Below are positions 1-64,000 of a stretch of 64,000 nucleotides of DNA, in pieces; position 1 is the stretch's first letter, and each line of letters begins with the position of its first letter. The translations under genes were made by a program, and so were the position numbers. The DNA comes from Sphingomonas sp. S2-65 (lineage in GTDB: Bacteria > Pseudomonadota > Alphaproteobacteria > Sphingomonadales > Sphingomonadaceae): the NCBI RefSeq assembly GCF_021513175.1, contig NZ_CP090953.1, positions 3,158,501-3,222,500 on the forward strand, read 5' to 3'. Under the pieces are notes generated by a model, which made no database searches, was not told the DNA's origin, and saw only the letters and a list, made by a program, of their open reading frames with translations.

Positions 1-477
1 GTCGGCCGCGGCGGGCTGGAGGCGGGGGTGCAGGGCGCCCAGGCCGCGCTGCGCCTGGCGCAGATCGATCTCGCCAACACCGTGATCCGCGCGCCCGTCG
101 ACGGCCAGCTCGGCGAGATCGGCGTGCGCCAGGGCCAATATGTCACTGCCGGCACCCAGCTGATGGCGGTGGTCCCGCGGATGCTCTGGGTCACCGCGAA
201 CTTCAAGGAAGGCCAGACCGGCAAGATGCGCCCTGGTCAGCGCGCCAGCTTCACGGTCGATGCGTTGGACGGCGCCCGCCTGACCGGCCGGGTCGAACAG
301 CTCGCGCCTGCTGCCGGCTCGGAGTTCGCTGTCATCCGCCCGGACAACGCCACCGGCAACTTCGTCAAGATCCCGCAGCGCATCGCGCTGCGTATCCGCA
401 TCGATCCCAACCAGCCGCTCGCGCAGCGGCTGCGCCCGGGCATGTCGGTGCGCGCCCGCGTGGAGGGGCTGCGTTGA
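1..477 (+). CDS. HlyD/EmrA-type membrane fusion protein, 5' end outside window
   Basis: The frame is open from the first base, so this is the C-terminal 158 residues of a longer protein (family members are usually about 350-400 aa). The visible part begins in the helical hairpin (GAQAALRLAQIDLANT) and continues into the lipoyl and beta-barrel half, with VIRAPVDGQLGEIGVRQGQYV followed by VPRMLWVTANFKEGQ, which is typical of EmrA/HlyD periplasmic adaptors. Such proteins bridge an inner-membrane pump to an outer-membrane channel. The next gene encodes that channel and overlaps the stop codon by 4 bases, so the two are co-translated. The inner-membrane pump is expected upstream, outside the window. 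Confidence 0.9.
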   Translation, partial: VGRGGLEAGVQGAQAALRLAQIDLANTVIRAPVDGQLGEIGVRQGQYVTAGTQLMAVVPRMLWVTANFKEGQTGKMRPGQRASFTVDALDGARLTGRVEQLAPAAGSEFAVIRPDNATGNFVKIPQRIALRIRIDPNQPLAQRLRPGMSVRARVEGLR

Positions 478-1832
478 AGCGCGCGCTGACGCTGGCGCTG
501 CTGCTGGCGAGCTGCGCCGGTCCGGGCCCGCGCACGCCGCCGCCGGCCGGTCCGCAGGTGCCGCCAACCTGGCGCGATGCGGCGTCGGCTGCCGGTGTCA
601 CAGTCCGGCCCGAATGGTGGAACGCGTTCGGCGATCCGGTGCTGGGCGATCTCGTCCGTCAGGCTCTCGCCAACAATCCCGATATCGCACTTGCCGCTGT
701 CCGGATCGAGGAAGCGAGGGCGCAGGAACGGCTCGCCCGCGCGGCGCTTTCGCCCGACATCGGCGCCGGGGCCTCCGCGGCACGCGCGCGCTCGGTGGGC
801 GCACTTGGTACGCCGATCGAACAGACTCAAGCCTCGCCGTCGCTCAGCGTGGCTTATGAACTCGACTTGTTCGGCCGCAACCGACCTGCGCGGGAGGCTG
901 CGCGGCTCGGCACCGTCGCCGCCCAAGCCGCCCGCGACGCGGCTGCGCTGACCATCGCGTCGGCTACCGCGTCGAACTACCTCACCCTGCGTGCGCTCGA
1001 CGCGCGGCTTCAGGTTGCCCGCGACACCCTTGCGGCGCGCGGCGAAGCGCTTCGCGTCGCCCGCCGCCGCGCCGAAACCGGCTATACCTCGCGGCTCGAA
1101 CTCAATCAGGCCGAGGCCGAGTACCGGGCAACCGCACTGGTCGTGCCACAGACCGAATTGGCCATTCGCCGCTCCGAAAACGCGCTCAGCGTCCTGCTCG
1201 GCATCGCTCCCACTTCCATCCCGCGCGGCCGCGCCTTTTCCGATTTCGTCCTGCCCTCGGTTCCCGGCGGCTTGCCCTCCGATCTGCTCCGCCGCCGGCC
1301 CGACATCTTCGCCGCGGAAGCCCGCATCGCCGCCAGCGACGCTCGCCTCGAATCGGCGCGCGCGCAGTTTCTGCCGCGCATCAGCCTCACCGGCACTGCC
1401 GGTCTGGCATTGTCTTCGGTACTCGCTGATCCGATCACGCTGTTCTCGCTGGGCGGCAGCATCCTCGCGCCGATCTTCGACAGCGGCCGTCTGCGCGCCG
1501 GCGTGGAAACAGCCGCGTCGCAGCGTGACCAGGCCGTGCTTCAGTATCGCACCAACGTCCTCACCGCGTTCCGCGAGGTGGAGGACGGTGTCGCCGCCGT
1601 CGACCGCCAGGCGCGCGTCGAGGCCGAAGTGCGCGCCCAACGTGCCGCGCTGGCGGAGGCGCTGGTCCATGCCAGCAGCCGCTACCGGGCCGGTTATGCG
1701 TCCTATATCGAGCAGTTGGACGCGCAACGCGGGCTGTTGGCGGCGGATCTGACGTTGATCCAGGCACGCCTGGACCGCCTTACCGCCCTCGTGGATCTCT
1801 ACCGGGCCTTTGGCGGCGGCTGGGCCGGCTGA
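474..1832 (+). CDS. NodT-family outer-membrane efflux lipoprotein (TolC-like channel)
   Basis: A 452-aa protein of the OprM/CusC/NodT class. The N-terminus is a lipoprotein signal (hydrophobic LALLLASC lipobox, Cys at about residue 14). Two TolC-like repeats follow, including WWNAFGDPVLGDLV near residue 48, DLFGRNR near 135 and LLRRRPDIFAAEARIAASDA near 272. The start is a TTG that overlaps the adaptor stop as TTGA, so initiation depends on translational coupling. Together with the preceding adaptor it forms the periplasmic and outer-membrane part of a tripartite exporter. The substrate cannot be deduced. Confidence 0.92.
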   Translation: MKRALTLALLLASCAGPGPRTPPPAGPQVPPTWRDAASAAGVTVRPEWWNAFGDPVLGDLVRQALANNPDIALAAVRIEEARAQERLARAALSPDIGAGASAARARSVGALGTPIEQTQASPSLSVAYELDLFGRNRPAREAARLGTVAAQAARDAAALTIASATASNYLTLRALDARLQVARDTLAARGEALRVARRRAETGYTSRLELNQAEAEYRATALVVPQTELAIRRSENALSVLLGIAPTSIPRGRAFSDFVLPSVPGGLPSDLLRRRPDIFAAEARIAASDARLESARAQFLPRISLTGTAGLALSSVLADPITLFSLGGSILAPIFDSGRLRAGVETAASQRDQAVLQYRTNVLTAFREVEDGVAAVDRQARVEAEVRAQRAALAEALVHASSRYRAGYASYIEQLDAQRGLLAADLTLIQARLDRLTALVDLYRAFGGGWAG

Positions 1833-1938
1833 GTCCTTGTAATGGCCTGGTCATCGCCGCTCCCAGCATCGGGATCCGCACCGACAAGATCGTTGCCAAA
1901 CCGGATTGTCCCTATAGTCTGAAGGCTTTGGGGGAAGC

Positions 1939-3522
1939 ATGCGGCGCACGACTTGTTTGGCACTGGCCACGGCCCTGACGCTCGCCGCCCCTGCCGCCGC
2001 GCAGGATCTGCCCGCCACGTTCGAAGAAAATTCGATCGACGAATTGCGTGGCATGATGGCTTCGGGACAGCGCTCCAGCGCAGAGATTGCCGAGCTCTAC
2101 CTTCAACGCATCAAGCTGCTCGATCAGCGCGGGCCCACCCTCCGTTCGGTCATCGCGATCAGCCCCAACGCGCTGGAGCAAGCCCGCGCCAGCGACGCGC
2201 GGCGCAAGGCCGGAAAGCTCAAGGGGCCGCTCGACGGCATCCCGGTGCTCATCAAGGACAATATCGAAACCCGCGAACTGCCCACCACCGCCGGTAGCCT
2301 GGCGCTCAAGGACAATTGGACGCGCCACGACGCCCCGGTCGTTGCCCAACTCCGCGCCCAGGGTGCGGTGATCCTCGGTAAGACCAACCTCAGCGAATGG
2401 GCCAACATCCGCTCCACCAGTTCGATGAGCGGCTGGAGCGCGGTTGGGGGTCTCGTCAGGAACCCCTACGCCCTCGACCGCACCGCCTGCGGCTCTTCCA
2501 GTGGCTCCGGCGCCGCAGTGGCCGCCAGCCTCGCGCCAGTGGCGATCGGTACCGAAACCGATGGTTCGGTGGTTTGCCCCTCCGCGATGAATGGCTTGGT
2601 CGGCCTCAAGCCGACGCTTGGTCTTGTCAGCCGCACCCGGATCGTTCCGATCAGTCACAGCCAGGATACGCCGGGTCCGATGGCCCGCACTGTCAAGGAC
2701 GCGGCGATCCTGTTCTCGGCCATGGTCGGCACCGATCCCGAAGACGCGGCGACCAAGGATGCGGCGCGCTTTCGCAGGGACTATGCCGCCAGCCTTTCGG
2801 ATACGGCGCTCCGCGGCATGCGGATCGGCTATTGGCGTCCGCAGATGGACGCAGGCCTGGGTGCCAGCTTCGACGCCGCTCTCGATCAGCTCCGCCTCGC
2901 CGGCGCGATCCTGGTCGAAGTGAAGATGCCCGAGCTCAAGGGGCTGGGCGACGCCGAGTCACTGGTCCTTTACACCGAGCTCAAGGCCGATCTGGCCGCC
3001 TATCTCGCCACCACCCCCGGAACGGTGAAGACGCGCACCCTTGCGGACGTGATCGCCTTCAACGAGGCTCACAGGGCCGAGGAGATGCCCTTCTTCGGCC
3101 AGGAAAGCTTCCTGCGCGCCGAGAAGACCAAGGGGCTCGCCGATCCCGAATACTTGGCCGCCCGCACCAGCTCGCAACGTCAGGCGGGGGCAGAGGGCAT
3201 CCACGCGATGCTGAAGGCCGGGAACGTTCAGCTGCTGGTGACCCCCACCTACGGCACGCCGTGGCTAAGCGACCCCGCCCATGGCGACCAGTTCACCGGC
3301 CCTTCGGCGAGCGAACTCCCTGCAGTCTCGGGCTACCCGCATCTGACCGTGCCGATGGGCCTGGTCGACGGGCTACCGGCCGGCCTGTCGTTCATCGGCA
3401 CCGCCTATTCCGAACCGCTGCTGCTGAACGCCGGATACGCCTATGAGCAGGCAAGCCATGCCCGGGTCGTGCCGCAGTTCCGGGCGAGCTTGCCGGCGGA
3501 TCTGGGTCCGCGAGGCCGCTAG
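1939..3522 (+). CDS. Secreted amidase-signature-family hydrolase
   Basis: A 527-aa protein that starts with a Sec signal peptide (MRRTTCLALATALTL, cleavage after AAAQ). The amidase signature is intact: catalytic Lys in GIPVLIKDNIET near residue 108, the cis-Ser/Ser pair in the Gly/Ser-rich CGSSSGSGAAVAASLAP near 180, and GLKPTLGLVS near 225. The family hydrolyses amide bonds such as aryl and short-chain amides or peptide amides through a Ser-cisSer-Lys triad. The signal peptide places it in the periplasm. It is monocistronic, and converges with the next gene with only a few bases between the stops. Substrate unknown. Confidence 0.9.
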   Translation: MRRTTCLALATALTLAAPAAAQDLPATFEENSIDELRGMMASGQRSSAEIAELYLQRIKLLDQRGPTLRSVIAISPNALEQARASDARRKAGKLKGPLDGIPVLIKDNIETRELPTTAGSLALKDNWTRHDAPVVAQLRAQGAVILGKTNLSEWANIRSTSSMSGWSAVGGLVRNPYALDRTACGSSSGSGAAVAASLAPVAIGTETDGSVVCPSAMNGLVGLKPTLGLVSRTRIVPISHSQDTPGPMARTVKDAAILFSAMVGTDPEDAATKDAARFRRDYAASLSDTALRGMRIGYWRPQMDAGLGASFDAALDQLRLAGAILVEVKMPELKGLGDAESLVLYTELKADLAAYLATTPGTVKTRTLADVIAFNEAHRAEEMPFFGQESFLRAEKTKGLADPEYLAARTSSQRQAGAEGIHAMLKAGNVQLLVTPTYGTPWLSDPAHGDQFTGPSASELPAVSGYPHLTVPMGLVDGLPAGLSFIGTAYSEPLLLNAGYAYEQASHARVVPQFRASLPADLGPRGR

Positions 3523-3528
3523 GAGCGG

Positions 3529-3930
3529 TCAGGCGCGAGATCGCCTGGCGATACGCGCCTGCCACAGGAGGAGCAGCGGCACTTCGATCAGCTCGATGCC
3601 CAGCCCGATCCGGTGCCCCACCGACGGCACGCCTACAACCACCAGCGACAACAACCGCGCGGCGCCGCCCAGCATAACCATTGCGCCGAGCAGCCGCAGC
3701 CGCGGTCCCTTGCGCTCCACATGCGGGATGCAACTCGCGAACAGCAGCAGCATGCCCAGGAACAAGCCCGAGACATAGCGGAAATGGCTGTCGAGATCGG
3801 TAGGGATGACGGGTGGATGCCCGAGGAACCGCGGGCCGCCGGCAACCCCTGCCAGCGCGGCGCTTAGCGGCAACAGGAGCGTGATCGCCATCACCGCCTG
3901 CAACAGGCGCTTCTCGGCGCGTGCGCTCAC
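3529..3930 (-). CDS. DUF4345-type small membrane protein
   Basis: About 133 aa with four predicted transmembrane segments (for example AVMAITLLLPLSAALAGVAG, YVSGLFLGMLLLFASC, LLGAMVMLGGAARLLSLVVV). The pattern GGPRFLGHPPVIPTDLDSHF followed by RYVSG is typical of the DUF4345 family, whose function is not known. I chose the GTG at 3930 because it overlaps the stop of the upstream membrane-protein gene by 4 bases (GTGA); the longer reading upstream is an overlap artefact. It forms a two-gene operon with that upstream gene. Confidence 0.75.
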   Translation of the reverse strand: MSARAEKRLLQAVMAITLLLPLSAALAGVAGGPRFLGHPPVIPTDLDSHFRYVSGLFLGMLLLFASCIPHVERKGPRLRLLGAMVMLGGAARLLSLVVVGVPSVGHRIGLGIELIEVPLLLLWQARIARRSRA

Positions 3931-4385
3931 TTCTTTTCCATCTCCAGCAGTTCCTCGCGGACGTGGATCGCCCCCAGCGACATGCGTACCTCGAACAGGA
4001 AGTAGATCAGGCAGGCCATCAGCAGCACCATCGACACCACGAATGCAGCCGCGATGATCGCGCCGACATGGAGCGAGAACAGCCGCGACACGAACATCAG
4101 CGCCACCACGAAGCAGGTCGCCAGCGCGCTCGACACGCACAGGAAGATCGCGGTGTTGATCACCGAGATGCGCCGGTCGATCAGCCGCAATTCCCAGACA
4201 TGACGGTCATGTTCGGGCCCGGTCGAGCTGGGGTGAAGCTGCTCGAGCTTGCGCGCCCGGTCGACGATGCGGGCGAGCCGGCCGACCATGACGTTGAGGA
4301 TGGCACCTAGTCCCGCCAGCAGGAAGACCGGGGCGATGGCGGTCTGGATCGTCGCAGCGACCGTCGAGAGATAGGGGCTTTCCAT
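3927..4385 (-). CDS. DUF2721-family membrane protein
   Basis: A 152-aa membrane protein. It has an N-terminal hydrophobic segment (IAPVFLLAGLGAILNVMVGR), a charged loop (ARIVDRARKLEQL) and two further membrane helices (INTAIFLCVSSALATCFVV and a later one), then a charged tail ending in MEKK. This layout and the LGAILNVMxxRLARIVDRAR motif match the DUF2721 family, which has no established role. It is transcribed divergently from the FemAB-like gene and is the first gene of a pair with the DUF4345 protein. Confidence 0.78.
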   Translation of the reverse strand: MESPYLSTVAATIQTAIAPVFLLAGLGAILNVMVGRLARIVDRARKLEQLHPSSTGPEHDRHVWELRLIDRRISVINTAIFLCVSSALATCFVVALMFVSRLFSLHVGAIIAAAFVVSMVLLMACLIYFLFEVRMSLGAIHVREELLEMEKK

Positions 4386-4459
4386 GTGATCTGCTTATGA
4401 CGGCGGCAAACGCTCCGCGTCAAACCTGTTGGTAACCCGCTGGGGTTACAACCGGGCCC

Positions 4460-5560
4460 ATGACCAAGCCGATGCCGCTCGCCAGCTTCACGCGCCTGTC
4501 GCCCGTGCTCGGGGTCGAGAGTGTCGACGGGCTTTCGGCTGCGATCGATCAGGTCGCGGCTTCCGCGCCGCCGACTCATCGCTTCCTGCGCTACGGATGG
4601 TTCGCCGCCGCGCTCAAGGCCTATGGTGGAGCCGCCCGGACCCTGATCGTGACGCGCGAGGGGGAAAAGATGGCGACGCTGCCGGTGGTGCCTGTGGGTC
4701 CGCATCGGCTCGGCCTGGTGTCGGTGCCCGGATGCTATTGGCCGTTCCGCAGTTTCCCGGTGCGCGCCGATGCCGCGGTGGCCGAGGCCGGGGCGCTGCT
4801 GAGCGGCCTCGCCAGCCAGGCCAGGGCATTGCGGCTGGGCCCGGTCTATGACGGCGATCCTGCCTTGGAGCTGCTCAAGGAAGCGGCGCAGGCAGCGGGA
4901 TGGGCGGTGCTCGACCGGTTCGTCGCCGACAGCTTCCTGCTCGATATTGCCGCGTTGCGCGCAGAGGGCTCCTGGCCGCGCAATTCGACGCTGCGCAAGA
5001 ACCGCTTTCACGAGAAGCACCTCGGCAGCCACGGCGATCTCGCCTGGCGCTTCGTGTCCGGCGAAGACTGGAACGAGGCTGCGTTCGACAGCCTCGCCGC
5101 CGTCGAGCAGAAAAGCTGGATCGCCGCGCGCACCGACGGTTCGGACGCCAAGTTCACGCGCGAGGGGCATGGCGTCTTCTGGCGCGCGGCGGCGCAGGAC
5201 CCGGTGCTCGCAAAGATGATGTGGGCCGCCACTCTCCAGGTCGACGGCGCGCCTGCGGCCTTCTCGTTCGACTTGAACGCCGGCACGCTCAAATACGCGA
5301 TTGCCAACAGCTACGACCCGGCCTTTGCCAAGCATTCCCCGGGCAAGCTGCTTTATTACCGCAATCTGGTGCAGGCGATCGAAGAGGGCGTCACCGCGGT
5401 CGACTGGGGTGCCGGCGACAGCGGCTACAAGCAAGTGATCGGCGCCGAGCGTGGCCCCGCCATCCGCGACTGGCTGTTCGTGCGCCCGGGCCTGCCCGCC
5501 GCTGCCGCGACTCTGTTGAAGGGCCTATGGCGGCGCAGCGGCCGGCCGGAAGCCCGCTGA
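4460..5560 (+). CDS. FemAB/BioF2-like GNAT acyltransferase
   Basis: A 366-aa protein. Residues about 170-330 carry the Acetyltransf_6 (BioF2/FemAB-type) fold: LRKNRFHEKHLGSHGDLAWR, then WAATLQVDGAPAAFSFDLNA, then SPGKLLYYRNLVQAIEEG and a terminal WGAGDSGYKQVIGA. Proteins of this class transfer acyl or aminoacyl groups and often occur in envelope or polysaccharide loci. No such locus is adjacent here, so the substrate stays open. It is a single cytoplasmic domain without a signal peptide. Confidence 0.75.
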   Translation: MTKPMPLASFTRLSPVLGVESVDGLSAAIDQVAASAPPTHRFLRYGWFAAALKAYGGAARTLIVTREGEKMATLPVVPVGPHRLGLVSVPGCYWPFRSFPVRADAAVAEAGALLSGLASQARALRLGPVYDGDPALELLKEAAQAAGWAVLDRFVADSFLLDIAALRAEGSWPRNSTLRKNRFHEKHLGSHGDLAWRFVSGEDWNEAAFDSLAAVEQKSWIAARTDGSDAKFTREGHGVFWRAAAQDPVLAKMMWAATLQVDGAPAAFSFDLNAGTLKYAIANSYDPAFAKHSPGKLLYYRNLVQAIEEGVTAVDWGAGDSGYKQVIGAERGPAIRDWLFVRPGLPAAAATLLKGLWRRSGRPEAR

Positions 5561-5613
5561 CGCGATAACCCAGCCGACGCGGAACCGATCGCCTCGCCAG
5601 GGCATGAGCCTGT

Positions 5614-6384
5614 GTGCGGATCGCGACTTACAACGTCAACGGCGTCAATGGACGCCTGCCTGTCCTGCTGCGGTGGCTGGAGGAGAGCCAGCCCGACGTG
5701 GTGTGCCTTCAGGAACTGAAGGCGCCCGACGAGAAGTTTCCCGAAGCCGCGATCCGCGACGCGGGCTACGGCGCGATCTGGCAGGGGCAGAAGAGCTGGA
5801 ACGGCGTCGCGATCCTCGCCAAGGGCTGCGATCCGGTGGAGACCCGCCGCGGCCTGCCCGGCGAGCCCGAAGATACCCACAGCCGCTATATCGAGGCTGC
5901 GGTCGGCGGCGTGCTGGTCGGCGGCCTGTACTTGCCCAATGGCAACCCCAAGCCCGGGCCCAAGTTCGACTACAAGCTGCGCTGGATGGAGCGGCTGATC
6001 GACCATGCCGCGACTTTGGTCGGCATGGACGCACCGGTAGTGCTGGCGGGCGACTACAACGTGATGCCCACCGATCTCGACGTGTACAAGCCCGAGCGCT
6101 GGCTGGACGACGCGCTGTTCGCCCCCGAAGCGCGCGACGCCTATGCCCGTCTGCTCGGCCAGGGCTGGAGCGACGCGCTCCGCACCCTTCACCCCGGCGA
6201 ACGCATCTATACCTTCTGGGACTATTTCCGGAACGCCTGGAGCCGCGATGCGGGCCTGCGCATCGACCATCTGCTGCTCAACGCCCCGGCGGCCAAGCGG
6301 CTCAAGGCGGCCGAGGTCGACCGGACGGTTCGCAGCTGGGAAAAGACCAGCGACCATGCCCCGGTCTGGGTGGAGCTATCCTAG
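5614..6384 (+). CDS. xth: Exodeoxyribonuclease III
   Basis: A 256-aa member of the exonuclease/endonuclease/phosphatase family with all hallmark blocks: TYNVNGVNGRL at the N-terminus, the metal-binding Glu in VVCLQELKAP, GDYNVMPTDLDV near residue 147, RIDHLLL near 218 and the terminal TSDHAPVWVEL. It acts at abasic sites and 3' blocked ends in base excision repair. The start is a GTG directly before RIATYNVNG, which matches the normal N-terminus of the family. It converges with trmB. Confidence 0.93.
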   Translation: MRIATYNVNGVNGRLPVLLRWLEESQPDVVCLQELKAPDEKFPEAAIRDAGYGAIWQGQKSWNGVAILAKGCDPVETRRGLPGEPEDTHSRYIEAAVGGVLVGGLYLPNGNPKPGPKFDYKLRWMERLIDHAATLVGMDAPVVLAGDYNVMPTDLDVYKPERWLDDALFAPEARDAYARLLGQGWSDALRTLHPGERIYTFWDYFRNAWSRDAGLRIDHLLLNAPAAKRLKAAEVDRTVRSWEKTSDHAPVWVELS

Positions 6385-6412
6385 CTAGAGGTCCGCACGC
6401 CGGCGGCGCAAA

Positions 6413-7093
6413 TCAGACGCGGATGTAGCGAAAATACCAGACTTCATGCCCCTGGCGGCGCGCCTTGCGCTCGTAGCGCGTCTCGGGCCAATCCTCGGGC
6501 CGATTGAGGAAATCCTGCGCGGTCTTGGCCTGCCACGCAAAGTCCCTGCGGTCGTTCATCACCATCATCGACCAGCGGCAATAGGTCGGATCGTCGGTGC
6601 CCAGGCGGAACTCCGCTCCCGGCTTGAGCTTGGCGGCAATCAGGTCGAGCGGGCCGTGGTTCACCATCCGGCGCTTGGCATGGCGTGCCTTGCGCCACGG
6701 ATCGGGGTGCAACAGGTAGACGCGGCTCAGGCTGGCGTCGGGCAGGCGCTCCATCACTTCCAGGGCGTCGCCCATATGCAGGCGGACATTGTCCAGCCTC
6801 TCGTCGCGGATATGGTTGAGCGCACCCACCACGCCGTTGAGGAACGGCTCGCAGCCGATAAAGCCATGGCCGGGGCGCATTGCCGCCTGTCCGGCGAGGT
6901 GCTCGCCCCCACCGAAACCGATCTCGAACTCGAGCGGACGATCGTCGCCGAACAGCGCTTCGGCGGTCAGCGGGCCGCTATCGGGCACGCTGACCTGAGG
7001 CAGCAAGTCCTCGACAAGTGCGGACTGGCCGGCGCGCAGCTTATGGCCCTGGCGACGGCCATACAGGCGACGGATTGAAACGGGATCGGACAC
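6413..7093 (-). CDS. trmB: tRNA (guanine-N7-)-methyltransferase
   Basis: A 226-aa SAM-dependent methyltransferase that makes m7G46 in the tRNA variable loop. The SAM motif is LEFEIGFGGGEHL near residue 55, and the family signature HPDPWRKARHAKRRMV lies near 130, followed by the terminal TRYERKARRQGHEVWYFRY. In many alphaproteobacteria trmB directly follows metK. Here about 3.7 kb of signalling-type and unknown genes separate the two. Confidence 0.93.
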   Translation of the reverse strand: MSDPVSIRRLYGRRQGHKLRAGQSALVEDLLPQVSVPDSGPLTAEALFGDDRPLEFEIGFGGGEHLAGQAAMRPGHGFIGCEPFLNGVVGALNHIRDERLDNVRLHMGDALEVMERLPDASLSRVYLLHPDPWRKARHAKRRMVNHGPLDLIAAKLKPGAEFRLGTDDPTYCRWSMMVMNDRRDFAWQAKTAQDFLNRPEDWPETRYERKARRQGHEVWYFRYIRV

Positions 7094-7129
7094 GCAGCGC
7101 CTGTTAGCGCCCCAGCCGGCAGGTGCAAG

Positions 7130-7951
7130 CTAGATGGCCATCGCCATGACCGGCGGGATCGTGCGCGGCGAAATCGCGGCGCGCTGATGGTGGGCAAGCC
7201 GGCGATGCGCCGGCTGGACGGTGCGGGCCTCGCGGCGCGGCAGGTCTCGCGCGGGCAGCGGCAGCGGCCGTTCAGCCTGAACGTGGCGAACACCGATCGC
7301 GGCGAGCACCGCGCACGCAGCTTCGCTGTCCGCGCCGCGTGCGACCACCGTCACTCCCATGCTGCGGGCCAGGCGCATGACACCCTCGGCGACCAGCCGG
7401 CGTGATGGGCTTGAGTCGATGTTGCGGACCAGCGCCGGGTCGAGCTTGACGTAGCGCGGCGTGAAGCTGCCGAGCAGCTTGAGCGCGACGGGCCCGGCGG
7501 CGAAGCTGTCGAAAGCGATGGCCAGGCCGCGCCCGGTGCAGGCCCGTGCCATTGCGGCGGCGGACGGCAAGTTGCTACCCTCGTCTGCGCTGATCTCCAC
7601 CACGATGCGATCGATCGGAAAGCGATAGGCAAGCGCGGTGCGGAACAGGTGGGAAAGAAGCGGCTCGGCCATTCCCGCCGTGGCCTCCACGGGTATCGCG
7701 AGCAGCGCGCCGGAGTCGCGAAGCCCAGTTGAAACCGCCGCCGCCAGGGCAAGGGCGATGCGGCTGGCTTCCAGCGCGGAGCGCTTTTCGAGCGGAAGCG
7801 CGGCGCGAACGGCACTGAAGCTGCACCCGTCCTGCGGCGTCGCGCGCGCGACATAGGCAAAGGGCTGGGCGATCCCGGCGGCGTGCATCGGCTGGAAGGC
7901 GATGCGAAGGGCGAGACTGGGATCGATGGCGGAGATCGTGCGGGAGGTCAT
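7130..7951 (-). CDS. Degenerate EAL-domain protein A
   Basis: About 273 aa covering a single EAL fold. Recognisable blocks are IAFQPMHAAG (canonical QPI...), IVVEISADEG (metal Glu), AIAFDSFAAG (canonical DDFGxG), RYVKLDPALV (canonical KIDxxFI) and HVQAERPLPLP (canonical QGY). The EAL signature itself is replaced by YVAR, the second Asp of DDFG is Ser and the VE of the last motif is missing. Cyclic di-GMP hydrolysis is therefore unlikely; a binding or scaffolding role is an inference. Start chosen at 7951 because GGGGAAG precedes it. A second, differently degenerate EAL protein lies at 8773-9519. Confidence 0.75.
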   Translation of the reverse strand: MTSRTISAIDPSLALRIAFQPMHAAGIAQPFAYVARATPQDGCSFSAVRAALPLEKRSALEASRIALALAAAVSTGLRDSGALLAIPVEATAGMAEPLLSHLFRTALAYRFPIDRIVVEISADEGSNLPSAAAMARACTGRGLAIAFDSFAAGPVALKLLGSFTPRYVKLDPALVRNIDSSPSRRLVAEGVMRLARSMGVTVVARGADSEAACAVLAAIGVRHVQAERPLPLPARDLPRREARTVQPAHRRLAHHQRAAISPRTIPPVMAMAI

Positions 7952-8118
7952 GGAGCTTCCCCTTTCGAGTCCTGAACTATTGGTTAACGCAGCGTCAGGA
8001 CACTCCGTGCGTCGCCGCATTGGGTTCGCCCCGATAGGGATTCTCCCGAGGCAACCGCACCTGTCGGATGGCTCCGCTCGCCCGGAAACGGTTTGTCACA
8101 GCGCCATGCCGAACCTTC

Positions 8119-8769
8119 ATGGACGCGGTGGGTTATGACCGCATGGGATCCAGGAAGAAGCTTAAGGCGCCGAAAGCCGCGGAGCGCGCGAGCAAGGCGG
8201 AGCGCATCGACGCGGCAATTGCCGCCGCCGCGGTGAAGCACCGCGACAATCTCGCAGTCAGGGCAGTGGGCTTGTTGAGCGACGCTTCGGACCAGCCGCC
8301 GCTGCTCGTCGCATCATCGGTCACGCTCGCTGCGGGGTTGCTGCTGCGCCGGCCTCGCGTCGCCCGCGTCGGATTTAGGATGCTGGCAAGCGAAGCGGTG
8401 GCGACCGGCATGAAGGCGGTGATCAAGCGCTATGTCGCCCGCACCCGACCGCACAAGATGCTGGAGGATGGAAGATACCAGCTTCACAAGGACAGCAAGG
8501 CGCAGAAGAACGAAGGGCCGTGGAACAGCTTTCCGTCGGGTCACACCGCCGGCGCAGTCGCCGTCGGTCGCGCCTTCAGCCGCGAATATCCGGGTGCCTC
8601 CGGCGCGGCCGCCGCGTTGGCGACGGCGGTAGGGGTCGTCCAGCTGCCGAAAGGAACCCATTTCTCGAGCGATGTCGCCGCGGGCGCAATAGTCGGGCTG
8701 GTGGCCGAGGCTATCGTCGACCAGGCGATGGGCGCCGGGGCCGTAATCCTTCGTACGCGCGGAGCCTGA
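8119..8769 (+). CDS. PAP2-superfamily phosphatase
   Basis: About 216 aa. The three PAP2/haloperoxidase phosphatase motifs are present: KRYVARTRPHKM (KxxxxxxRP), PSGHTAGAVAVGRAFS (PSGH) and the terminal HFSSDVAAGAIVG (His of RxxxxxH, although the Arg is replaced in KGTHFSSD). The middle and end contain hydrophobic helices, so the protein is probably membrane-associated and acts on lipid phosphates. The start is uncertain: ATG codons at 8119 and 8143 are both possible and neither has a strong ribosome-binding site. It is divergent from EAL protein A and converges with EAL protein B. Confidence 0.75.
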   Translation: MDAVGYDRMGSRKKLKAPKAAERASKAERIDAAIAAAAVKHRDNLAVRAVGLLSDASDQPPLLVASSVTLAAGLLLRRPRVARVGFRMLASEAVATGMKAVIKRYVARTRPHKMLEDGRYQLHKDSKAQKNEGPWNSFPSGHTAGAVAVGRAFSREYPGASGAAAALATAVGVVQLPKGTHFSSDVAAGAIVGLVAEAIVDQAMGAGAVILRTRGA

Positions 8770-8772
8770 GCG

Positions 8773-9519
8773 TCAGGCGGCCGCCCGCCGCAACTGCGGG
8801 ACCGGCAGGCTGGCCGTTTCGGGCTTCGCGATGGCATCGCCCTTTACCAGATGCAGGTCGAAGCCGCCCAGCCGCTGAAGCACCGTGTCGCAATCGACTC
8901 CGGTTGCGACCGTCTTCAGCCCCAGGCTGCGTAGCCGCGGAGTCAGGTCCTCCAGAATGATCCGGCGCGACCAGCTGGAGGCGATGCCGCACACCAGGCT
9001 GGGTTCGAGCATCACGAGATCGGGTTTGTAGCGGCCGCAGACACCCAGCCCGGACTGGCCTTCGCCCAGGCCGACAAACGCGGTCAGGCAGCCGAGCTTG
9101 CCATAGACATGGACGATCTCGGCCAGATGGGGTCCGCTGACGGACTGGTAGTCGTGGATTGCGAAGATCAGCCGTTCCGGAATCAGGCCACAGGCACGTG
9201 CCGCTTGCAGCGCCGGGACAAGATGCTCGGCAGGCGTCGTCACTGCGTCGGCATAAGTGGGAATGCACAGCCGCGCGCCGCTGGTGCCCAGTCCAGCGGA
9301 CATGGCCCATTTGATCGCACCGACCGCGCAGCGGCGATCGAAGTTCACGCGTGCTTCGGCATCCATCGAGCTGCGGACGTCGGCCAGGTTCGCGCCATCG
9401 GGACCGCGCAACATGGCTTCATAGGCATAGACCCTGCCAGCGCCGGTATCGGCGATCGGCTGGAACGCCATGGTGGCTCCGTTCTCGGACATGCGTCGGG
9501 GCTCCCCCTGCGACTCCAT
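8773..9519 (-). CDS. Degenerate EAL-domain protein B
   Basis: A 248-aa single-domain EAL protein. The N-terminal signature is well kept (MAFQPIADTGAG, then YAYEAMLRGPDG, with EAM for EAL). The downstream catalytic blocks are lost: IFAIHDYQS lacks the metal Glu, AFVGLGEGQSG replaces DDFGxG, and PDLVMLEPSLV has neither the Lys nor the Asp of KIDxxFI. It is very probably inactive as a phosphodiesterase. An AAGGAG sequence 8 nt upstream supports the start. It shares its neighbourhood, but not its pattern of decay, with EAL protein A. Confidence 0.75.
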   Translation of the reverse strand: MESQGEPRRMSENGATMAFQPIADTGAGRVYAYEAMLRGPDGANLADVRSSMDAEARVNFDRRCAVGAIKWAMSAGLGTSGARLCIPTYADAVTTPAEHLVPALQAARACGLIPERLIFAIHDYQSVSGPHLAEIVHVYGKLGCLTAFVGLGEGQSGLGVCGRYKPDLVMLEPSLVCGIASSWSRRIILEDLTPRLRSLGLKTVATGVDCDTVLQRLGGFDLHLVKGDAIAKPETASLPVPQLRRAAA

Positions 9520-9601
9520 TGCCCAGCTCCTTTCGAGCTCCTGTCTGAAGAAACTGGGTTACCGAAGCGTTTACGCCCAGGTCCGCAAAGACCGACTCGC
9601 G

Positions 9602-10615
9602 CTATTTTGGCGCGGAAACCTCGATAGTCTGGTTTGTGCCCTGAAGGGAGGTGCTCGATACCGGCGCCATGGTACGCACTGCCTTCCACGCGGCTTCGGG
9701 GGCAGGGAGCCTGTTGAAGTTGGGGTAGATCATCGTCTTGGCGAGATTGTCGAAGCTCAGCGAGAACCCTGCATTCGCCTTTTGCAAGGAAATGGCAGGA
9801 TAGACGCGGATGACACGCCCGGCATCCTGGATTGCCAGCATGTAGCTGTCCGTGCTGTCCGGCTGACGATACACCCCATATTCCAGGTTGCCCTTGCCGT
9901 CGCGGCAAAACATGGCCTGTGCGGTGTCTCGGCGGCGGTTCGCACCCACGCCGGCGACGAGCGCGCCGAAAATGCTGCTTTGCAGCTCTGGCCGCAGGAG
10001 CTTGGCCTTGCGTGCGTAGGCAAGGGTGTTGGTGCAGGCGGCAATCGGCGTTGCGATCGGGCCTTCGGCGATCCCCTTGGGCCAGCCGACCGCCTCGATC
10101 ACCGCCGACAATCGTGAATCCAGCGTCGCCGGGTCCAGATCGCGCGCACTGATGCGGATCGCCATCAGCCAATCACCAACAGGGATGACGGCCAACGCGG
10201 TGCTCTTGAAGGCCGGCTTGTCGGGCTTGTACGCCCTGCGCAAGGCGCTTGCGACGGTGCCGCCGGGCGGGGCGAAGGCGCGGGGTTCACCTTGCGGTGC
10301 GGCGTTCCCGAAGATGTCTCGTTGCAGGATCTGGGTTTCGGCGCGGTCGAACCACACCGGGACGCTGAACAGTGCCGGCCGGAACAGGTACAGCGTGACC
10401 GCCACGTCCTCGACACTGCCATATTGCGCGGCGATGTCGAGTTCGGCAGTCGTCAGATCGGAGATCTTGGTGCGAGCAAGACCGATGATGGCGGGGCGCA
10501 GCACCAGTCCGGTCTCTGCATGCTTCCAGGATGCCGTTGCCGGAACCTCCAGCGTACGCTGCGCCGCTGCCGGCATGGCGAGCAGCATCGTCGCAACCAG
10601 CACCCACATGCGCAT
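9602..10615 (-). CDS. Secreted protein of unknown function
   Basis: A 337-aa protein with a clear signal peptide (MRMWVLVATMLLAMPAAAQ) and no further membrane segment. I do not recognise the family. The mature part is rich in alternating hydrophobic patches (VEDVAVTLYLFRPALFSVPV) and contains two cysteines (ACTNTLAY, MFCRDGKG). The ATG at 10615 is preceded by GGGGAGAA at good spacing, so longer upstream readings are rejected. It lies between EAL protein B and the metK terminator. Confidence 0.65.
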   Translation of the reverse strand: MRMWVLVATMLLAMPAAAQRTLEVPATASWKHAETGLVLRPAIIGLARTKISDLTTAELDIAAQYGSVEDVAVTLYLFRPALFSVPVWFDRAETQILQRDIFGNAAPQGEPRAFAPPGGTVASALRRAYKPDKPAFKSTALAVIPVGDWLMAIRISARDLDPATLDSRLSAVIEAVGWPKGIAEGPIATPIAACTNTLAYARKAKLLRPELQSSIFGALVAGVGANRRRDTAQAMFCRDGKGNLEYGVYRQPDSTDSYMLAIQDAGRVIRVYPAISLQKANAGFSLSFDNLAKTMIYPNFNRLPAPEAAWKAVRTMAPVSSTSLQGTNQTIEVSAPK

Positions 10616-10718
10616 CCGTTCTTCTCCCCCTTCTGTCGCCAGGAGGCTACGCGGATCGAGCGGACTTAGTAAAGCATAGCTATTCCAGACACCACGAGCG
10701 CCGGTTCGTGACGTCCGC

Positions 10719-10760
10719 AAACAGAAAGGGCCGGAGGATCACGCCTCCGGCCCCTTTTTG
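10719..10760 (-). terminator. Intrinsic terminator after metK (probably bidirectional)
   Basis: A perfect 10-bp stem, GGGCCGGAGG (10728-10737) and CCTCCGGCCC (10744-10753), with a 6-nt loop. On the minus strand, downstream of metK, it is followed by TTTCTGTTT. On the plus strand it is followed by a run of five T. It should end metK transcription. Confidence 0.85.
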
Positions 10761-10775
10761 TTCAGGTGGAAAAGA

Positions 10776-11981
<1,206 letters not shown>

Positions 11982-12026
11982 GATTTTCCTCGGGTCGTGG
12001 GAAGGACAGCCGGGCCGTTGCCATGC

Positions 12027-12048
12027 CATATAAAGCTTTCCTTATATG
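12027..12048. promoter_or_regulatory. AT-rich palindrome upstream of metK, candidate operator
   Basis: CATATAA (12027-12033) and TTATATG (12042-12048) form a perfect 7-bp inverted repeat around an 8-nt centre, standing out in GC-rich surroundings. The flanks TGC/GGCA extend the symmetry imperfectly. It sits 46 bp before the metK start and 7 bp beyond the lnt stop. Proteobacterial SAM-cycle genes are known to be controlled by ArsR-type repressors such as SahR, and this could be such a site. That assignment is inference; a riboswitch is unlikely in so short a leader. Confidence 0.45.
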
Positions 12049-12054
12049 ACGGCA

Positions 12055-13596
12055 CTAGCTCGCGCGGCGGCGGAAGGCAACGGCCAAGAGCAGCATGGCG
12101 GCCGCGACGAGGAACGCCGCCCAATTGCCCAGCCGGGAGAACAGCGTCGGCGGCAGCGGGCGGGGCATCGGCGACTCGATGGCGCCGCGATGGCTTGCCG
12201 GAACGCTTGCCAGGATGCGGCCACGGGCATCGATCACCGCGGAGATGCCGGTAGGGGTCGAGCGCAGCACCGGCAGTCCCTCTTCGATCGCGCGCAGCCG
12301 CGCCTGCGCCAGATGCTCGGGCGGTCCCCAAGTGCCGAACCACGCGTCGTTCGACGGGTTGAAGATCAAATCCGGGCGGTTCTTCGGGTCGACCACCTGG
12401 CCGGAAAAGATGATCTCGTAGCACACCTGCACGCCGACCTTGCCGAAGCCGGGCACTGCCAGCGTCTTGGGCCCGGGTCCCGAAACGAAGTCGACATCGC
12501 CCATCACCAGCCGCGACAGCCCCAGCGGCTCGAGCAGGCCGCGCATCGGCAGATATTCGCCATAGGGCACCAGGTGCGCCTTGTCGTAGCGCTGGCCGAG
12601 CATGCCCGAAGCTTCGAGCGGCCACACCGAATTGCCCGCTCCGGTCAGCGTGCCGCTCGCATCGAAGAACAGCGCGTTGCCGCTGATCAGCGCGATGTCC
12701 CGCGGCCCGAGGATTCCCGCGATCCGCCCGCGCAGCCACCGCGGGTCGCCGCGGCGATAGAAGCGGGGGTCGGGATAATCGTCCTCGACATAATGGTTCA
12801 CCATGCCCTCGGGCCAGACGATCAGCCGCGGCACGGTGCCTGGCTGCCCGCTGCCCGCCATCAGCTGCTCGATCGCGCGGTCGGGATAGTCGGGATCATC
12901 GACATTCTCCTGCCCCAGGTTCGGCTGCACCACGCGGACATGCGGCGCGTCGGCCGCCGGTTCGGGCCCGCGCGACGGAAGCAGGAAGGTGGCGGCGAAC
13001 ACTGCGACGGCCACGCCCAGCGGCACGAAGCGGCGCGTGGCCGCGAGCATCACCGTGCCTGCGGCGAGCACCGCCATCCCCGACAATGCGTAGGTGCCGA
13101 TCCAGGCCGCGCTCTGCGCGAACGGCGTCGGCAGCCACAGCACGCCGAGCGGGTTCCAGGGATACCCGGTGAACAGCCTGCCGCGCAGCCACTCGCTGAC
13201 GATCCACGCCGCCGCGGCAGCCAGCACGAAGCCCAGGTCAGGCCGGTCGGAACGTGGCCCCACCGCCCGGCTGAACCGCCAGGCAAGTCCCAGCGCCAGC
13301 GCCGGAAACACCGCCAGGTACAGCGCCAGCGCCACCACCGCGAAATAGCCCAGCACCGGCGGCATCCGGTCCTGATAGTCGAAGGCGTGCTGGATCCAGT
13401 TGTTGCCCACCGTAAAGTGCCCGACCCCGAACACCCACCCGCGCAGCAACGCGGCCTTGAGGGTAGGGGCGGCATGCACCAGCCACAGCAGCACCGCGAC
13501 ACAGCCCAGCGTCACCAACCACAGGTTCAGCGGCGCAAAGCCGGTGGGGGAGAGCAGCCCTAGGGCAAGGGCGACGAGCAGCGGGCGGCGAAGCAT
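12055..13596 (-). CDS. lnt: Apolipoprotein N-acyltransferase
   Basis: A 513-aa inner-membrane enzyme that adds the third acyl chain to lipoproteins. About six hydrophobic helices fill the first 200 residues, followed by the nitrilase domain. The Glu-Lys-Cys triad is visible: Glu in [12 protein letters not shown], Lys in [14 protein letters not shown] and Cys in [13 protein letters not shown]. In relatives it directly follows corC; here a PQQ-type dehydrogenase and two small genes intervene. Confidence 0.95.
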
Positions 13597-13651
13597 GACG
13601 GCGCCTTACCGGATACTCCCCCTGCGGCAAAGGATCGGCTATGCGACAGGC

Positions 13652-14071
13652 ATGACTCTTCGCCCGTTCCACCTCGCCTTTCCCGTCCACGACCTCGCCG
13701 CCGCGCGCAGCTTCTACGCGGACGTGCTCGGCTGTCCCGAGGGCCGCTCGTCCGACCACTGGATCGACTTCGACTTGTTCGGCCATCAGATCGTCGCGCA
13801 TCTCGATCCCGCCGCCCAGCCGGTCACCGCCGCCAGCGCCGTCGACGGCCATGCTGTGCCGGTCCCGCATTTCGGCGTGGTGCTGACGATGCCCGACTGG
13901 GAAGCGCTCGCGACTCGCGTCGAAGCCGCCGGCATTCCCTTCGGCATCGCGCCGCATGTCCGCTTCAAGGGGCAGGTCGGCGAGCAGGCGACGATGTTCT
14001 TCCGCGATCCCAGCGCCAACGCCCTCGAGTTCAAGGCGTTTGCCGATGATTCCCTTCTTTTCGCACGCTGA
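13652..14071 (+). CDS. VOC-superfamily (glyoxalase-like) protein
   Basis: A 139-aa single-domain vicinal-oxygen-chelate protein. The usual opening is [20 protein letters not shown], followed by VLGCPEGR, and the family's terminal block is [16 protein letters not shown]. Metal ligands of the fold are plausible at His in the first strand, His in VPHFGVVL and Glu in LEFKAF. Family members act as dioxygenases, lyases or resistance proteins; the substrate is not indicated. It is followed by a small PHA-associated gene only 8 bases downstream. Confidence 0.8.
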
Positions 14072-14079
14072 GGTTACCC

Positions 14080-14382
14080 GTGGCTGATCCCATTTCGCTC
14101 GACATCCCCCACAAGCTCGGCCGCGACGCCGCCAAGGCGCGCATAGGCGGCGGCATCGGCAAGCTGGCCGACATGTTCCCCGGCGGCGCGGCGGTCGATC
14201 AGCGCTGGGAGGGCGACACCATGCACTTCACGGTCAGCGCGATGGGGCAGAAGGTCGCCAGCCGGCTGGAAGTGTTCGAGGACAAGGTTCACGCCGTGGT
14301 CGACCTGCCGCCGATGCTGGCGCTGTTCGCCTCGAAGATCCGCGAGAAGCTCGCGCGCGAGGCGCCCAAGCTCCTCAAATAA
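14080..14382 (+). CDS. Polyhydroxyalkanoic-acid-system (PHA_gran_rgn-like) protein
   Basis: A 100-aa cytoplasmic protein that starts at GTG. The pattern of an N-terminal DIPHKLGRDAAKARI, a central FTVSAMGQKVASRLEVFED and a terminal ALFASKIREKLAREAPKLL matches the small family annotated as polyhydroxyalkanoic acid system protein. Its biochemical role is not settled. It is probably co-transcribed with the VOC gene. No PHA synthase genes are visible in the window. Confidence 0.7.
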   Translation: MADPISLDIPHKLGRDAAKARIGGGIGKLADMFPGGAAVDQRWEGDTMHFTVSAMGQKVASRLEVFEDKVHAVVDLPPMLALFASKIREKLAREAPKLLK

Positions 14383-14397
14383 GCGGCCGCTGAAGGG

Positions 14398-15788
14398 TCA
14401 GCGCGCCGCGCTGACCCGCCAGATCATGTTGCCGACATCGTCCGCCACCAGCAGCGCGCCGGTGGCGTCGGTGATGACGCCGACCGGGCGCCCCTTCACG
14501 GTCTTGCCGTCGGGATTGATGAAGCCGGTCAGCACGTCCACCGGCTTGGCGTCGCGCAGCGGGAAGCCGTTGTCGGCAAACGGCACATAGACGACCTTGT
14601 AGCCCGAAGGCGGCTCGCGGTTCCACGATCCGTGGAGCCCGACGAACGCACCGCTGCTCCAGGTGCCACCCAGCTTCGCGTCGGTCGCGAAGCTCAAGCC
14701 CAGCGGCGCGGTGTGGGCACCCAGCGCGAAGTCGGGGCGCTTGGTATATTCGCGCAGGTCCGGCCGCTCCGGCGTCACCCGCTTGTCGACATAGCCGCCC
14801 CAGAAATTCCACGGCCAGCCATAGAAGCCGCCGAAATCGACCTGAGTCAGATAATCGGGCGGCATGTCGGAACCGAGCATGTCGCGCTCGTTCACCACCG
14901 CCCACAGCGCGCCGGTGTGCGGTTCGAAGCCCATGCCGTTGACGTTGCGCAGGCCCCAGGCGAACAGGCGCAGCTTCTTGGTGTCGGGGAAGACCTGGAC
15001 GATCATCGCCCGGCCCGCCTTGCTGCTGGCGCGCGCCATCTCTGCGGGCGTCGTCGCGCTATAGGCCGCGCCTTCGGCCTCGAGCCCGTTCTCGGCGATG
15101 TTGGATGCCGATCCGATGCTGACGTAGAGCGACTTGCCGTCCGGCGCCGCGACGACGTTGCGCGCCCAGTGATTGCCGCCGCCAGGCAGGTCGACGATCT
15201 TCTCCGCCTTGGCGGTGATGCGGGTCTCCCCGGCCTTGAAGGGGAAGCGCACCAGCGCGTCGGTATTGGCGACGTAGAGCCAGTCGCCCACGACCGCCAT
15301 GCCGTAAGGCGAGTTGAGTCCGGTCAGCAATACCGATCGCTGGTCCGAAACGCCGTCACCGTTCGTATCGCGCAGCAGGGTGATGCGGTTGGCCGAAGGC
15401 ACGCCGGCGCCGGCGCGGCCCATGAACACGCGCATGAAGAAGCCGGTGATGCCGCCGCCCTTGCGCGGCGGCGAGTTGGTCTCCGCCACCAGCACGTCGC
15501 CATTGGACAGGCGATACATCCAGCGCGGATGATCGAGCTTGTCGGCGAAGGCGGCGACCTGCAGGCCCGCCGCGGGCGTCGGCTTGCCGCCGTTCCAGCC
15601 GACCGGCTTGGCGACGCCGACCGTGGGCAGCAGCGCCTGGCTGCGGGTCGTGCTCAGCTGCGGCACGCGGCCGGTCACGGCCTGCTCGCTCAACTGCGCC
15701 CGGTCAGGCCGGCTCAGCCAGAACAGTGCGCCGCCGCCCAGGACGATCAGGACCGCCAGTACGATCAGCAGGCGCTTCACGAGCTTGT

Positions 15789-15792
<4 letters not shown>
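14398..15792 (-). CDS. PQQ-dependent sugar (sorbosone-type) dehydrogenase
   Basis: A 464-aa protein with an N-terminal membrane anchor (LLIVLAVLIVLGGGALFWLS). A six-bladed propeller of the soluble glucose/sorbosone dehydrogenase class follows: VAAPDGKSLYVSIGSASN, WGLRNVNGMGFEPHTGALWA, and a terminal FVGLHGSWNREPPSGYKVVY. Such enzymes oxidise sugars in the periplasm with PQQ or a related cofactor. Its start overlaps the corC stop as ATGA, so it has joined the phoH-ybeY-corC operon, in the place where lnt usually lies. Confidence 0.85.
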
Positions 15793-16732
<940 letters not shown>

Positions 16733-16736
<4 letters not shown>

Positions 16737-17242
16737 TCCTCGCGAACGGTATAGGGGTCGTGCAGGCCGAGCTTGGCGAGCGCGGCGCGCTCCATCTCTT
16801 CCATCGCATCGGCCTCGGCATCGTCCATATGGTCATAGCCTAGCAGATGGAGCACGCCGTGAACAATCAGGTGGGTGGCGTGATCCTGCGTCGAGATGCC
16901 GCGCTCCGCAGCCTCCGCGACGCAGATGTCATGCGCCAGGATGATGTCGCCCAGGATCACTTCGCCGTCGTCGCTGTTCTGCGTCACGGCCTCGAGCAGA
17001 TCGGGCTGGATCATCGGAAAGGACAGCACGTTGGTCGGCTTGTCCTTCTGGCGATAGTCGCGGTTGAGGATGCGCACTTCCTCGTCGCCGGTCAGCCGCA
17101 CCGCGATTTCGATCGCGGTTGGCCAATCCAGCCACTCGGCATAGGGCGTCTCGCGGATCGCCGCCTCGGCAGCCCGGTTCGCTAACGCGTCCCAGTCGGC
17201 GTCGGGCCACGGCGCTTCGGGAAGGGCGGCAACGTCAAGCAT
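16733..17242 (-). CDS. ybeY: Endoribonuclease YbeY, rRNA maturation factor
   Basis: About 169 aa. The zinc-binding signature HGVLHLLGYDHMDD is intact near the C-terminus, and the RNA-facing motif LNRDYRQKDKPTNVLSFP lies in the middle. The enzyme processes 16S rRNA ends and takes part in ribosome quality control. I chose the ATG at 17242, which overlaps the phoH stop by 8 bases and has GAAGG upstream; an ATG at 17254 is also possible. It sits in the conserved phoH-ybeY-corC order. Confidence 0.94.
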
Positions 17243-18242
17243 CCGGGCCTTCATAAGCATAGACGATGCGCCCGACCAGCGGGTGGCGGACCACGTCGGC
17301 GGCAGTGAAGCGGCTGATGGCGATGCCTTCCAGCCCTTCCAGGCGCCGCACCGCGTCGTTCAGGCCGGAGGCGTTGGACCCGCCGGGAAGATCGGTCTGG
17401 TTCGGATCGCCGCACACCACCATTCGGCTGTTCGCGCCGAAACGGGTGAGGAACATCTTCATCTGCGACGGTGTGGTGTTCTGCGCCTCGTCCAGGATCA
17501 CGAACGCGTCGGCCAGGGTGCGGCCGCGCATGAAGGCGATCGGCGCGATCTCGATCTCGCCCGATGCGATGCGCCGCTCGACCTGTTCGGCGGGCAGGCA
17601 GTCGTACAGTGCGTCGTAGATCGGGCGGAGATAGGGATCGACCTTCTCCTTCATGTCACCGGGCAGGAAGCCCAGCCGCTCGCCCGCTTCCACCGCCGGG
17701 CGCGACAGGATCAGCCGCTGGACGTTGCCGGTGATGAGCTGTGCCACCGCCTGCGCGACGGCCAGATAGGTCTTGCCGGTACCTGCTGGCCCCAGCGCGA
17801 AGATCAGGTCGTTGGAGATCAGGTCGCGCATGTAATGCGTCTGCGCCACCGAACGCGGCACGATCGTCTTCTTGCGGGTGCGGATCATCACCGAAGGCGG
17901 CGGGCCGCTGCCTTCGGGATCGGCGCGCATGATGCCGGCAAAGGTCGGTTCGTCGGACATGGCGATCACTGCCTCGATCAGCCCGGTGTCGATTGCCTCG
18001 CCGCGGATCACCCGCGTCTGGAGCTCGGTCAGCACTTCGCGGGCGTGTGCCACCGCTTCGGCCGATCCCTCGATCACCACGCGCTGGCCGCGGGCGTGGA
18101 TGTAGACGCCCAGACGTTCCTCGAGCGCGAGGATGTTCGAATCATATTCCCCGAACAGCTGGGGCAGGAGCTGCGGCTTGTCGAACGTCACCTCGACCCG
18201 GGAGCGTTCGCCGGACTGGGCGGGGACTGGCTTGCGGCTCAT
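17235..18242 (-). CDS. phoH: PhoH-like P-loop ATPase
   Basis: A 335-aa protein. A KH-like N-terminal segment (IEGSAEAVAHAREVLTEL) precedes the PhoH ATPase with Walker A ALGPAGTGKTYLAVAQA near residue 153, Walker B AFVILDEAQNTTPSQMKMFL near 246 and CGDPNQTDLPGG near 277. Family members are linked to RNA metabolism beside YbeY. The start has AAGGAG 5 nt upstream. It is the first gene of the phoH-ybeY-corC-dehydrogenase operon. Confidence 0.93.
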   Translation of the reverse strand: MSRKPVPAQSGERSRVEVTFDKPQLLPQLFGEYDSNILALEERLGVYIHARGQRVVIEGSAEAVAHAREVLTELQTRVIRGEAIDTGLIEAVIAMSDEPTFAGIMRADPEGSGPPPSVMIRTRKKTIVPRSVAQTHYMRDLISNDLIFALGPAGTGKTYLAVAQAVAQLITGNVQRLILSRPAVEAGERLGFLPGDMKEKVDPYLRPIYDALYDCLPAEQVERRIASGEIEIAPIAFMRGRTLADAFVILDEAQNTTPSQMKMFLTRFGANSRMVVCGDPNQTDLPGGSNASGLNDAVRRLEGLEGIAISRFTAADVVRHPLVGRIVYAYEGPDA

Positions 18243-18423
18243 GCGGCTCCTTGAAAATAAACGGGAAAATCAGTGAAGTTGAGAAAGTTGCGGTTCTCAC
18301 ATGGGTCTCGCAACTTCATGCAAAAAGGGGCTGCGCGGCCATCGAGGCCGTAACTGGGAACGGGAGCGGAGGTTCCGTTGCGCATGATCGCCGCGAAGGA
18401 TGACAGAGCATTTCCAACAAGGA

Positions 18424-18453
18424 CAGGGGGAAGATGCATCGATCTTCCCCCTG
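18424..18453 (-). terminator. 12-bp hairpin between the alcohol dehydrogenase and phoH
   Basis: CAGGGGGAAGAT (18424-18435) pairs perfectly with ATCTTCCCCCTG (18442-18453) around a 6-nt loop. It lies 13 bp after the alcohol dehydrogenase stop and upstream of phoH. There is no clean U-run, so it is a terminator-like structure rather than a textbook terminator. Confidence 0.5.
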
Positions 18454-18466
18454 CCATGCGATTGCG

Positions 18467-19531
18467 TCAGTCCTGCTTCAGCGACGCCATGTCGATGACG
18501 AAGCGGTACTTGACGTCGCTCTTCACCATCCGCTCGTACGCGCCGTCGATCTCCTGGATGTCGATCATCTCGACGTCCGACACGATGTTGTGATCGCGGC
18601 AGAAGTCCAGCATCTCCTGAGTCTCGGCGATGCCGCCGATCAGCGAGCCGGCAAGCGAGCGGCGCCCGAACACCAACGTGCCGACGTTGAGCGCGGGATG
18701 CGGCTCTTCCGGCACGCCGACCAGCGTCATCGTGCCGTCGCGCTTGAGCAGCGCCAGGAACGGGTCGAGATCGTGGCTTGCCGCCACCGTGTTCAGGATG
18801 AAGTCGAAGCTGCCGGCATGGGCCGCCATCGCGTCGGCATCCCTGGACACGATCAGGTCGGCCGCCCCCAGCCGCTTGGCATCGTCGCGCTTGTTCGGGG
18901 AGGTCGAGAAGACATAGACCTCGGCGCCCATGGCCGCGGCGATCTTCACGCCCATATGGCCCAAACCGCCCAGGCCGACGATGCCGACCTTCTGGCCGGG
19001 GCCGACCTTCCAGTGCTTGAGCGGCGAATAGGTGGTGATGCCCGCGCAGAGCAACGGCGCCACCGCGGCAAGGTCCTTTTCGTCATGCCCGACCTTGAGC
19101 ACGAAGCCCCGGTCGACGACGATGTGATCCGAATAGCCGCCGAAGGTGTGGCCGCCGAGATGCTTGTCCGGACCGTTATAGGTGCCGACGAACCCGGTCT
19201 TCTCGCAATATTGCTCCTCGCCGGCATTGCAGGACGGGCAATCCTGGCAGCTGTCGACCATGCAGCCGACGCCGGCGATGTCACCCACCGCCAGGTCGGT
19301 CACGTCGCTGCCGACGGCACTGACGCGGCCGACGATCTCATGGCCGGGTACGCAGGGGTACAGCGTGCCGCCCCACTCGCCACGCGCGGTGTGCAGGTCC
19401 GAATGGCAGACCCCGCAGAACAGGATGTCGATCGTTACGTCGCGCGGGCCGGGATCACGGCGCTGGAAATCGAACGGCGCGAAGGACGATTCCGCATCGT
19501 GCGCGGCATAGGCTTTGGCTGGGGTCGGCAT
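18467..19531 (-). CDS. Zinc-dependent alcohol dehydrogenase (AdhA/YahK/CAD type)
   Basis: A 354-aa medium-chain dehydrogenase. The catalytic zinc site is FCGVCHSDLHTARGEW near residue 35 with PCVPGHEIVGRV. The structural zinc cysteines are in CQDCPSCNAGEEQYC near 100. The nucleotide-binding loop is GLGGLGHMGVKIA near 182, followed by FSTSPNKRDDA, which suggests NADP preference as in the cinnamyl-alcohol-type subfamily. Such enzymes reduce broad-range aldehydes. It interrupts the miaB-phoH neighbourhood and has its own terminator-like hairpin, so it is probably an independent unit. Confidence 0.93.
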   Translation of the reverse strand: MPTPAKAYAAHDAESSFAPFDFQRRDPGPRDVTIDILFCGVCHSDLHTARGEWGGTLYPCVPGHEIVGRVSAVGSDVTDLAVGDIAGVGCMVDSCQDCPSCNAGEEQYCEKTGFVGTYNGPDKHLGGHTFGGYSDHIVVDRGFVLKVGHDEKDLAAVAPLLCAGITTYSPLKHWKVGPGQKVGIVGLGGLGHMGVKIAAAMGAEVYVFSTSPNKRDDAKRLGAADLIVSRDADAMAAHAGSFDFILNTVAASHDLDPFLALLKRDGTMTLVGVPEEPHPALNVGTLVFGRRSLAGSLIGGIAETQEMLDFCRDHNIVSDVEMIDIQEIDGAYERMVKSDVKYRFVIDMASLKQD

Positions 19532-19655
19532 GGAGGCTTCCCTGATCTTTGCTTTGGAATGGGCGCGATATCGCGCGAAGCATAGATAGGGAGGATTGCC
19601 CGCGTTTCAGGGGGAGGCGGGCCGTTCCGGGCAAAAATGCTGCCGCGCGCGACCG

Positions 19656-20183
19656 TCAGCGGCACGCCCCCTTGCGAAGCGCGTATTTCGCAAAGGGTTT
19701 TTGGACGCCGCCCTTGCTTCGGGCGACGATCTCCCAGGTGAGGCGGTCGCCCGCGATGCGCCAGCGGTTTACATAGGCATTGTCGGGATATTGGTAGGTC
19801 ATGTCGAACCCGTCGGCGCGGCTTTCGCCACGGGCGGACGCCGCGAACGCGCCCCCGAAGCTGTCGGCCCAATATCCGACGATAGGCTCCGCCGCCTTAT
19901 TCGGCTGCTTGCCGCCGCCGCCCAGGATCAAGTGCGCCGCATATTGATCCTCGGGATCGGCGATCGCGCTGCTTGCCGCCTCCACCGCCACCATCGCATC
20001 TCCCACGATGGGATAAGCGGATATCGCCACCGCCACCGCCTTGCCCATCACCTCGCCGCGCCCTTCCCAGCATCCGCTGAGCGCGCGTACCGATGCCGGC
20101 ACCGGCGTGGCAGCGGGCTCCGCGGCCGGTGCGGCGGACGATGCCGCGAGCAGGGCCGCGGCGACGCAAAGCTTCTCGATCAT
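19656..20183 (-). CDS. Secreted protein of unknown function
   Basis: About 175 aa with a signal peptide (MIEKLCVAAALLAASSAAPA, cleavage near AAEP). The mature part opens with VRALSGCWEGRGEVMGKAV and continues with an FDMTYQYPDNAYVNRWRIAG block. This resembles small lipocalin-like or DUF1579-type folds (SGxWxGxG), but I cannot assign a family. Two cysteines lie in SGCWEG and the terminal KGACR. Start chosen at 20183 because GGGGACC precedes it. It lies 61 bp downstream of miaB on the same strand. Confidence 0.6.
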   Translation of the reverse strand: MIEKLCVAAALLAASSAAPAAEPAATPVPASVRALSGCWEGRGEVMGKAVAVAISAYPIVGDAMVAVEAASSAIADPEDQYAAHLILGGGGKQPNKAAEPIVGYWADSFGGAFAASARGESRADGFDMTYQYPDNAYVNRWRIAGDRLTWEIVARSKGGVQKPFAKYALRKGACR

Positions 20184-20244
20184 GGGTCCCCGCATTTTCA
20201 GAACGCTGCCGTAACGAAGCAAGTCTTCGCACTCAACCATAAGC

Positions 20245-21555
20245 TCAAGCCGCCGCCTTCACCCGCTCCATACCCGCCAGCGAATTGGGATCGGCGCGGA
20301 CGATGTCGACCTCCACCATGTCGCCGATCTGCGCGCTTGTCGTCAGGTGCACCGACTGGAGCCACGGCGACTTGCCGAGCATCTGCCCCGGCAGCTTGCC
20401 CTTGCGCTCGATCAGCACCTGGCACGTCTTGCCCAGCGTCGCGGCATTGAACGCCGCCTGATCGCGATTGAGCGCGGCCTGCAGCCGCTGGAGCCGCGCG
20501 TCCATCACCTCGGCCGCTACCTGCCCTGCCATGTCCGCTGCCGGGGTGCCCGCGCGCGGGCTGTACTTGAAGCTGAAGCACTGGGCGTAGCCCACCGCGT
20601 CGACCAGGCTCAGCGTCTCGGCAAAGTCCGCTTCGGTCTCGCCGGGAAAGCCGACGATGAAGTCGCCCGACAGCGCAATGTCGGGCCGCGCAGCGCGGAC
20701 CCGCTCCAGCAGGCGGAGATAGGAGTCGCGGCTATGGCTGCGGTTCATCGCCTTGAGGATGCGGTCGCTGCCTGCCTGCACCGGCAAGTGGAGGAACGGC
20801 ATCAGCTTCTCCACCTCGGCATGCGCGCGGATCAGGCCGTCGCGCATGTCGTTGGGGTGGCTGGTGGTGTAGCGGATGCGGTGCAACCCCTCGATCCGGT
20901 CGAGCGCGCGGATCAGCCCGTGCAGCCCGGTGCCCGCGTCATCGTCCCACGCATTGACGTTCTGGCCCAGCAGCGTGATCTCGCGCGCGCCGGCATCGAC
21001 CAGCGCCTTGGCCTCGTCGACGATCGCCGCGAACGGGCGGCTGATCTCGGCACCGCGGGTATAGGGCACCACGCAATAAGTGCAGAACTTGTCGCACCCT
21101 TCCTGCACGGTCAGGAACGCGCCCGGGCTCACCTTGCGGCGGGCAGGCAGCGCGCCGAACTTGCTGAGTGCCGGCATGTCGGTGTCGAGTGTGGCGGTGC
21201 CAGCGGCGGCATCGCGCACCAGCTCGGGCAGGTTGTGATAGGCCTGGGGGCCGACGACCACATCGACCTTGGCGCGGCGAACGATCTCCTCGCCCTCGGC
21301 CTGCGCGACGCAGCCGGCGACGGCGATCATCGGCGTGCGCCCGTGCTTCCGCAGCCGGCCAATGTCCGAATAAACCTTCTCGGTCGCCTTTTCGCGGATG
21401 TGGCACGTGTTGAGCACGACGAGGTCGGCGGCATTGGCGTCGTCGGTCGCGGTCATGCCCTGCGCCGCCATCAGCTCGCCCATGCGCTCGCCGTCATAGA
21501 CGTTCATCTGGCAGCCGAACGACTTGACGTGGAAGGTCTTGGGAGTCGGTTTCAT
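20245..21555 (-). CDS. miaB: tRNA-2-methylthio-N6-dimethylallyladenosine synthase
   Basis: A 436-aa radical-SAM methylthiotransferase. The N-terminal MTTase domain ([36 protein letters not shown]) supplies three cysteines for the auxiliary 4Fe-4S cluster. The radical-SAM CxxxCxxC is in [17 protein letters not shown] near residue 153. A TRAM domain follows near 375. It modifies A37 of tRNAs reading UNN codons. It depends on the Fe-S supply encoded by nfuA and suf in this window. Confidence 0.97.
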
Positions 21556-21563
21556 CGGCGCGC

Positions 21564-22445
21564 CTATACCGACTTCTCTTCCGAAGGGGGAGGGTTGCTG
21601 CGCGCTTGTTCCACATAGGCGAAGGGGCGGGGCGCGTGGCCGAGCGCGGCGGTCAGCGCCGCCTCGATCCGCCTGCGGCTTTCGGCGGCGATCGCCTTGC
21701 GGCCAGGAAAGTCAGCGGGGTCGAACGGTTCCAGGAAATGCACCCGCAGCGGGAAGCTTCCCCTGCGCGCCAGCACGCGCCGGGCATTGTCGAGCCCGCT
21801 TTCCTCGCCGACCCAGCCGATGTCCTCGCCGGCCGCGCCGTAATCGAGCAGAACCGGCTGCACCATTACATCGGGCGGCGGCGGTTCCAGCACGCGGAGC
21901 ATCGGCGTCTTGAACGGCAGCAGCGACTTGCCGTCGGTGGTGGTGCCTTCGGGAAAGACGGTGATCGCCCAATTGCCGTCCAGCGCGGCGCGCAATTGTT
22001 CGATCTGCCCGGCCACGCCCATTCGATTTTCGCGGTTCACATAGACGGTGCGGTTCAGCCCGGCCAGCCAGCCGACGACCGGCGCCGCGCCGATCTCCGC
22101 CTTGGCGACGAAAGCAGTGCCGCTCGCGCCGCCCAGCGCCAATATGTCGATCCAGCTGACATGGTTGGAGACATAGAACACATCGCGCCCACGCGGCGTG
22201 CCGATCGTCTCCACCCGCGCTCCGACGATCCGCGCGACCCGGCCTAGAAAGCGCCGCGGCCAAGGCGAGGGGAGGCGGAACAACCGCCAGGCCCCGTGCA
22301 CCGGCACATGAGTCAGCACCGCCAGCAGCAAAAGGCCGACGCGGCGCCACATCCGTGCCCGCTCGGCAAACGTCAGGGTGATGCGGTGCCCATCCGCGGC
22401 AGCCGCGCGCCGCGGATCAGGGCTTGCGGTCGAGGGCGACGCCAT
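21564..22445 (-). CDS. plsC: 1-acyl-sn-glycerol-3-phosphate acyltransferase-like protein
   Basis: About 293 aa with a membrane segment ([16 protein letters not shown]) and the acyltransferase motifs [12 protein letters not shown] (HxxxxD) and [18 protein letters not shown]. It should acylate lysophosphatidate or a related lyso-lipid such as lyso-ornithine lipid, which some homologs in this position use. The start at 22445 lies inside the end of fur and has GGAG 4 nt upstream, so the two genes overlap by 29 bp and are probably coupled. Confidence 0.88.
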
Positions 22446-22839
22446 AGAGCTCCATGCGGTGATCGACGAGGCGGAAGCCAAGCCGCTCGGCGATCTGCTT
22501 CTGCAGGAGCTCGAGCTCGGGATCGACGAACTCGATGACCTTGCCCGACTCGACGTCGATCAGATGGTCATGATGCGCCTCGGGCGCGGGCTCGTAGCGG
22601 GCTCGCCCGTCACCGAAATCATGGCGGTCGAGGATGCCGGCCTCTTCGAAGAGGCGCACCGTGCGGTACACCGTTGCAATCGAGATGCCGGGGTCGATCG
22701 CGGAGGCGCGTTCATAGACCTTCTCGACGTCGGGATGATCCTCGGCGTCCGACAGGACGCGCGCGATCACCTTGCGCTGTTCGGTGATGCGCAGGCCTTT
22801 TTCCTGGCACAGTGCTTCGAGGTCGATCTTGCGGGGCAT
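22417..22839 (-). CDS. fur: Fur-family metal-responsive repressor
   Basis: A 140-aa regulator. The winged-helix half contains KGLRITEQRKVIARVL and the recognition helix ISIATVYRTVRLFEEAGIL. The metal-binding hinge is APEAHHDHLIDVESGKVIEF. The CxxC pairs that hold structural zinc in some Fur proteins are absent, as in other alphaproteobacterial Fur. It is the likely iron sensor for the neighbouring Fe-S genes. Starting at 22839 gives the standard N-terminus; longer readings are rejected. Confidence 0.92.
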   Translation of the reverse strand: MPRKIDLEALCQEKGLRITEQRKVIARVLSDAEDHPDVEKVYERASAIDPGISIATVYRTVRLFEEAGILDRHDFGDGRARYEPAPEAHHDHLIDVESGKVIEFVDPELELLQKQIAERLGFRLVDHRMELYGVALDRKP

Positions 22840-22951
22840 GGGCGCCGATGTAGCCGCATTGGCGGCACGGGAAAAGGGGCGGACATGCAAAACGCCGGTG
22901 CGGGCCTGCGCTCGCACCGGCGTTTGACGTTCGCGCGGGAACGGGGTGGGC

Positions 22952-23368
22952 TTAGCGCGTCTTGCGACGCTTGGTGCCCAAGCCGATCTTCTTAGCCAGC
23001 GTCCGGCGCTGCTCGGCATAGTTGGGCGCGACCATCGGATAGTCGGCCGGCAGGTTCCACTTGGCGCGGTACTGCTCCGGAGTCATCTGATAGTGCGTCA
23101 TCAGGTGCCGCTTCAGCATCTTCAGCTTCTTACCGTCTTCCAGGCAGACGATGTAGTCGGGCTTTACCGAGGAGCGGACCGACACGGCCGGTTCCTGCTT
23201 CACTTCGGGCTCGGCTGGCGGCGAACCAAGACCGGTCAGCGCGCCGTGAACATTTTGAATGAGCTGCGGAAGATCGGATACGGCAACGCTGTTGTTGCTG
23301 ACATGTGCCGCGACGATGTCCGCCGTCAACGAAATGAGCGTTTCCTGAATGTCCGATGAAGAGTCCAT
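22952..23368 (-). CDS. MucR/Ros-family transcriptional regulator
   Basis: A 138-aa protein with the alphaproteobacterial zinc-finger fold. [20 protein letters not shown] near residue 75 gives the Cys and the paired His, followed by [15 protein letters not shown] and a basic tail ([13 protein letters not shown]). MucR proteins silence AT-rich promoters and control exopolysaccharide, motility and cell-cycle genes. It is separated from rimI and fur by about 100 bp on each side, so it is probably transcribed alone. Confidence 0.93.
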
Positions 23369-23475
23369 GATATTCCTTTCGACCCGATATGGGCGACTAT
23401 TACTGTCCCCTCGCCGGTCCTATCGGAGCATTTCGCACAGCGTGCAAGCCGTTAACCCTGGGTTCGGGGAATTTT

Positions 23476-23949
23476 TCAGCGCAACCTTCGAGCATAGGTC
23501 TGTGCATCGAACAATTGACCGGTCTTGCCCCGATAATAGTCTTTGCGTTCACCAACTTTGTCGAAGCCTTCACTCCGGTACAACCGGACGGCATCGTTAC
23601 CGGCACGCACCTCAAGGTGTAGTTGCTGGGCTCCGCGCTCTTGTGCTTCGGCAAGTATCGCGCGGACCAGCGCCGAGCCGATGCCGCGCCGCTGTGCCGA
23701 ACGGCGGGTCGCGAGCAGGAGCAGTTCGGCATCGCCAGCGATTTCCCGCGCAAGCGCGAAGCCGGCATCTTCCCCTTCGGCGCTGGCGATGACCAGCCAC
23801 ACCCCGGGAAGCGACATCATGCCCAGGCATTGCGGTCCGGTCCAAGCCTCACCGAACTGCGGGTCGAACGCATCCTGCATGATCGCGTTTACCGATGCGA
23901 TGTCCTGACTACCGCCCTCGCGCAATTCGGTCAGTTGGACACGAGTCAT
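23476..23949 (-). CDS. rimI: Ribosomal-protein-alanine N-acetyltransferase
   Basis: A 157-aa GNAT enzyme. The acetyl-CoA loop is in RRSAQRRGIGSALVRAIL near residue 83, and the C-terminal VRAGNDAVRLYRSEGFDKVG matches RimI. It acetylates the N-terminus of ribosomal protein S18. The start overlaps the tsaB stop as ATGA, the usual tsaB-rimI coupling. Confidence 0.9.
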   Translation of the reverse strand: MTRVQLTELREGGSQDIASVNAIMQDAFDPQFGEAWTGPQCLGMMSLPGVWLVIASAEGEDAGFALAREIAGDAELLLLATRRSAQRRGIGSALVRAILAEAQERGAQQLHLEVRAGNDAVRLYRSEGFDKVGERKDYYRGKTGQLFDAQTYARRLR

Positions 23950-24578
23950 GCCAGCCCTCGCTCGGCGAGCGTCTTAGCGTCGGGCGCGCGGCCGTAGAGC
24001 GGGCGCGGCGGCAGCGCGGCGAAAGCCGCCGGAAGGCGTATGGCGTCCGCCGCATCGGGCAATGCCTCACGCAAGTCGAGGCCGGCCTGCAACGCTGCGA
24101 GGCGGGGCACGCCACTGCCGATGGCCCGCCGCCCGCCCAGCGCTTCGAGCGCGGCGACCGGAAGGTACGACGCAAGCGGGCTTTCCTCCCGAAACGGAGA
24201 CGACGCGAAGCTCTGCATAAAGACTTCACCGTGGCCCCCTTCGAGGACGACAGCAAGCGACTCGAGGTCTGAGTCGGCGTGGAAAGCCGACGCGGCGAGC
24301 AGCGCAAGCGATGAGTAGCCCCGCACCGCGCAGCCCCAGCCGATCGCCAGCCCCCGCGCCGCCGCCAGTCCGACACGCACGCCGGTGAAACTGCCCGGAC
24401 CTACATCGACCAGGATATGGTCGGGCCGGCCCTGGGCGGGCAGTTCCGCGACCATCGGGATCAGCCGCTCGGCATGGCCGCGGCCGACGACTTCGTGCCT
24501 GTGTGCCACGACCGCCCCGTCGCGCAGCAGCGCAACCGAGCAGGCGGCGGTGGCCGTTTCGATGACGAGGGTAGTCAC
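23946..24578 (-). CDS. tsaB: tRNA threonylcarbamoyladenosine biosynthesis protein TsaB
   Basis: About 210 aa with the ASKHA N-terminus LVIETATAACSVALLRDG and the conserved DVGPGSFTGVRVGLAAARG near residue 58. It partners TsaD and TsaE in making t6A37 on ANN-decoding tRNAs. The GTG at 24578 gives the expected N-terminus; a longer reading runs back into the nitroreductase gene. It is placed 4 bp after that gene and is coupled to rimI. Confidence 0.92.
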   Translation of the reverse strand: MTTLVIETATAACSVALLRDGAVVAHRHEVVGRGHAERLIPMVAELPAQGRPDHILVDVGPGSFTGVRVGLAAARGLAIGWGCAVRGYSSLALLAASAFHADSDLESLAVVLEGGHGEVFMQSFASSPFREESPLASYLPVAALEALGGRRAIGSGVPRLAALQAGLDLREALPDAADAIRLPAAFAALPPRPLYGRAPDAKTLAERGLA

Positions 24579-24582
24579 GCCC

Positions 24583-25173
24583 TCAGACGAGGCGATTGAA
24601 CTTCTCGAATTCGGGGCGGGGAAGCCGGTCGTGGATGGAGGAAGGATCGCCATGGCCAATCGTGCAGATGAAGTTGGACTTCACGCCGGGCTGGTCGCTG
24701 AAGAACGCCTCGTCAACGCCTGCATTGTCGAAGCCCGACATCGGCCCGGTGTCGAAGCCCAACGCGCGGGCGGCGACGATCAGGAAGGCGCCCTGCAGCG
24801 AAGAGTTGCGCAACGCGTGATCGCGGCGGCTGTCTTCCGGAAACCAGTCGCGCGCGCCTGGCGCATGCGGGAACAGCCACTCGAGATGCTCGTGGAAACC
24901 CAGGTCCATGCCGATGATCACGGTGACCGGCGCCTTGCGGATCTTGTCGGGATTGCTGCCGGTGGCGAGCGCGGCGAGCTTCTCCTTCGCTTCCGGGCTG
25001 GTCACCCAGACGAAGCGGGCCGATTGCTGATTGACCGAGGTGGGCGCCAGCTTCGCGAGCGCGTCGATACGGCGGATATCGTCTTCGGTGATCGGCGCAT
25101 CGGTGTAGCCGTTATAGCTGCGCGCGGTACGAAAGATCGTATCCAGCCCTGCATCGTCCAGGGGTTGGCCCAT
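24583..25173 (-). CDS. RutE-like nitroreductase (malonic semialdehyde reductase type)
   Basis: A 196-aa FMN-dependent reductase. LFRTARSYN-like N-terminal motif (IFRTARSYNGYTDAPIT), FMN contacts in LAPTSVNQQSARFVWV near residue 43, and GFDTGPMSGFDNAGVDEAFF near 139 match the RutE/HadB branch, where 3-hydroxypropionate formation from malonic semialdehyde is known. No other rut (pyrimidine degradation) genes are present, so the physiological substrate is open. It sits between nfuA and tsaB on the same strand. Confidence 0.82.
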   Translation of the reverse strand: MGQPLDDAGLDTIFRTARSYNGYTDAPITEDDIRRIDALAKLAPTSVNQQSARFVWVTSPEAKEKLAALATGSNPDKIRKAPVTVIIGMDLGFHEHLEWLFPHAPGARDWFPEDSRRDHALRNSSLQGAFLIVAARALGFDTGPMSGFDNAGVDEAFFSDQPGVKSNFICTIGHGDPSSIHDRLPRPEFEKFNRLV

Positions 25174-25202
25174 GCCTTATATCCTTTGTATTGGGAGAGG
25201 GA

Positions 25203-25790
25203 TCAGACGGCCCGGACTTCGGTCACCTCGGGAACGTAGTGCTTGAGCAATTGCTCGATCCCGTTCTTGAGCGTCGCGGAAGAAGACGGGCATCCCGAGC
25301 AGGCGCCCTGCATCTGAAGGTAGACCTTGCCCGCATCGAAGCCGCGATAGACGATGTCGCCGCCGTCATTTGCTACTGCGGGGCGCACGCGCGTCTCGAT
25401 CAGTTCGCGGATCTGCGCGACGATGTCTGCGTCCTCGGGGTTGTCGCCGCCAAAGTCGGCAGCCTCGGGTGGGACGCTGAAGCCGGCGGCATTGCTCGCG
25501 CGGAACAGCGGCATGTTGGCCGAGAAATGATCGAGAAGGATGCCGAGGACGTCGGGCTTCAACCCGATCCAGTCGACGCCGGGCGCCGCGGTGACCGAAA
25601 TGAAGTCGCGGCCGAAGAATACGCCCGTCACATCGCCCAGTCCGAACAGCGCGTCCGCGAGCGGAGAAGCCTCGGCTTCCTCGGGCGTGGCGAAGTCGCG
25701 CGTGCCCGCTTCCATGACGGCACGGCCCGGAAGGAACTTGAGCGTGGCTGGATTGGGCGTCGGTTCGGTCTCGATCAGCATGATGTCCAT
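25203..25790 (-). CDS. nfuA: NfuA-like Fe-S cluster carrier
   Basis: About 195 aa. The N-terminal Nfu_N domain reads IETEPTPNPATLKFLPGR. The C-terminal NifU-like domain ends in the cluster-binding CxxC of MQGACSGCPSSSATLKNGIE. It delivers 4Fe-4S clusters to client enzymes such as MiaB, encoded in the same strand block. The start is at 25790 or the ATG three codons further in; neither has a strong ribosome-binding site. It is divergent from the M16 peptidase gene. Confidence 0.93.
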   Translation of the reverse strand: MDIMLIETEPTPNPATLKFLPGRAVMEAGTRDFATPEEAEASPLADALFGLGDVTGVFFGRDFISVTAAPGVDWIGLKPDVLGILLDHFSANMPLFRASNAAGFSVPPEAADFGGDNPEDADIVAQIRELIETRVRPAVANDGGDIVYRGFDAGKVYLQMQGACSGCPSSSATLKNGIEQLLKHYVPEVTEVRAV

Positions 25791-25937
25791 GTGGTCCCAT
25801 GTGCGCGATCGATCAACCCGCGGCGCGGAAACAGTTGGTTTCACCCCGGCACCGCCCGCTTTAGGCTGCCGCGCCCGTACACCTCCGCGAAAGCTTCGCG
25901 CTGGCAAGGCTGTCCGCTCCCCACTACATGAGGCCGC

Positions 25938-28790
25938 ATGCTTCGTTCCTTGCGCACCGCGCTTCTCGCTTCTTTTGCCGTTCTTTCGCTCAATCCGGTG
26001 CTGCCGGTTCAAGCGCAGACTGCTCCCCGTCAGGTCCAGACCGCCGATGATCCCTGGCTCTACAAGGGCAGCGACCTCGTCCATGACGCCCAATGGAAGT
26101 TCGGGCGGCTGTCGAACGGCCTGCGCTATGCCGTGCGCAAGAACGGCGTGCCGCCTGGTCAGGTTTCGGTGCGTGTCCGCATCGATGCCGGATCGCTGAT
26201 GGAGCAGGAGAAGGAGCGGGGAATCGCCCACCTGCTCGAGCACCTGTCGTTCCGCAGCTCGGTATATGTGCCCGACGGCGAATCCAAGCGGATCTGGCAG
26301 CGGCTTGGCGTGACTTTCGGGTCGGACAGCAATGCCAGCACGACCTTTACCCAGACGGTCTACAAGCTCGATCTGCCGATGGCCACGCCTGCTGGCCTGG
26401 ACGAGAGCATGAAGATCCTGGCGGGCATGATGTCGGGGCCGGTGATCAATGCGACATCGCTGAATGCCGAGCGCCCGGTGGTCGTCGCCGAAGGACGCGA
26501 GCAGCCCGCGCCGCAAAAGCGCATGCAAGACCAGATGCTCGAGCTGATGTTTGCAGGCCAGCCGCTCGCCGACCGCGAGCCGATCGGCACGCCCGAGACG
26601 CTGACCGCGGCGACGCCCTCGACGGTGCAGGCGTTCCATGATCGCTGGTATCGGCCAGAGCGCGCGACCGTGATCGTTGTCGGCGATGTGGATCCAGCGG
26701 TGCTCGAGGCGATGGTGGTGAAGCACTTCACCGCGTGGAAGGGCGTTGGCGACGCGCCCAAGAACCCCGATTTCGGCAAGCCGGAGACTGGCCATCCCAT
26801 CGCCGCCAGCCTGGTCGAATCCGCGCTGCAGCCGGTTGCGATGATGGCGATCGTCCGCCCATGGACCGTGTTCGCCGACACCGTGATCTTCAACCAGAAG
26901 CGCATGGTCGACCTGGTTGCGGTTCGGATCATCAACCGGCGGCTCGAGTCGCGTGCGCGCTCGGGCGGGCCGTTCATCGCCGCGGGCGCCGACCTGAGCG
27001 ACATCGCGCGTTCGGCCAACATCACGACCGTGCAGGTGCTGCCGTCGGGCGACGACTGGGAAGGTGCGCTGCGCGAGGTGCGCGGCATGATCGCCGACGC
27101 CGCCGCGACTCCGCCCACCCAGGCCGAGATCGACCGCGAACTTGCCGAGATCGGCGCGTCGATGCAGCAGCGGATCAACACCGCGCCGGTCGAAGCTGGC
27201 GCCAGCCTCGCGGATGATTTGGTTGAAGCCGTCGACATCAACGAAACCGTTACGACGCCCCAGGCCAGCTACGACATCTTCAAGACCGCGATCGCGGCCA
27301 AGATGTTCACGCCAGCGACCGTGCAGTCTGCATCGAAGCGCGTGTTCGAAGGTACCGCGGTGCGCGCGCTCGTGAATACCCGCACCCCCGACCCCCAAGC
27401 CGTGACCAAGGTGACCGCCGCGCTCAACGCCAACATCACCGGCGCGGCGAAGCGCAGGGCGATCGGCAATGTCAGCATCGACCAGCTGCCCAAGCTGGGC
27501 AGGCCGGCGACCGTCACCAGCCGCGAGTCGTTGCTGCCAGGTACCGACATCGAGAAGGTCGTGCTCTCGAACGGCGTTCGGCTTCTGATGCGTCAGGACG
27601 CCTCGGAAACCGGCAAGGTCTATGTCAATGTGCGCTTTGGGCGAGGCCTGAACGCAGTGTCAGGGGACCGGCCGACGCCGCTCTGGGCCGGCGAGCCTGC
27701 GCTGATGGCCAGCGGCATCGGCAAGCTCGGGCAGGAGGAACTCGATGCGCTGACCGGCAACCGCCAGATCGGCCTCAACTTCGACATCGGGGAGGATGCG
27801 TTCAGCTTCCTCGGCCAGACCAACAAGGCCGACCTTGCCGACCAGCTTCGGCTGTTCGCGACCAAGCTGGCCTATCCGACCTGGGACCCCAACCCGGTGC
27901 TGAGGGCGAAGGCGGCGATGCTGTCGGGCTATGCCGGGCTCTCCGCGTCCCCCGACGGGGTGCTGGGGCGGGATCTCGAAAGGCTCAGCCATTCAGGCGA
28001 TCAGCGCTTCGGCCTGCCAAGCCGCGAAGTGATCGAGGCGACCACGCCTGCGTCCTTCCGCAAGTTCTGGGAGCCGCTGCTTGCGACCGGGCCGATCGAA
28101 GTCGAAGTGTTCGGCGACATGGATGCCGAGGCGACGGTCCAGGCAGTCGCCGCAACCTTCGGCGCGCTCAAGCCGCGCGCTGTCGCTACAACTCCCGCCA
28201 CCCCGGTAAGCTTCCCTGCGCACGTACTGGCGCCGGTGGTGCGGACCCACACCGGCAAGAACGATCAGGCCGCGGCGGCGATCGCCTGGCCGACCAGTGG
28301 CGGCACCTCCGGGATCAGCGAGAGCCGGCGGCTCGACCTGCTCGCCGCGATTTTCCGCGACCGGCTGATCGACCAACTGCGCAGTCAGGCTGGCGTCAGT
28401 TACTCGCCCAACGTGGCGAGCCAATGGCCGCTCGGCATGGCTGCGGGCGGCAAGCTGATCGCATTGGGCATGGTGCCGCCGGACAAGACCGCGTTCTTCT
28501 TCAAGCTTGCGCGCGACATCGCCGGCGACCTAGTGGCCAAGCCGATCGACGCCGACGAACTCGCCCGCGCCGTCGCGCCGCTCAAGCAGCAGATCCTGCG
28601 CGCTTCCAGTGGCAACATGTTCTGGATGCGGCTGGTGGCGGGTGGAAGCTATGACCCCGCGATCGTTCGCGGCGTCCAGACGCTGGCCGAGGATTATGCC
28701 CGCGTTACTCCGGCGGATATCCAGGCGTTGGCGGCAAAGTATCTGCGGCCGGAGGCGGACTGGACGATGACGGTGGTGCCCGAGAAGTAA
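25938..28790 (+). CDS. Secreted M16-family metallopeptidase
   Basis: A 950-aa protein with a signal peptide (ALLASFAVLSLNPVLPVQAQ). The inverted zinc motif HxxEH is in GIAHLLEHLSFRSS near residue 97, with the distal Glu expected about 75 residues later. The active N-terminal half is followed by a second M16 pair in which the metal site is absent (VYVNVRFGRGLNAVSGD), the usual two-repeat pitrilysin layout. It probably degrades peptides in the periplasm. It is single and converges with the acyl-CoA ligase across a palindromic repeat. Confidence 0.9.
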   Translation: MLRSLRTALLASFAVLSLNPVLPVQAQTAPRQVQTADDPWLYKGSDLVHDAQWKFGRLSNGLRYAVRKNGVPPGQVSVRVRIDAGSLMEQEKERGIAHLLEHLSFRSSVYVPDGESKRIWQRLGVTFGSDSNASTTFTQTVYKLDLPMATPAGLDESMKILAGMMSGPVINATSLNAERPVVVAEGREQPAPQKRMQDQMLELMFAGQPLADREPIGTPETLTAATPSTVQAFHDRWYRPERATVIVVGDVDPAVLEAMVVKHFTAWKGVGDAPKNPDFGKPETGHPIAASLVESALQPVAMMAIVRPWTVFADTVIFNQKRMVDLVAVRIINRRLESRARSGGPFIAAGADLSDIARSANITTVQVLPSGDDWEGALREVRGMIADAAATPPTQAEIDRELAEIGASMQQRINTAPVEAGASLADDLVEAVDINETVTTPQASYDIFKTAIAAKMFTPATVQSASKRVFEGTAVRALVNTRTPDPQAVTKVTAALNANITGAAKRRAIGNVSIDQLPKLGRPATVTSRESLLPGTDIEKVVLSNGVRLLMRQDASETGKVYVNVRFGRGLNAVSGDRPTPLWAGEPALMASGIGKLGQEELDALTGNRQIGLNFDIGEDAFSFLGQTNKADLADQLRLFATKLAYPTWDPNPVLRAKAAMLSGYAGLSASPDGVLGRDLERLSHSGDQRFGLPSREVIEATTPASFRKFWEPLLATGPIEVEVFGDMDAEATVQAVAATFGALKPRAVATTPATPVSFPAHVLAPVVRTHTGKNDQAAAAIAWPTSGGTSGISESRRLDLLAAIFRDRLIDQLRSQAGVSYSPNVASQWPLGMAAGGKLIALGMVPPDKTAFFFKLARDIAGDLVAKPIDADELARAVAPLKQQILRASSGNMFWMRLVAGGSYDPAIVRGVQTLAEDYARVTPADIQALAAKYLRPEADWTMTVVPEK

Positions 28791-28841
28791 GTGCCGCAGC
28801 TTTCGTGGCGGCGGTCTCTGAGGCTTGAGCCTGCGGTGACG

Positions 28842-28912
28842 CCCCCTCCCGTCACGCTTCGCGCGCGACGGGAGGGGGGATCGCGTTAGCGAGTGGTGGA
28901 GGGGCGTCGCTG
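28842..28912. repeat. G-rich intergenic palindrome
   Basis: CCCCCTCCCGTC (28842-28853) and its complement ending at 28879 form a long stem, followed by GAGTGGTGGAGGGG. The same building blocks (CCCTCCACCA, GCTTCGC and CCCTCCCC with their complements) recur at 37.8-38.0, 39.1-39.2 and 41.4 kb. Here it lies between convergent genes and may act as a bidirectional terminator. Confidence 0.75.
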
Positions 28913-28919
28913 CAGGCGG

Positions 28920-30704
28920 TCAGTACAGCGCGTCCAGCCGCTCGCCATAGACCTGCCGCAGGATGTGTCGGCGGATCTTCAGGCTCGGCGTCAGTTGCTC
29001 GTTCTCGATCGTGAACGGCTCGTCGGCGATGATGAACTTGCGAACCCGCTCGGTCACCGCCAGCTCGCGGTTCGTACGCTCAACCGCTTGCCCGACTGCA
29101 GCCTTGTATTCGGGATCGCGGCTCAGGTGCCTAAAGTGGCACCGCGTGCCGTTCTTCGCGCACCATTCGGCGGTCCATTCGGGATCGGGCACGATCACCG
29201 CCGTCATATAGGGCTTCTTGTCGCCGGCGATCATCGCCTGGACGATCTCGCTCTGCAGGGTCAGCATGCCTTCGACCTTTTGCGGTGCGACATTGTCGCC
29301 CTTGTCGTTGACGATGATGTCCTTCTTGCGATCGGTGATCTTGATGCGGCCCTTGTCGTCGATCAGGCCGATGTCGCCGGTGTGGAGCCAACCATCCTTG
29401 AGGACGCGCGCGGTCTCCTCGTCATTGCGCCAATATCCATGCATGACCAGTTCGCCACGCACCAGGATCTCGCCATCCTCGGCGATCCGCACTTCGGTGT
29501 TGGCAAGCGGCGGGCCGACGGTGTCGTGCTTCAGCCCCGCCTGCGGCCGGTTGCACGAGATCACCGGCGCGGCTTCGGTCTGGCCATAGCCCTGCAGCAG
29601 AGTGAGTCCGAGCGAGTCGAAGAAGATGCCGACTTCCGGGTTGAGCGGCGCGCCGCCTGAGACCATCGCCTTGATCCGCCCGCCGAAGCGCTTGGAGATC
29701 TTGGGCTTGAGCGTGGCGTTGATCAGCAGCTGGGTCGGCTTGTCGAGCAACGAACCGGTACCCGCCGCCTTCTTGCCGCCCAGTTCCAGCGCCTTGCCGA
29801 GCAGGTAATTGGCAAACTTGCCCTGCTTCTCGACCTGCTTGGTGATGCGGGTGCGCAGTACTTCGAACAGCCGAGGCACCACGACCATGATCGTAGGGCG
29901 CACTTCCTCGATGTTGGAGGCGAGCTTCTCCAGCCCTTCGGAATAATAGATCTGCGCGCCCAGTCCGATCGGGAAGAACTGTCCGCCGCTATGCTCATAG
30001 GCGTGGGAAAGGGGAAGGAATGAGAGGAACACCTCGTCCTCCCAGCCGAAATCCTCGGAGATGACGGTGCAGCAGCCATTGACGTTGTGCAGGATCGCGC
30101 CGTGATGCTGCATCACGCCGCGCGGAGATCCCCCGGTACCGCTGGTATAGATGATGCACGCCAGATCGGATCGGTTGAAGGTCGCCTGCGCATCGACATG
30201 ATCGGGGTCGGCGGGATGGTCCGCGATCAGCTGGCGCCAGTCGTGAAAGGCAAGGCTGCCCTGCTGGCCGATGCGCAGGTCTTCGATGCCGATGATCATC
30301 CGCGCCGAGGAGGACCGGATCGCGGCGGGCAGCAGCGTCTTGGCAAGCTTTGCGTTGGCGACGACGATCGCGCACGCCCCCGAATTCTCGATGATGTGCA
30401 GATGGTCGCGTTCGGTGTTGGTGGTGTAGGTCGGCACCGTCACGCAGCCTGCGGCCATGATCGCCAGGTCGGTGATGCAGAATTCCGGCCGGTTTTCCGC
30501 CACCAGCATGACCCGGTCACCGGATTTCAGCCCCAGCGCCTTGAACGCGGTCGCCAGGCTGGCGACCTGGCGCGCCGTCTCGGCCCAGCTGGTCGGCTGC
30601 CAGGCACCGTCGGTCTTGTGCCACAGAAATGGTGCTTCGCCCTTCTCCCGCGCGCGCGCGAAGAACATTTGCACCAGGTTTTCGAACCGTTCGAGTGTAC
30701 GCAT
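28920..30704 (-). CDS. Long-chain acyl-CoA synthetase (AMP-binding)
   Basis: A 594-aa adenylate-forming enzyme. The P-loop is IYTSGTGGSPRGVMQHHGAI near residue 180, the A5 motif is LLQGYGQTEAAPVISCN near 385 and the adenylate-binding GWLHTGDIGLIDDKGRIKIT lies near 455. It activates fatty acids to acyl-CoA. The ATG at 30704 has GGGGAGAAGG directly upstream; longer readings are rejected. It lies downstream of the gamma-glutamyltransferase gene on the same strand. Confidence 0.92.
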   Translation of the reverse strand: MRTLERFENLVQMFFARAREKGEAPFLWHKTDGAWQPTSWAETARQVASLATAFKALGLKSGDRVMLVAENRPEFCITDLAIMAAGCVTVPTYTTNTERDHLHIIENSGACAIVVANAKLAKTLLPAAIRSSSARMIIGIEDLRIGQQGSLAFHDWRQLIADHPADPDHVDAQATFNRSDLACIIYTSGTGGSPRGVMQHHGAILHNVNGCCTVISEDFGWEDEVFLSFLPLSHAYEHSGGQFFPIGLGAQIYYSEGLEKLASNIEEVRPTIMVVVPRLFEVLRTRITKQVEKQGKFANYLLGKALELGGKKAAGTGSLLDKPTQLLINATLKPKISKRFGGRIKAMVSGGAPLNPEVGIFFDSLGLTLLQGYGQTEAAPVISCNRPQAGLKHDTVGPPLANTEVRIAEDGEILVRGELVMHGYWRNDEETARVLKDGWLHTGDIGLIDDKGRIKITDRKKDIIVNDKGDNVAPQKVEGMLTLQSEIVQAMIAGDKKPYMTAVIVPDPEWTAEWCAKNGTRCHFRHLSRDPEYKAAVGQAVERTNRELAVTERVRKFIIADEPFTIENEQLTPSLKIRRHILRQVYGERLDALY

Positions 30705-30742
30705 CCTTCTCCCCTGTTCGGGTGCGCTTATGCGCATCCCGA

Positions 30743-32461
30743 TTATTCCGACGGCCGGTTCGGCTGCGTGCCTATCCGGCGGATAACGGTCGTGCGGCCC
30801 TGCTGGTCCATCGCCGCGCCTTCGCTGCGCGGATCGGCGGCGCCGATCCAGCGCCCGCCGACCCGTTCGATCGCATTGGCCTTCAGCCCCATCGGCGCGG
30901 TCCGAACGGTCTCTCCCAGCGCCTGGAGCGCGGGCACTATCGTTTCCAGCGCCGTGCCCTGCTCGACCGTCGCGCCCGGCCCAGGGGCGTACAGCAACCC
31001 CAGCCCGATCGCGTCCTGCGCCGAGAGTTTCCAATCGATCACGCCGATCAATGCCTTGGCAACCTGAGCGATGATCGTCGACCCACCGGCCGCGCCGATC
31101 GCCAGGCGCACCTTGCCGTCTGGGCCATAGACGATGGTTGGTGCCATCGAGCTGCGGGGCCGCTTGCCCGGCTCCAGCCGATTGGCGACCAGATAGCCGT
31201 TCTTCTCCGGCACGATGTCGAAATCGGTCAGCTGATTATTGAGCACCACGCCGTCCACCGACAGGCCAGAGCCGAACGGCCCCTCAACGGTGGTGGTCAC
31301 CTGCACGACATTGCCGGCGTCATCGGCCACCGCCAGATCGGTGGTCCCGGACACTTCGCTTGGCGCGACCCGCACTCGCTTCGGAGCCCCGGCAGGAACG
31401 CCCGCGAGGACGCCGGGCATCGTCGAGGTAGGATCGATCAGCGCGGAACGGCGCGCGATGTAGCGGCGGTCGAGCAGCCCCTTGAGCGGCACTCGCAGAT
31501 AATCGGGATCGCCCAGATACTGATCACGGTCGGCATAGGCCAGCCGCGACGATTCGGCGAACACGTGCCAGGCGGCCGGCGAGTCCTTGCCGAGCCCGGC
31601 CATGTCGAACCGCTCGAGCTGCCGGAGGATCATCAGCACGGTGATGCCCCCGGAGGAGGGCGGACCCATCGAGCAGATCTTGTAGACACGATACTTGCCG
31701 CACAGCGCTGGGCGCTCCTTGGCCAAGTACGCGGCAAGGTCACCGGCGGTCATCTTCGACGGATTGCGCGGCGCGCCGTTCACGGTCGCGATCAGCTTCT
31801 GCGCCTGTGGGCCGACATAGAAGCTGTCGGGGCCGAGCGTCGCCACGCGTTCGAACAGCGCGGCCTGTGCGGGGTTGCGGACGGTGGTGCCGACCGGCAG
31901 CGGCGCACCGCTCGGCTGAAAGAAGATCGCGCGCAGCCCGGCATCGACATGGCCGCCGAACTGGGTGAGCGAATTGTTGAGCCGGGGCGTGACCTGGAAG
32001 CCGTCGCGCGCCAACCGGATCGCCGGATCGAACAGCCTGGCCCAAGGCAGCTTGCCCGCCTTGCCGTGCGCCAGCGCCATGGCGCGCAATGCCCCCGGCA
32101 CCCCGACACTGCGCCCGCCCGGCACCGCCGCCGCATGGCTCATCGGTCGCCCGTTGGCATCGTAGAACCAGCGCCCGTCGGCGGCCATCGGCGCGGTTTC
32201 GCGCCCGTCTACGCTGGTCGTGCGCCTCGACTTGGCGTCATATTGCAGGATGAAGCTGCCGCCGCCGATCCCGGAGCTCTGCGGCTCGACGACGTTGAGC
32301 GCCAGCATGGTGGCGATCGCCGCGTCGGTGGCGCTGCCGCCGGCGCGCAGAATTTCCACCCCCGCCGCCGCTGCCCGCGGATCGGCCGCGCTGACCATGC
32401 CCTGCGCCGATGCGGGCACCGGCAGGAACAGGAGGACGAGCGCTGCGACCAGTTTCTTCAT
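30743..32461 (-). CDS. ggt: Gamma-glutamyltransferase
   Basis: A 572-aa Ntn-hydrolase precursor with a signal peptide (MKKLVAALVLLFLPVPASAQ). The self-cleavage and nucleophile threonine is in VSGTTDLAVADDAGNVVQVT near residue 370. The large subunit carries GIGGGSFILQYDAKS and the small subunit the terminal AAGGSTIIAQVAKALIG. It hydrolyses glutathione and gamma-glutamyl amides in the periplasm. The start is chosen so that the signal peptide is terminal. Confidence 0.93.
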   Translation of the reverse strand: MKKLVAALVLLFLPVPASAQGMVSAADPRAAAAGVEILRAGGSATDAAIATMLALNVVEPQSSGIGGGSFILQYDAKSRRTTSVDGRETAPMAADGRWFYDANGRPMSHAAAVPGGRSVGVPGALRAMALAHGKAGKLPWARLFDPAIRLARDGFQVTPRLNNSLTQFGGHVDAGLRAIFFQPSGAPLPVGTTVRNPAQAALFERVATLGPDSFYVGPQAQKLIATVNGAPRNPSKMTAGDLAAYLAKERPALCGKYRVYKICSMGPPSSGGITVLMILRQLERFDMAGLGKDSPAAWHVFAESSRLAYADRDQYLGDPDYLRVPLKGLLDRRYIARRSALIDPTSTMPGVLAGVPAGAPKRVRVAPSEVSGTTDLAVADDAGNVVQVTTTVEGPFGSGLSVDGVVLNNQLTDFDIVPEKNGYLVANRLEPGKRPRSSMAPTIVYGPDGKVRLAIGAAGGSTIIAQVAKALIGVIDWKLSAQDAIGLGLLYAPGPGATVEQGTALETIVPALQALGETVRTAPMGLKANAIERVGGRWIGAADPRSEGAAMDQQGRTTVIRRIGTQPNRPSE

Positions 32462-32507
32462 TGCTTCAGGGACTAGCCCGGTTTGCCCGTGTGGCAAAGG
32501 CGCTACG

Positions 32508-33509
32508 TCAATGGCCGGACAAGCCTTCCAGCATCGTGCGCACCAATCCGGGACCCCGGAACACCAGGGCGCTATAGATCTGGACCAGCACTGCGCCGCC
32601 GTCGAGGCGCCGCCTGGCCTCATCGGCGCTGTCGATCCCGCCCACGGAGATCAGCGGCAGCGCGCCGGCGGCAATCGCATGCGCCTCTGCCAGCTTGGCT
32701 CGGGCGAGTTCGCGAAGCGGTGCGCCTGAGAGCCCGCCAGCTTCGGCGGCATGCGCCGAGCCGAGCGGCGGGCGTGAAATGGTGGTGTTCGACACGATCA
32801 ACGCGTCGATCTGATTGTCGGTAGCGGCCTGGATCGCGCCCTCAACGCCCGCCGGGTCGAGGTCGGGTGCGATCTTGAGGAACACCGGCCGCCGGCTTCC
32901 ATCGGGAAGCGCCCGCGCGGCGTTCACTACGGCCAGCAGTTCGTCGAGCGCGGGCCGGGACTGAAGGTCGCGCAGTCCGGGCGTGTTGGGCGAGCTGACA
33001 TTTATCGTCAGATAGTCCGCGACCGGCGCGGCAAGGGCGACGCCCAGTGCATAGTCGGCGACCCGGTCTGCCGAGTCCTTATTGGCCCCAACATTAATGC
33101 CGAGCACCCCGGCGTGCCGCCTCAAGCGCGCGACTCGCGCCAGTGCGGCATCCAGCCCGTCATTGTTGAAGCCCATCCGGTTGATCACCGCCTCGTCCTC
33201 CGCCAGCCGGAAGAGCCTGGGCTTGGGATTTCCGGCCTGGGGGCGCGGCGTCAGCGTGCCGATCTCGACCGCGCCGAAGCCAAGTCCGAACAGACCGGCA
33301 ATTGCCTCGCCATTCTTATCGAGCCCCGCCGCCAGCCCGATGGGGTTGGGGAAGTCGATTCCTGCCACCTGCACCCGCAGAGACGTATCCGAAATGGAGG
33401 TCCGAAACGGCGTGCCGATCGCAGACCAGCCACGCAGCGCGGCGATCGTGGCCCGGTGCGCTCGCTCGGCTTCCAGCTTGAACAGGGCAGATCTAAGGGG
33501 ATAAGCCAT
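32508..33509 (-). CDS. pyrD: Dihydroorotate dehydrogenase (quinone), class 2
   Basis: A 333-aa flavoprotein. The amphipathic N-terminal helix (LRSALFKLEAERAHRATIAAL) that docks to the membrane defines class 2. The FMN/orotate motifs GIDFPNPIGLAAGLDKNGEA, INVSSPNTPGLRDLQS and the terminal LISVGGIDSADEARRRLDGG are intact. It performs the fourth step of pyrimidine synthesis and feeds electrons to ubiquinone. Start at the ATG giving MAYPLRS; ggt follows on the same strand after 46 bp. Confidence 0.95.
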   Translation of the reverse strand: MAYPLRSALFKLEAERAHRATIAALRGWSAIGTPFRTSISDTSLRVQVAGIDFPNPIGLAAGLDKNGEAIAGLFGLGFGAVEIGTLTPRPQAGNPKPRLFRLAEDEAVINRMGFNNDGLDAALARVARLRRHAGVLGINVGANKDSADRVADYALGVALAAPVADYLTINVSSPNTPGLRDLQSRPALDELLAVVNAARALPDGSRRPVFLKIAPDLDPAGVEGAIQAATDNQIDALIVSNTTISRPPLGSAHAAEAGGLSGAPLRELARAKLAEAHAIAAGALPLISVGGIDSADEARRRLDGGAVLVQIYSALVFRGPGLVRTMLEGLSGH

Positions 33510-33599
33510 GCAAACGCCCTTCGCATCTCGATTTCCCGCCGTCAAAGCGCCGAATGTCGATTCCGTCCAATACCTGGGAAGCGAGTCGCGCTAGTCAGG

Positions 33600-33690
33600 A
33601 TTTGCGACCCGAGGGGTTCTTCTTTCAACGGGGGGAACCCTTTTACCTAGCCCGGCCGGGCAACCGGCCGGGCTACTTTTATTTCTTAAG
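33600..33690 (+). ncRNA. Putative small RNA ending in an intrinsic terminator
   Basis: No plus-strand gene ends nearby, yet a near-perfect terminator stands here. TAGCCCGGCCGG (33648-33659) pairs with CCGGCCGGGCTA (33664-33675) around a GCAA loop, followed by CTTTTATTTCTT. A second stem, GGGTTC (33614-33619) with GAACCC (33635-33640), exposes a pyrimidine-rich loop (TTCTTTC). This arrangement fits a 70-100-nt small RNA. The 5' end is a guess and I see no clear promoter. The alternative is a leader attenuator for the AraC-type gene 32 bp downstream. Confidence 0.45.
33648..33687 (+). terminator. Strong intrinsic terminator
   Basis: A 12-bp uninterrupted stem with a GCAA tetraloop and a T-rich tail on the plus strand only. 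The minus-strand reading is followed by AGGTAAAAGGG, so it is not the pyrD promoter-side terminator of another gene. Confidence 0.85.
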
Positions 33691-33721
33691 CTTCCTGATA
33701 TATCCCTCTCGCAGATAGAGA

Positions 33722-34684
33722 ATGTCTGCCTTTGGGAGCTTTGGTCTAGCAATGCGGGCCGCCATTCGCCGAAAAGAAGGACCTGAGCCCGTCGGCACGA
33801 TCGCCGTCGCGCAGGCCACGATTGAAGTGAAAAAGGCGTCGGGCCGTCTCTTGCCGCACGTCGACAGCTATTTTCTGTATCGCTGTGATGCCGAGGAGTT
33901 CGAACGCACCGAGCGCGTCGATCTTGGCCAGATCCGCTTTCTCATCGAGGGGGAGGGCGAGGTTACCTATCCCGACGGTCATGTCGAGCGCAGCAAGCCG
34001 ATCATGGTCTCGGGTCCAGGCACCGCTGCGGCTCATTACCGGCTTCGGGGGCCTGTCACCTGCTTTGGCGTCACGCTGCGGGCGATAGGGTGGAAGGCGC
34101 TGATTGGCCTTCCCGCCAACAAGTTCACCGATCATAATATCGATGGCGAGAAGTTGTTCTGCGAAAAGGCGCCGATGCTGCTCAGCCAGTTGCGGCGCAT
34201 GTCCTCGCTCGACGAGATGATCTCCGCACTCGCGCCCCTGCTGATCATGCGCCAGGAGGAAGTGAAACCGGTTCCCGAGGCGCATTTCCCGTTCCTCGCG
34301 GCGGTGCGCGACTGGGCGGCCAGCAGCGACGATCCGACGATCGAGCAGCTCTATGCCACCATATTCCAGTCCAGTGGCCTGGGCGAGCGTCAGGTACAGC
34401 GCCTCTGCCTCGAGTATTTTGGCAGCTCGCCGGCCAAGCTGAAGCGCAAGTTCCGCGCTATCCGCGCGGCGATGCAGATATATCAGGGCGCGCCGATGCC
34501 CGATATCCTCGGCCCCTTCGCCGACCAGTCGCACATGATCAACGAAGTCAAGCACTTCACTGGACACACCCCTACCAGCCTGCGCTCGGGCGTGGACCCC
34601 GTGCTGGCGGTCACGCTCGGCGATGCCGACTTCCACTTCCTCCCCGAAGTTTTCCCCGAGGAGGTTGACCTCAGGGTCATTTGA
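33722..34684 (+). CDS. AraC-family transcriptional regulator
   Basis: A 320-aa protein. The N-terminal two thirds form a sensor region of the DUF6597 type (LPHVDSYFLYRCDAEEFERT, GPGTAAAHYRLRGPVTCFGV). The C-terminal part has the AraC DNA-binding layout: FGSSPAKLKRKFRAIRAAMQ, then DQSHMINEVKHFTGHTPTSL. No effector can be inferred. It is separated from the SUF operon by a palindrome and is probably an independent gene. Confidence 0.85.
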   Translation: MSAFGSFGLAMRAAIRRKEGPEPVGTIAVAQATIEVKKASGRLLPHVDSYFLYRCDAEEFERTERVDLGQIRFLIEGEGEVTYPDGHVERSKPIMVSGPGTAAAHYRLRGPVTCFGVTLRAIGWKALIGLPANKFTDHNIDGEKLFCEKAPMLLSQLRRMSSLDEMISALAPLLIMRQEEVKPVPEAHFPFLAAVRDWAASSDDPTIEQLYATIFQSSGLGERQVQRLCLEYFGSSPAKLKRKFRAIRAAMQIYQGAPMPDILGPFADQSHMINEVKHFTGHTPTSLRSGVDPVLAVTLGDADFHFLPEVFPEEVDLRVI

Positions 34685-34694
34685 GCCCATCTCG

Positions 34695-34719
34695 CAATCG
34701 GAACATATTCGTCCGATTG
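34695..34719. promoter_or_regulatory. 25-bp palindrome before the SUF operon, candidate Rrf2 operator
   Basis: CAATCGGA (34695-34702) and TCCGATTG (34712-34719) are perfectly inverted around a 9-nt AT-rich centre, and the pair ends 6 bp before the start codon of the Rrf2 regulator. Rrf2/IscR operators are typically about 25 bp with dyad symmetry and lie in their own promoters. Assignment as the autoregulatory site is inference. Confidence 0.55.
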
Positions 34720-34725
34720 TAGAAG

Positions 34726-35135
34726 ATGCGCCTTTCCAGCCTTACTGACTATGCCGTGGTGATGATGGCCGCCGCCGCCCGCCATTGCGGAGCGTCGTGC
34801 CGACTGACCGCTACTGCCCTTGCAGGTGAGACCGGCTTGCCGCTGCCTACGGTTCAGAAGCTGGTGAGCAAGCTCTCGGCGGCGGGGCTGATCGAAAGTG
34901 CGCGTGGCACGGGCGGCGGCTTCCGCCTCGCCCGGCCGGCTGCGGCGATCTCGGTTGCCGACATCGTCGAGGCGATCGAGGGGCCGATCGCGCTGACGAC
35001 ATGTGTCGACGTGAGCCGCCACGATTGCGCAGTCGAGGGTTCGTGCCGGGTCCGCCCGCACTGGGCCGCTGTGAATGGCGCCGTGAAGGGCGCGTTGGCG
35101 GGGGTGAGCCTCGCGAGTTTGAGTAGGGAAGCCTG

Positions 35136-35136
<1 letters not shown>
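34726..35136 (+). CDS. Rrf2-family SUF-operon regulator
   Basis: A 136-aa winged-helix regulator that opens with [20 protein letters not shown], typical of SUF-linked Rrf2 proteins. The recognition helix lies in [20 protein letters not shown], followed by the wing [11 protein letters not shown]. Three cysteines, in [19 protein letters not shown] near residues 90-105, are placed to bind an Fe-S cluster. It probably represses the operon when cluster supply is adequate. It overlaps sufB by one base. Confidence 0.92.
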
Positions 35137-36599
<1,463 letters not shown>

Positions 36600-36618
36600 G
36601 ACGCGGAGATATAGTCTA

Positions 36619-37050
36619 ATGAGTTTCGTATTCCTTCTCGCCGCCGCCTTGCAGACCGTGACCGTCAGCGGCGGCGTCGAAGTCAGCAACGTTCCACAGA
36701 TCGGCATCGCTACGCGGCATGCCCGCTGCATCGTCCGCCGCATCGGCGTTGCGCCGCGGGATGAGGGCGCGCGCCAGACCGCGATCGACACCGCCGTGCG
36801 CGACTGCCGGGCCTATATCGAGAGCGACTATACTCAGGGACGCGTCCAGCGGGGCGACCGGCTGGTGAGCGGCGGCTGGTGGAAGCGCATGCAGCGCACG
36901 CTGGACGCCGTCGAGCGCGATGTCTCCGAGGCGATCGTCACGCCCAAGCAGTACAAGATCATCTGGCAGCTGCCCGATGGCGGCCGAGTCGACGTCTACA
37001 ACGCGCCCGAACCGCTCAGCAGCGTCCGCCTACTGACCGTGCCGCTCTGA
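36619..37050 (+). CDS. Unknown protein encoded between sufB and sufC
   Basis: A 143-aa protein that I do not recognise. The first 15 residues (MSFVFLLAAALQTVTV) look like a signal peptide, so it would be exported, unlike all the SUF proteins around it. Two cysteines (RCIVRR, RDCRAYIESDY) could form a disulfide. The rest is charged, with WWKRMQRTLDAVERDVSEAI as a probable helix. It lies 19 bp after sufB and 8 bp before sufC, so co-transcription is almost certain. Confidence 0.7.
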   Translation: MSFVFLLAAALQTVTVSGGVEVSNVPQIGIATRHARCIVRRIGVAPRDEGARQTAIDTAVRDCRAYIESDYTQGRVQRGDRLVSGGWWKRMQRTLDAVERDVSEAIVTPKQYKIIWQLPDGGRVDVYNAPEPLSSVRLLTVPL

Positions 37051-37058
37051 ATCCTGGA

Positions 37059-37808
37059 ATGACCATGCTTAGAATCGAAAACCTGCGCGCCGAGATCGAT
37101 GGCAAGGAAATCCTGAAGGGGCTGAGCCTCCAGGTGAACGCCGGCGAAGTGCATGCGATCATGGGTCCGAACGGGGCTGGCAAGTCGACGCTCGGCTATG
37201 TGCTAGGCGGGCGCGGCAATTATGAAGCGACGGGCGGCAGCGTCAGTCTGAACGGTCAGGATCTGCTCGAGATGGAGCCTGATCAGCGCGCTGCTGTCGG
37301 CCTGTTTCTCGGCTTTCAGTATCCGGTCGAGATCCCCGGCATCTCGAACGTCCACTTCCTGCGTGAGGCGCTCAACAGCCAGCGCCGTGCGCGCGGTGAG
37401 ACGCCGCTGTCAGGCGCCGAGTTCCTCAAGCTCGCTCGTGCCCAGGCCGATGCGCTCGGCATGGACCAGGAAATGCTCAAGCGCCCGGTCAATGTCGGGT
37501 TCTCGGGCGGCGAGAAGAAGCGGAACGAGATGGTCCAGATGGGCATTCTCGGCCCCAAGCTCGCGATCCTCGACGAAACCGATTCGGGGCTCGACATCGA
37601 CGCGCTCAAGGCGGTCGGCGACGGCATCAATCGCATCATGCGCGCGCCGGACAAGGCCGTGATCCTGATCACCCATTATCAGCGGCTGCTCGATTATGTG
37701 AAGCCGGACTTCGTCCACGTCCTCGCCGACGGCCGAATCGTCCGTTCGGGCGGGCCGGAGTTGGCCCATGCGCTGGAGCGCGAAGGCTATGGAGCGATCG
37801 CGGCGTGA
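37059..37808 (+). CDS. sufC: Fe-S cluster assembly ATPase SufC
   Basis: A 249-aa ABC ATPase. Walker A is MGPNGAGKSTLGYVLGG near residue 36, the signature is GFSGGEKKRNEMVQM near 145, and Walker B LAILDETDSGLDIDALK lies near 165, with the switch His in VILITHYQRLLDYV. It drives the conformational changes of SufBD. Starting at 37059 avoids a long overlap with the preceding gene; an ATG two codons on is equally possible. Confidence 0.96.
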   Translation: MTMLRIENLRAEIDGKEILKGLSLQVNAGEVHAIMGPNGAGKSTLGYVLGGRGNYEATGGSVSLNGQDLLEMEPDQRAAVGLFLGFQYPVEIPGISNVHFLREALNSQRRARGETPLSGAEFLKLARAQADALGMDQEMLKRPVNVGFSGGEKKRNEMVQMGILGPKLAILDETDSGLDIDALKAVGDGINRIMRAPDKAVILITHYQRLLDYVKPDFVHVLADGRIVRSGGPELAHALEREGYGAIAA

Positions 37809-37824
37809 GGGGGCTTCTTCAAAT

Positions 37825-38006
37825 CCTCCCCGGCAAGGGGAGGGGGATGAACAGGTCGCCACGCGCCCCGCGCGTGGCTGGAACGGCTGGGAGCCGTGTC
37901 ACCTGCTCATCGCCCGCAGGGCGTGGTGAAAGGGTGACCCGCTATCGACAGGGCGACACCCCTCCGTCAGCGCTTCGCGCTGCCACCTCCCCTTGCAGGG
38001 GAGGAA
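37825..38006. repeat. Composite G-rich palindromic repeats between sufC and sufD
   Basis: The 202-bp gap holds a CCTCCCC-GGCAA-GGGGAGG hairpin (about 37829-37848), a GC-rich middle with CACGCGCCCCGCGCGTGG, and a second unit with CAGCGCTTCGCGCTG and CTCCCCTTGCAGGGGAG (about 37978-38003). The final GGGGAGGA lies 6 nt before the sufD ATG, so the repeat supplies its ribosome-binding site. Confidence 0.75.
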
Positions 38007-38010
38007 TGGT

Positions 38011-39096
38011 ATGAACAGCCTGCTCCAGCTCCCGACCCCCCGCCAGGAAGAATGGCGCTGGGCCGACATGGCCGCGCTGCGCATTGCCGCCGATAGCGCC
38101 CCGCAGCCGACCGGGATTGATCCCGCGAGCCTGTTCCTCGATCTCGAAGGTCCGCGCCTGCTCTTCGTCGATGGCGTCTTCGATCCGTCGCGCAGTACCC
38201 CCGGCTCGCTCGGCATCAGTCGCTGGACGCCCGGAACGGGGCACCCGCTCGGCCAGTTGGCACAAGGGGAGGGCTGGACCCTCAGCCTCGTGGCGCAAGC
38301 CGCGGTCACCAATATCCAGATCGTCCATCTCGGCTCGGGCGGCGAAAGCCACGTTCCCGCGCGGGTCGTCCTCGCCGAGGATGCCGTCGCCTCTATGGTC
38401 GAGACCTTCGCCGGCGCCGGCTGGGCCAATCGCCTGCTCCAGGTGACGCTCGCCCGCGGCGCTCGGCTGATGCGCTCGGTGCGGCTGCTCCAGTCGACCG
38501 GCTTCGTGTCGATCCGCGACGAGGCGGAGATTGGCGAGGCAGCCAGCCTCGTTTCGGTCTTCCTCGCCGCCGGCGGCATGGCCAGCCGCATCGATGGCGG
38601 CCTGACCCTGGTCGGCAAGGGTGCCTTCGCCGAAATGGGCGGTGCGCTGCTCACGTCGGGCACGCAGAAGCAGGAAGCGGCCGTCGCCGTGCGCCACGAC
38701 GCGCTCGAAGGCACGTCGCGCCAGCTCTGGCGGGCGGTCGCTGCCGATCGTTCGGTCGCCAGCCTAGCCGCTCGCGTCGAAGTCGCGCGCGGCGCCCAGC
38801 AGACCGACGGCGAACAGTCGTTGCGCGGGCTGTTGCTGGCGCGCACCGCCACGGTGAACCTCAAACCCGAACTCGAAATCTTCGCCGACGACGTGAAGTG
38901 CGCGCACGGCGCCACCGTCGGCGAACTCGACAAGCGCGCGCTCTTCTACCTCCAGAGCCGCGGCGTCCCCGAAAACCGCGCCAAGGCACTGCTCACGCGC
39001 GCCTTTGTGGCGGATTCGCTCAGCCGCATCGGCGAAGAGACGGTACGCGAAGCGTTTTCGGCGGACGCCGAACGCTGGCTGGACGCGGCGCTGTGA
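38011..39096 (+). CDS. sufD: Fe-S cluster assembly protein SufD
   Basis: A 361-aa SufBD-family protein. The conserved C-terminal block reads LEIFADDVKCAHGATVGELD and FYLQSRGVPENRAKALL, and the early RQEEWRWADMAALR matches the SufD N-terminus. It is the partner of SufB in the scaffold complex. The ATG at 38011 is preceded by GGGGAGGA from the intergenic repeat. The stop overlaps the sufS start. Confidence 0.94.
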   Translation: MNSLLQLPTPRQEEWRWADMAALRIAADSAPQPTGIDPASLFLDLEGPRLLFVDGVFDPSRSTPGSLGISRWTPGTGHPLGQLAQGEGWTLSLVAQAAVTNIQIVHLGSGGESHVPARVVLAEDAVASMVETFAGAGWANRLLQVTLARGARLMRSVRLLQSTGFVSIRDEAEIGEAASLVSVFLAAGGMASRIDGGLTLVGKGAFAEMGGALLTSGTQKQEAAVAVRHDALEGTSRQLWRAVAADRSVASLAARVEVARGAQQTDGEQSLRGLLLARTATVNLKPELEIFADDVKCAHGATVGELDKRALFYLQSRGVPENRAKALLTRAFVADSLSRIGEETVREAFSADAERWLDAAL

Positions 39097-40442
39097 GTGA
39101 CACCTCTCAAATCCTCCCCGGAACGGGGAGGGGGACCGCCAGCGAAGCTGGTGGTGGAGGGGGTTCTTCCCTGGGCAGTTCGCTGGTGGAGGGCCCCCTC
39201 CACCATGCTTCGCATGGTCCCCCTCCCCGTGCCGGGGAGGATTTGAAGACCACTCCCCTCGACGTCCTCGCCGACTTTCCCGCGATCCCGCAGGGCTGGG
39301 CCTATCTCGATACCGCAGCGACGTCGCAAAAGCCGCGGTCGGTGATCGACGCGATCACCCGCGGCTATGGCGAGACCTATGCCACCGTGCATCGCGGCGT
39401 GTATCAGCGTTCGGCCGACATGACGCTGGCGTTCGAAGCCGCGCGCGAGCGAGTTGCCCGCTTCATCGGCGGCAGGCCCGAAGAGACGATCTTCGTCCGC
39501 GGCGCGACCGAGGGGATCAACCTCGTCGCGCAATGCTGGGCCGGCACTCAATTGAAGGTCGGCGACCGCATCCTGCTGTCGACGCTCGAGCATCATTCCA
39601 ACATCGTGCCGTGGCAGATGGTCGCGGAACGCGTCGGCGCGCACATAGACGTGATCCCGCTCACGCCCGACCACCGCATCGATCTTGACGCGGTGGCCGC
39701 GATGCTGACCGAGCGGCACAAGCTGGTTGCATTGGCGCATGTCTCCAACGTGCTCGGCTCGGTGCTCGACGCCAAGCGCGCGGTTGAACTGGCGCATGGC
39801 GTAGGCGCCAAGATCCTGCTCGATGGCTGCCAGGCCGTGCCTCGCCTGCCGGTGAACGTCGCCGAGCTGGGCTGCGACTTCTACGTGTTCTCCGGCCACA
39901 AGCTCTACGGGCCCACCGGCATCGGCGTGCTGTGGGGACGCCACGACCTGCTTGAGGCGATGCCGCCATACCAGGGCGGCGGTTCGATGATCGATCGCGT
40001 TACCTTCGCCAAAACCACTTATGCACCGCCGCCGGGCCGGTTCGAGGCGGGAACGCCCCACATCGTCGGCGTCGTCGGGCTCCACGCCGCGATCGACTAT
40101 GTCAACGCCATCGGTCTGGATCGCATCCACGCGCATGAGACTGCGCTCGTCGCCCAGGCGCGCGACGCGCTGTCGCAGATCAACAGCGTACGCCTGTTCG
40201 GTCCCGACGACAGCGCCGGGATCGTCAGTTTCGCGGTGGAGGGGGTGCATCCGCACGACGTCGCCACCATCTTGGATGAAGGCAATGTCGCGATCCGCGC
40301 CGGCCATCACTGCGCGCAGCCGCTGATGGACGTGCTTGGGGTTCCGGCGACGGCGCGTGCCAGCTTCGGCGTGTACAATGGTGCGGACGACATCGCCGCG
40401 CTGGTGAAGGGTATCGAGAGAGTGACGAGGATCTTCGGATGA
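39093..40442 (+). CDS. sufS: Cysteine desulfurase SufS with repeat-encoded N-terminal extension
   Basis: A PLP-dependent desulfurase that supplies sulfur for clusters. The PLP lysine is in VFSGHKLYGPTGIGVLW and the persulfide cysteine in IRAGHHCAQPLMDVLG. Conserved family sequence starts at LKTTPLDVLADFPAIPQGWA (39243 on), about 399 aa. The only start with good context is the GTG at 39093, which overlaps the sufD stop (GTGA). It adds about 50 residues translated from an intergenic repeat. A TTG at 39243 exists, but its GGGGAGGA lies too close (1 nt). Confidence 0.92.
   Translation: MSDTSQILPGTGRGTASEAGGGGGSSLGSSLVEGPLHHASHGPPPRAGEDLKTTPLDVLADFPAIPQGWAYLDTAATSQKPRSVIDAITRGYGETYATVHRGVYQRSADMTLAFEAARERVARFIGGRPEETIFVRGATEGINLVAQCWAGTQLKVGDRILLSTLEHHSNIVPWQMVAERVGAHIDVIPLTPDHRIDLDAVAAMLTERHKLVALAHVSNVLGSVLDAKRAVELAHGVGAKILLDGCQAVPRLPVNVAELGCDFYVFSGHKLYGPTGIGVLWGRHDLLEAMPPYQGGGSMIDRVTFAKTTYAPPPGRFEAGTPHIVGVVGLHAAIDYVNAIGLDRIHAHETALVAQARDALSQINSVRLFGPDDSAGIVSFAVEGVHPHDVATILDEGNVAIRAGHHCAQPLMDVLGVPATARASFGVYNGADDIAALVKGIERVTRIFG
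39109..39243. repeat. G-rich palindromic repeat, open in frame inside sufS
   Basis: The segment contains CTCCCC-GGAAC-GGGGAG, GCCAGCGAAGCTGGTGGTGG and an inverted half with CCCTCCACCATGCTTCGCATGG and CCCCGTGCCGGGG, matching the units at 28.8 and 37.8 kb. Its length leaves the sufS frame open without any stop. Confidence 0.75.
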
Positions 40443-40921
40443 ACGAAGAGCGCAAGATCATGGTGGAAGAGGTCGACGCGGTTGAGGCGGCACCCCGGGC
40501 CCGCGTCGACGACGCGGTGGCCGCTCCGGTTGAAGCTGCGCAGCCGGAGCGCCAGCGCGACTATCTGTCCGGTTTCCTGTCGCAGAAGCCCGAGCCACAT
40601 CCGGCCGGCGAACCCGGCGGCGAACTCTATGATGCGGTGATCGATGCGCTCAAGGAGATCTACGATCCCGAGATCCCGGTTAACATCTACGATCTCGGGC
40701 TGATCTACGGCGTCGACATCTCCAGCGACGGCCACGCCGCCGTGCAGATGACTCTCACCACGCCGCATTGCCCGGTGGCCGAATCGATGCCCGGCGAAGT
40801 CGAGCTGCGCGTTGGATCGGTGCCCGGCATCGGCCACGCGGAAGTGAACCTCGTCTGGGATCCACCATGGGACCCGCAGAAGATGAGCGACGACGCAAAG
40901 CTCGAACTGGGCATGCTCTGA
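40439..40921 (+). CDS. sufT: SufT/MIP18-family (DUF59) Fe-S assembly protein
   Basis: A 160-aa protein. About 55 poorly conserved residues precede a DUF59 domain: DALKEIYDPEIPVNIYDLGL and the cysteine-containing MTLTTPHCPVAESMPGEVEL, with the terminal NLVWDPPWDPQKMSDDAKLE. SufT proteins help to mature Fe-S proteins. It overlaps sufS (ATGA) and sufA (TGATG). Confidence 0.93.
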   Translation: MNEERKIMVEEVDAVEAAPRARVDDAVAAPVEAAQPERQRDYLSGFLSQKPEPHPAGEPGGELYDAVIDALKEIYDPEIPVNIYDLGLIYGVDISSDGHAAVQMTLTTPHCPVAESMPGEVELRVGSVPGIGHAEVNLVWDPPWDPQKMSDDAKLELGML

Positions 40922-41277
40922 TGACTGACGTGAAGACCCGCGCTCGCCCCGCCGCGCTCAACCTGACGCCGGCGGCCGAGCAGCGCATCGCCGATCTGAT
41001 GGCCAAGGCGCCCGAGGGAACGGTGGGCGTCAAGCTGTCGACGCCGCGCCGCGGCTGTTCGGGGCTAGCCTATTCGGTCGATTACGTCACCGAAGCCAAG
41101 CCGTTCGACGAGCGGATCGAGACGCCGGGTGGCATCTTCTTCGTCGACGGCGCCTCGATCCTCTACCTGATCGGCTCGACGATGGACTGGGTCGAAGACG
41201 ATTTCACTGCTGGCTTCGTGTTCCAGAACCCCAACGCCAAGGGCAGCTGCGGCTGCGGCGAGAGCTTCACCGTCTGA
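40921..41277 (+). CDS. sufA: A-type Fe-S carrier (SufA/HesB family)
   Basis: A 118-aa protein with the three ligand cysteines of the family, one in PRRGCSGLAYSVDY and two in the terminal KGSCGCGESF. It accepts clusters from SufBCD and passes them on. It is the last gene of the SUF operon, overlapping sufT by one base. The downstream 190 bp hold repeat-like palindromes. Confidence 0.96.
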   Translation: MTDVKTRARPAALNLTPAAEQRIADLMAKAPEGTVGVKLSTPRRGCSGLAYSVDYVTEAKPFDERIETPGGIFFVDGASILYLIGSTMDWVEDDFTAGFVFQNPNAKGSCGCGESFTV

Positions 41278-41404
41278 TCTCCGGCTTCCCCTCCCTGCAA
41301 GGGAGCAGATCAAGGGGCAGGTTCTGAAAAGGGCGGGGCTCGATGCCCAGGCCCTTTTCCTTTCCCCAAGCGTTAAGCTCGCCACCGGCTCGCACCCACC
41401 CCAA

Positions 41405-41424
41405 CCCCTCCCTGCAGGGAGGGG
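41405..41424. repeat. Perfect 20-bp palindrome before the aldo/keto reductase gene
   Basis: CCCCTCCCTG and CAGGGAGGGG abut as a perfect palindrome. A weaker version, CCCCTCCCTGCAAGGGAG, lies at about 41288. Both resemble the arms of the repeats inside the SUF operon. Confidence 0.65.
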
Positions 41425-41465
41425 CGGCACTGGGCACGGCTGGACAACTTGTTTGGAGAGTCCGT

Positions 41466-42523
<1,058 letters not shown>

Positions 42524-42527
<4 letters not shown>

Positions 42528-42988
42528 GCGTCGCCTTTCGCCGGGAGAGCGACGAGGAGCATAAGGAGCCGAAGTTCGAGATCCCGATGGTACCGGGTCC
42601 AAACTTGGTGACGCCCCGCGGGCTCACGCTGATCCAGGCCAAGGTGGCCGAGCTGGAAGCAGCCATCGGCGCCGAAACCGAGGAAGCGCCCCGCGAAATG
42701 CTTCGCCGCGAGCTGCGCTACTGGAACACGCGCCGCACCACTGCCGAGATCACACCGCAGCCGGAAGCTGGCGTTGCAGGTATCGGCACGCGCGTCCGCA
42801 TCCGCTTGGCCGGCAAGGAGCGCGTGCTGGAAATCGTCGGCCACGACGAAGCCGAACCCACCGTCGACCGGCTCTCCTTCCAGGCGCCGCTGGCCAAGGC
42901 GCTGATCGGCGCGGAGGAGGGCGAGCATGTCGACTTCAACGGCCGCGCCGAGGCGATCGAAGTCTTGCAGGTCGAGCCGCTCGGCTGA
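42524..42988 (+). CDS. GreA/GreB-family transcription-factor-like protein
   Basis: A 154-aa protein. An N-terminal helical region (LTLIQAKVAELEAAI, MLRRELRYWNTRR) is followed by the FKBP-like GreA C-terminal domain (VRIRLAGKERVLEIVGHDEA, LSFQAPLAKALIGAEEGEHV). The coiled coil appears shorter than in true GreA, so cleavage stimulation at paused RNA polymerase is not certain. It overlaps the reductase stop as ATGA. Confidence 0.82.
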
Positions 42989-43054
42989 TCGCCGTTTCTG
43001 GCGGACCAGATAGGGGCCGAACGCGTTGTGTCGCTGAAACGCAGGAGAGCCATC

Positions 43055-43192
43055 ATGCCCGACGATTCCGAGAAAGTGCTTCCCAAACCCGGCGAGACCG
43101 ACACCACCCGCTTCGGCATGGAAGACGGCGACAACACCGACACGCCGGCTACGGGTACCGACCCAGACCGGCAGTCGCCGTCGGACGACTAG
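43055..43192 (+). CDS. Small acidic protein of 45 residues
   Basis: The frame reads MPDDSEKVLPKPGETDTTRF and then GMEDGDNTDTPATGTDPDRQ, ending SPSDD before TAG. AGGAGA lies 7 nt before the ATG. The composition (Asp, Thr, Pro, Gly) suggests a disordered peptide. Such short proteins are often missed. No family recognised; it may be co-transcribed with the GreA-like gene 66 bp upstream. Confidence 0.55.
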   Translation: MPDDSEKVLPKPGETDTTRFGMEDGDNTDTPATGTDPDRQSPSDD

Positions 43193-43199
43193 CTCTCTT

Positions 43200-43228
43200 C
43201 GTCACCCCGGCTCAAGGCCGGGGTGACG
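43200..43228. terminator. 12-bp hairpin between convergent genes
   Basis: CGTCACCCCGGC (43200-43211) pairs perfectly with GCCGGGGTGACG (43217-43228) around TCAAG. It lies between the small acidic gene and dinB, which converge. There is no U-tract, so it may also be a dispersed palindromic repeat. Confidence 0.55.
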
Positions 43229-43294
43229 GGGAGTTCGGTGGGTCGCTTGGCTTCCGATTGGTGCGAGCGCGGCTCTAAGCTGTTAGTCCCAGCG

Positions 43295-44374
43295 CTACCC
43301 AAACAACGGCAACTCCACCGCGGCCATCTCTTCGCGTGCCTCAAAGTTCGAGACCGTCACCCCCACCAGCCTTATGCCCTTTTCCGCCGGCAGTACCGAG
43401 CGGATCAGCCCCAGGCTGGCGGCGTGCAGCGCCGCCTGGCTGTCCACCACGCCGGGATAGCTGCGGCTGCGGGTGATCTGCTGGAAGTCGGCATATTTCA
43501 CTTTCACCGTTACCGTGCGACCGAACGCGTGGGTCCGGCCGCACCATTCCCAGACATCGTCGGCCATGCGCAGCACGCCCGCCTCGATCTCCGCCGCCTC
43601 GGTCAGGTCGTTGTGGAAGGTCGTTTCCGATCCCGAAGACTTGCGCACGCGGTCGCCATCCACCGGACGGTCGTCCTCTGCGCGCGCGATCGCGTGATAC
43701 CAGCCGGCCGAGCTGCCGAAATGGGCACGCAGGAACTCGATCGACTTGGCGCGCAGGTCGGCGCCGGTTTCGATCCCCAGCGACTGCATCTTTCGCGCAG
43801 TCACCGGACCCACGCCGTGGAAGCGTGCCACCGGCAGCGTCTCGACCCAGGCCGCGCCCGTGTCGGGAGTGACCGCGAACTGGCCATTGGGCTTGCGGTG
43901 GTCCGAAGCGAGTTTCGCCAGGAACTTGTTGTACGAAATTCCCGCCGAGGCGGTCAGCCCGGTTTCTTCCAGGATGCGCGCGCGGATCTCCTTGGCGGTG
44001 GTCCAGGCGGTGGGCAGCCCGCGCTTGTTGTCGGTGACGTCCAGATAGGCTTCGTCGAGCGACAAGGGCTGGATGCGATCGGTATAGTCGGCGAAGATCG
44101 CGTGGATCTGCCGCGACACCGCCTTGTATACCTCGAACCGGGGACGCACGAACACCAGCTCGGGACAGCGGCGCAGCGCCGTGACCGAGGGCAGGGCGGA
44201 CTTCACCCCGAAGGTGCGCGCCTCGTAGCTCGCCGCGGCGACGACGCCGCGCGCGTTGGGCGAGCCCACCGCGACCGGCTTTCCGCGCAATTCGGGGGCA
44301 TCGCGCTGCTCCACCGACGCATAGAAGGCGTCCATGTCGACGTGGAGAATCTTGCGGACCGATGGCGAGGCCAT
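43295..44374 (-). CDS. dinB: DNA polymerase IV
   Basis: About 359 aa, a Y-family translesion polymerase. The metal-binding motifs are LHVDMDAFYASVEQRD at the N-terminus and QPLSLDEAYLDVTDN near residue 105, with the helix-hairpin-helix FHGVGPVTARKMQSLGI near 185. It bypasses minor-groove lesions. Start at the ATG giving MASPSVRKILHVDMD. No LexA-type box is obvious upstream. Confidence 0.95.
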   Translation of the reverse strand: MASPSVRKILHVDMDAFYASVEQRDAPELRGKPVAVGSPNARGVVAAASYEARTFGVKSALPSVTALRRCPELVFVRPRFEVYKAVSRQIHAIFADYTDRIQPLSLDEAYLDVTDNKRGLPTAWTTAKEIRARILEETGLTASAGISYNKFLAKLASDHRKPNGQFAVTPDTGAAWVETLPVARFHGVGPVTARKMQSLGIETGADLRAKSIEFLRAHFGSSAGWYHAIARAEDDRPVDGDRVRKSSGSETTFHNDLTEAAEIEAGVLRMADDVWEWCGRTHAFGRTVTVKVKYADFQQITRSRSYPGVVDSQAALHAASLGLIRSVLPAEKGIRLVGVTVSNFEAREEMAAVELPLFG

Positions 44375-44420
44375 GCCCGCGCTATAGCGCAATGCGAACG
44401 GATGGGGAACGCACTATCCC

Positions 44421-45077
44421 TCAGGAATAGCGTTCCTCGCCCCACGGGTCGCCGCGCATGTGATAGCCGTTCACTTCCCAGAAGCCGGGCTTGTCCTTGC
44501 CGATCAATTCGATGCGGCTGATCCACTTGGCGCTTTTCCAGAAGTACAGATGCGGCACCACCAGCCGCACCGGTCCGCCATGTTCGCGGGTCAGCGGCTT
44601 GCCTTCCCATTCGCGCACCAGCAGCGCGTCGGCCGCGGCAAAGTCGGCGAGCGGCAGGTTGGTGGTGTAGCCGTCATAGCCGTGCAGCATCACCGCCACT
44701 GCCTCGTCGCGCGGATCGACGAGGTCGAGCAGCGTGCGGGTGGCGACGCCCTTCCAGCGATTGTCGTAGCGCGACCAGGTCGTGACGCAGTGGATGTCGT
44801 TCACCCGCTCCTCGTGCGGCAGCGCGAGAAAGCCGTCCCAGTCGAGCGTCAGCGGCCGTTCGACCAGCCCGTCGACCGCAAGCTTCCAGCGATGCAGGCC
44901 GATATCGGGTCGGCGGCCGAGGTCGAGCACCGGCCAGTTCTTCACCAGATGCTGCCCGGGCGGCAGCCGCTCGCTGTCCTGCCGGGCGATCCGACCCGTC
45001 AGGAACTTGCCCGCTTCGGCCCAGCCGCGCTTGGAGCGGGTGAGCTTGCTATCTTGCGGGGGCAGGTCGTCGGCCAT
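44421..45077 (-). CDS. Sulfite-oxidase-like molybdopterin oxidoreductase
   Basis: About 218 aa with the SUOX molybdopterin domain. The molybdenum-ligand Cys is in NDIHCVTTWSRYDNRWKG near residue 100, and the terminal PHLYFWKSAKWISRIELI matches soluble sulfite-oxidase-like proteins of bacteria. No signal peptide is visible, so it is probably cytoplasmic, unlike MsrP. The start at 45077 has GAGGAG 6 nt upstream, better than an ATG at 45134. The physiological substrate is unknown. Confidence 0.85.
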   Translation of the reverse strand: MADDLPPQDSKLTRSKRGWAEAGKFLTGRIARQDSERLPPGQHLVKNWPVLDLGRRPDIGLHRWKLAVDGLVERPLTLDWDGFLALPHEERVNDIHCVTTWSRYDNRWKGVATRTLLDLVDPRDEAVAVMLHGYDGYTTNLPLADFAAADALLVREWEGKPLTREHGGPVRLVVPHLYFWKSAKWISRIELIGKDKPGFWEVNGYHMRGDPWGEERYS

Positions 45078-45137
45078 CGAATGCTCCTCGGGCTGATGGT
45101 GTGCCGGGGGGATTGCGGGATCCTCCCGGCTCATGGT

Positions 45138-45974
45138 TTAGCTGCGGATGAAGGCGAGCAGATCGGCGTTCAGGACGTCGGCGTTCACCGTCAGCATGCC
45201 GTGCGGATAGCCCTGGTAGATCTTCAGCGTCGCGTTCGGCAGGATGTCGGCCGAGAGTACGCCGGCATTCTTGTACGGCACGATCTGGTCGTCGTCGCCA
45301 TGCAGGACAAGCGTGGGTACGGTGATCGCCTTCAGGTCCTCGGTCTGGTCGGTTTCGGAGAACGCCTTGATGCCGAGATAATGCGCCTGTGCGCTGCCCA
45401 TCATGCCTTGGCGCCACCAATTGTCGATCACGCCGTCCTTCACGTCCGCGCCGTCGCGGTTGAAGCCGTAAAAGGGGCCGGCGGGCAGGTCGCGGAAGAA
45501 CTGCGCGCGGTTATCGGCCAGAGCCTTGCGAAGCCCGTCGAACACATCGATCGGCAGGCCGCCCGGATATGCCTCGGTCTTCAGCATGATCGGCGGCACT
45601 GCGCTTACCAGCACGGCCTTGGCGACGCGGCCCTGCGGGATGCCGTGCTGCGCGACATAGCGTGCCACTTCGCCGCCGCCCGTCGAATGGCCGATATGGA
45701 TGGCGTTGCGCAGGTCTAGGTGCTCGGCGACTGCGGAAGCGTCGGCGGCATAATGATCCATGTCATGCCCGAAATCGACCTGGGCCGAGCGGCCGTGGCC
45801 GCGGCGGTCATGCGCCACGACGCGATAGCCCTGGGCGAGGAAGAACAGCATCTGCGCGTCCCAATCGTCGGACGACAGTGGCCAGCCATGGTGGAACATG
45901 ATCGGCTGGGCGTCCTTGGGCCCCCAATCCTTGAAGAAGATTTCGACGCCGTCCTTGGTGGTCACGATGCTCAT
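45138..45974 (-). CDS. Alpha/beta hydrolase (chloroperoxidase-like)
   Basis: A 278-aa hydrolase. The nucleophile elbow is HIGHSTGGGEVARYVAQHG near residue 97, the acid is in LVLHGDDDQIVPYKNA near 228 and the His in QGYPHGMLTVNAD near 258. MFHHGWPLSSDDWDAQMLFF is typical of cofactor-free haloperoxidase/esterase proteins. It is the last gene of ordinary chromosomal character before the gene-poor region. It lies 60 bp upstream of the molybdoenzyme gene. Confidence 0.88.
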   Translation of the reverse strand: MSIVTTKDGVEIFFKDWGPKDAQPIMFHHGWPLSSDDWDAQMLFFLAQGYRVVAHDRRGHGRSAQVDFGHDMDHYAADASAVAEHLDLRNAIHIGHSTGGGEVARYVAQHGIPQGRVAKAVLVSAVPPIMLKTEAYPGGLPIDVFDGLRKALADNRAQFFRDLPAGPFYGFNRDGADVKDGVIDNWWRQGMMGSAQAHYLGIKAFSETDQTEDLKAITVPTLVLHGDDDQIVPYKNAGVLSADILPNATLKIYQGYPHGMLTVNADVLNADLLAFIRS

Positions 45975-45977
45975 CAC

Positions 45978-46672
45978 GATAACTCCCTCTGCGTGGTGGG
46001 GCCGCGGCCCGTGGCTTGGAGATATCCGACCGACCCTCTCCCAATCAGCCGTAAAAAGTTCGACGCTTCGTTCTATTTTCTAGAACGCTGCAGCATCGAG
46101 CAAGAGACGCCTCTGAGTCGGAGAACCGCGCCCTGCCATCTGCAAACATGCGCAGCTTGGTTGCAGGAGCAAGTCTGCAGTGTCGCCAGAGGATGAGTTT
46201 GAATGAAGTGCTGCGGGCGGTCGGCGCATCTGCGTTGCGCTCAAGTCGGCTGCTGCGACAAGTGGATCCCGCGCCTTGTCCCAGCGCAAGTCAAACCTCA
46301 GCAAGGGGCGGGCGCTAGCTTTGGAAGAGTGATCGCACCCATTAAGAACTTTTTCCATTCCCCTCGTAAAGATGCTCTCGTTCCGCGAAGACCCACAGCT
46401 TCAAACCCGCTTAGGATGTCTGCTGGGTGTCGAAGACCCACTTAGGCCTTCGATCTCCTCCGCAGCTAATTTGAGCCTTCGATGAGGGCGCCCGATGAGG
46501 CGAGGCTTCAGAGCATCCTGCAGGCGGCGGCCGCACTGGATTTCGATCTATGCCCAGCCTCGGTCCGGCTGAGTTCCGCGTCGATCACCTGTTGTCAACT
46601 TCTGAGGGCTACGTCGCGGCTGGACGACCGTCGGGCAGGCATGACTCTTCGGCAAGCTGAAACGGGGGTGAG
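45978..46672. other. 695-bp stretch without a convincing gene
   Basis: Short open frames exist on both strands, but none has a good start or protein-like composition. A small inverted repeat (CGTTCT-N7-AGAACG, 46069-46087) lies 95 bp upstream of the hydrolase gene and may belong to its promoter. Further right are short direct repeats (see next entry). This is where the chromosome-like gene density ends, so a left boundary of an island could lie here. No terminal motif could be matched to the right side. Confidence 0.5.
46387..46483. repeat. Cluster of short direct repeats
   Basis: GAAGACCCAC occurs at 46387-46396 and 46432-46441. ACCC(G/A)CTTAGG occurs at 46405-46415 and 46436-46446. CCTTCGAT occurs at 46447-46454 and 46476-46483. 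Clustered short repeats can be recombinase or transposase binding sites, but I found no inverted counterpart near 61 kb. Confidence 0.35.
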
Positions 46673-47620
46673 GTGGAGAAGGCGGTCGAAGAGGGTGGTC
46701 ACGAGCGGGCGGTCGGATACTATACGTTCGCAGAGGCGAAGGCCCGATCGTGGACCTGTTCCACTTGCGAAGTTCCCGTTCCCGTTGACGTTGTCAAATG
46801 GCCATGCGGGCGCTGTGAGATCGGCAGGCCTGCCGAAGGGTGCAACCATCTATCCTACTATTTTCGAGTCGCAAAGAGATCTAGTCACGTGCGGGGTTGC
46901 CCCATGCACCGTGACCCGGTCGAGGTGACGCTTGAGAGTCGCGCCGTGCGATCGCAGAAGGGCAGAGCCGAATTCGGCCCCAGCTTGATAGACTTTGGGC
47001 AGCAAAGGCGCAGGGTCCTCGGCGCGGTCGGGGAAGATGGTGTTGACGGCGATCTTCGCAAAGGACGCTACAGGCGTTCCGCTCAGGCGCGCGAGGGGGA
47101 GAAATCCGAATCCACGGGCAAGGACATCGTCCGAGCGTGTGAGTTCTTCATCAGGTTTCCAGAAGCTCGAGGAAATCCGCTTGCCATTTCGGGTCTGAAG
47201 GCGCCGATCGATCGCTATCGCACGGTCTTCAAGAACCTTGGTGTCGCGGACCTGCCGGTCGGTCAGCAGCGCATTTGGTGGTCTCGCGTCAATCTGCGCA
47301 GCCGACCATCCTGGTCAGGAACGGTGGTGCGCTTTGCGCTTCGGCGAGGCGCATGCGTCGAAGTGGATGTTGGAGGCTGGGGTAGGGGTGCTTCATTGTT
47401 CCGGCAGTTCGTGGGGTCGATGTTCGCCGCCGGCGAGGAGGCGATGAGTTCAAGGCAGGAAGGAGAGTGGGCCGAGTTGCTTCTTTTCTGCTTCGGGCGC
47501 CTGGACGAGTCGGGCACGGTCCGCGTTTCCGATCGTCGGACGTTCCACATGCTGGTCGAGGTTTCAGCCCGGCTTTCACGTCGCGCGGAGGATGGGCCTG
47601 ATCTTGACGCGTTCAAGTAG
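46673..47620 (+). CDS. Unknown protein with N-terminal zinc-finger-like cysteine/histidine cluster
   Basis: A 315-aa protein. Residues 29-79 contain the pattern CSTC, CGRC, GCNH and SHVRGCPMH (Cys29, 32, 45, 48, 57, His59, His72, Cys76, His79), enough for one or two zinc sites. The remaining 230 residues include DIVRACEFFIRFPEARGNPL and YRTVFKNLGVADLPVGQQRI, but I know no family for them. The start is a GTG after a GGGGGTGAG stretch. It converges with and overlaps the next gene by 45 bp, which is unusual for this genome. Confidence 0.6.
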   Translation: MEKAVEEGGHERAVGYYTFAEAKARSWTCSTCEVPVPVDVVKWPCGRCEIGRPAEGCNHLSYYFRVAKRSSHVRGCPMHRDPVEVTLESRAVRSQKGRAEFGPSLIDFGQQRRRVLGAVGEDGVDGDLRKGRYRRSAQAREGEKSESTGKDIVRACEFFIRFPEARGNPLAISGLKAPIDRYRTVFKNLGVADLPVGQQRIWWSRVNLRSRPSWSGTVVRFALRRGACVEVDVGGWGRGASLFRQFVGSMFAAGEEAMSSRQEGEWAELLLFCFGRLDESGTVRVSDRRTFHMLVEVSARLSRRAEDGPDLDAFK

Positions 47621-47932
47621 CATTGCGATCAGGGTGATCGCGGAAACCGCGTCGACGACCTCGGCATCGCCACTGGCGAGTTGGTTCTCGAAGCACACGC
47701 TTACCGTCAGCGCATGTCGCTTCCCGCCGGCGCCTTCGAAGTCGCAGTCGAAGCATTCGTAGCCCGCAAATCGGCGTCCCCCGAGGAAGCAGGAGACATC
47801 CTCTGGTTTTCCGAGATCCCGCACCTGCGCCTCGTGGCGAGTCAGCCAGACATCGACCGCAAGCCGCAGATCCGTCAGTCGTTCGGCTGCGGAGGGAACT
47901 GGAGAAATGTCGCGATCCAGCAAAATACTCAT
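47576..47932 (-). CDS. Small unknown protein
   Basis: About 118 aa. AGGAG and TAGGA lie 7-14 nt before the ATG at 47932. The protein is mixed alpha/beta in appearance: LRLAVDVWLTRHEAQVRDLG, then SCFLGGRRFAGYECFDCDFE with two close cysteines, then HALTVSVCFENQLASG, and a hydrophobic VVDAVSAITLIAMLLERVKI helix at the end. No family recognised. It is arranged tail-to-tail with the zinc-finger gene, the 3' ends overlapping by 45 bp. Confidence 0.5.
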   Translation of the reverse strand: MSILLDRDISPVPSAAERLTDLRLAVDVWLTRHEAQVRDLGKPEDVSCFLGGRRFAGYECFDCDFEGAGGKRHALTVSVCFENQLASGDAEVVDAVSAITLIAMLLERVKIRPILRAT

Positions 47933-48280
47933 TTCTAGTCCTACTCCTCTTGCGCAATCTGCCGCGTCTGGATGGCTGACTGTCAGCAGACAGCCTTTTT
48001 TTCTCACCCCGACTGACTCTCTCGTCCCTTTCGAACCCCCTACAAGTTGTTGATCCATCGGTCTTAGGATCCGACCGGCGGCCGACGACTGAGCTGGATC
48101 CAGAGCACCGCTGCATGTGCTGCCGATAGTGCAGGTGCCGCTCCGCTCGGGTGGACTATCGCATGTCCGCCGTCATGCAGCTGGCGAAGAGGGAAGCGCG
48201 CCGCCACTTTCGCTATGCGTGCGTCGTCGCTCGCCAATACGGTCTGGTGGGTGTCCTTGCACCGCCCCGGGACGTCCAAG

Positions 48281-48556
48281 TCAGCGCATGAGGTCGCGAT
48301 GGGCTCTCAGCGCCACGAGCAGATGCCGATGATCGGGGCGCCCGCTTGGAGCAGATGCCTCTCGGCCGAGATCACTCGCCAAAGGACGCTCCGATCGCGC
48401 TGCCGAAGGGTAGCCGAGCGAGACGAATAGCAATCCCCAGACCACCGCAGCGGCTGCGTTCAGCCGGATGGACTTGGCTACTGCCTCCAGCAGCTGCTGG
48501 TAGACCAGATGCTTAGAGCTGCCTTCGATCCGCCATGCCAAAGCCGTTCTCGCCAT
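48281..48556 (-). CDS. Doubtful small membrane protein
   Basis: A 91-aa frame with one hydrophobic segment (LNAAAAVVWGLLFVSLGYPS) after a charged helix (HLVYQQLLEAVAKSIR). The C-terminal third is low in complexity. In another frame the sequence further downstream (to about 48064) also looks protein-like (THQTVLASDDARIAKVAARF). This could therefore be a frameshifted remnant of one longer gene. Weak evidence either way; the 347 bp from 47933 to 48280 otherwise hold nothing I can support. Confidence 0.3.
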   Translation of the reverse strand: MARTALAWRIEGSSKHLVYQQLLEAVAKSIRLNAAAAVVWGLLFVSLGYPSAARSERPLASDLGREASAPSGRPDHRHLLVALRAHRDLMR

Positions 48557-48744
48557 CGCGGAGAGTCTGCCTCTTAGGACGTGCAGGTCGCGCGCAGCAG
48601 GCGCCCGGCCTGCTGCGCAGATCCTCGTCGTGCGGCCTGTCGGCAAGCGGAGGCTGCTCATCGGCGCCCTAATCCGGGGATCGAGCGAACCGGAGGCCAG
48701 AGCGCTTCGGCCAGGACCGAGCGGGCCACCCGTGGAGCTCATAC

Positions 48745-49386
48745 CTAGGCATCCAGCAGATACTCGGCGAAGTCCTCGGAGAAGTTGAACCGATCAACCT
48801 GATTGTACTTCACGTCATAGATCGCACGATAGTGGACGCAGATCTGGAGCTTGCCGAGCAGCTCGGGGTGGTCCTCGAAGAAGTAGGAGAAGTGCGGCGT
48901 TCGTCCGGAACTGTAGCTCCATGCCTTTGAGAGCACCACGAACTCGCGGGTGAAGCGCTGCTGGCGCAGATCGGCGCGCATCTCAGCGACCAGCTCCGGC
49001 ATCTTGCGTTCCAGGTCGGCGAAGTTTCGCGCGCGGACGACATCATAGCCGCGAAGCTCTATGAAGGCGGCTGCTTCCGCGAACGCCTTCCACTCGCGGA
49101 GCGTCGAGATCTCGTGGGTGGACTCATCCGCATCCACCAGCCTGCTGCACTGCTGGCAAAGCCAGATTCCGTTCTCGAAGTCGGCGCGCTCGGCGGCGGA
49201 GAGGCTTGGATCGAACCGAGCGCCGCCAGGCGCCGCCGCGGTGATATGTGCCGCCACGCCCAAGTTTATGGCGCTGGCGCCTCCGGGCCCGCTCGTGGGC
49301 TTTCTGCACCCCGGATTCGAACATCGATGGGCAACACGCTTGGCCAGAAGCTGGATGGTCGGCTGGCTGAAATCGTCTCTGCGCAT
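48745..49386 (-). CDS. HNH-type protein with altered catalytic site
   Basis: A 213-aa protein. Residues 15-95 form an HNH/zinc module: HRCSNPGCRKPTSGPG (Cys22, Cys27), NLGVAAHITAAAPGGARFD (His47) and NGIWLCQQCSRLVDAD (Asn72, Cys77, Cys80). Related modules, including those found with anti-phage effectors, normally read CxxCHxxID, but here the His is Ser81. The C-terminal 110 residues (REFVVLSKAWSYSSG onward) are unrecognised. Possible roles are a DNA nuclease or, if inactive, a DNA-binding protein. Confidence 0.65.
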   Translation of the reverse strand: MRRDDFSQPTIQLLAKRVAHRCSNPGCRKPTSGPGGASAINLGVAAHITAAAPGGARFDPSLSAAERADFENGIWLCQQCSRLVDADESTHEISTLREWKAFAEAAAFIELRGYDVVRARNFADLERKMPELVAEMRADLRQQRFTREFVVLSKAWSYSSGRTPHFSYFFEDHPELLGKLQICVHYRAIYDVKYNQVDRFNFSEDFAEYLLDA

Positions 49387-49563
49387 GCTGCAGCTTATCG
49401 GTGCCCTGGAGCCGCCACCAGCCTGACCCGCCTGGCTGCTGATGATTGGCTCGGCATCCCGAAGGGAGAGGCGCAGTCTTGCGGGGCTTGCGCCATGATC
49501 CCGTCAGAGACCTTGTTCCGGATCATTCGCCTTGCCCAGGAGCAGATGCTCACCCGAGCGGGG

Positions 49564-50517
49564 CTAGAGGCAGCCCTCGACATACTCGATGCTGGTCGTG
49601 CCGACTGAAATGCCGGCCACCTTGCCGCCGACGATGTCGAACTTGATCCCGCGCTCGCCTCCTGGTTCGTAGTGGAACAGCTTCTTGTCGGGCGGCTCGG
49701 AATAGATGTCTGGCAGCTGCTTGAGAGACTTGTAGGCCGCGCGCACAGCCGCCTCCGGATCGCCCAGCCTGATCCCGGTGTCGGTGCGGAACACCGGTTG
49801 TGATGGAGCGGCATGGACCTCCACCGTCGTGATTACCCCGCCTTCAACCAGCATGCGCAGGTTCCTGGGTCCGCCGACCACCTGATAGGCAAGGCAGCTG
49901 CCGTCCCCCGCATCGGTATAGTGACCATCGTCGCGCAGCTGCAGACCGGTCGCATGCTGCGCGCTGTCGACCGTCACGCCGGCCTCGATGCCGCCCCATC
50001 CGAACGGAGTCAGCACCCGGCACGCAACGCCGGTGCATTCGGCCTTCGCCGTATCCGTCGGGCTCGCCGCGGGGGTGGGTGCCAAGCTCGGCGACGCCGA
50101 GACAGTCGGCCGTGGGGTGGGCGTGACGACGTCCGGAGCTATCGCTTGCGTCCTCGGAGGCCGCGACGTTCCACCGGGGAAGGCGTAGGCCGCGGCAAGG
50201 CCTGCCAAGCCCAAGGCGACCAGGGGTACGGCGCGCCTTGATCCGCGTCGCGGGGCCGAGGCGGGGTTGGAGAGTGCCGGAGCCGTGCCTTGGTGGGCGC
50301 GGAAGGCAGGTGCGAGCGTCGCATCGTAGGCGCGCCGCTTCTCCGGATCCCTTAGCACCGCATAGGCTTCGTTTAGGTCCTTCGAGCGGCGTTCGGCTTC
50401 GTCCTTGGAGCCATCGAACCTGTCGGGATGGTAGCGGCGCATCATTGCGCGATAGGCCGCATCGATCACCTCAGGTTCCGCACCCCTGTCGACGCCCATG
50501 GTCTCGTAGTAGTTCAT
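49564..50517 (-). CDS. Membrane-anchored J-domain protein with unknown C-terminal domain
   Basis: About 317 aa. The N-terminal J-domain is complete (YYETMGVDRGAEPEVIDAAY, HPD at residues 30-32, LNEAYAVLRDPEKRRAYD). A single membrane helix (AVPLVALGLAGLAAAYAF) and a Pro/Thr-rich linker lead to an extracytoplasmic domain of about 150 residues with GVACRVLTPFGWGGIEAGVT and GIRLGDPEAAVRAAY. A J-domain implies recruitment of an Hsp70. The C-terminal domain resembles secreted proteins of unknown role. Confidence 0.75.
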   Translation of the reverse strand: MNYYETMGVDRGAEPEVIDAAYRAMMRRYHPDRFDGSKDEAERRSKDLNEAYAVLRDPEKRRAYDATLAPAFRAHQGTAPALSNPASAPRRGSRRAVPLVALGLAGLAAAYAFPGGTSRPPRTQAIAPDVVTPTPRPTVSASPSLAPTPAASPTDTAKAECTGVACRVLTPFGWGGIEAGVTVDSAQHATGLQLRDDGHYTDAGDGSCLAYQVVGGPRNLRMLVEGGVITTVEVHAAPSQPVFRTDTGIRLGDPEAAVRAAYKSLKQLPDIYSEPPDKKLFHYEPGGERGIKFDIVGGKVAGISVGTTSIEYVEGCL

Positions 50518-50695
50518 CGCCCCTCCGGCCATTGTGGTGCAACGAGATCAGGGCCGGCGCAAGTCGACACGACGCGCTGGGACGTCGAGCATTGTTTGGC
50601 TGTTTGCCACGTTTGGAGGGGTGGCGAGCTCCGCTCCAATGCTTCAACCGCACTCATCCGGCAGAGCGCCGCTGGTCAAGATTGGTGGGAGCAAC

Positions 50696-51439
50696 ATGCA
50701 TCGGCGGGTTCCGTATGTCCTGACGGATGCTTCAGCTGAAGATGAGGGAGCGGGAAACGGCCACGTGCAGGGCCAACCCGGCGAGCAGCAGTCCCACGGC
50801 CAACAGTCGGCCCCAGCCGGTGCGGCTGCGTCCAAGCCCTACCGCCCCTATGGCTATGAGCCCAGTTGCAACAATCCACAGAATCGGGAGGACAGCGATC
50901 TTTGCGCCCAGTGGGCCGCCGTCCGCGAGATGACGATCGGGAACCGGTTGAGTCGATCGAATCTGAACATCAGCAGATACAAGCTGCTGCTTATCTTGAT
51001 GGAAACTGCGTTCAGCGTTCTCAGCTTGGTGGTAGCCGGTCAGGCAGTACGCGTGGCCGCCGAGAGGGATCGCGCCGCGGTTCCGCAGGTTCCAATCGAG
51101 CGAACGGTCGGTCTGGTGATGTCGCTCCAACCCCGCGGCCGGTTCGGTCGACGATGGGAAGTCGCGGTCCGAAGCGAAAACCACCATCCTCTGCGGGTTC
51201 AGGAGGTTGAGTTGGTCGCTCTCGATCTCAAGCATCGCTGCCTGTTGAGGAACTTGCCCGCTGATCACGACAACCTGGTGTCTTCGACGCAGGCAGTTCG
51301 GATCAAAGTGCCAAGGACTCGTTCTCGGCGCATCAGGATCACGGGCAGGGCCGTCAGCCAGGGCAATCGGCGGGTCCTTGAAGAAATCGAGATCGAAAGG
51401 CGGGAGGACGGCTGGGTAATCAAGCAGTTGATGCCTTGA
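50696..51439 (+). CDS. Single-span membrane protein of a sphingomonad-type unknown family
   Basis: About 247 aa. The block EPSCNNPQNREDSDLCAQWA, followed by a membrane helix (LLLILMETAFSVLSLVVAG) and an Ala/Val-rich continuation, is a recurring pattern in alphaproteobacterial hypothetical proteins (P..xxxDLCxQW before a membrane span). The C-terminal 110 residues look beta-rich (WEVAVRSENHHPLRVQEVEL). GGGA lies 6 nt before the ATG at 50696. The antisense frame is open too, but lacks such a recognisable block. Confidence 0.6.
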   Translation: MHRRVPYVLTDASAEDEGAGNGHVQGQPGEQQSHGQQSAPAGAAASKPYRPYGYEPSCNNPQNREDSDLCAQWAAVREMTIGNRLSRSNLNISRYKLLLILMETAFSVLSLVVAGQAVRVAAERDRAAVPQVPIERTVGLVMSLQPRGRFGRRWEVAVRSENHHPLRVQEVELVALDLKHRCLLRNLPADHDNLVSSTQAVRIKVPRTRSRRIRITGRAVSQGNRRVLEEIEIERREDGWVIKQLMP

Positions 51440-51634
51440 GGGTCCCAGGGGTGCGCTGCGTGCTTCGCCGGCGATGCATGTGAGCGCCAAGAGGCAGCAC
51501 AGCACGGCGAAGCGCTGAGCCTCTGGCGAGCGGGTCGAGTTCATCTTTCATCACCTCCGCAGTTCGCTGCTCCTCGCCTTGTCTTCCAAATTCTGCAGAC
51601 TCGTTCGGCAGTGGGACCGCGGCGCCCGACTAGG

Positions 51635-52234
51635 TCAAGGTGAGCCTGGCAGTGCTCGCTCAGGGCGCTCAGCGGTCCGCGGCGGCACGACGATCTCGTG
51701 ATAGTAGATGCCCGCGGAGCCGGCGCTGTAGGCCTCTTCATTTTCTTCGCTGAAGGCTTCGATCGCCGCTTCCATGTCGGCTTCGGTGTTGTGCACGGAT
51801 GCGGTCAGTTCGTCGTGTAGCTCGGCAATGAACACGTGACGCCTGTCCGGCGCTGGACCTGAGCCGTCCGGATCGTGCAGCTCTTTAGAGGGCAGCACGA
51901 TCTCGTGCCACTGGAAGACCGTCTCGCAGTCCCTGATGCGATCGCGATGCTCCATGTTGCACTCGTCGATGGCGTCCTGCAGCGCTGGGAGGCCGATGTG
52001 CAGCGTGGCGACGGGATCGTAGTCGATCATCGTGATCAGGACGTAGCGCCTGTCACTTGCGTCCCTCTCCCGCATGTCTCCCCTGAACTCCGCGGCGAGC
52101 CTTCGGAGAGCATCGCTCTGAGCCCTGTAGGCCACGATCTGCTCACGGGACCTCGCCTGGAGCATGCGTGCCTGGAGGCGTCGCGCCTCGGATTCCAGTT
52201 CGCTCAGGACATGTTGCACGGGCTGGTAGTACAT
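51635..52234 (-). CDS. Unknown protein with an internally duplicated domain
   Basis: A 199-aa acidic protein. A coiled-coil-like N-terminus (LSELESEARRLQARMLQARS) precedes two copies of a segment of about 54 residues: 62-115 begins RRYVLITMIDYDP and ends FQWHEIVLPS, and 131-184 begins RRHVFIAELHDE and ends IYYHEIVVPP. The copies align over their whole length. No family recognised. It is transcribed towards the membrane-protein gene at 50.7-51.4 kb. Confidence 0.6.
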   Translation of the reverse strand: MYYQPVQHVLSELESEARRLQARMLQARSREQIVAYRAQSDALRRLAAEFRGDMRERDASDRRYVLITMIDYDPVATLHIGLPALQDAIDECNMEHRDRIRDCETVFQWHEIVLPSKELHDPDGSGPAPDRRHVFIAELHDELTASVHNTEADMEAAIEAFSEENEEAYSAGSAGIYYHEIVVPPRTAERPERALPGSP

Positions 52235-52609
52235 CCGTTTCCTCCGATATTCTCGCTCATCGCGTGACGCTGCCGCCTGGCATGGGTGAAGCCGCTTTTG
52301 CGCGAGATGGCGCGGGGGCTTCGAGCATCTCGCAGCCCGGCCTTGGCATCACCGCCTCGACTTCAGTTCATTGCCTCTCCAAGCGTCCTGAGACTGTCCT
52401 GAGACTGTCCTGAAGGATTGAAATCGTTCACTTCGCCATCCTCCTTACATCGGGGCGGATCTAATCGCCGTCCGGCATGACTGCGTGTGATTTCGAGGAG
52501 CACACCGAGTTGTTGAAGAGCAGGTGGCTCCGCAACGCCTGTTCATGATTGACTGGCCTCGCCTTCGCGGAGGGAGATCTGATTAACCTCTTTCGACTAG
52601 CTCAGCAGG
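52235..52609. other. 375-bp non-coding stretch with a short tandem repeat
   Basis: It contains two exact copies of TCCTGAGACTG (52386-52396, 52397-52407) followed by a partial third (TCCTGA). It separates two divergently transcribed unknown genes and should hold both promoters. No open frame of interest. Confidence 0.5.
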
Positions 52610-53284
52610 ATGAAGATTGATTACTTCGTGAAGAGAATCGGTTGGGTTTGGCTTTTTACGGCCCCGATCCTCATCGCCGGCATTGCTATGTGGCAGGTTG
52701 GATCGTCGGCTTGCGTGGCGGAGATGCAGATCGCCGCCGAAGCGAAGCCGCCGGGAGATGCGGCATGGCTGTGTCGCCGACTATTCTCAGTTCCCGACCT
52801 GACCCGAATCTCCTCCACGCCTCCAGCGGATCTAGCATCCATGCGCACCGGGGTGGTGGGCACGTTTGTTGCGATACTTTTTGGTTTGATCGCGCTGTTG
52901 GCGGGATACAAAAGTCTTTTGGAAGGCAAGGAGAAGCGAAGCAAGTTCGGCGAAGATGCGCTCGCCTGCCGTTGCGATCTCGATGCGACCTCAGGTGAGG
53001 TGACCGCCAGCATTCGAAATCTGGCGTCAACTCGAGTAAAGATCGAAGGTCTCAAGGTTGAGAACATTTTGGGCGTGAACCTGCTGACGTTTCCGTCGTT
53101 CGAACTGGCACCGGGCGAAGCTCTTCCGTGGACCATTTTCCCAGCGCACGGCGTGCTGCCTAGCGGTGTGGTGATCAAGGGGGAAGCGATTGCATTTGCA
53201 ACTAACAGATCCACCTTCGTCGGAGAATTTAACCTAGGCCCCTCAACTTGTTCTCCGAAGCGCTTCGACAGGGCATGGTTTTAA
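52610..53284 (+). CDS. Two-span membrane protein of unknown function
   Basis: A 224-aa protein. Helices at residues 10-30 (VWLFTAPILIAGIAMWQVG) and 80-102 (GTFVAILFGLIALLAGYKSL) flank a short external loop with two cysteines (SACVAEM, WLCRRL). A cytosolic C-terminal domain of about 115 residues, probably beta-sandwich (VTASIRNLASTRVKIEGLKV), follows. Lower GC than the housekeeping block. Its last bases overlap the small gene on the other strand. Confidence 0.6.
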   Translation: MKIDYFVKRIGWVWLFTAPILIAGIAMWQVGSSACVAEMQIAAEAKPPGDAAWLCRRLFSVPDLTRISSTPPADLASMRTGVVGTFVAILFGLIALLAGYKSLLEGKEKRSKFGEDALACRCDLDATSGEVTASIRNLASTRVKIEGLKVENILGVNLLTFPSFELAPGEALPWTIFPAHGVLPSGVVIKGEAIAFATNRSTFVGEFNLGPSTCSPKRFDRAWF

Positions 53285-53451
53285 CTGCCGCTGATTCCAG
53301 AAAGAACGGCGAGAAACAGCACCAGGCTTGTTATCGCAAATGCGCTCTTTGCAAGATTACGGGCTGGCGTTCCTCCTTCGAGAAGTATCGATGCTCCTGC
53401 GCATGAGACAATTGTCATGCATAGGGCAAGTAGAATATAATCTCCCATCAT
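53281..53451 (-). CDS. 56-residue two-span membrane peptide
   Basis: The frame reads MMGDYILLALCMTIVSCAGA, then SILLEGGTPARNLAKSAFAI, then TSLVLFLAVLSGISGS before TAA. AAGGAAGA lies directly upstream of the paired ATG codons. Two hydrophobic helices flank a short charged loop. The stop overlaps that of the membrane-protein gene on the opposite strand. Function unknown. Confidence 0.5.
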   Translation of the reverse strand: MMGDYILLALCMTIVSCAGASILLEGGTPARNLAKSAFAITSLVLFLAVLSGISGS

Positions 53452-53565
53452 TCTTCCTTTATTTCGTAAATGGAGCTGATCGCATCCGCGAAATATATCT
53501 TTGAAATAATGCGGGCAACGTAAGGCCGATTACAGGCAGGAGATGGGCCGGAGTCGGGTTATCCC

Positions 53566-55560
53566 TCAAGTCTCTGCTTCTAATCTGCTCAGATCATATC
53601 GGTCAGCACGCTCATGCTTGGCCATCAGTGCCTCGACCTCATGTCGAAGCCTTCCCAGACGCCCCTTGCTCCCGATGAGCGGCAGAGCACGAAGCGGCGA
53701 GGGCATCTTGCGCCCGCGTCCTCCCCACCGGGCTAGGATCTCGCCCCCGGAGATGTGAAGCCTCGCCAGCCGCAGAATGTCGGCGCGGCCGTAGGTCCCG
53801 CTCTCCGAAGCGGGCAACTCGCCGGCGATCAGGGCCTCCTGGAAGATCCGCGGCGTGAGGTTCAGCAGCTCCTCCGCGTCTCGCCGGTTGATGCGCGAGG
53901 TGAAGTCGATCCGGCATCGGCGCGGGCGCGCGAAGTCCATGCCGGTGAGGACGTCGAGCTGGTGTCTCGGCACGAGGACCCGGCTGGTCAGAGGCGCATC
54001 TCGCTGGCCGTCCAGCCGGAAGGCGAGGCTTCCCTCGATCATCGCGACGAGGATCGCGCCCCAGGGCTTCTCGCGTCCGCCGATCGCCGCGGCCGCCCGA
54101 CGCAGGGGAAGCTCTTCCCCTGACAGCTGCTGGGCGGCGCTGTTCTCCAAGGCTTCCACCAGCGCGTCGAAGCTGCTTCGGCTTACCTGACGTCGAAGAA
54201 GCGCCAGGCGAACCGCTGGATCGCCTAGTAGGCTGAGCTGATTCAAGGCGCACAGCTGCTCCACGCCGTGATGGCTGATGCCGAGGCGCTGGCTGGCGGA
54301 GCCGAGGTCCATTCTGTCGGCGAGAAGCGCGGCCGTGGCGCGCAGCTTGTCGGTTCGGAAGATCTGGTGGCGGTTGATCGTCCCGCCGACGGCGATCGGA
54401 CACAGGATGCTGGCCTTCCACAGTCGCTCGAACGTCCGCTGGCTAACGCCCAGCACACGCTGGGTCTCGGCGGAGTTGCCGGCCTGTCCGATTGCGTTCT
54501 TCAAGGTCGCCTTGTCGGAGGACGCGAGGCCGGGGAGGGCGTCCAGCATGATGTCCGCATGACAGGGCCACGAGTTCCGCCCGCGGACCAGCAGGCGCAG
54601 CTGCTTCGCCAGGCGCAGACCTGCGGCCGCGTCGGCGGACGCCGCGTCCGAGCATGCCTTCCGCAGGCCTTCCGGCCAGCTGCTCAGCATCTTCGAACCC
54701 GCCTTCAGGATTTCGATGCGGGTGGTCGCCGGCAGCTTCCTTGCGCCGTCGCGCTTTCCCACGCCCACCCCGGCGAAGATGCTGCCGACGCGCCAGCCCA
54801 GTTCGAACACCTCGCCGCGGTCGAGGCTGGTCAGGCGCTTCGGCAGGCGGCGGACTGCCGCGAGATGCAGCTTGGGATCGGGGTGGAGGATGGTGCTCAT
54901 CAGGGCAGTCGATCGCAGGTCGTTCTCGGCGATGCGTTCGCGGTCGCAGGTGCGCAGGTCGAGCATGCAGTGGTGGCAGTTGCGCAGGACCGAGCTGCTC
55001 CAGGTGAAGCCGGTCCGACAGCGCGGGCACCGGTCGATCAGCACCTCACCCGTTCTCGGACAATGCGTGAGCAGCCCTAGATGGCCGAGTGCGGAGTGGT
55101 GTGCATCACGCTCCAGCCATGCCGGCGCGAAGCGCCTCTGCTTGAGGCCCAGATCGTAGGCGGCAATAGTGGTTCCGTGGAAGCGGAAGCCGGGCAGGTC
55201 GGATGTGATCTCCACCCTGGAATAGAGGCGGGCCTCCACGTCGCACGCGGTGAGGCGCGCCGCCCATGCGAGCTGCGCGAAGTCTACGTCCTCGCGGCAG
55301 GCCAGGTTCATGTAGGCATGGCCCACCGGAGCCACTGAGGAGAGGAGCGGGGTCACGAGCGGCATGTGGCTGGCGGCGCAGGACCGCGCGATCAGACCGA
55401 TCAGGCTCTCATCCGCTACCGGGGTGACCCCTCTCAGGATCCTGGGCCCGGTGCGTTCCTGGATCGGCGAGGGCGCGATCGCGGATGCACTGGCCTGCGC
55501 CAGTGCATCCGGGCCGTCCGACATCCGCTCCGCAGATGCGCTGCTGCCGACGTCATCCAT
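53566..55560 (-). CDS. tniQ: TniQ/TnsD-family target-selection protein
   Basis: A 664-aa protein. The TniQ domain has its zinc-binding cluster in HCPRTGEVLIDRCPRCRTGF and VLRNCHHCMLDLRTCDRERI. Downstream are several helix-turn-helix-like segments, for example AETQRVLGVSQRTFERLWKA and ASQRLGISHHGVEQLCALNQ. It directs the TnsABC machinery to a target, as TnsD does at attTn7. The length is nearer to TnsD than to the short TniQ of CRISPR-linked elements. It starts inside the end of the ATPase gene (ATG at 55560). Confidence 0.85.
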   Translation of the reverse strand: MDDVGSSASAERMSDGPDALAQASASAIAPSPIQERTGPRILRGVTPVADESLIGLIARSCAASHMPLVTPLLSSVAPVGHAYMNLACREDVDFAQLAWAARLTACDVEARLYSRVEITSDLPGFRFHGTTIAAYDLGLKQRRFAPAWLERDAHHSALGHLGLLTHCPRTGEVLIDRCPRCRTGFTWSSSVLRNCHHCMLDLRTCDRERIAENDLRSTALMSTILHPDPKLHLAAVRRLPKRLTSLDRGEVFELGWRVGSIFAGVGVGKRDGARKLPATTRIEILKAGSKMLSSWPEGLRKACSDAASADAAAGLRLAKQLRLLVRGRNSWPCHADIMLDALPGLASSDKATLKNAIGQAGNSAETQRVLGVSQRTFERLWKASILCPIAVGGTINRHQIFRTDKLRATAALLADRMDLGSASQRLGISHHGVEQLCALNQLSLLGDPAVRLALLRRQVSRSSFDALVEALENSAAQQLSGEELPLRRAAAAIGGREKPWGAILVAMIEGSLAFRLDGQRDAPLTSRVLVPRHQLDVLTGMDFARPRRCRIDFTSRINRRDAEELLNLTPRIFQEALIAGELPASESGTYGRADILRLARLHISGGEILARWGGRGRKMPSPLRALPLIGSKGRLGRLRHEVEALMAKHERADRYDLSRLEAET

Positions 55561-56542
55561 TCGCCTTGACCACTCCGAAGCGGAAGGGGTCGCTCGCCGC
55601 GAGCTTCTGCTCGACCGCCCAGGTGCTTGTCGCGTGAGAGAGGTCGCAGACTTCGATCCGCGCGGCGCTCCGAAGGAATGCATGGCGTGCAGCCTCCCGC
55701 AGAAGGGCCACCACCCGGCCGAGGTAGCCGCTCGAGATGGACATCAGGCATGCCATGACCCGGGGGTCCGTCAGGTTGGACGTTTCGGCGAAGAGCTTCT
55801 TGCCGGTGAGCTGCTGGTCGTATTTTCCGAGGAACTTCGAGAAGGTGGCCTGGCTTGCCGTGTCGTCGAGGCGAAGCGGCTTGATGTCGCAGGGCGGGCG
55901 CAGGCGGTGGCTGAGCTGGTTGTTGGAGGGCAGGATCTTACCTGCCTCCTCGTTGCCGAAGAGTCCCAGGCCGACCCTGCCGTCGTTGATGAACCGCTTG
56001 ATGACGTCGGTGGCGGCCGAGTTGCCGCTCGAGCGGTAGCCTGCGTGCTGGACCTCGTCGATGATGAGCAGGACGGTGCCGTGCTCCTCGAATGCGTCGT
56101 AGGCGCTCCTGCGGAGAGCCACTTCGTCCTTCTTCGAGGTGTATCCGTCATCATAGGCATCGAGGATGGAGGTCCAGAAGCGCCGCGAGGTGCATGCCTG
56201 CTCGAGCTCCACCCGCACCACGGGGCGGGCCTCCGCCGGAAACGTCTTCCGCCTGGCGATCACGCGGGCGTATTCGTCTGCCGCGGCGCTCTTGCCTGCG
56301 AAGCTGGCGGCAGAGTTGCGCACCGCGTAGCAGGATCCGGGCCTTCCCAGCGAGACGATCTCGTCGAGAGCCCTCAGGACCGGGGCGTGGTTAGGATTGT
56401 TGACGTAGATCGATTCCAGGACCTCGTTCCAGCCCTTCAGGGCCGCAAGCCTCTCCCGGGATGAAGAGGGGACCGGAAATCCCGAGGCGGGCTGCAGCTC
56501 AGCCTCGCTGAAGAGCTGGTTGTGCTTGGGGCTGATCATCAC
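55553..56542 (-). CDS. tnsC: TnsC/TniB-like AAA+ ATPase with unusual P-loop
   Basis: A 329-aa ATPase. Walker B is HGTVLLIIDEVQHAGYR (residues 155-170), typical of TniB/TnsC. The Walker A position reads RNSAASFAGKSAAADEYARV (75-94): the GKS is present, but the first Gly of GxxxxGKS is Ala78. It should link the target-site protein to the transposase. Start GTG at 56542 or ATG at 56539, both overlapping the transposase stop. Confidence 0.83.
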   Translation of the reverse strand: MMISPKHNQLFSEAELQPASGFPVPSSSRERLAALKGWNEVLESIYVNNPNHAPVLRALDEIVSLGRPGSCYAVRNSAASFAGKSAAADEYARVIARRKTFPAEARPVVRVELEQACTSRRFWTSILDAYDDGYTSKKDEVALRRSAYDAFEEHGTVLLIIDEVQHAGYRSSGNSAATDVIKRFINDGRVGLGLFGNEEAGKILPSNNQLSHRLRPPCDIKPLRLDDTASQATFSKFLGKYDQQLTGKKLFAETSNLTDPRVMACLMSISSGYLGRVVALLREAARHAFLRSAARIEVCDLSHATSTWAVEQKLAASDPFRFGVVKANG

Positions 56543-58788
56543 TTGAACTCCTCGAAGTCGTCGTCATTCGACGTGGGTTCCACGATCGGCGGGGGCATGT
56601 GGAAGGTGAGCCCGGCGGCGTCGAAACTCGCCTCCGGGTCCTCGCCGCCTTCAGCATCGGCATCCAGTTCGGCGGATGTGGAGAAGCCCGGACGGCTCTG
56701 GGCGCGCAGAGCGTCTTCCCGCTCATTCGCGGGGGCCTCGTGCTCGATGATGGGAGCCATGCCGTCGTGGCGCGGTTCCGCCTCGGCGTATTCGACGGGG
56801 AATGCGGCCGAGGCGCCGGGCGAACCTCCCAGCATCCGTGCCATCGCACGCCGCTCCCGGGCGTCGGCGTCGGGAAACGCCTCCTGGATCGCCTTGTTCA
56901 GCTCGTATCTGGCCGCGAGGCGCTCGGCCTGCGAACTGAACTTCAGGGCTTCGCGCTTGGCGAAGTCGCGGATCTGGTTGTGTTGCCAGAGGCTGAGGCC
57001 GTCTGCGTATTCGGGCTGCGTGTTCTCGAGGTCGAGCCAGTCGTCGCCGACGAAGACCTGGACGCGCAGAAGGTCCTCGGGGTTGTATTTGATCTTCGTG
57101 GTGATCGCGGCGGTGGCGTCGAGGCGCTTGCGATGCGGCTCCTTGGCTGCCAGCTTGTCGGTGACGACCGGAAGGTTCGGCCCCTTCCAGGTGAGGCCGA
57201 ACATGCGCGCGCCTCCGCCCACCGTGATGCGCTTGTTGTGCACCGTGGTGCCCGTGACGATGTCGATCTTCCGGCGGTCGAGGATCATCTGGCGATGACC
57301 TGCGGTCATTCCGCGTTCCCACTTCTGCAGCGGAACGGCACTGATGCCGGAATGGAAGTTGGTGTGATACGCGAACAGGAAGTCCGCGATCAGCTCCTTC
57401 AGCTCGGTGACCGTGACCACCGCCTCGCTCCCCGGATCGATGCCGAGCTTGCGCAGGACGCTTGGATCCAGCGTGGCGCCGGGCAGCTTGTCGATGAGGA
57501 AGGTGTTGAGGGTGCGGAAGAAGCGTTCGATTATCCCCTTGTGGCGGGGCGAGCCGACCGGGGCGAGTTCGTGGGTGATGCCGAGGTCGGCCAGCAGCTC
57601 GCCGAAGGCCGGCGCCACGTAGTTCGCCCCGTTGTCGGTCACGATCTTGTCGGGCTTGCCGGACAGATATGCCAGGGCCGGAAACCGGGCCAGCCGGTCG
57701 GGCCGGACGTCGAACTTGGCGAAGTTCGCGGTGCGCAGGCACTGGGCCGAGATGGCACGGAACCGCTCCGGCAGGAGCGCCTTTCGGACCGTGTCCGCCG
57801 CCTTCTGCGAATTCGGCGGAAGGAAGCTGACGGTGAGCCCGATTACGCACCGCGAATGCACGTCCAGGATGACCGTGAGGTAGGGCCGTCCGGCGATGAG
57901 GCCCCGGTCGACGTCCAGGCAGGTGACGAGATCGACGATCGTGTCGTCCATGAGCGCGATCTGGAGGATGCGTGTCGCGGTGATGCCGCGGCCCGACCCG
58001 TCGAACTTCCGCTTGGCGGCCTTCTCGCCGAACTTGGCCGCGTAGGTCTCGCGGCAGAGCATCTCGTTGACGCGCCGCCGGATCGTCTCCTTGCCCGGCA
58101 CGGGCAGTGGATCCACGCCTTCGGCCACGCGGCGGATGTTGAGCTGATGCACGCGCGTGACTACGGCGGCTTCGACGTCGATGATCTTGTATCCGCGGTT
58201 CGCCCAGTAGCGGGGCCGCTCCTCCTGGATGATCTGCTCTATTTGGGACGCGAGCCGGTTCTGCCGCGCGACGCGGCCGCTGAGCGAGAACATCTGCTCG
58301 AGGGTTATGTCGGTGTCGATGATGCGCCCGAGCCAGGAACGGACCTTCGGGATCGTGGGACAGGTGCCGAACCTTTCCTCCAGGTCGCCGGTCCAGATCT
58401 TCTTGATCTCGGCGCCCAGCCGCGCGTCGCTGGCGTCGACGCCCCGCTCCACGAGGCCCAGGATCAGCTTGAGGCGCGCCTCGGCCATCGGGTCCTTCTC
58501 GAGGATGTATTCGCGGTCGAAGACCCGGGCCTGCGCCCGTGCCGGTGCCACCGGCCCGTTCCTGTCCGCGATCTTGCGCAGCTCGCCTTCCGCGAGGTTT
58601 CGCTCGAACCACGGAAAGTCGGTGAGCTGGAGTTCGCCGGTCTCGGGATTTTCAACCCGGTGCGTCGCCCCGGAGGGCAGCCGGATGACATGGAGGAGGC
58701 CGTCGCCGAGATCGCGCTCGATCAGCAGCTTCAGGCCGGAGCTGTCGACGAACGTGGACCCGAGGACGCCGGAGATGTTGAGGTTCAT
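56539..58788 (-). CDS. tnsB: TnsB/TniA-like DDE transposase
   Basis: A 749-aa protein with N-terminal DNA-binding regions. The Mu-type integrase core has Asp281/282 in ALMDDTIVDL, GRPYLTVILDVHSRCVIGL, Asp385 in KIVTDNGANYVAP and Glu421 in RHKGIIERFFRTLNTF; the last two are exactly 35 residues apart. A beta-barrel and a long acidic C-terminal tail that may contact the ATPase follow. AGGAG 6 nt before the ATG at 58788 fixes the start. It catalyses strand transfer. Confidence 0.92.
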   Translation of the reverse strand: MNLNISGVLGSTFVDSSGLKLLIERDLGDGLLHVIRLPSGATHRVENPETGELQLTDFPWFERNLAEGELRKIADRNGPVAPARAQARVFDREYILEKDPMAEARLKLILGLVERGVDASDARLGAEIKKIWTGDLEERFGTCPTIPKVRSWLGRIIDTDITLEQMFSLSGRVARQNRLASQIEQIIQEERPRYWANRGYKIIDVEAAVVTRVHQLNIRRVAEGVDPLPVPGKETIRRRVNEMLCRETYAAKFGEKAAKRKFDGSGRGITATRILQIALMDDTIVDLVTCLDVDRGLIAGRPYLTVILDVHSRCVIGLTVSFLPPNSQKAADTVRKALLPERFRAISAQCLRTANFAKFDVRPDRLARFPALAYLSGKPDKIVTDNGANYVAPAFGELLADLGITHELAPVGSPRHKGIIERFFRTLNTFLIDKLPGATLDPSVLRKLGIDPGSEAVVTVTELKELIADFLFAYHTNFHSGISAVPLQKWERGMTAGHRQMILDRRKIDIVTGTTVHNKRITVGGGARMFGLTWKGPNLPVVTDKLAAKEPHRKRLDATAAITTKIKYNPEDLLRVQVFVGDDWLDLENTQPEYADGLSLWQHNQIRDFAKREALKFSSQAERLAARYELNKAIQEAFPDADARERRAMARMLGGSPGASAAFPVEYAEAEPRHDGMAPIIEHEAPANEREDALRAQSRPGFSTSAELDADAEGGEDPEASFDAAGLTFHMPPPIVEPTSNDDDFEEFK

Positions 58789-58908
58789 GCAATGCTCCTG
58801 AGATTGCGCGCGGCCGGGCCGCGCGCCTGAGGGTGGATCGATTTCGGAGAGGGCCACTTCGGGCCTCGAAAGCATCGGCGGTCCTGGTCTAGGCCCGTCG
58901 TGGAGCAC

Positions 58909-59745
58909 TCAGCGGCGCAGGCTGGGCATGGCCAGCCGGAGTGGCGGTACGGCCCGGCACTCGCTGCGCTCGGTCAGGCGCGCTTCGAGATCGATCTCGA
59001 CCACGCGCTGCACCATCAGGGCGTAGGCCATCGACCGGCCGTTGATGGGGTGGAGCATGGATGCGAGGCTGCCGAGGGAGATCGGGCCTCTGGAAACGGC
59101 GGCCGCCGCCCGCGCGATGAGATGCTTGGGCACATGCACGAACCGGCTCGCCTGGATCTCGTCGATGTTCTCCCGCCGCTGCTGGCCACCCGCGTTCGCG
59201 AGGACGATCCGCTCGTATCTGTATCCGATCGCGTCGGCGGCGAGCTGGCCGAGGAACGACTGCTTGCGGGCTTCGGGCCTGCGAAAGTCACTCCAGTGCC
59301 GCTTTGCGTCGATCAGCACGCGGCTGCCGTCGGCCATCAGGTTGGAGAAGTCGGGCAGGTGGGACCACCATGCTCCTCCCACCAAGGCCTCGACGCGCAG
59401 GGGCTGGGCGATCGCCTTGACGATGTCGACGCGCACTTCCTCCTCGGGCAGGCGCAGGATTTCGGTGGCGCCCTCCGCGTAGCGGTTCCTACTCATCTTT
59501 TTGGAGGGATAGCCGATAGTCCGGATGCTCTTGCGCCCGGTGATCTGCGTGCGGAGTTGATCGCCGTCCGGCGCGCGGACGATGACGACCTTCGTCACCG
59601 GCGGGAACGCTCCGAACCGGGGGTCGGTGCGGTACATGGCTGCACGTTCGGCGCCCAGAACGAATTCGGAGCGGCGGTTGCCGGGATGATCCGGCTGCGG
59701 ATCATTCGCATTGAAGGAGGTGTTGTGGTTGGCGAAGCTGTTCAT
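58909..59745 (-). CDS. tnsA: TnsA-like endonuclease
   Basis: A 278-aa protein with a restriction-endonuclease-like core: SHLPDFSNLMADGSRVLIDA followed by KRHW gives Asp132, Asp146 and Lys148 (D...DxK), with an upstream Glu candidate in EGATEIL. A wing-like C-terminal part (LGSLASMLHPINGRSMAYAL) matches the TnsA C-terminal domain. TnsA cuts the 5' ends so that the element moves by cut-and-paste. GAGG lies before the start. Confidence 0.82.
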   Translation of the reverse strand: MNSFANHNTSFNANDPQPDHPGNRRSEFVLGAERAAMYRTDPRFGAFPPVTKVVIVRAPDGDQLRTQITGRKSIRTIGYPSKKMSRNRYAEGATEILRLPEEEVRVDIVKAIAQPLRVEALVGGAWWSHLPDFSNLMADGSRVLIDAKRHWSDFRRPEARKQSFLGQLAADAIGYRYERIVLANAGGQQRRENIDEIQASRFVHVPKHLIARAAAAVSRGPISLGSLASMLHPINGRSMAYALMVQRVVEIDLEARLTERSECRAVPPLRLAMPSLRR

Positions 59746-59860
59746 CTGGACCTCTGATCGTCTGGTGGAATTCGGTGGCGGGCTCCGCCTTGTGGCGGTG
59801 CCCTGGGCATCACGGACCGGTGGCGAGGCGCCACCCGACCTTCACGGCGGGAGCGCCGCA

Positions 59861-60307
59861 TCACGCCTTCTGCGGTTTGCGCCTGCCTGCACGCTGCGGT
59901 CGCGACGCGTAGGTCGTCGCGGCGAGTTCCGAGCCGCGGAAGAGGACGCCCTGCCGGAAGAGATCCTCGATCGTCGGCTTGGCGGTCGGCTGGCGGGGTC
60001 GGAAGCAGCGCGACATCAGCGCCTCGATGTCGGCATCGAAGGCGAGAACGGGCTTGCCTTCCACGTATCTGCGCGTTGCGACGACGAGCACTTCGCCCGC
60101 ATCGATGGCGGCGCTGAGCAGCGCCTCGTCCATGTTCCGGACGATGGGACGACGCTTGGGTTCGGGCGCGTAGAGGGGGATCTCAACCAGGCGGACCTTC
60201 GGCAGCTCGTTGTTGCCTTCGTCGACGCGGCGGACCTCGAGGAAGGTGTCGGCGAGCAGCACGGTCCCGTGCTGGAGGAGGCCGTGCTTGGGGTTGCGGT
60301 GGCTCAT
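59861..60307 (-). CDS. Unknown protein in the Tn7-like operon
   Basis: A 148-aa basic protein. Its start has CAGGAAC upstream and its stop lies 115 bp before tnsA. Visible stretches are GTVLLADTFLEVRRVDEGNN, IPLYAPEPKRRPIVRNMDEA and LVVATRRYVEGKPVLAFDAD, with a basic tail (RPQRAGRRKPQKA). No family recognised. Its position upstream of tnsA in the same direction suggests a regulator or accessory transposition protein; that is inference. Confidence 0.6.
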   Translation of the reverse strand: MSHRNPKHGLLQHGTVLLADTFLEVRRVDEGNNELPKVRLVEIPLYAPEPKRRPIVRNMDEALLSAAIDAGEVLVVATRRYVEGKPVLAFDADIEALMSRCFRPRQPTAKPTIEDLFRQGVLFRGSELAATTYASRPQRAGRRKPQKA

Positions 60308-60446
60308 GTTCCTGTTCCTTGTGCTGGTGGTTGGGTTGCGGGCGCGGGACGGCGTTCCGCTGCCCTTCAGGGCAGGGGTGCTGGTCGGCGCGGAGATGGT
60401 TCGAGAAGGATGAGGCGGGGCTTTTCCGCCTGAGGCTGGACGTCGC

Positions 60447-60950
60447 CTAGCTCTGCGGGGCGGCCCCGCCCCGGCGGGCACGATCGCCGGCACGCCACTT
60501 GCGAATGGTATGGACGTTGTCGTGAGGACCCCAGGTCGCGAGGAGATCCCCGGTCCAGTGCCGGTGCAGCCAGATTGCGATTGCCTTCGCGCCGTTCTTG
60601 ACGCCGGCCGCGTCGAGAAGCTCAACCTGGGTGAGCAGCTTGAGGGTCGGATCCGGAGCCTGGCAGGACCGCATCGCGGGCAGCACCTCGGCTTCGCCGA
60701 CAAGGGCCAGTTCTGACCACTGGCTGCACGTCATCAGCGACGGGCAGCCGTCACGATCCGCGACCAGGTAGAGGCCATACGGCGGCGTCGAATGTGCCAG
60801 GATCAGATTGAAGCCTGCCCGGCCGACCAGTCGAAGGCGGCTGGACCGGATCCTGATCTCGCTGCCGCAAGGCGGCGGGGCCACCTCGCATGATCTTCCT
60901 GAGGGAGGAGGGCCAGGTTCCTCCTCGAGTGCGGTATGTTTGAAGGACAT
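60447..60950 (-). CDS. Unknown protein at the presumed right end of the element
   Basis: A 167-aa protein. AGGAG lies 6 nt before the ATG at 60950. It includes AGFNLILAHSTPPYGLYLVA, LKLLTQVELLDAAGVKNGAK and AIAIWLHRHWTGDLLATWGP, ending in a basic, Gly/Ala-rich tail. No family recognised. As the first gene inside the right end it is transcribed from a promoter next to, or within, the transposon end, where the transposase may autoregulate expression. Confidence 0.55.
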   Translation of the reverse strand: MSFKHTALEEEPGPPPSGRSCEVAPPPCGSEIRIRSSRLRLVGRAGFNLILAHSTPPYGLYLVADRDGCPSLMTCSQWSELALVGEAEVLPAMRSCQAPDPTLKLLTQVELLDAAGVKNGAKAIAIWLHRHWTGDLLATWGPHDNVHTIRKWRAGDRARRGGAAPQS

Positions 60951-61314
60951 GTAAGCTCCTCTATGCAGACACTAGGTTGGATAGGAAATTCCGCTATCGT
61001 GTCCCTAAGGTGCTTACGGGCGCTTCCGTTGTCAAGCGCCATTTCGACGCAAAATTGACTTGGCTAATCAGGTATCACGTCACTGATTCTAAATCGTCTA
61101 ATGATCTCTGCAACTTGAAGGAGGGAAAGAAAAATCAGATGAAGGCCCTATGCGCCACGTTCGCTGGCTCGATCTGGTTTGCGGCTGGTAGCTTCTGGGC
61201 GTCCGGTGGAAGTGGGCGGGCTCGCGCCGACGGGCTCTCGAACGCTCCTGCTGATTTGGGGCCGCGCCTCTTGTGTAGCTTGCTGTGCCGACGCGGCGGC
61301 TATACCTGATCCGC
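60951..61314. other. 364-bp AT-richer stretch expected to hold the transposon right end
   Basis: The first 200 bp are markedly AT-richer than the surroundings (for example TTCGACGCAAAATTGACT and GATTCTAAATCGTCTAATGA). Short related words (GTCAAGC, TGACTTGG, ACGTCACTGA) suggest possible multiple transposase sites, but no clear repeat or TGT/ACA terminus was established. It also carries promoters for the flanking divergent genes. Confidence 0.4.
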
Positions 61315-62529
61315 ATGGCGGAAGATGACGCAGCTTTGAAGAAGATGTTCTCCCGCAGGGCGGGCAGGAATTCGGACGAAGCTCGGGAGACGGCTCTGTT
61401 CGCCCGATTGCCAGCCTCCAAGCAGCGACTTGTGGTGGATCGCCTGGCTAAGTTGGATGCTTATCTGGAGGCGCGGGCTAGCGGGAATGCCGATACTGCA
61501 GCGGCCGCCGCCGCCTTGGGCGTCACGGTCCGAAGTCTCTATCGCTTGATCAAGCGTCTGGAGGAACTCGGGCCCGTAGCCGCGTTGGCGCCCACTCCGG
61601 GCGCCGGCAGGAAGAAGCGTGCCGACGCGGACCAGGCCCTCTCCGAAGAGGCTGATGAGCTCATCGCCGCCACGATCGTCCAGCGCCCGCATCTCTCGGT
61701 TTCTGAACTGGTGAAGCGTGTCAGGGAGGTTGATCCGGACGCCTCAGCCTCGACGGTGCGCAGACGGGCGTTGCACCATCGGAGGTACTACGATCCGGTG
61801 CCGGATGCGCAGTTTGGCCGGGAATGGCTGGTGGATCAGGCTGCGGTTCGCATCCCGATATTGGAGCAAGGCTACTCTTGGCTCGTAGCGACCTTCGTGG
61901 TGGATGCCGACAGCGGGATCATCGTCGGGCGCTGGCCCGCAAGCGGCACGGAAGATGCTGCACTATGGGCGCTTGCGCACGCGGCTGGTCGCATGGGCGC
62001 GCTGCTTCGCACGCGATTGAAGGTAGCCAGCCGCGTGCGCAAGGTTACCTGGGTGCTTCCCGAGCGTTCGCATGACGATGGGGATCGAGTGGTCGACCGC
62101 GGCGCCGGGTTGAAGCCGCCCGTGGAGGTCATAACGGTCGGCGGCGCCAAGTATCGCCGCGGCGGGGCGCTTTCCAAGGTCCTGGGAGGCTACGTAGGCG
62201 ATCTGGAGATCATGATCCGCGCCACTCCGGAACCATTCGTGGAGCGGCGCGACGAAGATCCGGAACCCTTGAGCATGGATCGGGCACTTGAGGTGCTCGA
62301 CTACAACATCCAGCTTTCGCATGACTACATGTCTCGCTGGGCGATATCGCCAGGCTCTAGGAAGGTGCCGTCTCCGAGCCGGATAGCCTCGATGAAGCGC
62401 ATCATGGAGCAGCTGATCGATGTGTTCGAGCCGGCCATGGCCCTCAACGCCGTCGTTGCCGCGCGGGAGAGCGCCGGCAGGATCGGCGAGGATTTCCCTG
62501 CAGAGCCCACCGAAGCGCCACAACCCTAG
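61315..62529 (+). CDS. Helix-turn-helix protein with degenerate integrase-like core, paralog 1
   Basis: About 404 aa. A helical N-terminus (LFARLPASKQRLVVDRLAKL) precedes a helix-turn-helix (ALGVTVRSLYRLIKRLEELG), then a second one (HLSVSELVKRVREVDPDASA). A segment like an RNase-H fold follows: SWLVATFVVDADSGIIVGRW, then VRKVTWVLPERSHDDGDRVV. The order matches transposases of the Mu/IS481 kind, but no convincing D-D-E triad with a terminal Glu can be placed. The C-terminal 120 residues are helical. Homologous in layout and motifs to the convergent gene at 62526-63419. Confidence 0.65.
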   Translation: MAEDDAALKKMFSRRAGRNSDEARETALFARLPASKQRLVVDRLAKLDAYLEARASGNADTAAAAAALGVTVRSLYRLIKRLEELGPVAALAPTPGAGRKKRADADQALSEEADELIAATIVQRPHLSVSELVKRVREVDPDASASTVRRRALHHRRYYDPVPDAQFGREWLVDQAAVRIPILEQGYSWLVATFVVDADSGIIVGRWPASGTEDAALWALAHAAGRMGALLRTRLKVASRVRKVTWVLPERSHDDGDRVVDRGAGLKPPVEVITVGGAKYRRGGALSKVLGGYVGDLEIMIRATPEPFVERRDEDPEPLSMDRALEVLDYNIQLSHDYMSRWAISPGSRKVPSPSRIASMKRIMEQLIDVFEPAMALNAVVAARESAGRIGEDFPAEPTEAPQP

Positions 62530-63419
62530 CGGTACTGCTGCTCCTGTATGAATTGGCTGATCGCCCGCTGCGCCACCGCCAGCTCTACCGCTTGCGACGG
62601 CGAGGCTGCCCTGGACTGCCTGGGGGCGAACGGCACCTTGGCTATCCGCAGTCCCAGGATCGACATGAGTGCCGAACCCGCTCTCACCCCGTGGCTTGCG
62701 CCTGCGTCCAGACGCACTCCGGCTTTGCTCAGCACGTCGCTGTAAGGAAGCAAGGCTTGAGCGCGGTCGCCGGTGACGATCAGCGCGCGTTGGGCGAAAG
62801 CCTCGGCCGCCGCTTCAGCAACCATTCGAGCGAGTGCTTCAGGTTTCGGAGCGCCTGCTGACAGGCTGTGGATCAGCAGCCTGCCGGTGATCGCATCCTG
62901 GACGCCGGCAAGCGTCGCGATCGCCGCTTCTCCAGCTTCATCGAGCACGTCGAGCGACAGGGGGCAGACGTCGAGGACGATGTCGAAGCGTCGACCAAGG
63001 CGGATGCGCAGGTCGACGTCGGTGCCGGTCGTCCGCGTCCGGATCGTGTTCTCCGATGGCGGTTCGAGCCCCGCAGCGCGGCAGCGCCTGACGACTTCTA
63101 GGTGCACTGTCCGCTGGGGAGCCTCGGGCCCCAGGTCCCGCATGGTTTCGAGGATCACTTTCTCGAGCTGGGAGGACAGCCAGCGCCGCTTTCCGCGGCG
63201 AGAGCGGCGTGCGCGGCCGGTGATCTTGAGGATCTCGTGAGCCTCGATGAGCCTGTAGAAGCTCCGAACCGTGAGTCCGAGCTGTTCCGCGTGTTCCGCG
63301 ACATCTTTCCCGGTCGGATCCGGCAGCGCGTCGAAGCTCTTCAACACGTCCAGGCGACGCAGGGCTTCACTCCACTTTGCTGGCGGCAGCTCGGCCAGCA
63401 TCGCGACGTCTCTGTCCAC
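62526..63419 (-). CDS. Helix-turn-helix protein with degenerate integrase-like core, paralog 2
   Basis: A 297-aa protein. The N-terminus (MLAELPPAKWSEALRRLDVL) and helix-turn-helix (EQLGLTVRSFYRLIEAHEIL) align with paralog 1. A basic linker (RARRSRRGKRRW) and a second helical motif (LEVVRRCRAAGLEPPSENTI) follow, then VLDEAGEAAIATLAGVQDAI as the core strand region and RALIVTGDRAQALLPYSDVL. GGAGGA 5 nt upstream supports the GTG at 63419. The two genes overlap tail-to-tail by 4 bp. No catalytic triad is evident. Confidence 0.65.
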   Translation of the reverse strand: MDRDVAMLAELPPAKWSEALRRLDVLKSFDALPDPTGKDVAEHAEQLGLTVRSFYRLIEAHEILKITGRARRSRRGKRRWLSSQLEKVILETMRDLGPEAPQRTVHLEVVRRCRAAGLEPPSENTIRTRTTGTDVDLRIRLGRRFDIVLDVCPLSLDVLDEAGEAAIATLAGVQDAITGRLLIHSLSAGAPKPEALARMVAEAAAEAFAQRALIVTGDRAQALLPYSDVLSKAGVRLDAGASHGVRAGSALMSILGLRIAKVPFAPRQSRAASPSQAVELAVAQRAISQFIQEQQYR

Positions 63420-63649
63420 TTAATTCCTCCATCAACTTGGCGTTGCCGCGACAAGTCGATCTGCATCTCCTTCTTCAGCTTGATCGCGGGGAACACGGCG
63501 CGACAGTCACGCGCCGGCGTGATCAGTCGGCATCGGCGACTTCGTCTCTGACGTACGCTCCGCCGCAGGACGTGTTTGCAAGACGGCGGGGTGCCACGTG
63601 AGGGTTTTCCGGCAAACCTGCGGTCCCATGGGCCGCTCGGTCCCTAGGG

Positions 63650-63892
63650 GTCCAACATCGCTACCTTAAGAAAGGCGGTGGCGTATTTGGCCTGGTGCTG
63701 GCCGGATGGATGTTGCCGGCCGAGGTCGGCGTAAGGAGCGGGGAGCAGTTCGAGATCGTTGATCGCGACACCCGCTCGCCGGGTTTGTTCATGCGTGCTA
63801 CCGTTAGCCACGGGACTGATGGCCTTGCCCTCGCTCGCGGCGGGATGTCGCCAGCCTCCGGGGCTTGGAAGCCACGACGTAAGCGCGGCTGA
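63650..63892 (+). pseudogene. Possible MOSC-domain C-terminal remnant
   Basis: The open frame has no good start codon and encodes about 80 residues, with GGGVFGLVLAGWMLPAEVGV followed by RSGEQFEIVDRDTRSPG. This resembles the C-terminal strand pair of MOSC domains (GxYxxVLxxGxVxxGDxIELVDR). If correct, the 5' two thirds of the gene are missing, as after an insertion or deletion. The remaining 63420-64000 sequence shows nothing else I can support. Confidence 0.3.
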
Positions 63893-64000
63893 GCGGCGAG
63901 ACGGCCCTGTCCTCATGTCCGCTGCGAGCCGAGCCGCCACTCGCCGCAGCGTCTGGACGGCAACGCGATCAGAGGCCGGCGCGGGATGCCATCTTGCCGC

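Follow-up and report, generated by a model that had tools for sequence, protein, structure and literature searches.

Introduction

Tn7-like elements are a source of programmable integration tools. The transposases TnsB, TniA and MuA are each one enzyme of about 550-830 aa, and TnsE of Tn7 is an accessory, non-catalytic protein that comes on top of TnsABCD. In phage Mu the repressor, c, is encoded divergently from the transposase genes and has a DNA-binding domain related to that of MuA. TnsF of Tn6022 is described as an inactivated tyrosine recombinase that is kept by a Tn7-like transposon, lies in an operon with a short TniQ and selects comM (PMC10293859). Insertion at tRNA sites is known for other Tn7-like elements (PMC8649781, PMC11406308).

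A pair of genes, A and B, was analysed in a window of Sphingomonas sp. S2-65, the window being the whole stretch of 64,000 nucleotides. The products share with TnsB, TniA and MuA the order of the helix-turn-helix (HTH) regions and the RNase H-like core, as well as profile and fold matches; they differ in the loss of the second D and the E, in their sizes of 404 and 297 aa, and in being two diverged paralogs. As in the case of TnsF, a dead recombinase is kept by a Tn7-like transposon, but the fold of TnsF is unrelated, and A and B are divergent from the operon, convergent with each other and located beside a long TniQ, with a tRNA site that did not follow them in the one swap available. Like TnsE they are accessory and non-catalytic; unlike TnsE they are related to transposases, and TnsE was absent among the PDB matches of A and of the B profile. 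The Mu repressor is similar in its divergent position and its transposase-like DNA-binding domain, but it is a single protein without an RNase H-like core.

The first-pass annotation, made from the sequence alone, regarded the pair as undescribed, and this was borne out as far as the literature search reached: no description of such a dead-transposase pair was found, supplements and most subscription papers being outside the scope of the search. In the annotation of a plasmid copy from S. parapaucimobilis, A, B, TnsA, TnsB and TniQ are hypothetical proteins and TnsC is an AAA family ATPase. A broad survey of Tn7 selectors sought genes in operons with tnsC or tniQ/tnsD (PMC10293859); such a rule could miss two genes encoded on the other strand.

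Organization of the locus

In the window the genes tniQ-tnsC-tnsB-tnsA form one operon on the minus strand (53566-59745), to the left of A and B. The start of gene A was set at the ATG at 61315, while the longest open reading frame begins at 61285. The features are the following.

61315..62529, plus strand: gene A, 404 aa; N-terminal HTH region, second HTH region (HTH_32), RNase H-like core with the second D and the E missing, C-terminal helices
62526..63419, minus strand: gene B, 297 aa; paralog of A with the same architecture by profile alignment and a shorter C-terminus
62526..62529: overlap of the A and B stop codons, 4 bp, CTAG
61834..61836, plus strand: codon of D174 of A, which aligns with the first catalytic D and is kept in 35/35 A proteins
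60951..61314, no strand: divergent intergenic region that separates A from the genes on the tns side
60447..60950, minus strand: small gene upstream of tnsA; product matches the TnsB of relatives (E to 9e-17)
59861..60301, minus strand: small gene, also upstream of tnsA; family matches not above chance
58909..59745, minus strand: tnsA-like endonuclease gene; NF033179, E 3e-10, below the curated cut-off
56539..58875, minus strand: tnsB-like transposase gene with the DDE kept; rve, E 6e-9; longest open reading frame begins at 58908
55553..56542, minus strand: tnsC-like AAA+ gene; two tested relatives match Pfam TniB (E 1e-18 and 9e-8)
53566..55560, minus strand: tniQ/tnsD-like gene, 664 aa; family profile matches PDB TniQ/TnsD chains, best E 9e-8

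The TnsA-like and TnsB-like proteins were assigned with NCBIfam and Pfam, and TnsC by the Pfam TniB/AAA matches of the two relatives. Pfam TniQ matched 6/16 members of the tniQ/tnsD-like family, the protein of the window not being among them. Over the 123.5 kb searched, neither the ends of the window's own element nor any tRNA was found. Several elements have small genes with TnsB-matching products, close to tnsA or on the far side of B. Besides the one at 60447-60950 in the window, these were L040 9271-9900, L042 3320-3685, L088 4554-5222, L150 8199-8651, L153 6442-6963 and L197 4455-5228.

Homology, fold and loss of catalysis

The tail-to-tail arrangement with a 4-bp overlap, as first annotated, was right in coordinates and strands, and so was the shared N-terminal block with its HTH: BLASTP of A against B aligned the stretch LPxxK...RL...LGxTVRSxYRLI with 24/62 identical residues (E 1e-6). 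The family profiles of A and B aligned over 279 columns (E 8e-27), or over 297 columns (E 6e-25) with another set of rows; by profile comparison the two proteins are homologous across nearly their whole length. Both are related to the TnsB/TniA transposases. Against TnsB profiles, the A profile aligned with E 1.3e-10 over 271 columns, the RNase H core among them, and the B profile with E 1.5e-10 over 161 columns. In the PDB the A profile matched TnsB with E 3e-4, and the TnsB match of the B profile was weak (E 0.11).

A model of A was obtained with AlphaFold2 from 14 sequences (mean pLDDT 72.8, pTM 0.54). The N-terminal regions were helical, and residues 170-275 formed an RNase H-like sheet. 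All 12 PDB matches found by Foldseek at E ≤ 0.001 were MuA, TnsB or IstA. Since the TM-scores were low (0.15-0.27) and the rmsd was 22-28 Å, the likeness is by domain and not in the overall pose. The RNase H-like segment that had been noticed in both sequences was thereby confirmed for A by model and fold search; for B it is supported by the alignment of its profile with those of A and TnsB.

To evaluate the catalytic triad, 35 A and 36 B proteins were aligned with 8 TnsB and 11 TniA-like proteins and three single relatives. The first D, counted by eye, was present in 35/35 A, 15/36 B, all 19 TnsB and TniA-like proteins and 3/3 single relatives. The second D was found in 1/35 A and 3/36 B (8/8 TnsB, 11/11 TniA-like, 0/3 singles), and the E in 0/35 A and 1/36 B (7/8 TnsB, 11/11 TniA-like, 0/3 singles). 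Some A proteins have a D two columns past the second-D position, which makes the loss of this residue dependent on the alignment; the loss of the E is independent of it. The only TnsB without the E, in L041 (4278-6473), has a very long branch and may be misaligned or unusual. Judged by these residues, A and B are catalytically dead, in agreement with the early remark that neither gene has a usable D-D-E triad; what recurs in relatives is pairs with lost triads, and not only singletons with intact ones.

Occurrence and gene order in relatives

TnsC was taken as the anchor for the survey, since it does not favour the pair. The search gave a match in 42/396 genomes of the order, at 47 places. At 31 of these E was up to 3.4e-14, and in 26 both A and B adjoined tnsA; one of the 26 (L042) was joined across a contig end. 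The other five comprised one place with B only near a contig end (L093), two with neither gene (L087, L099) and two cut by the contig end (L091, L098). Hence 26 of the 29 decidable TnsC-anchored elements of this Sphingomonadaceae clade carry A and B, with A divergent from tnsA. Nine of the 16 weaker TnsC places were examined and the pair was found in 0/9, one of them (L101) stopping 1.5 kb past tnsA.

Among the 26 TnsC-anchored pairs, 23 were convergent and three ran in one direction (L088-L090). With the pairs from the search with A and two plasmids added, 36 elements with both genes were mapped, of which 33 were convergent. An overlap of any size was present in 18/33 convergent pairs, and one of exactly 4 bp in 9/33. 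A scan of named genomes with one short pattern gave six loci, all convergent, three of them in genomes already counted; L149 is one of the other three. The named relatives belong to Sphingomonas, Sphingobium and Novosphingobium. Each mapped core had a single TniQ gene within the 10-20 kb stretch. The first-pass annotation had described a kept pair of unlike paralogs adjoining tns genes, and this held in 26/29 elements; the convergent orientation proved to be usual and not universal, given the three same-direction pairs, and one convergent pair (L149, 9833-11987) had no tns core in a stretch of 21 kb.

The A profile matched 4/385 genomes of the class; two of the matches were strong, both in the genus of the window. 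In the family it matched 44/397 genomes, about 18 with a strong A, and many of the remaining matches were longer TnsB/TniA-like proteins. Searches of viral_contigs with A1, A3 and the window's A gave no relatives, and tblastn returned no plasmid record when the A or B proteins of L147 and of the window served as queries. On these grounds a phage or plasmid origin of the pair was rejected. Two plasmids carrying diverged A/B pairs were found by way of TnsC.

Some loci showed additional copies. L090 had three B genes, L089 and L191 each had a second B-like gene, and in L152 a second, broken copy adjoined B. On a Sphingomonas plasmid (L153, 13510-18128), genes for a caspase-family protein, an S8 peptidase and a TIR-domain protein lie directly past tniQ, possibly a defence cluster. 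Three other cores carried one dead relative of A and B, in each case also divergent from the tnsB-tnsC core:

L198, 1671-2909: single dead relative
L199, 9337-10686: single dead relative; L198 and L199 are near-copies
L200, 996-2660: single dead relative

These may be an older version of the device that consists of one gene.

Position within the transposon and target sites

Inverted ends with a perfect 5-bp duplication were found in 5 of the 24 regions tested, regardless of tRNAs. The elements were G114 (36.7 kb), G954 (49.6 kb), G341 (32.2 kb), G895 (47.3 kb) and G779 (29.1 kb), G114 and G954 being near-copies. A search limited to ends beginning with TGT gave nothing convincing, and the five were accepted without that limit. 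Two further candidates were discarded by eye: G391 (score 11.0) and G068 (12.0, above the 11.5 of the accepted G779), whose end lay 25 bp from the tniQ stop as against 128-208 bp in the accepted five. In all five elements A and B sit between tnsA and the cargo. The pair, which had been called adjacent to the Tn7-like element, therefore lies inside it, as judged from these relatives with resolved ends.

In four of the five, only one to a few bases separated the cargo-side end from the 3' terminus of a tRNA gene (Cys, Cys, Met, Arg); in the fifth it lay at the 3' terminus of what reads as a uracil-DNA glycosylase gene. Ends of three more elements came from a search that started at tRNAs and are not independent evidence for tRNA targeting. 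For L046, at tRNA-Arg, the target site duplication was AATCC, the first 9 end bases were identical and the distance to the tRNA was 11 bp as against 1-2 bp. Its ends begin with TGTTGG, as do those of L194, whose TnsB is 47% identical. The ends of L050 (tRNA-Cys) and L052 (tRNA-Gln) are less sure. L046 and L050 each had 10/14 matching end bases.

Co-inheritance and exchange between cores

In a tree of 35 A and 31 B proteins, built with a quick method and rooted at the midpoint after five short B rows had been left out, A and B each formed one group apart from the TnsB/TniA-like proteins (SH-aLRT 83 and 90). Given this midpoint root, the two may have arisen either by one duplication or by two losses of catalysis. 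Pairwise identities of A and B were correlated (Mantel rho 0.60, p 0.001, n=35, the near-copy L190 left out), and so were those of TnsA, TnsB, TnsC and TniQ among themselves (rho 0.59-0.73). Against TnsA, TnsB, TnsC and TniQ, in this order, the values were 0.02, 0.02, 0.09 and -0.03 for A, none with p < 0.05, and 0.12, 0.13, 0.14 and 0.03 for B, the first three with p 0.007-0.022. Co-evolution is seen between the two members of the pair, with little or none towards TnsA, TnsB, TnsC and TniQ. This indicates that the pair is a module exchanged between unrelated cores.

Two natural swaps were found. In L044 (G114) and L046 (G347), A is 81% and B 74% identical, while TnsA, TnsB, TnsC and TniQ are only 17-23% identical (TnsB 19%, TnsC 23%, TniQ 21%). 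The reverse is seen in L089 and L090, with Tns proteins 89-98% identical and A and B at 28% and 39%, the best-scoring of the three B genes of L090 being used. L044 and L046 share 3.2 kb of DNA at 75% identity, which starts just ahead of A and extends past B; the ends and the core differ. An additional cargo stretch of 11.5 kb is common to both and 94% identical. Between these loci dN/dS was about 0.08 for A and 0.12 for B, so both genes are under purifying selection. The pair stays adjoining tnsA across cores with TnsB as low as 13-25% identical. Judging by these sequences, A and B appear to be standard, co-inherited equipment of a Tn7-like transposon clade of Sphingomonadaceae.

Repeats between tnsA and A

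A first survey of 21 tnsA-A regions including that of the window, with a cut-off reached by at most one of 30 shuffles, gave five cases of direct and five of inverted repeats. The controlled survey used margins of 60 bp and 40 shuffles per region and covered the 18 tnsA-A regions whose length was suitable, the window and the other pairs being outside this set. A direct or inverted repeat counted as significant when at most one of the 40 shuffles reached it. Such a repeat was detected in 9/18 tnsA-A regions, in comparison with 2/40 divergent intergenic regions elsewhere in these loci (Fisher p 1.7e-4). By sequence, the repeats are operator-like. L194 has a direct repeat of 15 bp and L049 an inverted repeat of 16 bp, both perfect; L195 has an inverted repeat of 12 bp, L051 a tandem repeat of 19 bp and L043 inverted sites of the TTTGCAAATG type. 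In the window itself the region 60951..61314 showed no significant repeat (best p 0.13).

In L044, L190 and L046 the 13-bp word TTGGCATNTAGAA is present in two copies 44 bp apart, and these loci contain no further exact copy; L044 and L190 (p 0.05 and 0.15) are outside the nine significant regions. The stretch with TTGGCATNTAGAA is identical at 69/74 positions between L044 and L046, as against 75% for the whole shared A-B DNA. The motif common to both may reflect plain descent, since homologous DNA is shared there. Six pairs of loci with related A/B and unrelated cores (L051/L096, L051/L193, L096/L193, L043/L097, L041/L042 and L041/L045) showed no clear common intergenic word. The best of them, L051/L096, was reached by 1/20 shuffles, and the A proteins in these six are only 44-57% identical.

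The regions upstream of A and of B had no common word above chance: 2/35 loci exceeded all 15 shuffles, which is about chance level, and a shared operator upstream of both genes was rejected. One operator controlling both promoters was thus not seen. A conserved non-coding RNA upstream of B was rejected as well; the stretch conserved between L044 and L046 reads, by eye, as a gene.

Proposed function

It is tentatively predicted, with confidence somewhat short of even, that A and B are paired dead transposases which bind DNA and regulate the divergent tns operon. Both proteins together would act on paired sites in the region between A and tnsA-B-C-tniQ, and binding there would control, and probably repress, expression of the transposase, much as the Mu repressor acts through its MuA-related DNA-binding domain. 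The module would carry its own operator and so could be moved between unrelated cores. Co-inheritance of A and B suggests a heteromeric complex; its binding to the repeats and the resulting repression are put forward as the likely mode of action. Gene A is divergent from the transposase operon, and B is opposite to A in 33/36 pairs. A regulatory role, one of the options raised at the outset, gained some evidence from the repeats in the tnsA-A regions, but not from the window's own region. The repeats could also serve another protein. The need of a regulator for two convergent genes is not explained by this proposal, and the L149 pair without a tns core and the cores without the pair (L087, L099) speak against it.

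More broadly, A and B might be an exchangeable heteromeric module of dead transposases, for control or targeting, that is plugged into unrelated Tn7-like cores; this is somewhat doubtful. It would be a new Tn7 accessory, possibly a second targeting pathway of pseudo-transposases. This targeting version, with TniQ/TnsD directing insertion to tRNA genes and the pair to other DNA such as plasmids or phages, is the main rival of the regulator and is considered rather unlikely. Analogy to TnsE and TnsF lends it weight, as does the near-universal presence of the pair in the clade beside a single TniQ per mapped core. Precedent is provided by TnsF as a dead-recombinase selector (PMC10293859), and two complementary pathways are usual in the Tn7-like elements that have been studied (PMC11406308). 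Contact with TnsC or TniQ would be indispensable for such a selector, but the co-evolution of the pair with these two proteins is slight or absent, and in L044 and L046 nearly the same pair stands beside a TnsC and a TniQ of only 23% and 21% identity. Moreover, the cargo side of one of the two plasmid-borne copies faces a tRNA gene, although without a confirming duplication, so residence on a plasmid is no sign of another pathway.

Weapons against rival transposons, in which dead relatives of TniA-type transposases cap the ends of competitors or poison their transpososomes, would agree with proteins that are dead, fast-diverging and exchanged independently of their own core. The fixed place adjoining tnsA would then be left unexplained and the rival or binding site is only hypothetical, which makes this role improbable. 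The same low probability is assigned to an unrelated cargo system, for defence or cargo regulation, hitched beside the core by chance: the orphan pair of L149 and the exchange along with neighbouring cargo in L044/L046 fit it, but the pair keeps its place by tnsA even where TnsB is down to 13-25% identical.

Insertion-site choice could be judged from the L044/L046 swap. L044 is at tRNA-Cys and L046 at tRNA-Arg despite the identity of 81% (A) and 74% (B), and neither the site nor TniQ is common to them. L044, L190 and L050 have tRNA-Cys and a TniQ of 54-96% identity in common (L050 provisionally), and the A of L050 is 39% identical to that of L044 and to that of L046. In this small sample the insertion site goes with TniQ. 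A and B thus probably do not choose the chromosomal site, contrary to the early suggestion of a target-marking factor, although this is one swap, the ends of L046 and L050 come from the search that started at tRNAs, L046 lies unusually far from its tRNA, and the 19-26% difference between the pairs could alter specificity. Selection of the tRNA attachment site by the pair is therefore very improbable, even if dead DNA-binding recombinases can select sites, as TnsF does (PMC10293859). The immunity factor also suggested at first is unlikely, since target immunity should co-evolve with TnsB and the pair hardly does (rho 0.02 for A, 0.13 for B).

The natural swaps L044/L046 and L089/L090 make the independence of the module directly testable. 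A module working beside cores that are about 20% identical would show that the control or targeting of transposition is pluggable independently of the core.
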